Notes under the pieces: generated by a model
Database searches by the model: none
The model's input: the letters and a program-made list of their open reading frames with translations, nothing else
What the model was told of the DNA's origin: nothing
Shown here: in pieces, positions 1-34,132 of the stretch
How the letters are laid out: each line of letters begins with the position of its first letter
Position numbering within the stretch: position 1 is the first letter of the stretch
Position numbers and translations under genes: made by a program
From: Chitinophagales bacterium
GTDB lineage: Bacteria; Bacteroidota; Bacteroidia; Chitinophagales; Chitinophagaceae
NCBI GenBank assembly: GCA_030832085.1
Contig: JAURJU010000035.1
Coordinates: forward strand, 1-34,132
Direction of reading: 5' to 3'
DNA length: 34,132 bases

Positions 1-106
1 AACCCACAAAAGAACAAAAAAAAATCTTTTAAATTTCGGGTTACTTTCTTTTACTTCGCGTATTAATTCACAATTATTCAATTTTAACATTCAAAAACCC
101 AAAAGA

Positions 107-280
107 ATGAAAAAGTTTTTCGCAATCTTGGCTATCGTAGCCCTCGCTTCATGTGGTGGTTCTTCTGAGACTCCAGCTGCTGATACAACTGCTGTTGCAG
201 TTGACACAACTGCTGTAGTTGATACAGCTGCTGCAGTTGACACAACTGCTGCTGTTGACACTGCTGCTGCAGCCAAGTAA
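107..280 (+). CDS. Small alanine/threonine-rich lipoprotein with VDTTA repeats
   Basis: A 57-residue protein. It begins MKKFFAILAIVALASCGG, a short type II signal sequence whose lipobox is LASC, so it should be lipid-anchored after cleavage before Cys16. The rest (about residues 20-57) is low-complexity, built of degenerate five- to six-residue units such as VDTTA and VDTAA, with no aromatic residues and a single Lys at the C-terminus. Tiny lipoproteins of this kind are common in Bacteroidota and their function is unknown. The gene stands alone and ends in a strong terminator, which fits an independent, possibly well expressed transcript. An open frame on the opposite strand here is only a shadow of the repeats. 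I am confident it is a lipoprotein gene and assign no function. Confidence 0.8.
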   Translation: MKKFFAILAIVALASCGGSSETPAADTTAVAVDTTAVVDTAAAVDTTAAVDTAAAAK

Positions 281-310
281 TCTTTTTTTCATATGGCAAG
301 CAATCGTTGA

Positions 311-343
311 AGTCGTCCCGTTTCTACGGGATGACTTTTTTAT
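311..343 (+). terminator. Intrinsic terminator after the small lipoprotein
   Basis: An 11-bp stem: AGTCGTCCCGT (311-321) pairs with ACGGGATGACT (326-336) with one G-U pair, around the loop TTCT, and a T-rich tail runs to 343. It separates the lipoprotein from the helicase gene. Confidence 0.9.
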
Positions 344-398
344 TTAACTGATTATCAGTCATTTGCGTTGTTTCCACCCCTGTGTCGCCGAATAGGTT

Positions 399-406
399 TA
401 CCTTTG
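399..406 (+). promoter_or_regulatory. -7 promoter element (TACCTTTG) of the DEAD-box helicase gene
   Basis: TACCTTTG matches the Bacteroidota -7 consensus TAnnTTTG. I see no well-spaced -33 TTTG. The element ends 14 nt before the ATG at 421, so the transcript leader would be very short. This argues against the in-frame start at 382, which would lie upstream of the promoter. Confidence 0.55.
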
Positions 407-420
407 TAAAAAGTATTTAT

Positions 421-2112
421 ATGAGTTTTGAAGCGTTAGGCATTGAAGAGTCGTTATTGAAAGGTATTCATGCCCTCGGGTTCACAGAGCCCACCCCCAT
501 TCAGGAAAAAGCCATCCCCATCCTTCTTAGTGGTACAAAAGATTTTGTCGGACTCGCACAAACGGGAACTGGAAAAACCGCAGCATTTGGGCTTCCCCTC
601 TTGCAACTTGTTGATTCTGAGGCCCGTCATCCTCAAGCCCTCGTGGTTTGCCCAACCCGTGAGCTCTGCATGCAAATCACAAAAGACATTGCCAAGTTTT
701 CCCTGCACAAAAAAGCCATTCGCTCAGTTGCCGTATACGGCGGCGCCTCCATCGGCGATCAAATAAGAGACCTCAAGAGGGGTGTACAGATAGTAGTAGC
801 CACTCCTGGACGTTTGATCGACCTGATTGAGCGCAAGGCCATCAACCTGGAGCACATCAATTATATTGTATTGGACGAGGCAGACGAGATGTTGAACATG
901 GGATTCCGTGAAGACATTGAATTCATCCTGGGCAATACCCCCAACAAAAACAGCGTATGGCTGTTCAGCGCCACCATGCCTTCAGAAGTAAGGCAGGTGA
1001 GCAAGCGGTTCATGACCACTCCTGCTGAAGTAACCATCGGGAAGGCCAATACGGCAAACGCCAACATCGACCATCAATATTATACTACATCAGGCGTAAA
1101 CAGGTACCATACCCTCAAGCGCATCATTGATTTCAACCCTGGCCTCTATGGTATCATCTTTACCCGTACCAAGGCAGATGCCCAGAGCATCACTGAATCC
1201 CTGATCAGGGAGGGATACGATATTGAGGCCCTTCACGGAGACCTGACACAGGCCCAAAGGGATAAGGTCATGGCAAGGTTCAGGGAAAAAAGCCTCCAGT
1301 TGCTGATTGCAACCGACGTTGCAGCCCGGGGGATCGATGTGCAAGGCATTACCCATGTCATCAATTATGAGCTCCCCGATGATCCTGAGGTGTATACCCA
1401 TCGCAGCGGAAGGACAGGCAGGGCTGGGAAAAGCGGCATATGCGTGTCTATCATCAGCCAAAGGGAAGCTTACAGGCTGCGCCAGATTGAAAAGCTGCTG
1501 AACAACCGCTTTCATAAATTGGATATTCCATCCGGTAAGGATGTTTGCAGAAAGCAATTTTTCCATTTCATTGATAAGATGCTGAATGCAGACATCAGCC
1601 ATGGAGAGTACGAAACCTATATTCCCTTGTTGAGGGAGAAATTTGTCGATATGGAGAAGGAAGAAATCCTGACAAGGGTTGCCGCTCTCGAGTTTGACAG
1701 GTTCCTTCAATATTATGAGAATGCTGCTGACCTCAATGTCAGGGACGACCGAAGGGCTGAACGGACCAGCGACAGGTACAATGAGCGCTCAACCGCCAGG
1801 CGTGATGGGGGTGAAAGGGGATCGTTCAGGTCTTCTTCTGACCGTGGTGGAGCCGGATATAAAAAACTTTTTATCAACCTTGGAACCAAGGACGGCTTTT
1901 ACAAGGCAAGTTTTCTTCAGTTCATCCTCGATCTCAGTGATCTCAAGAAAGAAGTACTGGGGAAAATTGACATGAAGGAAATGAACAGCTGGGTAGAAAT
2001 CGAAAGCGGTGCTGCCAACCAGATGATCAAAATGATTGACGGTAAAAAATTCAAAGGCCGTCAAATCAGGATGAACGATGCAGACAGTGGTGGACCCCGG
2101 AAGAGATTTTAA
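421..2112 (+). CDS. DEAD-box ATP-dependent RNA helicase with DbpA-type RNA-binding domain
   Basis: A cytoplasmic RNA helicase of 563 residues that unwinds RNA duplexes with ATP. Visible motifs in order: Q motif (GFTEPTPIQ, 20-28), Walker A AQTGTGKT (46-53), PTREL (78-82), DEAD (152-155), SAT (183-185) and HRSGRTGR in the second RecA domain. A basic, low-complexity linker rich in Arg, Ser and Gly follows, then a C-terminal domain (about 480-551) resembling the DbpA RNA-binding fold of the CsdA/DbpA group. Such proteins serve in ribosome assembly and cold adaptation; which role applies here cannot be read from the sequence. I chose the ATG at 421 because the Q-motif spacing is normal and a -7 box lies just upstream. 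It is monocistronic: a separate promoter precedes pheA. Confidence 0.93.
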   Translation: MSFEALGIEESLLKGIHALGFTEPTPIQEKAIPILLSGTKDFVGLAQTGTGKTAAFGLPLLQLVDSEARHPQALVVCPTRELCMQITKDIAKFSLHKKAIRSVAVYGGASIGDQIRDLKRGVQIVVATPGRLIDLIERKAINLEHINYIVLDEADEMLNMGFREDIEFILGNTPNKNSVWLFSATMPSEVRQVSKRFMTTPAEVTIGKANTANANIDHQYYTTSGVNRYHTLKRIIDFNPGLYGIIFTRTKADAQSITESLIREGYDIEALHGDLTQAQRDKVMARFREKSLQLLIATDVAARGIDVQGITHVINYELPDDPEVYTHRSGRTGRAGKSGICVSIISQREAYRLRQIEKLLNNRFHKLDIPSGKDVCRKQFFHFIDKMLNADISHGEYETYIPLLREKFVDMEKEEILTRVAALEFDRFLQYYENAADLNVRDDRRAERTSDRYNERSTARRDGGERGSFRSSSDRGGAGYKKLFINLGTKDGFYKASFLQFILDLSDLKKEVLGKIDMKEMNSWVEIESGAANQMIKMIDGKKFKGRQIRMNDADSGGPRKRF

Positions 2113-2120
2113 TCAGATTT

Positions 2121-2151
2121 TTTGAAAATGTTTTAAGTTTTCTTATATTTG
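2121..2151 (+). promoter_or_regulatory. Promoter of the aromatic amino acid operon
   Basis: A complete Bacteroidota promoter: -33 TTTG at 2121-2124, a 19-nt spacer, and -7 TATATTTG at 2144-2151. The expected transcription start lies within a few nucleotides of the leader-peptide ATG at 2157, so the leader mRNA is probably leaderless or nearly so. Confidence 0.85.
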
Positions 2152-2156
2152 CATTG

Positions 2157-2231
2157 ATGATATCAAACAGAACCCGTTACTTCTTTTATACTTATTACTA
2201 CTTTACCGGTGGTACGGGAACTTTTTGTTGA
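2157..2231 (+). CDS. pheL: Tyr/Phe-rich leader peptide of the aromatic operon attenuator
   Basis: A 24-codon frame (ATG 2157, TGA 2229) encoding MISNRTRYFFYTYYYFTGG followed by TGTFC. Residues 8-16 read YFFYTYYYF, so 8 of 9 consecutive codons are Tyr or Phe. It starts immediately after a perfect promoter and ends 34 nt before an intrinsic terminator that precedes pheA. This is the classical layout of ribosome-mediated attenuation: low charged tRNA-Tyr or tRNA-Phe stalls the ribosome on the run and prevents the terminator from forming. No mature protein function is expected. The symbol follows the E. coli analogue; the two are not necessarily homologous. The frame is far too biased in content, and too well placed, to be chance. 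Confidence 0.87.
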   Translation: MISNRTRYFFYTYYYFTGGTGTFC

Positions 2232-2272
2232 AAACCAAACAATAAACAAAACATCAACATAAGGATCCCGGT
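2173..2272 (+). promoter_or_regulatory. Alternative RNA pairings of the aromatic attenuator
   Basis: Three short segments can pair in mutually exclusive ways. CCCGT (2173-2177) pairs with ACGGG (2214-2218) as a possible 1:2 hairpin. CGGGA (2215-2219) pairs with TCCCG (2266-2270), and ACCGG (2205-2209) pairs with CCGGT (2268-2272); either would invade the left arm of the terminator. A ribosome stalled on codons 8-16 (2178-2204) would cover segment 1 and free the antiterminator. The pairings are visible, but their energetics were judged by eye. Confidence 0.6.
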
Positions 2273-2293
2273 TAACCCCCGGGATTTTTTTTT
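2265..2293 (+). terminator. Attenuator terminator upstream of pheA
   Basis: The stem ATCCCGG (2265-2271) pairs with CCGGGAT (2279-2285) around loop TTAACCC, and a run of nine T follows (2285-2293). It lies between the leader peptide and pheA, 12 nt before the pheA ATG, so it can only act to cut off the operon's own transcript. Confidence 0.88.
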
Positions 2294-2305
2294 AAGCATA
2301 ACCCA

Positions 2306-3190
2306 ATGATTGTAAAGAAATTGGAAACATCAAAAAAATCAGGAAACGGCAAGAAGGCATCTGCAGACCTCCCTTTGGCCATTCAAGGCTATGAAGGCAG
2401 CTTTCACCAGGTTGCTGCAAGATCCTTTTATGGTAAAAAGGCCCAGATTCTTCCATGTGCAACCTTCATTGAAGTGGTGAAGCAGGCTTCTGACCCTGCT
2501 GTGACCAGGGGGGGGATCATGGCCATCGAAAACTCCATTGCAGGAAGCATTTTACCCAATTATAACCTGTTGCAGAAGTCATCTCTTTTTGTAGCCGGTG
2601 AAGTGTATTTGCAAATCGATCAGCACCTGATGGTCAACCCTGGGGTAGAATTGAAAGACATCAAGGAAGTTCATTCTCACCCCATGGCATTGCAGCAATG
2701 TCTTGGATTTTTGAACCCGCATGGATGGAAATTGATTGAGACAGAAGATACTGCACTCAGTGCAAAGCATGTACAACTGCGCAAAAGCAAACATGTTGCC
2801 GCCATTGCGGGAAAACTGGCAGCAGAGTTGTTTGGATTGGACATCATCGCCCCTAAGATCCATGACGTCAAAAACAATTATACGCGGTTTCTAATCCTCC
2901 AGCAGCAACCCACTGAAATTGAAGGAGCCAACAAGGCCTCTATCAATTTTCACACCGATCATGCAAAGGGAAGGCTGTCTGAAGTGCTTACGGTGATTGC
3001 AAAGGAAGGAATCAACCTCAGCAAGCTGCAGTCGTTTCCAATTGCTGGAAGCAGGTTCAAGTATGGTTTTCATGCAGATCTGGAGTTTGATACCATTGAA
3101 CAGTACAAGCGGCTGATCAAAAAATTGGAAAAAATCACTGAATACCTCAGGGTGTTGGGTGTGTATAAAAAAGGAAAATTCAACAAATAG
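2306..3190 (+). CDS. pheA: Prephenate dehydratase
   Basis: Converts prephenate to phenylpyruvate, the committed step to phenylalanine. It has 294 residues: a lysine-rich N-terminal tail of about 25 residues, the dehydratase domain (about 26-205) with GYEGSFH, ENSIAGSI and the catalytic YTRF motif, then an ACT domain (about 215-290) that normally binds Phe for feedback control. In the ACT domain the usual ESRP signature is replaced by LQSFP (after NLSK), so effector binding may differ. There is no chorismate mutase domain; that activity is fused to the DAHP synthase encoded further down the operon. It is the first structural gene after the Tyr/Phe attenuator, and the next gene starts 4 nt downstream. 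Confidence 0.95.
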   Translation: MIVKKLETSKKSGNGKKASADLPLAIQGYEGSFHQVAARSFYGKKAQILPCATFIEVVKQASDPAVTRGGIMAIENSIAGSILPNYNLLQKSSLFVAGEVYLQIDQHLMVNPGVELKDIKEVHSHPMALQQCLGFLNPHGWKLIETEDTALSAKHVQLRKSKHVAAIAGKLAAELFGLDIIAPKIHDVKNNYTRFLILQQQPTEIEGANKASINFHTDHAKGRLSEVLTVIAKEGINLSKLQSFPIAGSRFKYGFHADLEFDTIEQYKRLIKKLEKITEYLRVLGVYKKGKFNK

Positions 3191-3194
3191 CACC

Positions 3195-4385
3195 ATGATA
3201 CAGGTTTCATCGAGATTGGAGGGTATAGGTGAATATTATTTTTCATCAAAGCTGAGGGAAATTGAAGAACTCAACAAGACAGGTCACCCGGTAGTCAACC
3301 TGGGCATCGGCAGTCCTGATTTGCCGCCCCATCCTTCGGTGGTGGAAGCATTGCATCAAGAGGCTGCAAAGCCGACAACGCATGCTTACCAGTCCTATAA
3401 GGGATCGCCGGTACTGCGCAACGCCATTGCAACCTGGTACAAACGTTGGTATCAGGTGGATGTTGATCCCAACACAGAGGTGCTTCCCCTGATTGGAAGC
3501 AAGGAGGGCATCATGCACATTTGCATGACCTATCTTGATCAGGGAGATGCGGCACTAGTTCCCAATCCAGGCTATCCGACCTATACCAGTGCAGTAAAAT
3601 TGGCCGGCGGTGAAGTCATTGCCTACCGTTTGGATGAGCAACACAATTGGCAACCAGACATCAGTCTTTTGAAGGAAATGGTTGAGGCATACCATAACAA
3701 CGGCAAGGGAAGGGTGAAGTTGCTTTTCCTGAACTATCCCCAGATGCCAACGGGCCAACTGCCCGATAAGAAGTTGCTGAAAGAAATCGTTGAATTTGCC
3801 CAGCAGCAGAACATCCTGATTGTTCATGATAATCCATACAGTTTTATCCTGAACGATGAACCTTCGAGCCTGTTTGAATTTGATGCATCCAAGTCGGTGG
3901 TGATAGAACTCAATTCATTGAGCAAGTCGCACAACATGGCCGGTTGGCGTGTGGGCATGCTGGTTGGTGCTGCAACGCATATCAATGCAATATTGCGGTT
4001 CAAAAGCAACATGGATTCTGGTATGTTTTTACCCGTTCAACTTGCTGCAGCCAAGGCATTGGAACTTGACCGTGAATGGTTTGACAGTGTCAATGATATT
4101 TACCGCCAGCGAAAAAACCAGGCAATGCACTTGTTGGATCTATTGGGCTGCACCTATGCCACCAACCAGGTAGGCATGTTTGTCTGGGCAAGGGTTCCTG
4201 GTCAGTATGCATCAGGATTTGAATTGAGTGATGCCGTTCTGAAAAATGCTAAGGTATTCATCACCCCGGGTGGAATTTTTGGGGATGCTGGAAATCAATA
4301 TGTGCGGGTAAGTCTTTGCAGCAAAAAAGAGTTGCTGGAAGAAGCAATATCACACGTACGGCAATGGCTAGAGGCTTTGGCATAA
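3195..4385 (+). CDS. Class I/II PLP-dependent aminotransferase, probably aromatic or prephenate
   Basis: A 396-residue fold-type I aminotransferase. Visible signatures are NLGIGSPDLPPHP near residue 35, PNPGYPTYTS, NYPQMPTG, HDNPYSF and the PLP-binding lysine K244 in NSLSKSHNMAGWRVG. The ATG at 3195 gives a normal N-terminus; a longer in-frame extension overlapping pheA is unlikely. Position between pheA and tyrA in an aromatic operon suggests it transaminates phenylpyruvate and 4-hydroxyphenylpyruvate, or prephenate itself. The sequence also resembles the LL-diaminopimelate aminotransferase-like group, so substrate is an inference from context. It is translationally close to pheA (4-nt gap). 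Confidence 0.85.
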   Translation: MIQVSSRLEGIGEYYFSSKLREIEELNKTGHPVVNLGIGSPDLPPHPSVVEALHQEAAKPTTHAYQSYKGSPVLRNAIATWYKRWYQVDVDPNTEVLPLIGSKEGIMHICMTYLDQGDAALVPNPGYPTYTSAVKLAGGEVIAYRLDEQHNWQPDISLLKEMVEAYHNNGKGRVKLLFLNYPQMPTGQLPDKKLLKEIVEFAQQQNILIVHDNPYSFILNDEPSSLFEFDASKSVVIELNSLSKSHNMAGWRVGMLVGAATHINAILRFKSNMDSGMFLPVQLAAAKALELDREWFDSVNDIYRQRKNQAMHLLDLLGCTYATNQVGMFVWARVPGQYASGFELSDAVLKNAKVFITPGGIFGDAGNQYVRVSLCSKKELLEEAISHVRQWLEALA

Positions 4386-4408
4386 AACCTAATGTAAAAA
4401 TCAGGAAG

Positions 4409-5254
4409 ATGAAAAAGAATTTTGCAATCGTTGGTGTGGGTTTGATTGGTGGTTCGTTGGCCCTCAAATGCAGAAAAAATGGATTGGCCGAGAAGATTTT
4501 TGGTGTTGATAGCAACCAAGAACATGCGAAGAAGGCCCTGGAATTGGGTCTTGTGGATGAAATGGTGACCATGGAAGAAGCCATACAACATGCTGATGTC
4601 ATTGCGCTTGCCGTTCCTGTTGGCGTCTTGTCAACGATGCTTTCTAAGGTGCTGGATCAGGTTACACAACAAGTGGTCATCGATATGGGGTCCACCAAAA
4701 GTCTGCTTGCCGGCTTGGTCAAAAACCATCCCAACAGGGGGCGTCTTGTTGCATCACATCCAATGTGGGGAACAGAATACAGTGGTCCTTCAGCTGCTGT
4801 TGAGCATGCTTTTGAAAACAAGGCAGTAATCCTTTGCGATACAAAAGAAACGGATGAAGACGCATTGGCGCTTGCAACAGCCCTGTTCAAATCGTTGCAG
4901 ATGCGCATCATTGAGATGGACTCGAATGACCATGATCTTCATGCGGCATATGTCAGCCATATCTCACACATCACATCTTTTGCATTGGCCAATACGGTTT
5001 TGGAAAAGGAGAAGGAAGACAATGCCATCTTCGAAATGGCCAGTGCGGGTTTTGAAAGTACAGTGCGTTTGGCAAAGAGCAGCCCCGAAATGTGGACGCC
5101 GATACTCATGCAAAACCGGGAAAATATTCTTGATGTCTTGAATGAACACATCACACAATTGAGAAAATTCAAATCCTGTCTTGAAAAAGAAAACTGGGAG
5201 TACTTGAATGAACTTATGGAAAAGGCAAACCAGATCCGCAGGATCATACACTAA
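4409..5254 (+). CDS. tyrA: Prephenate dehydrogenase
   Basis: Oxidatively decarboxylates prephenate to 4-hydroxyphenylpyruvate using NAD(P)+, the committed step to tyrosine. It has 281 residues. The Rossmann motif GVGLIGGS begins at residue 9, followed by VDSN at the end of strand 2 (an acidic residue that favours NAD+). The conserved substrate-pocket segment ASHPMWGTEYSGP contains H117, and the helical dimerisation domain includes SHISH. The ATG at 4409 is chosen because it puts the Gly-rich loop at the usual distance from the N-terminus; an earlier in-frame start would overlap the aminotransferase gene. There is no ACT domain and no fused chorismate mutase, so enzyme-level feedback by Tyr is not obvious. 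Confidence 0.94.
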   Translation: MKKNFAIVGVGLIGGSLALKCRKNGLAEKIFGVDSNQEHAKKALELGLVDEMVTMEEAIQHADVIALAVPVGVLSTMLSKVLDQVTQQVVIDMGSTKSLLAGLVKNHPNRGRLVASHPMWGTEYSGPSAAVEHAFENKAVILCDTKETDEDALALATALFKSLQMRIIEMDSNDHDLHAAYVSHISHITSFALANTVLEKEKEDNAIFEMASAGFESTVRLAKSSPEMWTPILMQNRENILDVLNEHITQLRKFKSCLEKENWEYLNELMEKANQIRRIIH

Positions 5255-5302
5255 TGTACCAATACACTTAAACCATCCTTATTAAATCGTTAATTTTACA
5301 AA

Positions 5303-6391
5303 ATGGAAACAACTGAAACAACCCATCAATCAACAGTTCAGGCCGCTTGGAACAAAAGACCATTGATTATTTCAGGACCCTGCAGCGCAGAAACTGAAGA
5401 ACAAGTCATTGAAACTGCACAACGTCTTGCCAACACGGGCAAGGTTGACATGTTGCGTGCAGGCATCTGGAAACCAAGAACCAAGCCGGGAATGTTTGAG
5501 GGCATAGGTGCAAAAGGATTGCCATGGCTTCAGCAGGCAAAAAAACTGACTGGCCTTCCTACTACTGTTGAGGTAGCAACTGGCAAGCAGGTTGAGGACG
5601 CATTGACCTTTGATGTTGATGTACTGTGGATTGGTGCAAGAACCACCGTAAATCCTTTCAGTGTCCAGGAAGTTGCTGATGCACTGCGTGGTGTTGATGT
5701 TCCCGTATTGATCAAGAACCCCATCAATCCGGATCTTGAACTTTGGCAGGGCGCTGTTGAACGTGTTTCAAGGGCTGGCATCAAACAAATAGGGTTGATC
5801 CACCGCGGATTTTCGTCTTATGGAAATACTGAATTCAGGAATGCGCCCATGTGGCACCTTGCGATTGAGATGAAGCGCAGAATGCCTGGTATGCCCATCA
5901 TCAATGACCCATCGCATATTTGTGGTCGCAGGGATATTCTGCAATCCACTGCCCAAAAGGCCATTGACCTTGATTTTGACGGGTTGATGATTGAAAGCCA
6001 TATCGATCCGGACAATGCCTGGAGTGATGCGAAACAGCAGATCACACCTGAGCGCCTCTCTGAAATGTTGTCCAGCATGACCTGGAGAAAGGAAGATGTA
6101 ACTTCTGAATCCTTTCATGCTGCACTGGACAAGCTCCGCGAGCAGATCAACCATATTGACGATGAGTTGATGCAATTGATTGCACAGCGGATGTCAATCG
6201 CAGAAAAGATTGGTGAATACAAGCGCAACAACAATGTAACCATTCTTCAGGCCACGCGCTGGAATGAAATACTTGAAAAGGCCTTGCAAAAGGCCGGAAA
6301 GGTAGGATTGAGTGAAGAGTTCATTTCCCGTTACATGGATGCAATTCACATGGAAAGCATCAACAGGCAGAATAAGATCATGAATGATTGA
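5303..6391 (+). CDS. Bifunctional DAHP synthase / chorismate mutase
   Basis: A 362-residue fusion. Residues about 18-260 form a type I-beta (KDOPS-like) 3-deoxy-7-phosphoheptulonate synthase with SGPCSAET, KPRTKPGMFEG, GARTTVNPFSVQE, LIHRGFS and DPSHICGRR; it condenses PEP and erythrose 4-phosphate, the entry step of the shikimate pathway. Residues about 275-360 form an AroQ-type all-helical chorismate mutase (LREQINHIDDELMQLIAQR, then IAEKIGEYK), which makes prephenate for PheA and TyrA. In such fusions the mutase domain also serves as a sensor for chorismate or prephenate feedback. A 48-nt gap separates it from tyrA and contains a weak -7-like TAATTTTA, so an internal promoter is possible. 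The aroB gene follows 5 nt downstream. Confidence 0.95.
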   Translation: METTETTHQSTVQAAWNKRPLIISGPCSAETEEQVIETAQRLANTGKVDMLRAGIWKPRTKPGMFEGIGAKGLPWLQQAKKLTGLPTTVEVATGKQVEDALTFDVDVLWIGARTTVNPFSVQEVADALRGVDVPVLIKNPINPDLELWQGAVERVSRAGIKQIGLIHRGFSSYGNTEFRNAPMWHLAIEMKRRMPGMPIINDPSHICGRRDILQSTAQKAIDLDFDGLMIESHIDPDNAWSDAKQQITPERLSEMLSSMTWRKEDVTSESFHAALDKLREQINHIDDELMQLIAQRMSIAEKIGEYKRNNNVTILQATRWNEILEKALQKAGKVGLSEEFISRYMDAIHMESINRQNKIMND

Positions 6392-6396
6392 TATTG

Positions 6397-7440
6397 ATGA
6401 ACAAGAAGAAATTTATATTTTCCAGTGCTTCGGTTGATTTTTATTTTGATGCACTGTTCAGTCAACTGGACAAGGTTGTTGATCGAAAAAAAGCAATTCT
6501 CATCACAGATGAGCATGTTTTCGGAGCGCATAAAACAAAGTTCAGGAACTGGAATGTGATCACGCTGAAGCCCGGCGAGGCATACAAGATCCAGCCAACG
6601 GCTGATGCCATCATAGAGCAGCTAATTGGATTTCAGGCCGACAGAACATCCATGCTGGTGGGAGTCGGTGGAGGAGTGGTTACCGACCTGACAGGCTATG
6701 TGGCTTCCATTTTCATGCGTGGCATCCGATTTGGTTTTGTTCCAACGTCACTGCTGGCCATGGTGGACGCTTCGATAGGTGGGAAAAACGGTATTGATGT
6801 AGGTCAGTATAAAAACATGGTCGGCATCATCAGGCAACCATCCTTCATTTTTTACGACCAGTCATTCCTGAAGACCCTTCCCGACGCTGAATGGTCGAAT
6901 GGATTCGCAGAAATCATCAAGCATGCATGCATCCTCGATGCCAAGGCATTCAATTTGTTGGCATCCACAACATTGGAAAGGGTCAAAAAGAGCCGCAAGT
7001 TGATGCAGGACATCATACTGCGCAATGTAAAATTGAAGGCTGGTGTAGTGAAGAAAGATGAGTTTGAAAACGGGGATCGAAAGCTCTTGAATTTTGGACA
7101 CACCTTGGGTCATGCACTGGAAACGCAATATGAATTGACACATGGACAAGCCGTCTCTTTGGGTATGGTATTTGCTGCATGGCTTTCAGGAAAACTGCTT
7201 GGATTCAAGGATATTGAACGCCTGGAAAACGTGCTGATCAATTTTGGATTGCCCACCCGTGCTGGTTTTGATGTGGAGAAGGTTTTCAAGGTCTTGGTCA
7301 TGGACAAGAAACGGGTCAGCACAACAATGAATTATGTGTTGTTGAAAAAAACAGGAAAAGGCATCATTCATGCGATCGATATCGAAGCATTGAAGCTGCA
7401 CCTTTCTGCATTCAATGCATCAAATAAAAAGAAAACATGA
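6397..7440 (+). CDS. aroB: 3-dehydroquinate synthase
   Basis: Converts DAHP to 3-dehydroquinate, the second step of the chorismate pathway, using NAD+ and a divalent metal. It has 347 residues. Family signatures are visible: GVGGGVVTDLTGYVA (NAD and substrate loop), PTSLLAMVDASIGGKNGID, and the metal-binding stretches FAEIIKHA and NFGHTLGHALE. The ATG at 6397 follows the previous stop by 5 nt; an in-frame TTG at 6388 would overlap it and is less likely. The stop overlaps the aroA start as ATGA (7437-7440), so aroB and aroA are probably translationally coupled. Confidence 0.95.
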   Translation: MNKKKFIFSSASVDFYFDALFSQLDKVVDRKKAILITDEHVFGAHKTKFRNWNVITLKPGEAYKIQPTADAIIEQLIGFQADRTSMLVGVGGGVVTDLTGYVASIFMRGIRFGFVPTSLLAMVDASIGGKNGIDVGQYKNMVGIIRQPSFIFYDQSFLKTLPDAEWSNGFAEIIKHACILDAKAFNLLASTTLERVKKSRKLMQDIILRNVKLKAGVVKKDEFENGDRKLLNFGHTLGHALETQYELTHGQAVSLGMVFAAWLSGKLLGFKDIERLENVLINFGLPTRAGFDVEKVFKVLVMDKKRVSTTMNYVLLKKTGKGIIHAIDIEALKLHLSAFNASNKKKT

Positions 7441-8717
7441 TTGCAATCGTTCAACCCTCTGGCATTGAAGGGTCCATTCGTGCTCCACGGTCCAAAAGCG
7501 ACATGCAAAGGGCTTGTGCTGCAGCATTGCTTCACCAGGGAACCACGCATATTGTTGATCCCGGAAGAAGCAACGATGATCAGGCGGCCATGGATGTGGT
7601 AGCCAAACTAGGTGCAACAGTAACTGATCATGGAGATGCCATCTCTATTCAAAGCCGGGGCGTAGATCCAGTTTCACGTGAAATCAATTGTGGTGAAAGT
7701 GGCTTGGGCATCAGGATGTTTTCACCCATCGCTGCAATGAGTGCCAGGGAATTGAGCATTTCTGGGACAGGATCTCTTTTGAAAAGGCCCATGGATTTTT
7801 TTGATGCCATATTCCCTCAACTGGGCATTTTCATTTCGTCCAATGCAGGGAAACTGCCCTTGGTCATCAAAGGCCCGTTGCAGCCCAGTTCTATAGAAGT
7901 TGATGGGAGCTTGAGTTCACAGTTCCTCACAGGTTTGCTGATGGCTTATTCTGCTTCAGGTGCAAACGGGGTCACCATAAAGGTCAAAGACCTTAAGAGT
8001 AAACCCTATATTGATCTTACCCTTGGCGTCTTGAAGTCGTTTGGAATGAAACCGCCTTTGGTGGACAATTACGAAAATTTCACTTTCGAAGCAGCGCAAC
8101 ATCTGCAGCCTGTTGGCGACATTACCTATCGTGTAGAAGGCGATTGGAGTGGTGCTGCATTTTTGTTTGTGGCTGCTGCCATAGCAGGAAACGTTTCCAT
8201 CCAGGGCATGAGGGCCGATTCTGTGCAGGCAGACATTAAAATCCTGGAGGCAATAAAAGATGCTGGCGCCAGCTTACAATTCAAGGAGGGCATTTACCTT
8301 GTTGGGCCCGCTGCGCTAAAGGCTTTCAGTTTTGATGCAACAGAATGCCCTGATCTTTTTCCGCCATTGGTTGCACTTGCAGCTTATTGCAACGGTATTA
8401 CAAGGATCAAAGGCGCCAATCGCCTGACCCACAAAGAAAGCAACAGGGCACTGACCCTCCAGGATGTATTCGGAAGAATGGGCGTTAAAATAGAATTGGA
8501 AGGGGATATGATGATTGTGCATGGCGGCCTTCCTTTGAAAGCTGCAAGGGTCCACTCACACCATGACCACCGCATTGCAATGGCAGCCGCTGTTGCGGCA
8601 CTTCGTGCCGATGGGGAAGTGGTGATTGATGATGCTGAGGCCATCGACAAATCATACCCCGATTTTTATGAACACATGCAATCTCTTGGCGCATCCATAG
8701 CATTACAAACGCAATAA
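7437..8717 (+). CDS. aroA: 5-enolpyruvylshikimate-3-phosphate synthase
   Basis: Transfers the enolpyruvyl group of PEP to shikimate 3-phosphate, the sixth step of the chorismate pathway. It has 426 residues and the two-domain repeat architecture of the family. Visible signatures: APRSKSDMQR (15-24, the substrate-binding Lys20), CGESGLGIRM (85-94, replacing the classical GNAGTAMRP loop), GSLSSQFLTGLL, and HSHHDHRIAMAAAV near the C-terminus. The altered loop keeps the Gly that matches E. coli G96 and the Arg, but has other residues at the T97 and P101 positions. Its start overlaps the aroB stop, and aroC follows 9 nt downstream. Confidence 0.94.
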   Translation: MIAIVQPSGIEGSIRAPRSKSDMQRACAAALLHQGTTHIVDPGRSNDDQAAMDVVAKLGATVTDHGDAISIQSRGVDPVSREINCGESGLGIRMFSPIAAMSARELSISGTGSLLKRPMDFFDAIFPQLGIFISSNAGKLPLVIKGPLQPSSIEVDGSLSSQFLTGLLMAYSASGANGVTIKVKDLKSKPYIDLTLGVLKSFGMKPPLVDNYENFTFEAAQHLQPVGDITYRVEGDWSGAAFLFVAAAIAGNVSIQGMRADSVQADIKILEAIKDAGASLQFKEGIYLVGPAALKAFSFDATECPDLFPPLVALAAYCNGITRIKGANRLTHKESNRALTLQDVFGRMGVKIELEGDMMIVHGGLPLKAARVHSHHDHRIAMAAAVAALRADGEVVIDDAEAIDKSYPDFYEHMQSLGASIALQTQ

Positions 8718-8726
8718 TTTCAATCC

Positions 8727-9722
8727 ATGAACCATTTTGGTAAATTGTTTTCGGTAAATATTTTTGGAGAATCCCATGGTGAAAGTGTTGGTGTGGTGAT
8801 AGATGGTTGTCCTGCAGGTATGCCACTTGCCGTTGAAGATTTTATCATTGATACAGAAAGGCGCAAAGGTGGAACCCAAAAAGGAACGACACCCCGCCAG
8901 GAGGAAGACCTTCCTTTTTTTAAAAGTGGAGTTTTCAATGGTAAAACCACTGGCGCTCCTTTGACATTGCTGTTTGAAAATAAAAATACAAGGTCAGGCG
9001 ACTACGAGAAACAGCGTGCTGTACCAAGGCCAGGGCATGCAGATTTTGTAGCCCACAAAAAATATGGAGGATTTGAGGATTTTAGGGGTGGTGGCCATTT
9101 CAGCGGACGTCTCACCCTTTGTCTTGTGGCAGCAGGTGTTGTGGCAAAAAAAATATTGAGAACGGTTACCGTCGTTGCTGACATCACTTCGATTGGAGGG
9201 GAGCCTGGAACAGAAAAGGGCTTGCAAAAGGCCATTGAAAACAAAGATTCTGTAGGTGGAATTGTAGAGTGCAGGGTCAATGGACTTCCACTTGGGTTGG
9301 GAGAGCCGTTCTTTGATTCTGTGGAATCGCTCATTGCACATGCTGTTTTTGCCATTCCTGCGGTTCGAGGAATTGAATTTGGCACCGGCTTCAAGGCCGC
9401 AGACATGTTTGGAATTGATCACAATGATGCCATCGAAAATGCATCAGGCAAAACATCCACCAATCATGCAGGTGGAATCGTTGGTGGCATTACCAATGGA
9501 AATGAATTGGTGTTCAGGATCGCCATCAAGCCAACCTCATCTACCCCAAAGGATCAATTTACCTACAACTGGGAATCTGACCAGATGGAAGCATTTGCTG
9601 TAAGGGGCCGGCATGACCTTTGCATCGCATTGCGCGTTCCTCCAGTATTGGAAGCCACAACTGCAATTGTTTTGGTTGATCTGATGTTGCGCGAGCAAAT
9701 GATAAAAAGGGTATATTCATAG
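8727..9722 (+). CDS. aroC: Chorismate synthase
   Basis: Makes chorismate from EPSP by anti-1,4-elimination, using reduced FMN as a non-consumed cofactor. It has 331 residues, shorter than the roughly 360 of E. coli AroC. Signatures: FGESHGESVGVVIDG (13-27), RPGHADF, FRGGGHFSGRLT (in place of the classical GGRSSAR, a variant I associate with Bacteroides and Clostridia enzymes), NHAGGIVGGITNG and the C-terminal RGRHDLC. It completes the chorismate steps in this operon. The genes for dehydroquinase, shikimate dehydrogenase and shikimate kinase are not in the window. Confidence 0.95.
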   Translation: MNHFGKLFSVNIFGESHGESVGVVIDGCPAGMPLAVEDFIIDTERRKGGTQKGTTPRQEEDLPFFKSGVFNGKTTGAPLTLLFENKNTRSGDYEKQRAVPRPGHADFVAHKKYGGFEDFRGGGHFSGRLTLCLVAAGVVAKKILRTVTVVADITSIGGEPGTEKGLQKAIENKDSVGGIVECRVNGLPLGLGEPFFDSVESLIAHAVFAIPAVRGIEFGTGFKAADMFGIDHNDAIENASGKTSTNHAGGIVGGITNGNELVFRIAIKPTSSTPKDQFTYNWESDQMEAFAVRGRHDLCIALRVPPVLEATTAIVLVDLMLREQMIKRVYS

Positions 9723-9736
9723 CATAATTCAGATCA

Positions 9737-10036
9737 ATGAGCCTTATCTATCACATAACTACCGCTGAAGCATGGTCCGCGGCCAAAACTTCTGGAGCCT
9801 ATGTTTCCCCATCCCTGAAGGAAGAGGGCTTCATCCATTGCAGTGAAAAGGGGCAAGTGGAAGACATCAAGTCCAGGTTTTATGCAGGCGTTGAAGACCT
9901 TGTTTTACTGACCATAGATACCGAAAAATTGACCAGCCAGCTTATTTTTGAATGGTCTCCTTCCGTCCAAAATACCTTCCCGCACATTTATGGTCCCATC
10001 AATATGGATGCTGTTGTAACGGTGTCGATTTGTTGA
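9737..10036 (+). CDS. DUF952 family protein
   Basis: A 99-residue soluble protein starting MSLIYHITTAEAW and carrying the GFIHCS motif typical of DUF952, with a C-terminal HIYGPIN segment. The family has no established biochemical function that I can state; some members have been compared structurally with ADP-ribosyl-transfer folds. It starts 14 nt after aroC, so it is probably the last gene of the aromatic operon, but nothing in its sequence suggests an aromatic role. Its TGA is separated by a single nucleotide from the stop of the convergent gene. Confidence 0.85.
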   Translation: MSLIYHITTAEAWSAAKTSGAYVSPSLKEEGFIHCSEKGQVEDIKSRFYAGVEDLVLLTIDTEKLTSQLIFEWSPSVQNTFPHIYGPINMDAVVTVSIC

Positions 10037-10037
10037 A

Positions 10038-10745
10038 TCATTGCTCACGGATTGCTTCCAATTGTTTAAAGCCAAGGTCAAGTACTTCGTATTTTCCAGG
10101 ATTAGGCCAGGAATAATGCCACCACTCGGTTTGCAGGCTGTTGAAGCCAAATTTCTCCATGGTTGCCCGGAGCATATCCCTGTTCCTGATCTTTGCTGCA
10201 GCAGGTGTTGTGGAGCCATGGTGGGCAGTATCAGAGAAGTTGTCAAAGCCAGTCGGCATAGCAATCTCCTTCCCGGTCATTGCATCTACCAAGCTCAGGT
10301 CAATGGAAATTCCCCGGTTATGGCCACTGCCATTTGAGGGTTTCGCAACATATCGTTCATCGTGGATAAGATTCCAAAAACGGACGGTGACATGGTAGGG
10401 TCTGTAGGCGTCCCATACTTTGATGGCGAATCCCCTTTGCCTAAGTTCATTGGCCACCATTGCCAATGCCTTTGCGGGCAGTAGTCTCATGTAGGTCTTC
10501 TGTGTGTTTTTGGGATAAAGACGCTGTCCTGTAAAGTTATTTTTGCCGGCATAACGCAGATCATAGACCAGGTCCGGAACAAGTGTTTTCAGTTCAACCA
10601 TTTCGAGTGTTGAATCAATTTTCACCATGTTCAGGAATGTTTTCTTGTCCGAAACCGTCTTCAGACCCCAGGCGGATTTGGTCTGTCCAACTGTTACTGT
10701 TGCCCAAAAAATAAAAAGAATTGAAATGGTTGTTTTGTTGTTCAA
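10038..10745 (-). CDS. D-Ala-D-Ala dipeptidase, VanX-like (M15D)
   Basis: A 235-residue secreted or periplasmic zinc peptidase. An N-terminal signal peptide (about residues 1-20, cleaved after VTVGQ) precedes a VanX/DdpX-type domain. The active-site set is complete: R115 (DAYRPY), Zn ligands H142 and D149 in SGHNRGISIDLSLVD, catalytic E207 and Zn ligand H210 in EWWH. These enzymes hydrolyse D-Ala-D-Ala or related cell-wall dipeptides; in bacteria without a van cluster they are usually linked to peptidoglycan salvage rather than to vancomycin resistance, and no van genes are present here. The best start is a TTG at 10745: an in-frame stop lies shortly upstream and the next ATG would remove the signal peptide. 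No clear consensus promoter was found. Confidence 0.9.
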   Translation of the reverse strand: MNNKTTISILFIFWATVTVGQTKSAWGLKTVSDKKTFLNMVKIDSTLEMVELKTLVPDLVYDLRYAGKNNFTGQRLYPKNTQKTYMRLLPAKALAMVANELRQRGFAIKVWDAYRPYHVTVRFWNLIHDERYVAKPSNGSGHNRGISIDLSLVDAMTGKEIAMPTGFDNFSDTAHHGSTTPAAAKIRNRDMLRATMEKFGFNSLQTEWWHYSWPNPGKYEVLDLGFKQLEAIREQ

Positions 10746-10855
10746 GTTAAAATGGTTGAATCAGGGTGTCATGATTAAATTGATGAAAATCAATGCTGCT
10801 TGTTCGGTCCTGCCAATAAATGCGCTAAACCGGCCATAGTCTTGGCCAGAAGCGG

Positions 10856-10863
10856 TAACTTTG
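10856..10863 (+). promoter_or_regulatory. -7 promoter element (TAACTTTG) of the RlpA-like gene
   Basis: TAACTTTG is an exact TAnnTTTG match and ends 21 nt before the ATG at 10885. No well-spaced -33 TTTG is visible. Confidence 0.45.
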
Positions 10864-10884
10864 TGTTTTACAAAAGCTGTCTGC

Positions 10885-11304
10885 ATGTCCTTAAAGTTCA
10901 ACAAAATTATCGTTTCCCTGATCATGACCTTGTTTTTTGTGTTCATGGTTGTTGAATCAGGCGCACAAGGAAAGACAAATTTTCGCAAGCTTGCCCCTTT
11001 GGACAGTGCTGAGGGGTATGCCAGTTTTTATTCGAATAAATTCATAGGCAAAAAAACAGCCAATGGAGAGGTGTTTAGCCAGCAGAAATTGACCTGTGCG
11101 CACAATACCCATCCCATGGGTACATTTTTGACTGTTACAAACCTCAAAAATGGTAAAACCGTCGTAGTAAGGGTAAATGATCGACTGCACCACAGGAATC
11201 CCCGGATCATCGACTTATCAAGATCCGCAGCGGAAAAGTTGGATTTCAAGGGTGGCGGTGTGATCAAGGTAAGGGTTGAAGTGCTGAAAAAGGGCCAATT
11301 GTGA
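10885..11304 (+). CDS. RlpA-like septal ring lytic transglycosylase (double-psi beta-barrel)
   Basis: A 139-residue exported protein. The signal peptide runs to about residue 28 (ends VVESGAQ). The mature part is one double-psi beta-barrel domain with the RlpA pattern: GYASFYSNKFIGKKTANGE, LTCAHNTHPMGT, VRVNDRLHHRNPRIIDLS and a final strand VIKVRVEVL. RlpA proteins cleave glycan strands lacking stem peptides and often act at the division septum. No lipobox Cys and no C-terminal SPOR domain are present, so this is a minimal version. The start at 10885 fits both the signal peptide and the -7 box at 10856; an upstream in-frame TTG at 10861 lies inside that box. Confidence 0.88.
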   Translation: MSLKFNKIIVSLIMTLFFVFMVVESGAQGKTNFRKLAPLDSAEGYASFYSNKFIGKKTANGEVFSQQKLTCAHNTHPMGTFLTVTNLKNGKTVVVRVNDRLHHRNPRIIDLSRSAAEKLDFKGGGVIKVRVEVLKKGQL

Positions 11305-11354
11305 TTATTATTCGCAAATACCAATAATTATTTTAAGATTCAACTCTCACCGAC

Positions 11355-11362
11355 TATTTTTG
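11355..11362 (+). promoter_or_regulatory. -7 promoter element (TATTTTTG)
   Basis: TATTTTTG is an exact TAnnTTTG match ending 23 nt before the ATG at 11386. A T-rich TTTT lies 20 nt upstream, where a -33 TTTG would be expected. Confidence 0.5.
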
Positions 11363-11385
11363 TTATACTCAAAACTATACTGTTT

Positions 11386-11976
11386 ATGAAAAAGGTGTTA
11401 TTTTTTATTTTTACCATGGCTCTGCTGCAATCAGGTTTTGCACAATCAAAAGATTCCAATAAAAAAGGCAAGCAATTGGGTATCCATTTCACTGGCCATG
11501 ATTTTACGACTGCATCCGAACTTAACTCCAATGGCATGTCTTTTGTCTTGGCAGGCAAACAGTGGCGCAATTTTGATAGGAAAAGAGTAGGGATGGCGAT
11601 TTCTTACACTGAAGGCCTGAATGATCATCTTGACTTCAATGCAAGACTTGGGATGTCTGATGTAGAATATACATTGTCCAATAAGCCTTTTGCAACCAGT
11701 CAAGGTTCAAAAACTTTTTTTGAGCTGGATGCCAACCTGTTCATGAAGTTGTTGACAGACAAGCACATTGTTTCTCCGTTTCTTTCATTGGGTGCTGGCG
11801 CTTCAGCATGGAAAGGGTACTATGCGGCATATATCCCTACAGGAGTTGGGCTTCAGTTCAATATTTTCGATGAAACTTTTTTTATTTTGCAAAGCCAGTA
11901 CAGGATTCCGGTAACTGGAAATGCAGCCAACCATCTCTTTTTCAGTGTTGGTTTCAGCGCAGTGCTTGACAAATAA
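11386..11976 (+). CDS. Outer-membrane beta-barrel protein, unknown function
   Basis: A 196-residue protein with a signal peptide (MKKVLFFIFTMALLQSGFAQ, 1-20) and a mature region made of alternating hydrophobic and polar residues, with many Gly and aromatic residues. Segments such as GVGLQFNIFDETFFILQSQYRIPV and the C-terminal HLFFSVGFSAVL look like transmembrane beta-strands of a small OmpW/OmpA-like barrel of about 8 strands. I do not recognise a named family. It is a single gene with its own -7 element, ending at a terminator shared with the convergent PBP gene. Confidence 0.8.
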   Translation: MKKVLFFIFTMALLQSGFAQSKDSNKKGKQLGIHFTGHDFTTASELNSNGMSFVLAGKQWRNFDRKRVGMAISYTEGLNDHLDFNARLGMSDVEYTLSNKPFATSQGSKTFFELDANLFMKLLTDKHIVSPFLSLGAGASAWKGYYAAYIPTGVGLQFNIFDETFFILQSQYRIPVTGNAANHLFFSVGFSAVLDK

Positions 11977-12003
11977 AGCATCAGATAAAAAATATAACAT
12001 GAG

Positions 12004-12027
12004 AAGGCCTGGAATTTTCCAGGCCTT
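12004..12027. terminator. Bidirectional terminator between convergent genes
   Basis: AAGGCCTGGAA (12004-12014) pairs perfectly with TTCCAGGCCTT (12017-12027). The plus-strand tail is T-rich (TTTCTTATTG, then TTTTTT). On the minus strand the tail is less T-rich. It sits between the stops at 11976 and 12030. Confidence 0.8.
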
Positions 12028-12029
12028 TC

Positions 12030-14441
12030 TTATTGTTTTTTCCCAAAGACCCGCTTCAGGAGACCACCTCTTTTTTTAGCAGTGCTGTCCTCTTTTCTCT
12101 CAGGTTGAATGTTCTCCTTCACTGGAGCCGGAACAACCTTTGGTACTTCTTTTGTTTTTGCCGGGTCCTCAAATTTTTGTGATTCTGTCACTACTTTTTC
12201 CTTGCCATCACTGATGGGAATCTCAATATATTCTCCAGACTTGTTGCCATCTTCACCCTCAACGGGGAGCAGCTCTTCAGATGCTGCAGCCTGGTTGTAG
12301 TCGAAAATAATTTCATTTTGCATGCTTGCAGGCGGAATAAACGCAGCACCTGGGTCAATGTTGAGGCTTTTATCGTTAAATACTTGCTGGTAGTAATATG
12401 CCCATGCCGGCATCGCCATCTGAGCCCCCCCAGATGTATAGAGCATCCTGAGGAAAGGATCATCGCAGCCTACCCATACACCCGACAGCAGCTGCGGGCT
12501 GAAGCCGATGAACCATCCATCTGCATTGTCATTGGTTGTTCCAGTTTTACCGGCAATTTGACCACTGATGCCATAGGCACCCCTGAGTGAACTCCCTGTT
12601 CCAAAATCCACCACACCTTGCAGCATTTTGGTCATGATATAGGCTTCACTTTCGCTGATAACCTCTTTGGACTCTGACCGGAATGAGGCAAGTACATTGC
12701 CGTTTCTGTCTTCAATCCTGCTGATGAAATATGGCTTTACATTGAATCCTCTTCCTGGGAACATGCTGTATGCCTGCACCATTTCAAACAAGGAAAGGTC
12801 CGCAGAGCCCAATGCAATGGAAGGATAGGGGGGTATTTTACTGACAATGCCACACTGTTTGGCAAAATCAACTGTACGCTGAACACCCAACTGGTTGATC
12901 AGAAAAACAGCGCCTGGATTTTTGGAATAGGCCAAACAAACCGCCATCGGACCACCTGTGCCATCAATCATTTTTCCACCCATGTTGATGGGCCCTCCCG
13001 GGAAAACCGATTCTGGTTTGTATCCATTCATCACTCCCAAGGTATAGAGGATGGGCTTGAACGTTGATCCTACTTGCCTTTTCGTTTTAATGTTGACATG
13101 GTCAAACTTGAAGCGCCTAAAGTTGCTTCCTCCTACCCACGCTTTGACTTCGCCAGTTTGCGGGTCCATAGAAAGCAATCCAATCTGCATGATTTGCTTG
13201 TGGTACCGGATGGAGTCTATGGGGGACATCATGGTATCTGTCTCCCGCTTTTCATTCCATGAAAAAATTTTCATTTTTACAGGTTCCATGAAGGATTTTC
13301 TGATCTCCTCTTCATCCAATCCATCATCCTTGAGATTTCTCCACCGATCAGATTGCTTCATGGCATTGGTCAGTACGGCCTTGCCTTCCGGGCTTTTCCA
13401 GGTTGATCCATCCTTGATGTTGTATTGGCTGCTGAAAACCTTTTGCAGGTTCTGCATGTGGCGGTATACTGCAATCTCAGCATACTCCTGCATTTTGGGA
13501 TTGATGGTGGTGAATATTTTCAATCCATCCTTGTAAATATCATAGGGCTCTCCAGTTGCGGGATTTTCGTTTTCCTTGCACCAGTTTTTAAGTTCTTCCC
13601 TGAGCACTTCCCTGAAATAGGGCGCAATACCGGAATTCTCATCCAGTTTTTGGTATTTCAACTGAATTGGAGCAATCTTGATGGCACGGGCTTCTTCTTT
13701 TGTCAGCACATCATTCCTAACCATTTGGTCTATGACCGTATTGCGCCTGGCCATGGCTGCTTTGGGATTTCTCCTAGGGTTGTAACGGGTGCTTCCCTTT
13801 AGCAAGCCAACCAATACAGCAGCTTCCTCAACCGCAAGCTGACCTGGTTCTTTTTGAAAGTATGTTTTTGCTGCATTTCGGATTCCATAGGTTTCATCCC
13901 CATAGTTCACCATGTTGAGGTAGAGCGTAATGATTTCCTCTTTTGTCAGGTTGCTTTCAAGGCGGATGGCAACAATCCACTCCTTGAGTTTTTCGATGAT
14001 CCGGGTTACACTTTTGCTGCTTTGCTGTCCAAGCAATGCCTTGGCAGTTTGTTGTGTGATGGTGCTTGCCCCGCCCTCGCTGCCAAGGAAAATAATCGCA
14101 CGCAGCAGGCTTTTGATGTCAATTCCAGAGTGATCGTAAAATCGCTCGTCTTCAGTTGAAACCAGGGCCCTGATGACATTTGGGGATATATCCTGGTATT
14201 TGACATTGATCCTGTCTTTCAGGTAGAATTTCCCCATCATGGTCCCGTCATCTGCATATATTTCAGAGGAGGACATCATGGAAGGGTTTTCGAGTTCCTC
14301 TATGGATGGGAGTTTCCCAAACAGTCCAACATAAATGAGCAATATGATCAAGAAAACAGCACTCCAAGCATAGAGGAAAATCTTCCAAAAAATCCTTACC
14401 GGCTTGGAAACATTGGCGTTCATTTTCGGATTACCTGTCAT
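12030..14441 (-). CDS. Penicillin-binding protein 1A-type peptidoglycan synthase
   Basis: A class A bifunctional PBP of 803 residues. It has a short cytoplasmic tail, one membrane anchor (about 18-42), and a GT51 glycosyltransferase domain with catalytic E97 in TEDERFYDHSGID and GGASTITQQ (123-131). The transpeptidase domain carries all three penicillin-binding motifs: S459-T-F-K462, S506-K-N508 and K632-T-G634. It polymerises lipid II and cross-links peptides in the periplasm. The C-terminal 90 or so residues are a Pro/Glu/Lys-rich low-complexity tail ending in a basic cluster (RGGLLKRVFGKKQ). It lies 45 nt downstream of the PorW/SprE-like gene on the same strand and is probably co-transcribed with it. 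Confidence 0.94.
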   Translation of the reverse strand: MTGNPKMNANVSKPVRIFWKIFLYAWSAVFLIILLIYVGLFGKLPSIEELENPSMMSSSEIYADDGTMMGKFYLKDRINVKYQDISPNVIRALVSTEDERFYDHSGIDIKSLLRAIIFLGSEGGASTITQQTAKALLGQQSSKSVTRIIEKLKEWIVAIRLESNLTKEEIITLYLNMVNYGDETYGIRNAAKTYFQKEPGQLAVEEAAVLVGLLKGSTRYNPRRNPKAAMARRNTVIDQMVRNDVLTKEEARAIKIAPIQLKYQKLDENSGIAPYFREVLREELKNWCKENENPATGEPYDIYKDGLKIFTTINPKMQEYAEIAVYRHMQNLQKVFSSQYNIKDGSTWKSPEGKAVLTNAMKQSDRWRNLKDDGLDEEEIRKSFMEPVKMKIFSWNEKRETDTMMSPIDSIRYHKQIMQIGLLSMDPQTGEVKAWVGGSNFRRFKFDHVNIKTKRQVGSTFKPILYTLGVMNGYKPESVFPGGPINMGGKMIDGTGGPMAVCLAYSKNPGAVFLINQLGVQRTVDFAKQCGIVSKIPPYPSIALGSADLSLFEMVQAYSMFPGRGFNVKPYFISRIEDRNGNVLASFRSESKEVISESEAYIMTKMLQGVVDFGTGSSLRGAYGISGQIAGKTGTTNDNADGWFIGFSPQLLSGVWVGCDDPFLRMLYTSGGAQMAMPAWAYYYQQVFNDKSLNIDPGAAFIPPASMQNEIIFDYNQAAASEELLPVEGEDGNKSGEYIEIPISDGKEKVVTESQKFEDPAKTKEVPKVVPAPVKENIQPERKEDSTAKKRGGLLKRVFGKKQ

Positions 14442-14486
14442 GGGGTAAAGCTAAATAAAAGGACTGTCTTTAAAGGAAAGGAAAGC

Positions 14487-17438
14487 CTAAAATTTTCCAG
14501 GAAATTGGCTCCGAATGAACTGCAGGTATGGCTCAGTTGTTTTTTCTTCGAGCATTCTTTTCAGGTTGTTGGGAGACACAATGGTAAACCTGTATTTTTC
14601 AGCAGGCAGCCATGGGAAAATCTCCCTTGAGGCGATGGGTGCCGTTTTTTCTACATATCCCAAGGCATCTGCGGCATTTGCAAAGAGACTGATCACTATG
14701 TAGGGCGTTTCACCAATTTTATCGTTGCGCAAAACCAGTTGATTTCCCGCATACCGTTCTGCATTGTATTTTGTGAGCGCTCTTTTTGCTTCGTTTATGT
14801 AAACAATATCGACATCCTTCAGAATAAGCATGACACCATATTGTTCAGTTGGGTTGTACACATAACCATCAGCCTTTTTCTCAATGATGGGCGCTTTGAA
14901 GGCCGAAGTATCCGCTTTCGCCTTTGTTGACACAGGGGCCTGGACAATGTTGCGTTCTGTTGTTATTGTCTTGATGAGGGTTTCTTTGGCCTTTGGAAGC
15001 GGACGGTCATCGATCCAATTGATGCTGTCTTCCTTTTGCCTTAAAACAGTAACCGAACGGAGTTCGTTTTCAATCATTTCCCTCTTGTTAACGACTTCTG
15101 CTAAAAGCGCCGCTTTCATGGCCACAGGTGAGTTGGGATAGAGCGCTGGAATTTTATTCAAGACATCGATCGCAAGGCTATCTTGCCTGGTCTTGACAAG
15201 GTAAACGGCTTCTAAGTACAGCAATTGTGGCGACCAATTGTTCTCACCGTACATGGAGTCTGCCTTTTTCTTTTCAGCACGGGCCAAATCAAATTTTCCT
15301 GCGAGGAACAAGTCGTAAATCCTGTCATATGCTTTTGTTGTTTCCATTGATTTGGTGGCCTTGGCCTTGCCCACCGCCAACGGATTTTGAAGCAATGCAT
15401 TGCGTTCACTTGCGGGAAAGTTTTCCGATAATTTTGATTGGTAGAATCCTGCCTTGGACCCATTTCCAATTTGGCGATAGCAATAGGCAAGGTCAAACAA
15501 GAGTTTTTCCAATGCTGGCACATTGGTTTTTTCGTTGACCAGTTTTTCATTCCAAACAATGGACTCTTTGCAGTCTTCCAGTTTGTCTTTGTAAATCACC
15601 CCCAGGTTTCTGTAGGCTTCAAATTTCTTTTCATTCGACACCTTCAATTTTTCTGAAGTCAGGGGCAGATTTTCTGTCAAGGCCTCAACGGTAAGTTCAG
15701 TGTTTTTGGTTGTGCTCTCTCCAGACTTGCCTTCTGTGCTGGCCTGTTTTTGTACACTCAAGCGCATGGCTGCGCTGATGGCTGCAGAACGCCTCCAATT
15801 ATCACCATTGGGCCTTGTGCCCCATTTGTTTTTGAAGGAAATACTTCCTTGTGCCTTCAAGGCGGGGTTGTTGAAATACCACTCGCCTTTTTTTTGTTCA
15901 GCCGGAAACAGGGCTGTGGTATTGTCATCGAGTAAAGTATTTTTTGCTGTTGATACACCATTTTGCTTTTCTGCATCATCTGCGATTCCCTGCTCTTTTC
16001 TTAATTTTTTTACAAGATTTTTCAAGAAGGTCTCCCGTTCCTTTTCGGGTAGTGCAGCAATTGTCTGCAAGCTGTCTTCCTCTGATATGGTCTTAAGGTT
16101 ATTGTAGAGCTCGTTTGTTATGTCTTTCTTCTTGATGATGGTTGCTGATCCCTCCTGGCTGCCAATGGTAATGCTATCATAGTATTGTTTTGCAAGCGCA
16201 TATTTTTTTGCGGAAAATGCAAGTTCCGCAATGCTCAAGCTGGTTGCGTTTTTACCCCCCGGATCTGTTGTATTGTATTGGTTGCTCTTGAGCAAAAATT
16301 CAATGGCGCCAGGGATGTTTTTTCTGTTGATTTCCATCTCTGCAGCTGCTCCATAGATGATAGTGCGGTAGCTCGCATATTTTTCTTTGCTCGCCATGAC
16401 GACCAAGGCATTGATGTTCTGATCTATTTTTTTATCCTTGTCGGTTTCGTTCAAGGCCAGTCCGATTTGATAGATTCTTGCATAGGCTTCCATGATGGGG
16501 TCGGTAGTGAGTGCAACAGACTTTTCAAAGGCATCATCTGCCTTTTTGTCTTGCCCGGACCTCGCATGGAGTTGTGCCAACAGAAAAAACTTTCTTGATT
16601 TTTCAGCATTGTCCTGGGATGCATCCAATGATTTTTCCAGGTATGCGGCAGCAGAATCAAATTGTTGTTTCCTGTAGTACAAATCTGCCCTCAGCTCCGC
16701 CAATTGTTTTTTTAATCTTGCAGGAAATTTCAGATCATTTTCCAGTGTTTCAATCATGCTGCCAGCATCATCCTCATTTCCCATTTCCATTTGGGTTCTG
16801 ATGATCCACAGCAGTGCATCATTTCGGATGGGCCTGTGGGGCGAAAACGCATTTTCTTTTGAAGCAATGTTGAAGATTCCACCATCCTCATTGATGTTGG
16901 AACCTATCGATTTTTCAAAACCAATTTCATCCTTCGACCGGGGCTGAAAATTGTAATTGATGTATTGGAATACATTATAAGCTGAATCAAATTTCTTTTG
17001 AAAAAAATAGGATTGCCCCATTAAAAAGTAAAGGTCATCAACCCAGTCATTTCTTAAATCATGCAGCAGGATTCCGTTGTTGGCCTTGATAACAACAGAG
17101 TCCAATTCCTGTTGTTGTTGCGCTGTTTGCTCCAGCCTGTAATTGTAGAATTTCAGGAGGTTTGTAAAAGTATCCTTGTTGGATTGCTTTGCTGACGCAA
17201 TAACTTTTGTCAATTTTTGACGTGCATTGAAATAGAAATTATAATGGGTAACAATGTTTTCCTTCAATCTTTTGAAGGGATTGATCCTTTTGTCAGGCGT
17301 GAGTTCAGAAGCGAGTTTCCTGTTCTCGTAGGTCTTTGGTTTTACAAGGTCAAAGGTGATGTTTCCCTGTGCGTAGCCGCCCATTGACATCAAGGTTCCA
17401 AACGCCAGCAACACCATTTTAATGCACTGAAGGGACAT
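14487..17438 (-). CDS. porW: TPR-repeat envelope protein, PorW/SprE-like (type IX secretion / gliding)
   Basis: A large exported protein of 983 residues. A signal peptide is visible (about 1-24, ending MSMGGYAQ). The N-terminal region carries HYNFYFNARQKL and NDWVDDLYFLMGQSYFFQKKFDSAYNVFQYI, which I recognise as PorW/SprE family features, followed by TPR-like helical repeats over much of the length (for example LADLAYCYRQIGN-like and LYLEAVYLVKTRQDSLA segments) and a C-terminal region without clear repeats. PorW/SprE is linked to type IX secretion in Bacteroidota, probably joining periplasmic and outer-membrane parts. Known SprE is a lipoprotein; here no lipobox Cys is seen, so a soluble periplasmic form is more likely. 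I prefer the ATG at 17438 to the in-frame TTG at 17459. Family assignment is from memory of motifs. Confidence 0.75.
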   Translation of the reverse strand: MSLQCIKMVLLAFGTLMSMGGYAQGNITFDLVKPKTYENRKLASELTPDKRINPFKRLKENIVTHYNFYFNARQKLTKVIASAKQSNKDTFTNLLKFYNYRLEQTAQQQQELDSVVIKANNGILLHDLRNDWVDDLYFLMGQSYFFQKKFDSAYNVFQYINYNFQPRSKDEIGFEKSIGSNINEDGGIFNIASKENAFSPHRPIRNDALLWIIRTQMEMGNEDDAGSMIETLENDLKFPARLKKQLAELRADLYYRKQQFDSAAAYLEKSLDASQDNAEKSRKFFLLAQLHARSGQDKKADDAFEKSVALTTDPIMEAYARIYQIGLALNETDKDKKIDQNINALVVMASKEKYASYRTIIYGAAAEMEINRKNIPGAIEFLLKSNQYNTTDPGGKNATSLSIAELAFSAKKYALAKQYYDSITIGSQEGSATIIKKKDITNELYNNLKTISEEDSLQTIAALPEKERETFLKNLVKKLRKEQGIADDAEKQNGVSTAKNTLLDDNTTALFPAEQKKGEWYFNNPALKAQGSISFKNKWGTRPNGDNWRRSAAISAAMRLSVQKQASTEGKSGESTTKNTELTVEALTENLPLTSEKLKVSNEKKFEAYRNLGVIYKDKLEDCKESIVWNEKLVNEKTNVPALEKLLFDLAYCYRQIGNGSKAGFYQSKLSENFPASERNALLQNPLAVGKAKATKSMETTKAYDRIYDLFLAGKFDLARAEKKKADSMYGENNWSPQLLYLEAVYLVKTRQDSLAIDVLNKIPALYPNSPVAMKAALLAEVVNKREMIENELRSVTVLRQKEDSINWIDDRPLPKAKETLIKTITTERNIVQAPVSTKAKADTSAFKAPIIEKKADGYVYNPTEQYGVMLILKDVDIVYINEAKRALTKYNAERYAGNQLVLRNDKIGETPYIVISLFANAADALGYVEKTAPIASREIFPWLPAEKYRFTIVSPNNLKRMLEEKTTEPYLQFIRSQFPGKF

Positions 17439-17553
17439 ATGGTATGCAATACTTTTCAAGGTCTGTAAAACTACGGTTAATCCTGCTATTTTTTAAGGCC
17501 CCATTTTGCCAATTAACACTAACTTTAGGTTCTGATTTTTCAATTTATAGGCG

Positions 17554-17952
17554 ATGAGTGAGGCTACAACTAACCAAAGCAGGTTCAAACGATTGACCAA
17601 CAGGTACAGGCTTGTGGTGATGAATGACCATACCTATGAAGAAGTGGTTACATTCAAGCTGACCCGACTGAGTGTATACATAGTTTCCTGTTTTGTTTTT
17701 GTACTCCTGGTCGGGCTGACGACTGCTCTGATCAGTTTCACACCTTTGAAGTATTATGTTCCAGGGTATGGCAGTCAATCAGAACGGAGGGAATTGACCA
17801 AACTCAAGTTGAGGGCTGATTCACTCGAAAAGCAAATGCTTTATCGGGAGGCCTATTGGGAAAATGTACGAAATGTGCTTTCTGGGAAGGCGGAGCTTGT
17901 ACTGGATACCGCAATGATTACCATTCCGGAATTGGAAGAGACCAAGGATTGA
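17554..17952 (+). CDS. Membrane-anchored N-terminal half of an M23-peptidase-type protein, peptidase domain absent
   Basis: A 132-residue protein: a basic cytoplasmic N-terminus (FKRLTNRYRLVVMNDHTYEEV), one transmembrane segment (about 43-66), a TPLKYYVPGYG motif, then a short periplasmic coiled coil (about 78-110) and an acidic end. This arrangement matches the N-terminal part of a Bacteroidota family whose longer members of about 300 residues end in an M23/LytM domain. Here the frame stops after the coiled coil and the next gene begins one base later, so no peptidase remains. It could be a natural short paralogue acting as a scaffold, or a truncated relic. It heads a tight cluster with the AtpZ-like and AtpI-like genes. 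Confidence 0.7.
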   Translation: MSEATTNQSRFKRLTNRYRLVVMNDHTYEEVVTFKLTRLSVYIVSCFVFVLLVGLTTALISFTPLKYYVPGYGSQSERRELTKLKLRADSLEKQMLYREAYWENVRNVLSGKAELVLDTAMITIPELEETKD

Positions 17953-17953
17953 C

Positions 17954-18181
17954 ATGAAGCCCAAACCCCAATCCCCAGGTCCGAATGACCGTCAATGGAT
18001 GCGCTATTTGGGCCTGGGTGCACAGTTCTTCGGTTCCATTGCAATCATGCTTGGTCTTGGATGGAAGCTGGACGCCACCTTGGCTTTCAATTCACCAGTC
18101 CTGGTCTGGGTCCTTCCACTGTTTGCCATAATTTTCAACCTGGTGAAAATCATCATTGAAACAAATAAAAAGAACCGATGA
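17954..18181 (+). CDS. AtpZ/AtpI-like small membrane protein
   Basis: A 75-residue protein with two transmembrane helices (about 18-37 and 47-66), a Gly-rich first helix (LGLGAQFFGSIAIMLGLGWKLD) and a basic C-terminus. This is the pattern of the AtpZ/AtpI-type F0F1-ATPase accessory subunit, which in other bacteria sits in front of the ATP synthase genes and has been linked to c-ring assembly or Mg2+/Ca2+ transport. It starts one base after the preceding stop and overlaps the next gene as ATGA (18178-18181), so translation is probably coupled. No ATP synthase structural gene follows in the window. Confidence 0.8.
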   Translation: MKPKPQSPGPNDRQWMRYLGLGAQFFGSIAIMLGLGWKLDATLAFNSPVLVWVLPLFAIIFNLVKIIIETNKKNR

Positions 18182-18564
18182 AGGTAAGAACAGCGTTAAG
18201 GCCGATTTTGATACTTTTTGCAGTGGTGAATATTCTTGCCGCGGCCCTTTATTCAACGATGAAAAAAGTTGGTATAGATCCTGATGTATTTTTGGCCGGA
18301 AACCTGTTCATTTGCCTGTTGACATTGATTTCCTTTTGGATGATGAACAATGGCCTAAGGTCAAAGTCAACAGCAGGCTTCATGTCTTCCGTGTATGGTT
18401 CATTCATCATCAAGCTGGTATTTGCGGCACTGGTGGTTGTCATTTATGCGCAATGGAATGGCAGTTCCATCAACACACCCGCATTGCTGTCCAGCATGTT
18501 CCTCTACCTTGTATACACTTATCTTGAGGTGAAAGGCTTGCTTGAATTGGTCAAAAAAGATTGA
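18178..18564 (+). CDS. AtpI-like integral membrane protein
   Basis: A 128-residue protein with four predicted transmembrane helices (about 8-27, 38-56, 68-90 and 101-122). The arrangement is that of the Bacteroidota hypothetical protein usually found between atpZ and atpB, resembling the ATP synthase I protein. Its role is unknown; ATP synthase assembly is suggested by synteny elsewhere. Here the following gene is a SprT-like protein rather than atpB, so the usual context is broken. Translation is coupled to the previous gene through an ATGA overlap. Confidence 0.65.
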   Translation: MKVRTALRPILILFAVVNILAAALYSTMKKVGIDPDVFLAGNLFICLLTLISFWMMNNGLRSKSTAGFMSSVYGSFIIKLVFAALVVVIYAQWNGSSINTPALLSSMFLYLVYTYLEVKGLLELVKKD

Positions 18565-18568
18565 GCGC

Positions 18569-19195
18569 ATGTCAAAAAGCGAGGCACCATTGGGATCCTT
18601 GTCAGACTTTCTTCCCCAGGGGGCATTCCCTTTGGTTGAGCCTTTCCTGTTGAACTACAAGGTCCATTTGACGATTACGAGATCCCGGGAAACTGTTTTG
18701 GGTGATTACAGAAATGCACATGGCGCCAAGGCGCACCGGATCACAGTCAATGGGAATTTAAATCAATATGCCTTTTTGATTACCCTGCTCCATGAACTTG
18801 CACATCTCATCACATTCATGCGCTTTGGGAACAAGGTTTCAGCCCATGGAAAAGAGTGGAAATCTCAGTTTTCCGATCTGCTCCAACAGTTTTTACAGTC
18901 CAGTTTATTTCCCATGGATATCGCAAATCAACTCTCTGTATCCCTTAAAAACCCTGCCGCAAGTTCTTGTGCAGACGATGCGTTGATGCGGGTATTGAGG
19001 AAATATGATCCTGTAAAGCAGGGTTTTTGCCTGGTGGAAGATGTTCCTGTTGGGGCCCTGTTTCTCATCAAGCAAAATCGGCTGTTCAGGCGGGCAGAAA
19101 AAGGTAGAAAAAGAATCAAGGCAATTGAAGTCAGCACCGGCAAGGTTTATTTGTTCAGTCCCATTTATGAAGTGAAGCTGCAGAATGAACTATAA
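18569..19195 (+). CDS. SprT-like zinc metalloprotease domain protein
   Basis: A 208-residue cytoplasmic protein (no signal peptide) with the zinc motif H75-E-L-A-H79 and a third likely ligand at H93 in SAHGKEW, as in the SprT/Spartan-like family. The C-terminal part contains beta-rich segments (GALFLIKQNRLFRR, STGKVYLFSPIYEVKL) but no Cys-rich zinc ribbon. Bacterial SprT proteins have no settled substrate; the eukaryotic relative Spartan cleaves DNA-protein cross-links. The ATG at 18569 follows the previous stop by 4 nt; an in-frame TTG at 18542 would overlap that gene. Its stop overlaps the stop of the convergent acetyltransferase gene. Confidence 0.85.
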   Translation: MSKSEAPLGSLSDFLPQGAFPLVEPFLLNYKVHLTITRSRETVLGDYRNAHGAKAHRITVNGNLNQYAFLITLLHELAHLITFMRFGNKVSAHGKEWKSQFSDLLQQFLQSSLFPMDIANQLSVSLKNPAASSCADDALMRVLRKYDPVKQGFCLVEDVPVGALFLIKQNRLFRRAEKGRKRIKAIEVSTGKVYLFSPIYEVKLQNEL

Positions 19196-19678
19196 TGCCT
19201 TTATCATCCAAACCGAGCAACCAAAATGACCGGTGTCTCCAAGGGGTTTCTTTAGGTACTCAAATCCAAATTTTTCGTAAACCTGTATGGCCTTCTGGAG
19301 TTCTGGCAGGGTTTCTATGTACATTGAATCGAACCCCATTTTTCTTGCAGCATGCATGCATGCATTGATCAGGCTTGCACCAATCCCTGTACCCCTTGAT
19401 TCGGGCAGCAGGTACATCTTGACCAACTCACATGTTCCCTTGGGCAAGCCCGGACTTGGGAAAATTCCACCACCGCCGATTGTTTTCCCCGCTTTTTCTG
19501 CTATGAAATAGGCCGATTGATCTGTTTGAAAAAGTTCAAAAAGCTGGTCTGTGGTTTTGTCAAAATAAACTGTCCCAGGCTTGTTTGCTCCAAATTCGGC
19601 AAGGCAGGCCCTGATGATGGCAGCAATGGTGGGATTGTCTTCTTTGGTAATGTTGCGGATGTTGAATCTTTCGGACAT
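19190..19678 (-). CDS. GNAT family N-acetyltransferase
   Basis: A 162-residue acetyl-CoA-dependent acyltransferase. Motif A is clear: LVKMYLLPESRGTGIGASLI (about 85-104), with RGTGIG forming the pyrophosphate loop; it is followed by a helix, MYIETLP and the YEKFGFEYL strand-helix of motif B. The substrate cannot be inferred. It lies 36 nt downstream of blh on the same strand and may be the third gene of the rhodopsin cluster, although a functional link is not evident. It converges on the SprT-like gene with overlapping stop codons (CTATAA, 19190-19195). Confidence 0.88.
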   Translation of the reverse strand: MSERFNIRNITKEDNPTIAAIIRACLAEFGANKPGTVYFDKTTDQLFELFQTDQSAYFIAEKAGKTIGGGGIFPSPGLPKGTCELVKMYLLPESRGTGIGASLINACMHAARKMGFDSMYIETLPELQKAIQVYEKFGFEYLKKPLGDTGHFGCSVWMIKAL

Positions 19679-19714
19679 GCAGCAAAGTTAATGCAACTGC
19701 AGATTCCCCGATGA

Positions 19715-20671
19715 TTACTGCTTCGATCCTCGTTGGATCAACTTGTCCATCACATCAAGGTGAGGAACAGTTATGATGGAAAGAAAGATGAAAATGGCTG
19801 GTAGGGGATCCATTTTCATCCCAACGCCATTCCAGATAAATGCCATGAAAATGAATCCAAATGCTGCAAGGAATGTCAAAGGAAGTGCATTCTTCCACAT
19901 GGTCAGCGGTTCTATGGCAGTTTCCTCTTTTGCAGCATGCAGAAACTTGAAAATGATTTCAAAAGACCGGATGGCGTGCCATCCCCCAAAATACAGTGCA
20001 AATGAGGGAAGCAGTGGCAATTGGGAACAAATGAACATCACAAGAACAAGGTTCAGCACATAGTGCCAAGAAATCCTGATGGCATTTTTCTTGTATGCCA
20101 TGAACGCTGCTGTCATCAGCAACATCAAGAATATTCCGGCATAATATATTCCCATTTGCTCGAGGTGACCCAAAAAGGCAATTGCTGTGTCACTATTTTT
20201 TGTGATCCGCAATACAACAGCTTGCATTTCCTGAAAGTGTGAAAGCAATATGACCAGCAGGACAACGCAACCCCATAAAAGCCTGCTGGTATTCCATTGC
20301 CAGCTGTGGGTTGCGGAGGAGAGATCGGTTTCTCCAAAATGCCACGCAGATATAATGAGAAAAATGATAAGGCTAATGCCTGGAAAAAAGATCCAGGATG
20401 TGGCATAAACCAGGATGGCTATGACATAACGCATGAGAAATTGCTGGATGACAAAGTTTTGTCGATTCAACACCGCATTTGTTTTAGCGATGATATGATC
20501 AAGTGCACCGTGTGGAATTCCAGTTGCCCCAATCATAATGGCGAAATAAAAGAGCTGGACTTTTATTGGTATCATTCCTGCTGTCCACTGCCAAACCATC
20601 AGGGCGATGCCTACAAAAGCATTGATCCAGGTGATTTTGCTAAAGCTGTTCATGCGGTGCAATCGTTTCAT
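19715..20671 (-). CDS. blh: Beta-carotene 15,15'-dioxygenase, Brp/Blh family
   Basis: An integral membrane Fe(II) enzyme that splits beta-carotene into two retinal molecules, the rhodopsin chromophore. It has 318 residues and about eight hydrophobic helices. The conserved histidine motifs are all visible: GIPHGALDH (H54, H59), AWHFGETD (H111), GGWHAIRSFE (H232) and VPHLDVMD (H304). An alternative start at the internal Met7 would remove only six residues. It follows the rhodopsin gene by 70 nt containing a strong terminator, so expression probably depends on read-through or a weak promoter of its own. The carotenoid genes that supply beta-carotene are not in the window. Confidence 0.93.
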   Translation of the reverse strand: MKRLHRMNSFSKITWINAFVGIALMVWQWTAGMIPIKVQLFYFAIMIGATGIPHGALDHIIAKTNAVLNRQNFVIQQFLMRYVIAILVYATSWIFFPGISLIIFLIISAWHFGETDLSSATHSWQWNTSRLLWGCVVLLVILLSHFQEMQAVVLRITKNSDTAIAFLGHLEQMGIYYAGIFLMLLMTAAFMAYKKNAIRISWHYVLNLVLVMFICSQLPLLPSFALYFGGWHAIRSFEIIFKFLHAAKEETAIEPLTMWKNALPLTFLAAFGFIFMAFIWNGVGMKMDPLPAIFIFLSIITVPHLDVMDKLIQRGSKQ

Positions 20672-20685
20672 AGTGGGAGCAAGTT

Positions 20686-20723
20686 AAAAAAAGGGAAGGC
20701 CCATGTAAAACACAGGCCTTCCC
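20686..20723 (-). terminator. Intrinsic terminator between rhodopsin and blh
   Basis: On the minus strand GGGAAGGCC (20723-20715) pairs perfectly with GGCCTTCCC (20701-20693) and is followed by seven T (plus-strand A at 20686-20692). Three further pairs can extend the stem inside the loop after a small bulge. It sits inside the rhodopsin-blh gap. Confidence 0.9.
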
Positions 20724-20741
20724 CTTCAAGAAATCTTTATT

Positions 20742-21470
20742 TTATTTGGACTCAGAACGGCTGAGTGCATAGATGACAAGACCGAAACCGATTTTGTTTA
20801 CAGCGTCACCGATGTTGTAGATGATGTCCATGTTAAGGCCACCAATTCCCAGTGCATCAGCTGATACTCCGAAAAGTCCACCAGGAGTTCCAACAATGTA
20901 ACCCAGTGGATAAATAGCCCATCCTACAAGAACGAACCATCCAAGTGTTTTGTTGGCCTTGGCAACCGCTGGAGATGCAGCAGTAGCCAATTTGGCAACT
21001 TCACCGAACCATACAAGGTAAACAATGTAGAAGTAAGCAGCGCCACTGATTACACCCCAAAGAACGCTTTGCTCCCTGTAGATGGTTTCACCAAAGTAGC
21101 CAGTTACAAGCATTACTACAGAAGCGAAAATCAATTTCCAGAGAAGGCCTGTTGTACCACCTGATTTTTTGGTAATCAGATAGAATTCAACGCACATCAA
21201 GGGAACAGTCAGCAACCAGTCTACATAACGGAAAAAGGTTGGAGACTCTCCACCAGTTTCCAGGTTGTAACCTCTCATGTAGTAATAGTGTACTGCAGCG
21301 ATGAAAGTGATCAATCCTGAAACGAGTACTGAAGTGCGCCATGCCTTTTCAGTGCTGTTCAATTCAAGAAAGAAAAAAACTGATGCTGCCATCATGGCCA
21401 TGGTGCCTACGAAAAACGTAAAAGCAACATAATTGTCAGGCGCAACCGCCTCGAGAAAAAATGGACTCAT
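20742..21470 (-). CDS. Proteorhodopsin-type light-driven proton pump, predicted green-absorbing
   Basis: A seven-helix microbial rhodopsin of 242 residues. The proton-pump triad is D84-T88-E95 in RYVDWLLTVPLMCVEF (D97, T101 and E108 of green proteorhodopsin), retinal binds K226 in DAVNKIGFG, and H61 matches the H75 that pairs with the acceptor. The spectral tuning site (L105 in green proteorhodopsin) is M92, which predicts green absorption. G139 in helix 5 aligns with F152 of green proteorhodopsin, the place where xanthorhodopsin has the glycine that opens a carotenoid-binding fenestration. There is no cleavable signal peptide. It exports protons on illumination and supports energy generation. 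The downstream blh supplies retinal, beyond a terminator. I found no exact TAnnTTTG promoter upstream. Confidence 0.95.
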   Translation of the reverse strand: MSPFFLEAVAPDNYVAFTFFVGTMAMMAASVFFFLELNSTEKAWRTSVLVSGLITFIAAVHYYYMRGYNLETGGESPTFFRYVDWLLTVPLMCVEFYLITKKSGGTTGLLWKLIFASVVMLVTGYFGETIYREQSVLWGVISGAAYFYIVYLVWFGEVAKLATAASPAVAKANKTLGWFVLVGWAIYPLGYIVGTPGGLFGVSADALGIGGLNMDIIYNIGDAVNKIGFGLVIYALSRSESK

Positions 21471-21641
21471 TGTTTATGGTTTAGGTTAAAAAATGACAAG
21501 CGTTGAAGTTTGGCGCACTTTTCGTTAAACACATTTCAATAAACCACAAATCTCAAAAAAGGTTTAAAATGGGTACGAATATTTTTTCGTTTAATGAATA
21601 TACTAAAAATTCTATAAAAAATGAAACAAATACCTTTTTTT

Positions 21642-22949
21642 CTATATATTTTTTAAAATCTCAACCGCCCTTGAGCGAAAAGCGGGATACTCCCAGCTGG
21701 TCAACTGGCTATTTTTCTGTTTTTTCATTAATTTTTTCAGTCTTTCAGGAACAACCGGTGAAATGCCAATGGCCTGTTCCACCACATCGGGGAATTTCAC
21801 GGGATCGGCTGTCCCCAATATGAATCCTTTTTGGGTTTCATTGTTTTCCAGGTGGTCTTGCAGTGCCTTGTAAGCAACAGCGGCATGAGGATCCAATATA
21901 TACCCTTTTGAGGCATGTACTTTTTGAATGGTTGCAGTGGTTGCTGCATCAGTGATGGAAACACTGCTGACGGTTTCTTTAATGGCTTGCCAGTTATTGT
22001 TGAACAATTCTAGGATACGGATGAAATTGCTGGGGTTTCCCACATCCATGGCATTTGATAGGGTGGGGATGGAATCCGTCGGGCAATATTGTCCTGTGTT
22101 CATATAGGAAGTGAACACTTCATTTGCGTTACAGGCTGCGATAAAATGTTCAACCGGTAATCCCGATTGTTTGGCCAGCAGTCCAGCGCAAAGATTCCCG
22201 AAGTTCCCACTAGGAACCGCAATGATTGGGTTGCTGTCAGCATCCCATTGTGCCAATCCCAATGCGTAATAAATTTGTTGGGGTAGCCACCTTGAAATAT
22301 TGATGGAATTGGATGAGGTCAGTAAAATGTTTTTCTTAAGGGCTTCATCTTGAAATGCCATTTTCACCAGCCGTTGGCAGTCGTCGAAATCACCCTCGAT
22401 TTCAAGCGCATGGATGTTTCCACCCAATGCTGTCAATTGTTTTTCCTGGACCGGACTTACCTTTCCTGAAGGGTACAAGACAATGACCGCTGTTCCAGGA
22501 ACATTGTAAAACGCATCAGCCACTGCTCCTCCGGTATCACCACTGGTCGCAACCAACACAACAATTTTTTGATGAAGGGTTTGCGCAAAGTAGCCCATGC
22601 ACCTGCTGAGAAACCTAGCACCCACATCCTTGAATGCCAAGGTGGGACCATGAAAAAGCTCAAGGCTGCTGATGCGTTCTTCGATGCGTCGAAGGGGGAA
22701 ATCAAATGAAAGTGTTTCTTCAACGATGGTAAAAAGTTCTTTGGTTGGGATGGCATCTCCCACATAGGGTTGCATGATGCCAATTCCAATGGATGCCTTT
22801 GAATGTTGTCTTAGTCCACGGATCAAACCATTGCTCCATACAGGGATTTTTTCGGGAAAATACAGCCCTCCATCCGGGGCTTGCCCTTCCAGAGTGGCTT
22901 GTCTAAAGTCTACAAAAGCATTCCTTTTTTTAAGGCTGAAATATCTCAT
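21642..22949 (-). CDS. thrC: Threonine synthase
   Basis: A PLP enzyme of 435 residues that converts O-phosphohomoserine to threonine, the last step of the pathway. It begins with MRYFSLKKRNAFVDFRQATLEGQAPDGGLYFPE, characteristic of the long (E. coli-type) threonine synthase. The PLP lysine is K107 in FHGPTLAFKDVG, the phosphate-binding loop appears in ATSGDTGGAVADAF, and SSNSINISRW and PSGNFGNL are also family motifs. It is the third gene of thrABC, starting 10 nt after thrB. No clear terminator is visible after it; an AT-rich 171-nt region separates it from the rhodopsin start on the same strand. Confidence 0.95.
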   Translation of the reverse strand: MRYFSLKKRNAFVDFRQATLEGQAPDGGLYFPEKIPVWSNGLIRGLRQHSKASIGIGIMQPYVGDAIPTKELFTIVEETLSFDFPLRRIEERISSLELFHGPTLAFKDVGARFLSRCMGYFAQTLHQKIVVLVATSGDTGGAVADAFYNVPGTAVIVLYPSGKVSPVQEKQLTALGGNIHALEIEGDFDDCQRLVKMAFQDEALKKNILLTSSNSINISRWLPQQIYYALGLAQWDADSNPIIAVPSGNFGNLCAGLLAKQSGLPVEHFIAACNANEVFTSYMNTGQYCPTDSIPTLSNAMDVGNPSNFIRILELFNNNWQAIKETVSSVSITDAATTATIQKVHASKGYILDPHAAVAYKALQDHLENNETQKGFILGTADPVKFPDVVEQAIGISPVVPERLKKLMKKQKNSQLTSWEYPAFRSRAVEILKNI

Positions 22950-22959
22950 GTGGCTTGAA

Positions 22960-23877
22960 TTATAAAGTTCTAATTCCTTCGCTGTTGAGCATGGTCACAT
23001 AGGTTTTATGCGCTATGCCGAGTCTTGTGTAGACCTTTTTCATTTCAGTTTCCACAGCTGCAGCAGTTTCCTTTTGTTTGCTCAACATAAAAATGGAAGG
23101 TCCGCTTCCTGAAATGCCTCCTCCAAGGGCACCTGCCGCTATACAATTCTGTTTCACTTCGTCAAATCCAGGGATCAAAATACTCCTGACCGGTTCAATG
23201 ATCACATCCTCCAGTGAGCGTCCTATCAGTGCATGGTCCCCCTGCATAAAACCGGCTACCAATCCTGCAATATTTCCCCATTGCTTGATGGCCTGTTTCA
23301 ACTGCACATCCTTTTTTAGGATTTGCCTTGCATCAGAAGTGCGTACTTCAATTTGTGGATGCACCACAGTAATGAACAGTTCTGGCGCAGAAAGCTTTAC
23401 AATGTCAAGGGGGTGTATCGACCGGATGAGTGTAACTCCTCCCAATAGACAAGGAGTGATGTTGTCTGCATGTTTTACTCCGCTGGCCACTTTTTCGCCA
23501 AACATGGCGAATCGGATGAGATCGTCTTTGCTGAAACAATTTCCCAGTAAGGCATTGGCTGCAAATACTGCTCCGGCGGCACTTGCAGCGCTTGAGCCCA
23601 AGCCACTTCCAGGTTTTATCTTTTTGTCAATGGTGAGTTTCCAGGAAGGAATTGAATCGAGTTCTTCCATCATTGCAAGCAAGGCCGCGCCCGCCACATT
23701 GTTCTCCGGATCAGTAGGAAGTCCATGCTCATCCAGGTGAAATATTTCCAATCCAGGCCTGTCGCCGGTTTCCAATGTCATGATATCATAGGGTTCTTCC
23801 AATGCAAGCCCAAGAATATCGAATCCACATACAAGGTTGGCAATGGTTGCTGGTGATGTAATGCTGATCTTGTTCAT
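22960..23877 (-). CDS. thrB: Homoserine kinase
   Basis: A GHMP-family kinase of 305 residues that phosphorylates homoserine with ATP. The N-terminus (ITSPATIANLVCGFDILGLAL) forms the first conserved segment, the ATP-binding loop is PGSGLGSSAASAAG (89-102), and the C-terminal GGGISGSGPSIFML is the third GHMP motif. It begins 3 nt after the thrA stop and is followed by thrC after 10 nt, so all three genes should share one mRNA. Confidence 0.96.
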   Translation of the reverse strand: MNKISITSPATIANLVCGFDILGLALEEPYDIMTLETGDRPGLEIFHLDEHGLPTDPENNVAGAALLAMMEELDSIPSWKLTIDKKIKPGSGLGSSAASAAGAVFAANALLGNCFSKDDLIRFAMFGEKVASGVKHADNITPCLLGGVTLIRSIHPLDIVKLSAPELFITVVHPQIEVRTSDARQILKKDVQLKQAIKQWGNIAGLVAGFMQGDHALIGRSLEDVIIEPVRSILIPGFDEVKQNCIAAGALGGGISGSGPSIFMLSKQKETAAAVETEMKKVYTRLGIAHKTYVTMLNSEGIRTL

Positions 23878-23880
23878 GTT

Positions 23881-26322
23881 TTAATTGTTGATGGTTCTCA
23901 ATGCATCCGCAAATACACCGCTTGCAGTTACTTCTGCACCAGCGCCAGCGCCTTTGATGACCAAGGGCTGTTGGGCATACCGGTCGGTATAAAACAATAC
24001 GATATTGTCCTTTCCGTACAAATGGTACATCTCACTTTCCGGCTTGATGTGCTGTAGACCTACGGAGGCCTTTCCGTTTTCAAGACAAGCCACAAATTTT
24101 AGTTTTGAATTGTTGCTGTTTGCCTTGTCCAGCAAGGATTTAAAGTGCTCCTCCTGGTATAGCATTTCCTTGTAAAAGTCTTCTACACCACCATTCATGC
24201 AACTTTCAGGTAAAAATCCGTTGCATTGGATATCATTCATTTCCATGGGGATGCCAGCTTCTCTTGCTAAAATCATGATTTTGCGCATGACATCCTTTCC
24301 GCTGAGGTCAAGGCGGGGGTCCGGTTCTGTGAACCCTTCATTTTGGGCATCTTTTACGACGGACGAAAAAGATTTTATCCCATCATAGTTGTTGAATACG
24401 TAATTAAGGGTGCCACTGAGTACGGCCTCTATCTTGTGGATGCGGTCGCCGCTTTTGATGATATCATTCAATGTTCCGATAACGGGGAGGGCTGCTCCTA
24501 CATTGGTTTCAAAAAGAAATTTGCAGTTATAGGACACCGCAAGATCTTTCAGTGTTTTATACTGCAAGAATGCATCGGAAGCAGCAATTTTGTTACAGGC
24601 CACCACAGACATTGATTTTTTCAAGATGCCTGCATAAAGGGATGGAATCAGCGCATTGGCCGTGATGTCCATCAGTACACTGTTTCGAAGGTTCAATGCA
24701 ATCATTTTTTCTGCGAAGGCCAATGGGTCAGCTGTTTCTGCTGCTGCCAATTGCTCCTGCCATTGGTGGAGGTCAATTCCCTCTTGATCAATTGTCATTT
24801 TTCTGCTGTTGCAGATTCCAACCACATTCATTTTTATCCTGTGCAATTGGGCAATTGTCTCTGTTTGTCTGCGGACTTGTTCAATCAGTTTTTTCCCGAC
24901 ATTTCCTGTGCCAACGATGAAAAGATTCAGTTCTTTTTTTGCGCCTTCAAAGAATGCCTCATGCAATACATTGATGGCCTTGATGCGATTGCCTGAACCA
25001 ATCACTGCTGAAATATTCCTTTCATTCGAACCCTGGGCAATGGCCAGCACGTTGATGCCATTTCTTCCAAGTGCGCTGAACATTCTGCCGCTGATGCCCG
25101 GGTGACTTTTCATGTTCTCTCCTACGAGTGCGACAATACTCGCATCCTCAGCAGTCTTGATGGGCTGAAGTATGCCGTTCACGATTTCAGTCTCAAATGA
25201 AGCTTGGAGCTTTTGAAGTGCATCCTTTACTGCATTGCCATGCACTGCCACGCAAATGGAGTGTTCCGATGAACCCTGTGAGATGAGCACAACATTGATG
25301 GAGGCGTCATTCAGGCTGGCAAATACCCTTTTTGCAAACCCCGGTACCCCAATCATGCCGCTGCCTTCAATGCTGATCAAGGCAACATTGTCAGTGGAAG
25401 AAATGCCTGTAATCATTTCTGTTTTGGGCGATACGCCATGGTGTATCAAAGTGTGGTTTCGATGCATCTCTTCAAGATGGCGGACCTGTATGGGAATGCT
25501 TTTCCGTATGGCTGTATTCAATGCAGATGGTGAAATTGCATTGTTTTCAAATTGGGTGAGTTCAATGGCTTCTTCATACGTGAGTTCTGGAATGACTTTT
25601 GCGTTTTTCACCCAGCGCGGGTCTGCGGTTGTGTACGCATAACCGGACGCCCAGATTTCCATTTCGCTTGCTTTCACAGCGCCAGCAATAAATGCGGCAG
25701 ACAGCTCTGCGCCCCCCTTCCCAAAATAAATGGTATTTCCTTTATGATCTCTTCCAGATCCTCCTGAAATAACATGGATACCCCAATGGGCGGTGCCCCA
25801 TTTTTCCTGAATGTTTTTTCTGGTTTCCCCCTCGTTGCTGACTATTGAACCATTGATCAGTTCTACCATCAGCAAGTCCCTGATGTCCGTCCATGTGGTG
25901 TTGCCCATTTTTTCATTTGTCGCAGATGCAAAAAGAAAAGAGGAAAGGAGAGATGCAAAATGGACAATTTCTTGGGCTGTTTTTTCTGGTAGCTCACCAA
26001 GCAATTGAATGCCCTTGCAAAGGTCCTCCAGCGCGTTGAACCTTTGTTTTACAAAGCTTAAAATGGCACTCTGTTGTGTGATCGGAATGATGGCCCTTGT
26101 AAGGTCCAGAAACTCCTTTTCCATCGTTGATATTCTTTCTGCGAACAGTTGTGATTGGTCGCGTGCTGAAATTGCAATATCCAGCAGTTCCTTTTCTGTT
26201 TGTGCAGACCCGGAAACAACAACAACCGGGGAGTCATTTTTTATTTGTTCAAGGTACCCGATGGCCTTGAAAAGCTTTTCAGGACTTGAAAGCATTCCGC
26301 CTTCAATTTTTATCAATTTCAT
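23881..26322 (-). CDS. thrA: Aspartokinase-homoserine dehydrogenase fusion with a degenerate kinase domain
   Basis: An 813-residue protein colinear with E. coli ThrA: kinase domain (about 1-290), two ACT domains (about 311-377 and 393-460), homoserine dehydrogenase (about 464-813). The dehydrogenase looks intact: GTGNVG (471-476), ACNK, FETNVGAALPVI, LSGTLNYVF and EPDPRLDLSGKDVMRK. The kinase motifs are eroded: KFGGTSV is KIEGGML (5-11), GRGGSDYSA is GKGGAELSA (201-209), WTDVDGVYTADP is WASGYAYTTADP (224-235), YFGAKVLHP is QFENNAISP (257-265), and the GExxS motif is not recognisable near 124-130. I infer dehydrogenase activity, with the kinase lost or strongly changed. The ATG at 26322 is preferred to an in-frame TTG at 26439 that overlaps the leader peptide. 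Confidence 0.88.
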   Translation of the reverse strand: MKLIKIEGGMLSSPEKLFKAIGYLEQIKNDSPVVVVSGSAQTEKELLDIAISARDQSQLFAERISTMEKEFLDLTRAIIPITQQSAILSFVKQRFNALEDLCKGIQLLGELPEKTAQEIVHFASLLSSFLFASATNEKMGNTTWTDIRDLLMVELINGSIVSNEGETRKNIQEKWGTAHWGIHVISGGSGRDHKGNTIYFGKGGAELSAAFIAGAVKASEMEIWASGYAYTTADPRWVKNAKVIPELTYEEAIELTQFENNAISPSALNTAIRKSIPIQVRHLEEMHRNHTLIHHGVSPKTEMITGISSTDNVALISIEGSGMIGVPGFAKRVFASLNDASINVVLISQGSSEHSICVAVHGNAVKDALQKLQASFETEIVNGILQPIKTAEDASIVALVGENMKSHPGISGRMFSALGRNGINVLAIAQGSNERNISAVIGSGNRIKAINVLHEAFFEGAKKELNLFIVGTGNVGKKLIEQVRRQTETIAQLHRIKMNVVGICNSRKMTIDQEGIDLHQWQEQLAAAETADPLAFAEKMIALNLRNSVLMDITANALIPSLYAGILKKSMSVVACNKIAASDAFLQYKTLKDLAVSYNCKFLFETNVGAALPVIGTLNDIIKSGDRIHKIEAVLSGTLNYVFNNYDGIKSFSSVVKDAQNEGFTEPDPRLDLSGKDVMRKIMILAREAGIPMEMNDIQCNGFLPESCMNGGVEDFYKEMLYQEEHFKSLLDKANSNNSKLKFVACLENGKASVGLQHIKPESEMYHLYGKDNIVLFYTDRYAQQPLVIKGAGAGAEVTASGVFADALRTINN

Positions 26323-26401
26323 GTCATGTGAATTGCAATGGTAATGGAAAGGAATTTCTTCCGTGTAATCAGCAGGTGCCCAATTGTAATATGAAATGTT
26401 C

Positions 26402-26418
26402 CAACCCTTAGCGGGTTG
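26402..26418 (-). promoter_or_regulatory. Hairpin enclosing the stop codon of the Thr leader
   Basis: On the minus strand CAACCC (26418-26413) pairs with GGGTTG (26407-26402) around loop GCTAA, which holds the leader stop TAA (26410-26408). No T tract follows, so it is not an ordinary intrinsic terminator. A ribosome at the end of the leader would melt it. A competing pairing exists between GTTGG (26405-26401) and CCAAC near the leader start. Confidence 0.5.
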
Positions 26419-26503
26419 TTGTAGTGAATGTGGTAGCAAATGCAGCGCAAGAAGCCATGGAAGCTTCTTTACAGGTAATGATATGTTGAACGTTGGCTGT
26501 CAT
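26408..26503 (-). CDS. thrL: Threonine-rich leader peptide upstream of thrABC
   Basis: A 31-codon frame in the 5' region of thrA. It encodes MTANVQHIITCKEASMASC then AAFATTFTTTTR, with eight Thr in total and six of the seven residues 24-30 Thr, just before the TAA. It begins 17 nt after a TAATTTTG promoter element, so its ATG is the first in the predicted mRNA. It resembles in design the E. coli thr leader, which also carries Thr and Ile runs. Charged tRNA-Thr supply would therefore set how far the ribosome moves. What differs is the absence of a terminator between it and thrA. The symbol is by analogy only. Confidence 0.72.
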   Translation of the reverse strand: MTANVQHIITCKEASMASCAAFATTFTTTTR

Positions 26504-26520
26504 TGCGTACTCAGATAGTA

Positions 26521-26552
26521 CAAAATTAAGCAATTCTCTTTGTTTGTTGAAA
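26521..26552 (-). promoter_or_regulatory. Promoter of the Thr leader and thrABC
   Basis: On the minus strand the -7 element TAATTTTG (26528-26521) is an exact TAnnTTTG match. TTTC (26552-26549), one change from TTTG, lies 20 nt upstream as a possible -33. The start site would fall about 10-13 nt before the leader ATG. Confidence 0.65.
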
Positions 26553-26604
26553 TTTATTTATTTTTACACCCCGATTGCCCCAGTTTCCACAATAAAATAA
26601 TGAT

Positions 26605-29178
26605 ATGAGCAGTAATTCATCTACTGAACTTGCAAAATTCAACAGCGAGGTGGGCATCAGATACCAGTTGTACAACAGCCTTTTCACTTCTCTCCCTTTT
26701 CACCGGATAGAAAAGACAGGGATTCTGCTCTCCCTGCTGCAGTCCAATTGTGAAGAAGGATTCAAGAAAAAAATGAGTCCTGTTCAGATCCTGAGTGATT
26801 TTTTTGAACGACATACAACATATACAACTGAGCAACAACAGATGGACCTTCTTTTTCGCTTTGTCCAATACGTTGAACGTCAAGTGGTGCTCTTTGATGC
26901 GCTCGAGGACGCAGCATTTCCACGGTTGAATGACCTCAAAGGCCTGGGAACACTCAAACATTTGGAAACCGAGGTGAGCCAACACAACAAGTCTGCGCAG
27001 CTCCAAAAAAAGCTAAAGGATTTTTCGGTGCGGCTTGTTCTTACTGCACACCCCACCCAATTTTATCCAGGTTCAGTCTTGGGTATCATCAATGACCTTT
27101 CCAAAGCCATTGCAGAAAACAACCTCAACCACATCAACATGTATTTGCAGCAACTTGGAAAGACCCCCTTTTTCAAGAAGCAAAAACCTACCCCATACGA
27201 TGAGGCAGTAAGCCTGATTTGGTATCTCGAAAATGTTTTTTACCCTGCCAGTGGCAGGATTGCTTCCACCATGCAGGCCCAGTTTCCAGATGGGTTTGAC
27301 AATGAAAATCCCGTGTTGAGGATGGGTTTTTGGCCTGGTGGAGACCGCGACGGCAATCCATTTGTTACCAGTGACATTACACTAAAAGTGGCAGATGCCT
27401 TGAGAGGAAGCATCATCAAGTGCTATTACCTTGATGTCAGAAAAATGAGAAGAAGATTGACTTTTGAGGGTGTTGAGCACAAATTGCAAGAGCTGGAAAA
27501 AAAGCTGTACAACAACATTTTTATACCCGGTTACAAGGCCGATCTTTCAAAATCCGATGTGCTGGATACCCTTTATGCCATAAGGGAAGTTATTGTTTTC
27601 AACCACAACGGACTTTTTTTGAACATGGTGGATGGATTGATCAACCGAGTGCACCTGTTTGGTCTTCACTTTGCCACATTGGACATCCGACAAGACAGTT
27701 CGGTTCATGCCCATGTAATGGAAGAAATCTGTAAGCGTGAGGGGCTGGGTGAATATGCATCCATGGACGAAGAGAAAAAAACTGTCTGGCTTTCCTCCCT
27801 TTCAATGCCAATTGATCTGGATGAAACAATGACTCCGATTACCAAAGAAACCATTGCGTCTGTCAAAGCCATCAAATTGATACAGGAGCAGAATGGTAAA
27901 CCCGGATCAGACCGGTACATCATCAGCCAGTGCAACAGTGCTGTTGACATCTTGGAGGTATTTGCTCTTTTTGTTTTTGGTGGATGGAAACGCGAAGCCA
28001 TTTCTGTTGACATCATTCCCCTGTTCGAGACGATTGGAGATCTCAAAAATGCTGCGGGTGTTATGCAACAGTTGTATGCTTTTCCCATGTACCGCGAACA
28101 CTTGAAGCGCCGGGGAAACCGCCAAACGGTGATGCTTGGGTTCAGCGACGGCACAAAAGATGGCGGCTACCTGATGGCCAATTACAGCATCTACAAGGCC
28201 AAACAAGAACTCACTGCAGTGTCTGCAAAATATTCCATAGATGTTGTATTTTTTGATGGAAGGGGTGGTCCGCCAGCCCGTGGTGGTGGAAAGACACACA
28301 AATTCTATGCTTCAATGGGCAGTGATATTTCCAACAAGGAAATTGAACTCACCGTTCAAGGCCAAACCGTAAGTTCCAATTTCGGAACGGTTGATGCCGC
28401 ACAATTCAACATTGAACAATTGATCAATGCCGGGATTGGAAACGCACTGTTCACCAGTGGAGCAAGCACCTTCAGCCAAAGTGAACAGGTGTTGATTCAG
28501 CAGTTGGCGGAAGAAAGTTTCTTGTCTTATTGTGCGTTGAAGAACCATCCTTTTTTCCTTGACTATCTTTCCCACGCGAGTCCGCTGCGTTTCTATTCAG
28601 AGACCAACATAGGAAGTCGTCCTGCAAAAAGGGGATCCAACGGCCAACTTTCCTTGCAGGATTTGCGTGCAATTCCTTTTGTTGGCGCATGGAGCCAGAT
28701 GAAACAAAATGTTACAGGATATTATGGTGTAGGCACTGCATTGAAACGAATGGAAGAAAAAGGGCAGATGAACGCACTCAAGGAACTCTACAAGCGATCC
28801 GCCTTCTTCAGGACCTTGATTGACAATTGTGAAATGGCCATGAAAAAATGTTTTTTTCCGTTGACTGCGTTTCTCGCCCATCATCCTAAATACGGAGAAC
28901 TTTGGAGAAGCATCGAAGGTGAATTTGAGCTGACCCAAAAATATATTCTCATGCTTTCCGGAAAAACAGATTTGATGTCGGACTATCCTGTTGAGCAGGT
29001 TTCCATTCAGACAAGGGAAAGGATTGTACTGCCCATTACGACCATACAGCAGTTTGCCATCACCAAGGTGAGGGAAATGGAAGAGCACAATCAACAATCT
29101 GAATTGAGAAAACGCTACGAGAAGCTGGTCATGCGCTGTTCCTTTGGCATCATCAATGCAGGAAGAAATTCTGCCTAG
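26605..29178 (+). CDS. ppc: Phosphoenolpyruvate carboxylase
   Basis: Carboxylates PEP with bicarbonate to oxaloacetate, replenishing the TCA cycle and supplying aspartate. It has 857 residues, near the usual 850-950. Catalytic landmarks: H149 in VLTAHPTQ, GGDRDGNPFVT (about 246-256), GFSDGTKDGGY, the mobile loop FDGRGGPPARGGGKTH (about 550-565), and a C-terminus INAGRNSA related to the canonical RNTG end. The TAHPTQ and GGPPARGGG forms differ slightly from the E. coli TAHPTE and GGSIGRGGAP. It is transcribed away from thrABC across a 101-nt leader-to-start interval; a -7-like TATTTTTA (26559-26566) lies upstream. Its stop overlaps that of the convergent yhhQ. Confidence 0.95.
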   Translation: MSSNSSTELAKFNSEVGIRYQLYNSLFTSLPFHRIEKTGILLSLLQSNCEEGFKKKMSPVQILSDFFERHTTYTTEQQQMDLLFRFVQYVERQVVLFDALEDAAFPRLNDLKGLGTLKHLETEVSQHNKSAQLQKKLKDFSVRLVLTAHPTQFYPGSVLGIINDLSKAIAENNLNHINMYLQQLGKTPFFKKQKPTPYDEAVSLIWYLENVFYPASGRIASTMQAQFPDGFDNENPVLRMGFWPGGDRDGNPFVTSDITLKVADALRGSIIKCYYLDVRKMRRRLTFEGVEHKLQELEKKLYNNIFIPGYKADLSKSDVLDTLYAIREVIVFNHNGLFLNMVDGLINRVHLFGLHFATLDIRQDSSVHAHVMEEICKREGLGEYASMDEEKKTVWLSSLSMPIDLDETMTPITKETIASVKAIKLIQEQNGKPGSDRYIISQCNSAVDILEVFALFVFGGWKREAISVDIIPLFETIGDLKNAAGVMQQLYAFPMYREHLKRRGNRQTVMLGFSDGTKDGGYLMANYSIYKAKQELTAVSAKYSIDVVFFDGRGGPPARGGGKTHKFYASMGSDISNKEIELTVQGQTVSSNFGTVDAAQFNIEQLINAGIGNALFTSGASTFSQSEQVLIQQLAEESFLSYCALKNHPFFLDYLSHASPLRFYSETNIGSRPAKRGSNGQLSLQDLRAIPFVGAWSQMKQNVTGYYGVGTALKRMEEKGQMNALKELYKRSAFFRTLIDNCEMAMKKCFFPLTAFLAHHPKYGELWRSIEGEFELTQKYILMLSGKTDLMSDYPVEQVSIQTRERIVLPITTIQQFAITKVREMEEHNQQSELRKRYEKLVMRCSFGIINAGRNSA

Positions 29179-29951
29179 GACTTCTCCAGTGCAGCCCTTT
29201 TCATTTCCGCTGCCTTTGATTTTCCAAGATAGTCCTCTATCAGGTTGTGTATGAGGTAAATCAATGGCGTACAGAGTATTGCCACGATGAACTTATAAAC
29301 ATATCCGGTAAGGCCAATGGCGGTGACACGTGGAAATGAGAATCCCAGGGAAAAGTACAGGTAGATGTAGGCCACGCAGAAAGTGTCTATCAATTGGGAT
29401 ATCAAAGTGGACAGTGTTGCCCTCATCCAAATGCCCTTTTCTCCAGTGATGGTTTTAATCTTTTTGAAAACGGAGGCATCCGCCATTTGTCCTACAAGAA
29501 AGGCGGTGAGTGATGCAAAAATGATGCTCATTCCTTGGCCGAGTACCTGGGCATATCCTGCCTGCATGTTTGGAACGCCCTTGTCTTTTTGCGATCCTAT
29601 CCAGTAATTGTCTGGCGCAAGATGAATGGCACCATAAAATACCAAGAATGCAAATCCGATGATCACTGCTGTTAACATCGATAAAAACCTGACGCCACGA
29701 AAGCCATAGTATTCATTGATGGTATCAGTCATGATGAAGACGATGGGCCAGGTCAGTGTGCCAGCAGAAAGGGTAAAACCCAAGCCACTTTCTCCCAGGA
29801 GTGTAAGGTTGGCTGGTGCCATTCCCAAGGTTTTTTCCAATGAAAAAAGCTTGACACCAACGACCTCAGCAATCAATGCATTCGCAATAAAAAAACCACC
29901 GAGAATGAGGAACAACCGGGTGGGCTTGTCTTTTATCATGGAGTGAATCAT
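29175..29951 (-). CDS. yhhQ: Queuosine precursor transporter, YhhQ/VUT family
   Basis: A polytopic inner-membrane protein of 258 residues with about six or seven helices. Recognisable family elements are NALIAEVVGVKLF near the first helix, MTDTINEYYGFRGVRFLSM, GQMADASVFKKIK and STLISQLIDTFCVAYIYL. The VUT family (YhhQ) imports preQ0 or preQ1 for tRNA queuosine synthesis. I prefer the ATG at 29951, about 18 nt downstream of a CCTTCG-type -7 region; ATG 29939 is also possible. A longer frame reaching 30026 would include the promoter. No queuosine gene or preQ1 riboswitch is visible nearby. Confidence 0.88.
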   Translation of the reverse strand: MIHSMIKDKPTRLFLILGGFFIANALIAEVVGVKLFSLEKTLGMAPANLTLLGESGLGFTLSAGTLTWPIVFIMTDTINEYYGFRGVRFLSMLTAVIIGFAFLVFYGAIHLAPDNYWIGSQKDKGVPNMQAGYAQVLGQGMSIIFASLTAFLVGQMADASVFKKIKTITGEKGIWMRATLSTLISQLIDTFCVAYIYLYFSLGFSFPRVTAIGLTGYVYKFIVAILCTPLIYLIHNLIEDYLGKSKAAEMKRAALEKS

Positions 29952-30074
29952 GGCATGCTGGTTTGTTACGAAGGTTATAAAAAAACGAAAAAATAAAAAA
30001 TCACAATTTTGTTGTTGCCCATCCAAACCTTGGTTTTGGCCCTTTTGCTAAAGATATCATTTTGTTTTTGCCAC

Positions 30075-30533
30075 TCATTCCTCAAGATGTCCCTCATGAA
30101 CCTTTCTTTCGAATCGCTCAAACAACCAGGATATTGCCACCACCAATACTGTTATCGCGATGGGTGTCAAATAGAGGTTGCTGCCAATGAGAATGCTGAT
30201 TCCACTGTTGGCCCATATGAAGGCTGCGGTGGTTACTCCAGTCACTTTCTGTTCTGATTTAACGATGGCTCCTGCACCCAGAAACCCAATTCCAGTGGCT
30301 ATTTGGCCGATAATTCTTGTAGGGTCTACCGATGGAAATATTTCTGCCAGGTGAAATCCAATGGACGCATAAATTGTGCATCCCACACTGATCAGGATAT
30401 TGGTTCGTATGCCTGCAGGCCGATGCCTGATTTCTCTTCCATATCCAACAACAAATCCACAAAATGTAGCCGTCAATACCTGTGGTAAAAGTTTTTCAAA
30501 CAAAAAGGCATATTCGTTGCCCAGTATTGGCAT
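30075..30533 (-). CDS. MgtC/SapB family membrane protein
   Basis: A 152-residue protein with four or five helices carrying the MgtC N-domain signatures: FVVGYGREIRHRPAGIRTNILISVG, GIGFLGAGAIVKS and GVTTAAFIWANSGIS. The soluble C-terminal domain of pathogen MgtC is missing, giving the short SapB-like form that is common in environmental bacteria. MgtC proteins are linked to growth at low magnesium and to control of the F-type ATPase; the biochemical activity of the short form is not settled. It has its own divergent intergenic region shared with the RRM gene (30534-30637). Confidence 0.9.
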   Translation of the reverse strand: MPILGNEYAFLFEKLLPQVLTATFCGFVVGYGREIRHRPAGIRTNILISVGCTIYASIGFHLAEIFPSVDPTRIIGQIATGIGFLGAGAIVKSEQKVTGVTTAAFIWANSGISILIGSNLYLTPIAITVLVVAISWLFERFERKVHEGHLEE

Positions 30534-30615
30534 GATGGTGGATTGAAAGGGTCAAAGTTTGTTGCGATTTGAAGTTAGTAAAATAGTTGCTTCTATTGGA
30601 ATACCGAATTCTCTT

Positions 30616-30623
30616 TACCTTCG
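30616..30623 (+). promoter_or_regulatory. -7 promoter element (TACCTTCG) of the RRM gene
   Basis: TACCTTCG differs from TAnnTTTG at one base; a TTG at 30596-30598 lies 17 nt upstream. The element and its flank (TTTACCTTCGTAAAAA) closely match the helicase promoter (TTTACCTTTGTAAAAA at 397-412). Confidence 0.5.
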
Positions 30624-30637
30624 TAAAAATCTTTTGT

Positions 30638-30970
30638 ATGAATATTTTTGTTGCTGGACTTCCTTATGATCTCGACGATGCCGAATTGATGGAGATTTTT
30701 GAAAAGTTCGGAGAGGTCAAGTCTGCCAAGGTTGCAATGGACAGGGAAACTGGAAAGAGCCGTGGGTTTGCTTTTGTGGATATGCCAGTCAAGGAAGAGG
30801 CAATGGACGCCATTGAAAACCTCAATGATATTTCCCTTGGGAAAAAACCGCTTGTTGTAAAGGCTGCTGAAGAAAGGCCTTCAGGCGGATCAAGTCGCAG
30901 GCCGAGCGGTGGTTATGATAGGGGTGGATCGGGTGGAGCCGGTTATGACCGTGGCCCCAAAAGGTACTAG
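30638..30970 (+). CDS. RRM-domain RNA-binding protein with glycine-rich tail
   Basis: A 110-residue cytoplasmic protein. Residues 1-78 form a single RNA recognition motif with RNP2 (IFVAGL, 3-8) and RNP1 (KSRGFAFV, 40-47). The tail (about 82-110) is rich in Gly, Arg, Ser and Tyr, with SGGYDRGGSGG-type repeats, as in cyanobacterial Rbp and Bacteroidota RRM proteins. These bind RNA post-transcriptionally and often respond to cold, and may stand in for Hfq-like functions; in this genome the role is inferred only. The ATG at 30638 follows the -7 box by 14 nt; an earlier in-frame start at 30587 would lie upstream of it. Confidence 0.92.
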   Translation: MNIFVAGLPYDLDDAELMEIFEKFGEVKSAKVAMDRETGKSRGFAFVDMPVKEEAMDAIENLNDISLGKKPLVVKAAEERPSGGSSRRPSGGYDRGGSGGAGYDRGPKRY

Positions 30971-31011
30971 TCAACTTTTTCATGGTCTGCAAGTTTGAAT
31001 TATATTGCAGC

Positions 31012-33384
31012 ATGAATACTTTTCAAAAATCATTGGCAATGGCTTGTTTGGCTGTTGCCTCTTTTTTTTCTGCCCATGCCCAAGCGGTACAGATCATTCC
31101 CTATCCTGAAAAGGTGGAGAAAGGAACTGGTGTTTTCGTGGTAAGACCTCAAACCGTTTTGGTGATCCCAGACAATTCTCCAGAGTTGCTTTCGGCACTG
31201 TCACCGCTGAATGAAAAGTTTTCCAAAGCGGCCGGTTTTCAGATGAAGTCTTCAAGCCTGGCACCCAAGAGCAATTGCATATCTTTTGCATTGGATAAAA
31301 CACTTTCGAAGCCTGGAGCCTATTCAATAAATGTGCTTTCAGACAAGGTTTTCGTCAAAGCCAATGATCCTTCAGGTTTTTTTTATGCGGTGCAATCCTT
31401 GTTGCAGCTTCTTCCACCTGCTATTGAAAGCAATGCTTTTGTACCCCGCCAAGTGTGGGCAATGCCGGTTGTTTCTATCCAGGATGCTCCTGCATTCGAA
31501 TACAGGGGCCTGATGATTGATGTCGCCAGGCATTTTCAGCCTGTCTCTTTTCTCAAGAAATTGGTGGACCTGATGGCCATGCAAAAAATGAGTCGGCTGC
31601 ACCTGCACCTGGTGGATGACCAGGGTTGGAGAATCGAAATCAAAAAATATCCAAAATTGACTGAGGTGGGCGGAAAGCGGAATGGGACCCTGGTGGACAA
31701 ATATCCCGGAAAAGGAAATGACAACATGCCTTATGGCGGCTTTTATACCCAGGCAGAAATCAGGGAATTGGTGTCGTACGCATCAAATAAATTCATCACC
31801 ATCATACCCGAAATAGAACTGCCCGGTCACAGCAGTGCAGCCATTGCTGCATATCCTGCATTGAGTTGTTTTCCGGATGAAGCCACTGTGGTAAGCGACA
31901 ACATGGTCGCTGTAAAAACAAAGGCGCAGGTAAAAACAGGCGGTACGAAAGTTGTACAGGAAACATGGGGTGTGTTTACAGATGTTCTCAGCCCAACTGA
32001 ATACACTTTTCAATTCATGAATGATGTGTTGGATGAGGTGATGCAGCTGTTTCCCTCGAAATATATTCACATTGGTGGAGACGAATGTCCAAAAGATGCA
32101 TGGAAACGTTCTGCATTCTGTCAAGACATGATCAAGAAATATAACCTGAAAGATGAACATGGATTACAGAGCTATTTTATTCAGCGCATTGAAAAGCACA
32201 TCAACAGCAAGGGTCGAAGCATCATTGGTTGGGATGAGATTCTAGAGGGAGGTTTGGCTCCCAATGCAGCAGTGATGAGTTGGCGTGGAACCCAGGGTGG
32301 TATTGAATCTGCCAAGCAGGGACATGATGTGGTCATGACACCCGATAGTCATTGTTATCTTAACTTTTATCAATCCGAAGACCAGACAGATTCTATCGCA
32401 TGGGGTGGTTTTCTACCGTTGAAAAGGGTATACGGATACGAGCCAGTTCCTGCTGAATTGAATGCCGAACAAGCGAAATACATCAAAGGGGTTCAAGGAA
32501 ATCTTTGGACAGAATACATCAAGTCATCAGCCCTGGCAGAATACATGCTGTTTCCAAGGGCTGTAGCCCTGGCAGAAATTGGATGGACAAGGAACAAGCC
32601 CGGATTTGATCATTTTACGGCACGACTGATACCTTTTTTGAAGCGTTTCGAAAAACATGGCGTCAACTACTCCAAACACTTGTATGATATCGGTTTGAAC
32701 AGCAAGTATGATACCATAAACAATACAATCAAAGTCAGCGTTGAGGGTGTTCCGGACAAAAAAAACCTTTATTATACCATAGCAGCCCCCAACAAAGCGG
32801 TTGTCAAAAAGCAATACGATCAACCCATCACAATTGCGACTGCGGCAAAGCTTGAAATTGCAGCCCTTGTTGCAAATGAAGTAGTTGACAAGCGAACTGC
32901 ATTTTTCAACATCAACAAAGCCACAGGCAGAAAATTCAACCTTACATACGACCCGGCCCCACAATATGGAAAGGGTGGTCCTTCAGCATTGGTCAATGGA
33001 ATTATGGGCAGCGTAACCAGGTTCAATGACGATGAGTGGTTGGGTTGGAATGGAAAGGATTTTGAAGGCATACTGGACCTTGGAAGAAAAGAACTTGTCA
33101 GCACAGTAAACCTGCGTTTTTACAAAGCTCCCTCGAGCTGGATTTATATGCCAGCATCCATAAAGATCTTGGCATCTGCAGATGGTGTTCAATTTGAGGA
33201 GATTGCTTCCAAAATCAATCCGGATGATGGACGAATGGGTGTTCAGTTCCATTCCTTTTCCTTCAGCCCAATGAAACTTCAATACATAAAAATAATTGCT
33301 GTCAACAACGGCATCATCAAGCCCGGTTTTCCCGGCCAGGGATATCCAGCCTGGTTGTTTGCAGATGAGGTGGTTGTTGAATAG
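31012..33384 (+). CDS. Secreted beta-N-acetylhexosaminidase (GH20)
   Basis: A 790-residue exported glycosidase that removes terminal N-acetylhexosamine residues from chitin oligosaccharides, peptidoglycan fragments or glycans. It has a signal peptide (1-24, SFFSAHAQ) and a GH20 N-terminal alpha/beta domain (about 27-150). The catalytic barrel carries RGLMIDVARHF, LHLVDDQGWRIEIK and the D357-E358 pair in HIGGDECPKDAW, where E358 is the acid/base in substrate-assisted catalysis. The C-terminal part (about 640-790) is a beta-sandwich resembling an F5/8 type C (discoidin) module. No type IX sorting domain is obvious at the end. The tRNA-Ala promoter begins within its last codons. Confidence 0.94.
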   Translation: MNTFQKSLAMACLAVASFFSAHAQAVQIIPYPEKVEKGTGVFVVRPQTVLVIPDNSPELLSALSPLNEKFSKAAGFQMKSSSLAPKSNCISFALDKTLSKPGAYSINVLSDKVFVKANDPSGFFYAVQSLLQLLPPAIESNAFVPRQVWAMPVVSIQDAPAFEYRGLMIDVARHFQPVSFLKKLVDLMAMQKMSRLHLHLVDDQGWRIEIKKYPKLTEVGGKRNGTLVDKYPGKGNDNMPYGGFYTQAEIRELVSYASNKFITIIPEIELPGHSSAAIAAYPALSCFPDEATVVSDNMVAVKTKAQVKTGGTKVVQETWGVFTDVLSPTEYTFQFMNDVLDEVMQLFPSKYIHIGGDECPKDAWKRSAFCQDMIKKYNLKDEHGLQSYFIQRIEKHINSKGRSIIGWDEILEGGLAPNAAVMSWRGTQGGIESAKQGHDVVMTPDSHCYLNFYQSEDQTDSIAWGGFLPLKRVYGYEPVPAELNAEQAKYIKGVQGNLWTEYIKSSALAEYMLFPRAVALAEIGWTRNKPGFDHFTARLIPFLKRFEKHGVNYSKHLYDIGLNSKYDTINNTIKVSVEGVPDKKNLYYTIAAPNKAVVKKQYDQPITIATAAKLEIAALVANEVVDKRTAFFNINKATGRKFNLTYDPAPQYGKGGPSALVNGIMGSVTRFNDDEWLGWNGKDFEGILDLGRKELVSTVNLRFYKAPSSWIYMPASIKILASADGVQFEEIASKINPDDGRMGVQFHSFSFSPMKLQYIKIIAVNNGIIKPGFPGQGYPAWLFADEVVVE

Positions 33385-33402
33385 GCTTTTTGTTTATATT
33401 TG
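33374..33402 (+). promoter_or_regulatory. Promoter of tRNA-Ala
   Basis: The -7 element TATATTTG (33395-33402) is an exact match; TTG at 33374-33376 lies 18 nt upstream, inside the last codons of the GH20 gene. The tRNA starts 9 nt after the -7 element, so the 5' leader must be very short. Confidence 0.75.
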
Positions 33403-33410
33403 CACTCCTC

Positions 33411-33486
<76 letters not shown>

Positions 33487-33809
33487 TTGTTCTTACTAGA
33501 GGTTTCTAAGTTTGCATGAAAATTCATTTTGTTATACTTTTTCATCCCTTTAATGAAAAAATGTTAATCAAATATTGAAAAAACCTCATTTCTGATCGAC
33601 TTTCACAACCAGCGGTACAAGAGAAACATCCTTTAATTCCTAAACTTAGAAAACCAATCCATTTCATTCATTTCTTTACAAGATAAATGTCTATTTGTCT
33701 TCAAACATTAGAAATTCTTGTAAAAATCTAGACAGTCGAACATTTAACGTTGTTATTTGTTCAATACGTTTCAACCAGGTCAGGGTAAGAGTAACCAAAC
33801 TTATATTTT
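33487..33809 (+). other. 323-nt AT-rich intergenic region before the SusC-like gene
   Basis: No gene is evident. A TTG-N17-TAAGTTTG promoter-like element lies at 33487-33514, directly after the tRNA, and a second, weaker TCTATTTG lies at 33690-33697. An AT-only 8-bp inverted repeat at 33538-33560 lacks a following T tract. If the first element is used, the receptor mRNA would have a leader of nearly 300 nt, long for this genome. Confidence 0.5.
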
Positions 33810-34132
33810 ATGAAAAGACTCCTATTTTTTATTTTAATCATTGTTGCCTCAATCAATTCTTTTGCACAAAACAAAAAGATTTCAGGAAAAGTGGTAGATC
33901 AGAAAGGTGGGTTGCCCCTTTTAGGTGTATCGGTAATGGTAAAGGGAACAAAAATTGGAACGGCCACTGCATCAGATGGCTCATTCCAATTGACAATACC
34001 ACCATCTTCAAAATCAATTGTTCTATCCTTTCTAAATTATGAAGATCTTGAGCTTAACATCGGAGAGAAAAAGTACTTTGACGCAAAGTTGACGTCTACC
34101 GAGGCTTCTCTTCAAGAGGTTGTGGTAGTTGG
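33810..34132 (+). CDS. SusC/RagA-type TonB-dependent receptor, N-terminal fragment
   Basis: The first 107 codons of a gene that runs off the window. A signal peptide (MKRLLFFILIIVASINSFAQ, 1-20) is followed by a carboxypeptidase D-like regulatory domain (KISGKVVDQKGGLPLLGVSVMVKGTKIGTATASDGSF-type sequence, about 23-85). The stretch LTSTEASLQEVVVVG marks the entry to the plug domain and TonB box region. SusC proteins import oligosaccharides or peptides with a SusD lipoprotein partner. The ligand cannot be told from this part; a GH20 enzyme and a tRNA lie just upstream, but whether they form a utilisation locus is unknown. Confidence 0.9.
   Translation, partial: MKRLLFFILIIVASINSFAQNKKISGKVVDQKGGLPLLGVSVMVKGTKIGTATASDGSFQLTIPPSSKSIVLSFLNYEDLELNIGEKKYFDAKLTSTEASLQEVVVV

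Follow-up and report, generated by a model that had tools for sequence, protein, structure and literature searches.

A leader-peptide attenuator with phenylalanine and tyrosine codons very probably controls the aromatic amino acid operon of a Chitinophagaceae bacterium

The window analysed here is the whole of a 34,132-nt stretch of a Chitinophagales bacterium (contig JAURJU010000035.1, assembly GCA_030832085.1). On its plus strand a pheA-aminotransferase-tyrA-aroF/CM-aroB-aroA-aroC operon, whose products are Phe and Tyr plus their precursors, follows a DEAD-box helicase gene that ends at position 2112. A promoter occupies the 44 nt that separate the helicase stop codon from the ATG of a short leader ORF, and a terminator lies between that ORF and pheA. 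The features are as follows.

2121..2151, plus strand: Bacteroidota sigma-A promoter, read from sequence, with TTTG at 2121-2124, a 19-nt spacer and TATATTTG at 2144-2151
2157..2231, plus strand: leader-peptide ORF MISNRTRYFFYTYYYFTGGTGTFC, 24 codons with TGA at 2229-2231, conserved in the family and the class
2173..2180, plus strand: segment 1 of the protector hairpin (CCCGTTAC), pairing with 2212-2218 (P 0.84 without a ribosome)
2212..2231, plus strand: segment 2 (GTACGGGAACTTTTTGTTGA), which includes the leader stop codon and is the 5' side of the antiterminator, pairing with 2254-2270
2254..2271, plus strand: segment 3 (TCAACATAAGGATCCCGG), which forms the antiterminator's 3' side and also supplies the terminator's 5' arm
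2265..2293, plus strand: intrinsic terminator, a 7-bp stem (ATCCCGG at 2265-2271, CCGGGAT at 2279-2285) followed by a T tract
2306..3190, plus strand: pheA, prephenate dehydratase, the first gene controlled (NCBIfam PRK11899/PRK11898, below the curated cut-off)
3195..4385, plus strand: PLP aminotransferase (below curated cut-offs)
4406..5254, plus strand: tyrA, prephenate dehydrogenase (NF006307, above cut-off)
5303..6391, plus strand: DAHP synthase fused to chorismate mutase, aroF/CM (below curated cut-offs)
6397..7440, plus strand: aroB, 3-dehydroquinate synthase (TIGR01357, above cut-off)
7437..8717, plus strand: aroA, EPSP synthase (TIGR01356, above cut-off)
8727..9722, plus strand: aroC, chorismate synthase (TIGR00033, above cut-off)

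Codons 8-16 of the leader (2178-2204) read YFFYTYYYF, eight of the nine being aromatic (five Tyr, three Phe), and one more Phe stands at codon 23, outside the run. An earlier reading of this DNA, made from the sequence only, had described a 24-codon leader with eight aromatics in nine positions, and direct reading agrees. Its count of five Tyr and four Phe holds over the whole leader if Phe23 is included, but the run itself has five and three. The TTTG-N19-TATATTTG promoter that it had proposed is present at 2121-2151, with five bases between TATATTTG and the leader ATG. Its 7-bp GC-rich terminator with nine T is likewise found at 2265-2293, the nine T spanning 2285-2293 and the first of them paired. 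A simple hairpin scanner left this plus-strand hairpin unlisted and listed only its minus-strand mirror. With the end of the helicase gene so close ahead of the ATG, the hairpin might be a plain terminator of that gene lying beside a chance ORF, an explanation that is hardly credible because it is contradicted by conservation, promoter position and the shuffle controls given below.

Relatives of the window were sampled in two ways. A PheA search of 60 relatives gave 42 with a match, and the best 30 of these 42 loci were taken, the window’s own included. A sample of named genomes kept 80 loci of 99, from records named mostly as Chitinophagaceae, Bacteroidetes/Bacteroidota or lower taxa, with several labelled “uncultured bacterium” and two labelled Williamsia and Ignavibacteriaceae. 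The aromatic leader was found in 28 of the 30 same-genus loci, window included, and the remaining two had no upstream DNA. At least seven aromatics in ten codons were present upstream of pheA in 72/78 named and window loci versus 1/780 dinucleotide shuffles, and at least six in 75/78 (one of them, L082, looks spurious) versus 26/780; the leader search reached up to 480 nt upstream and each shuffle covered 300 nt. The 78 loci are those with at least 250 nt of upstream DNA. Shorter ones (L016, L029, L076, L085, L100 and also L221) were left uncounted, and L100 shows the leader nonetheless. For the comparisons that follow, loci scoring below six and L082 were left out and leaders identical over 130 nt were merged, giving 86 distinct leaders; because this set was picked for six or more aromatics, its counts describe leaders and not all loci. 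The sequence-only reading had named a lack of conservation in close relatives as one finding that would count against it, and both the aromatic leader and the terminator are kept there. Two Arachidicoccus loci (L087 and L089) have an aromatic leader without a close TAnnTTTG box and with antiterminator complementarity that is not significant, perhaps because the switch has diverged or is decaying.

A hairpin of -8 kcal/mol or lower plus a T tract follows all 86 distinct leaders, 18-55 nt past the stop codon, and the same finder returned 16 hits in 430 shuffles. These figures come from a widened search, then shuffle-controlled, since in 11 of the 86 the first terminator finder saw no hairpin that reached -8 kcal/mol. 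The complementarity test used a stricter terminator set and therefore covers 75 loci. Segment 2 is complementary to the terminator 5' arm and its preceding bases at p<0.05 in 72 of these 75 (against shuffled segment 2), which bears out the earlier suggestion of short segments able to form a competing antiterminator, here spanning 2215-2270. Complementarity between segments 1 and 2 exceeds shuffles at p<0.05 in 45/75. Among 49 terminator arms distinct in their last eight bases, many of which still share a TCCCGG core, cognate segment-2 duplexes average -12.84 kcal/mol versus -9.71 +/- 0.31 kcal/mol when permuted, and none of 20,000 permutations reached the observed value (p 5e-5). This is a clear sequence signal that antiterminator and terminator change together across divergent loci. 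In a close alignment of 23 sequences the antiterminator is 88.5% paired and the terminator has a compensatory change at one pair; no antiterminator co-variation above shuffles was found in that alignment because both arms are nearly invariant.

Folding with and without a ribosome footprint had also been put forward as a check, and was carried out here on the window RNA 2157-2292. The assumed footprint took in the 17 nt ahead of the first base of the A-site codon and reached 14 nt past that base. With no ribosome, the probabilities of terminator and antiterminator core were 0.85 and 0.14, and that of the protector was 0.84. With the A site at codon 8 they became 0.02 and 0.95, at codon 11 0.00 and 0.96, at codon 13 0.27 and 0.71, at codon 15 0.99 and 0.00, and at the stop codon 1.00 and 0.00. 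In the model a stall lowers the terminator and the stop codon restores it, with terminator probabilities of 0.00-0.27 for codons 8-13 and 0.98-1.00 from codon 15 onward and at the stop. The effective stall zone in this model, Y8-F9-F10-Y11-Y13, includes both amino acids, and no antitermination is predicted for stalls at Tyr14, Tyr15 or Phe16. As modelled, the window’s folding is a classical three-hairpin, three-state switch. The balance is fine, since the minimum fold of 2157-2305 is the antiterminator and 2157-2292 favors protector plus terminator.

At folding equilibrium, only 39 of the 86 leaders both lost the terminator on stalling and terminated at the stop codon, and 35 of these also terminate by default. 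Terminator probability stayed at 0.5 or above at every aromatic stall tested in 44/86, and co-transcriptional kinetics would have to decide in those leaders. Folds of truncated RNA imitating the co-transcriptional order did not discriminate stalled from terminating ribosomes, because any pairing of the arm with upstream bases added to the score. Computation shows the parts of the element and how far they are conserved, the coupled variation of antiterminator and terminator and, in the window, a switch between folds.

From these observations we infer the transcription start, leader translation, stalling and the response to amino acids. The element is very probably a ribosome-mediated transcription attenuator sensing charged tRNA-Phe and tRNA-Tyr, as the sequence-only reading had proposed and as comparative evidence and the modelled folding of the window both indicate. 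Transcription would begin at, or a few bases before, the leader ATG, and a ribosome would load on this leaderless or near-leaderless start. When Phe- or Tyr-tRNA is scarce, the ribosome would stall in codons 8-13 and mask segment 1 (2173-2180), leaving segment 2 (2212-2231) free for segment 3 (2254-2270). The antiterminator so formed would hide the terminator 5' arm, and RNA polymerase would proceed into pheA-AT-tyrA-aroF-aroB-aroA-aroC. When both tRNAs are plentiful, the ribosome would reach the stop codon, which lies within segment 2, so that the terminator at 2265-2293 can form and transcription stops. With no ribosome on the leader, segment 1 would pair with segment 2, and termination would again be the default.

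Terminator and antiterminator alternatives do not on their own prove that a ribosome is the sensor. A riboswitch, a T-box or an RNA-binding protein might drive the same terminator, with the ORF incidental. We consider this very improbable: at Rfam gathering thresholds no T-box or riboswitch was detected in the window or in eight related loci, the conserved thing is the reading frame, its aromatic codons persisting as the RNA sequence changes, and the stop codon sits in segment 2, as a ribosome switch requires.

The same leaders bear on which amino acids are read. Both Phe and Tyr codons occur in 86/86 distinct leaders (454 Phe and 312 Tyr in all), and a Trp codon also occurs in 11/86. The order of F and Y shifts between lineages and the aromatic run is retained, which argues that both amino acids are read. 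It might be that one amino acid alone matters in vivo and the other aromatic codons are tolerated neighbors, as the excess of Phe over Tyr codons could hint. Upstream of pheA in L105, L106 and L107 (PheA identity 60-61%) stands a short leader that is nearly all Phe (MNPANRFYFFSFFFFTR, one Tyr in each). We judge a single effector improbable, given the presence of both codon kinds in every leader and in the window’s stall zone and of both pheA and tyrA in the operon. Dual sensing, already proposed from the window’s mixture of codons, is backed by this comparison, which suggests a leader able to read two amino acids ahead of an operon that makes both.

The survey was extended to the class with 53 loci, of which 52 were usable and two (L173 and L188) belong to the window’s family. 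The sampling is uneven: 40 loci came from 41 PF00800 matches in 149 genomes, six were among the matches listed from 394 genomes, and seven came from the PheA search of 60 relatives. A leader with six or more aromatics was detected in 26/52 loci (24/50 outside the family), each with a terminator, compared with 13/820 shuffles from a pool that includes loci of other classes. The other 26 loci had no leader at this threshold; three reach five aromatics and 23 have none even at that level. The element thus appears widespread in Bacteroidia, with many absences. Antiterminator complementarity was significant (p<0.05) in 20 of the 26 class leaders, and some of these antiterminators differ strongly in sequence, e.g., AGTTAGGATTG/AATCCTGAT and GTTGAGACTTTG/AAAGTCTCGA. 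The leaders themselves can lie far from the window’s sequence (MATNRFYFSNNFYFFFSRS in L181, MLQNTWQGFYFYFYFFYKS in L201 and MIKGYFYGYYFFRS in L217), and the loci carrying one include L181 and L184, which are probably Flavobacterium-like. One locus, L202, is counted in this survey and was dropped from the permutation test since its top ORF looked spurious. In other classes, none of 30 loci had a leader with six or more aromatics, these being the top 30 PF00800 matches from 394 genomes and not an even sample.

In the 34-kb window, taking both strands, the leader is the sole short ORF (8-45 codons) of the form TAnnTTTG-N2-9-ATG. A TAnnTTTG box with five or six of its six defined positions stands upstream of 84/86 distinct family leaders, and in 75/86 the ATG follows the box G at a distance of 3-9 nt. 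Four of the five leaders with a 10-nt distance have an in-frame ATG at 4 nt, and the family’s two leaders from the class set stand at 21 nt (L173) and 8 nt (L188). Long ORFs at the same loci have a full promoter within 60 nt in 4/373 cases, at 13, 13, 23 and 38 nt, although this control must be interpreted with caution because most of these ORFs are probably inside operons. In Flavobacterium psychrophilum a TAnnTTTG-type box occupies -12 to -5 (PMC9723704), which would place the window’s transcription start at about 2156 and leave between 0 and about 5 nt separating start and ATG in the family’s leaders. This promoter spacing is the evidence for the earlier claim of a start codon at or near the mRNA 5' end, and we regard a leaderless or near-leaderless start as strongly suggested by it, short of proof.

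The same attenuator could instead have a leader usually translated from a longer 5' UTR, supplied by an upstream start or by readthrough from the helicase gene. Leaderless mRNAs make up a small share of those mapped, about 3.7% (5' UTR <10 nt) in Bacteroides thetaiotaomicron (PMC7366714) and 5.5% in F. psychrophilum (PMC9723704). His leaders of the family reach 18 nt from the box, and where an exact box precedes a Phe/Tyr leader outside the family the distance is 15-35 nt (11/11), a range that also takes in L173 within the family; 12 further leaders outside the family with weaker boxes (four or five of six positions) range over 2-44 nt, and five of these do not exceed 8 nt. The short distances that prevail in the family, and a promoter that fills the helicase stop-to-ATG gap, make a longer 5' UTR unlikely for the leaders considered here, if still deserving some weight. 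The near-zero 5' UTR predicted by promoter spacing across most of the family is to us the most interesting residue of the analysis.

At the Rfam gathering threshold, the window returned only a tRNA, located elsewhere, and eight related loci returned nothing but two Flavo-1 matches. Both of these (RF01705) are in L181, the Flavobacterium-like pheA locus, at 6821-6896 (minus strand) and 9434-9511 (plus strand). The Phe_leader family RF01859 gave the top bit score among 4227 Rfam families, matching model positions 1-125 with 25.8 bits versus a gathering threshold of 55 (E 0.027, or 0.013 on a shorter stretch), and a minus-strand IS009 match ranks higher by E-value. For these two reasons we do not class the element as a member of RF01859, although it would work like one. 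In enterobacteria, the pheA leader peptide encoded by pheL has many Phe codons. The window’s element shares with the pheL attenuator an aromatic-codon leader before pheA and the protector, antiterminator and terminator hairpins, but it has many Tyr codons beside Phe, precedes an operon that includes tyrA and common-pathway genes, and has a start codon adjoining its promoter; no sequence homology was shown between the two. Mixed regulatory codons are known from the thr and ilv leaders of enterobacteria.

Attenuation by leader peptides has been raised before for the phylum. Vitreschak, in 2004, reportedly named Bacteroidetes/Chlorobi attenuators. The Bacteroid-trp motif RF01692, which had no match in the window at the gathering threshold, is read as a trp attenuator. 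PMC2864571 lists it, under a name taken from trp, as a predicted cis-regulatory RNA in Bacteroidetes. In 2010, leader-peptide systems had, to the knowledge of the authors of one study, been shown only in Proteobacteria and Actinobacteria before their own Firmicutes case, ermC aside (PMC2965389). Leader-like sORFs are mentioned in B. thetaiotaomicron (PMC7366714). The closest precedent in gene and phylum comes from PMC9723704, which reports hints that leader peptides attenuate amino-acid operons in F. psychrophilum and, in Flavobacteriaceae, conserved structured 5' elements without Rfam matches upstream of pheA and hisG. The main-text passages on these elements give no peptide or structure for pheA and do not deal with Chitinophagaceae. 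A leaderless leader ORF has a precedent in Sinorhizobium meliloti, where the RNA rnTrpL (trpL/peTrpL) is stated to begin with the trpL ATG (PMC7298713), likewise an amino-acid attenuator leader at the RNA start, but for Trp and in an alphaproteobacterium. No paper on a Chitinophagaceae pheA attenuator was found in the open literature searched. The earlier remark that this exact element seemed undescribed for the group needs correcting as to the mechanism class and a pheA 5' element, both already reported in Flavobacteriaceae (PMC9723704). The mechanism is ordinary and its conservation good, and within the literature searched it is apparently new to the record for Chitinophagaceae.

Candidate leaders for other amino acids were seen alongside. 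The hisG operon of the window’s own genome (L225, about 1349-1500) and the loci L224-L241 have a His leader (MLANGHIHHHHNLP) accompanied by a T tract and a GC-rich hairpin. In this set (19 loci fetched and 18 scanned, 16 of the 18 from the window’s genus) the leader start lies exactly 4 nt past TAnnTTTG in 15/18, two of the starts being GTG. Over the wider family, 26 of 28 loci scanned have a His leader, at a box-to-start distance of 4-18 nt, so the 4-nt rule is not general for His. On the minus strand of the window, at 26320-26503, a Thr-rich leader ORF (...ATTFTTTTR*) precedes bifunctional thrA (frame 23881-26439). A leader ORF of this kind is also present in 10/11 other thrA upstream regions (L303-L313, one being a second copy from the same genome), L311 having none. 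The final codons of the window’s Thr-rich ORF fold into a CAACCC/GGGTTG hairpin that spans the stop codon and is followed by a strikingly conserved noncoding stretch resembling CATATTACCATTGGGC. Neither an evident U-tract terminator nor an Rfam match at E<=1 was found in this region, and the element may be a Thr leader working by a non-classical route.

Upstream of trpE, 3 of 15 loci scanned (L314, L316 and L322) have leaders with WWW or WW (MNLNNKHWWWHTHS, MINNNWWWHTNS and MTALKINGWWHSNS), each followed by a GC-rich hairpin and a T-rich stretch; none was clear in the window’s own genome. Among 16 loci scanned upstream of ilvD, only L243, from another family of the order, has a short ORF rich in Ile, Val and Leu (MNNKQLSVILSIIISVVNIY) with a hairpin and T tract, and no branched-chain leader is evident in the window’s genus.

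The pheA element provides a concrete and conserved model of classical attenuation in Bacteroidia that had no Rfam family at threshold on the loci tested, and the 86 distinct leaders suffice for building an annotation model. Translation initiation in Bacteroidota is said not to rely on Shine-Dalgarno sequences. We tentatively propose, as a plausible idea that may well not hold, that attenuator leader ORFs in Chitinophagaceae are kept at the transcription start, with the Phe/Tyr ATG of most family members between +1 and about +6 and the His start exactly 4 nt past the box in the window’s genus, and that leaderless initiation serves as a built-in means of loading ribosomes on nascent leader RNA. 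If true, leader-peptide attenuators would form a functional class, conserved as such, among the leaderless mRNAs of Bacteroidota, and their near-zero 5' UTR would be a testable case of early ribosome access to nascent RNA without Shine-Dalgarno pairing.
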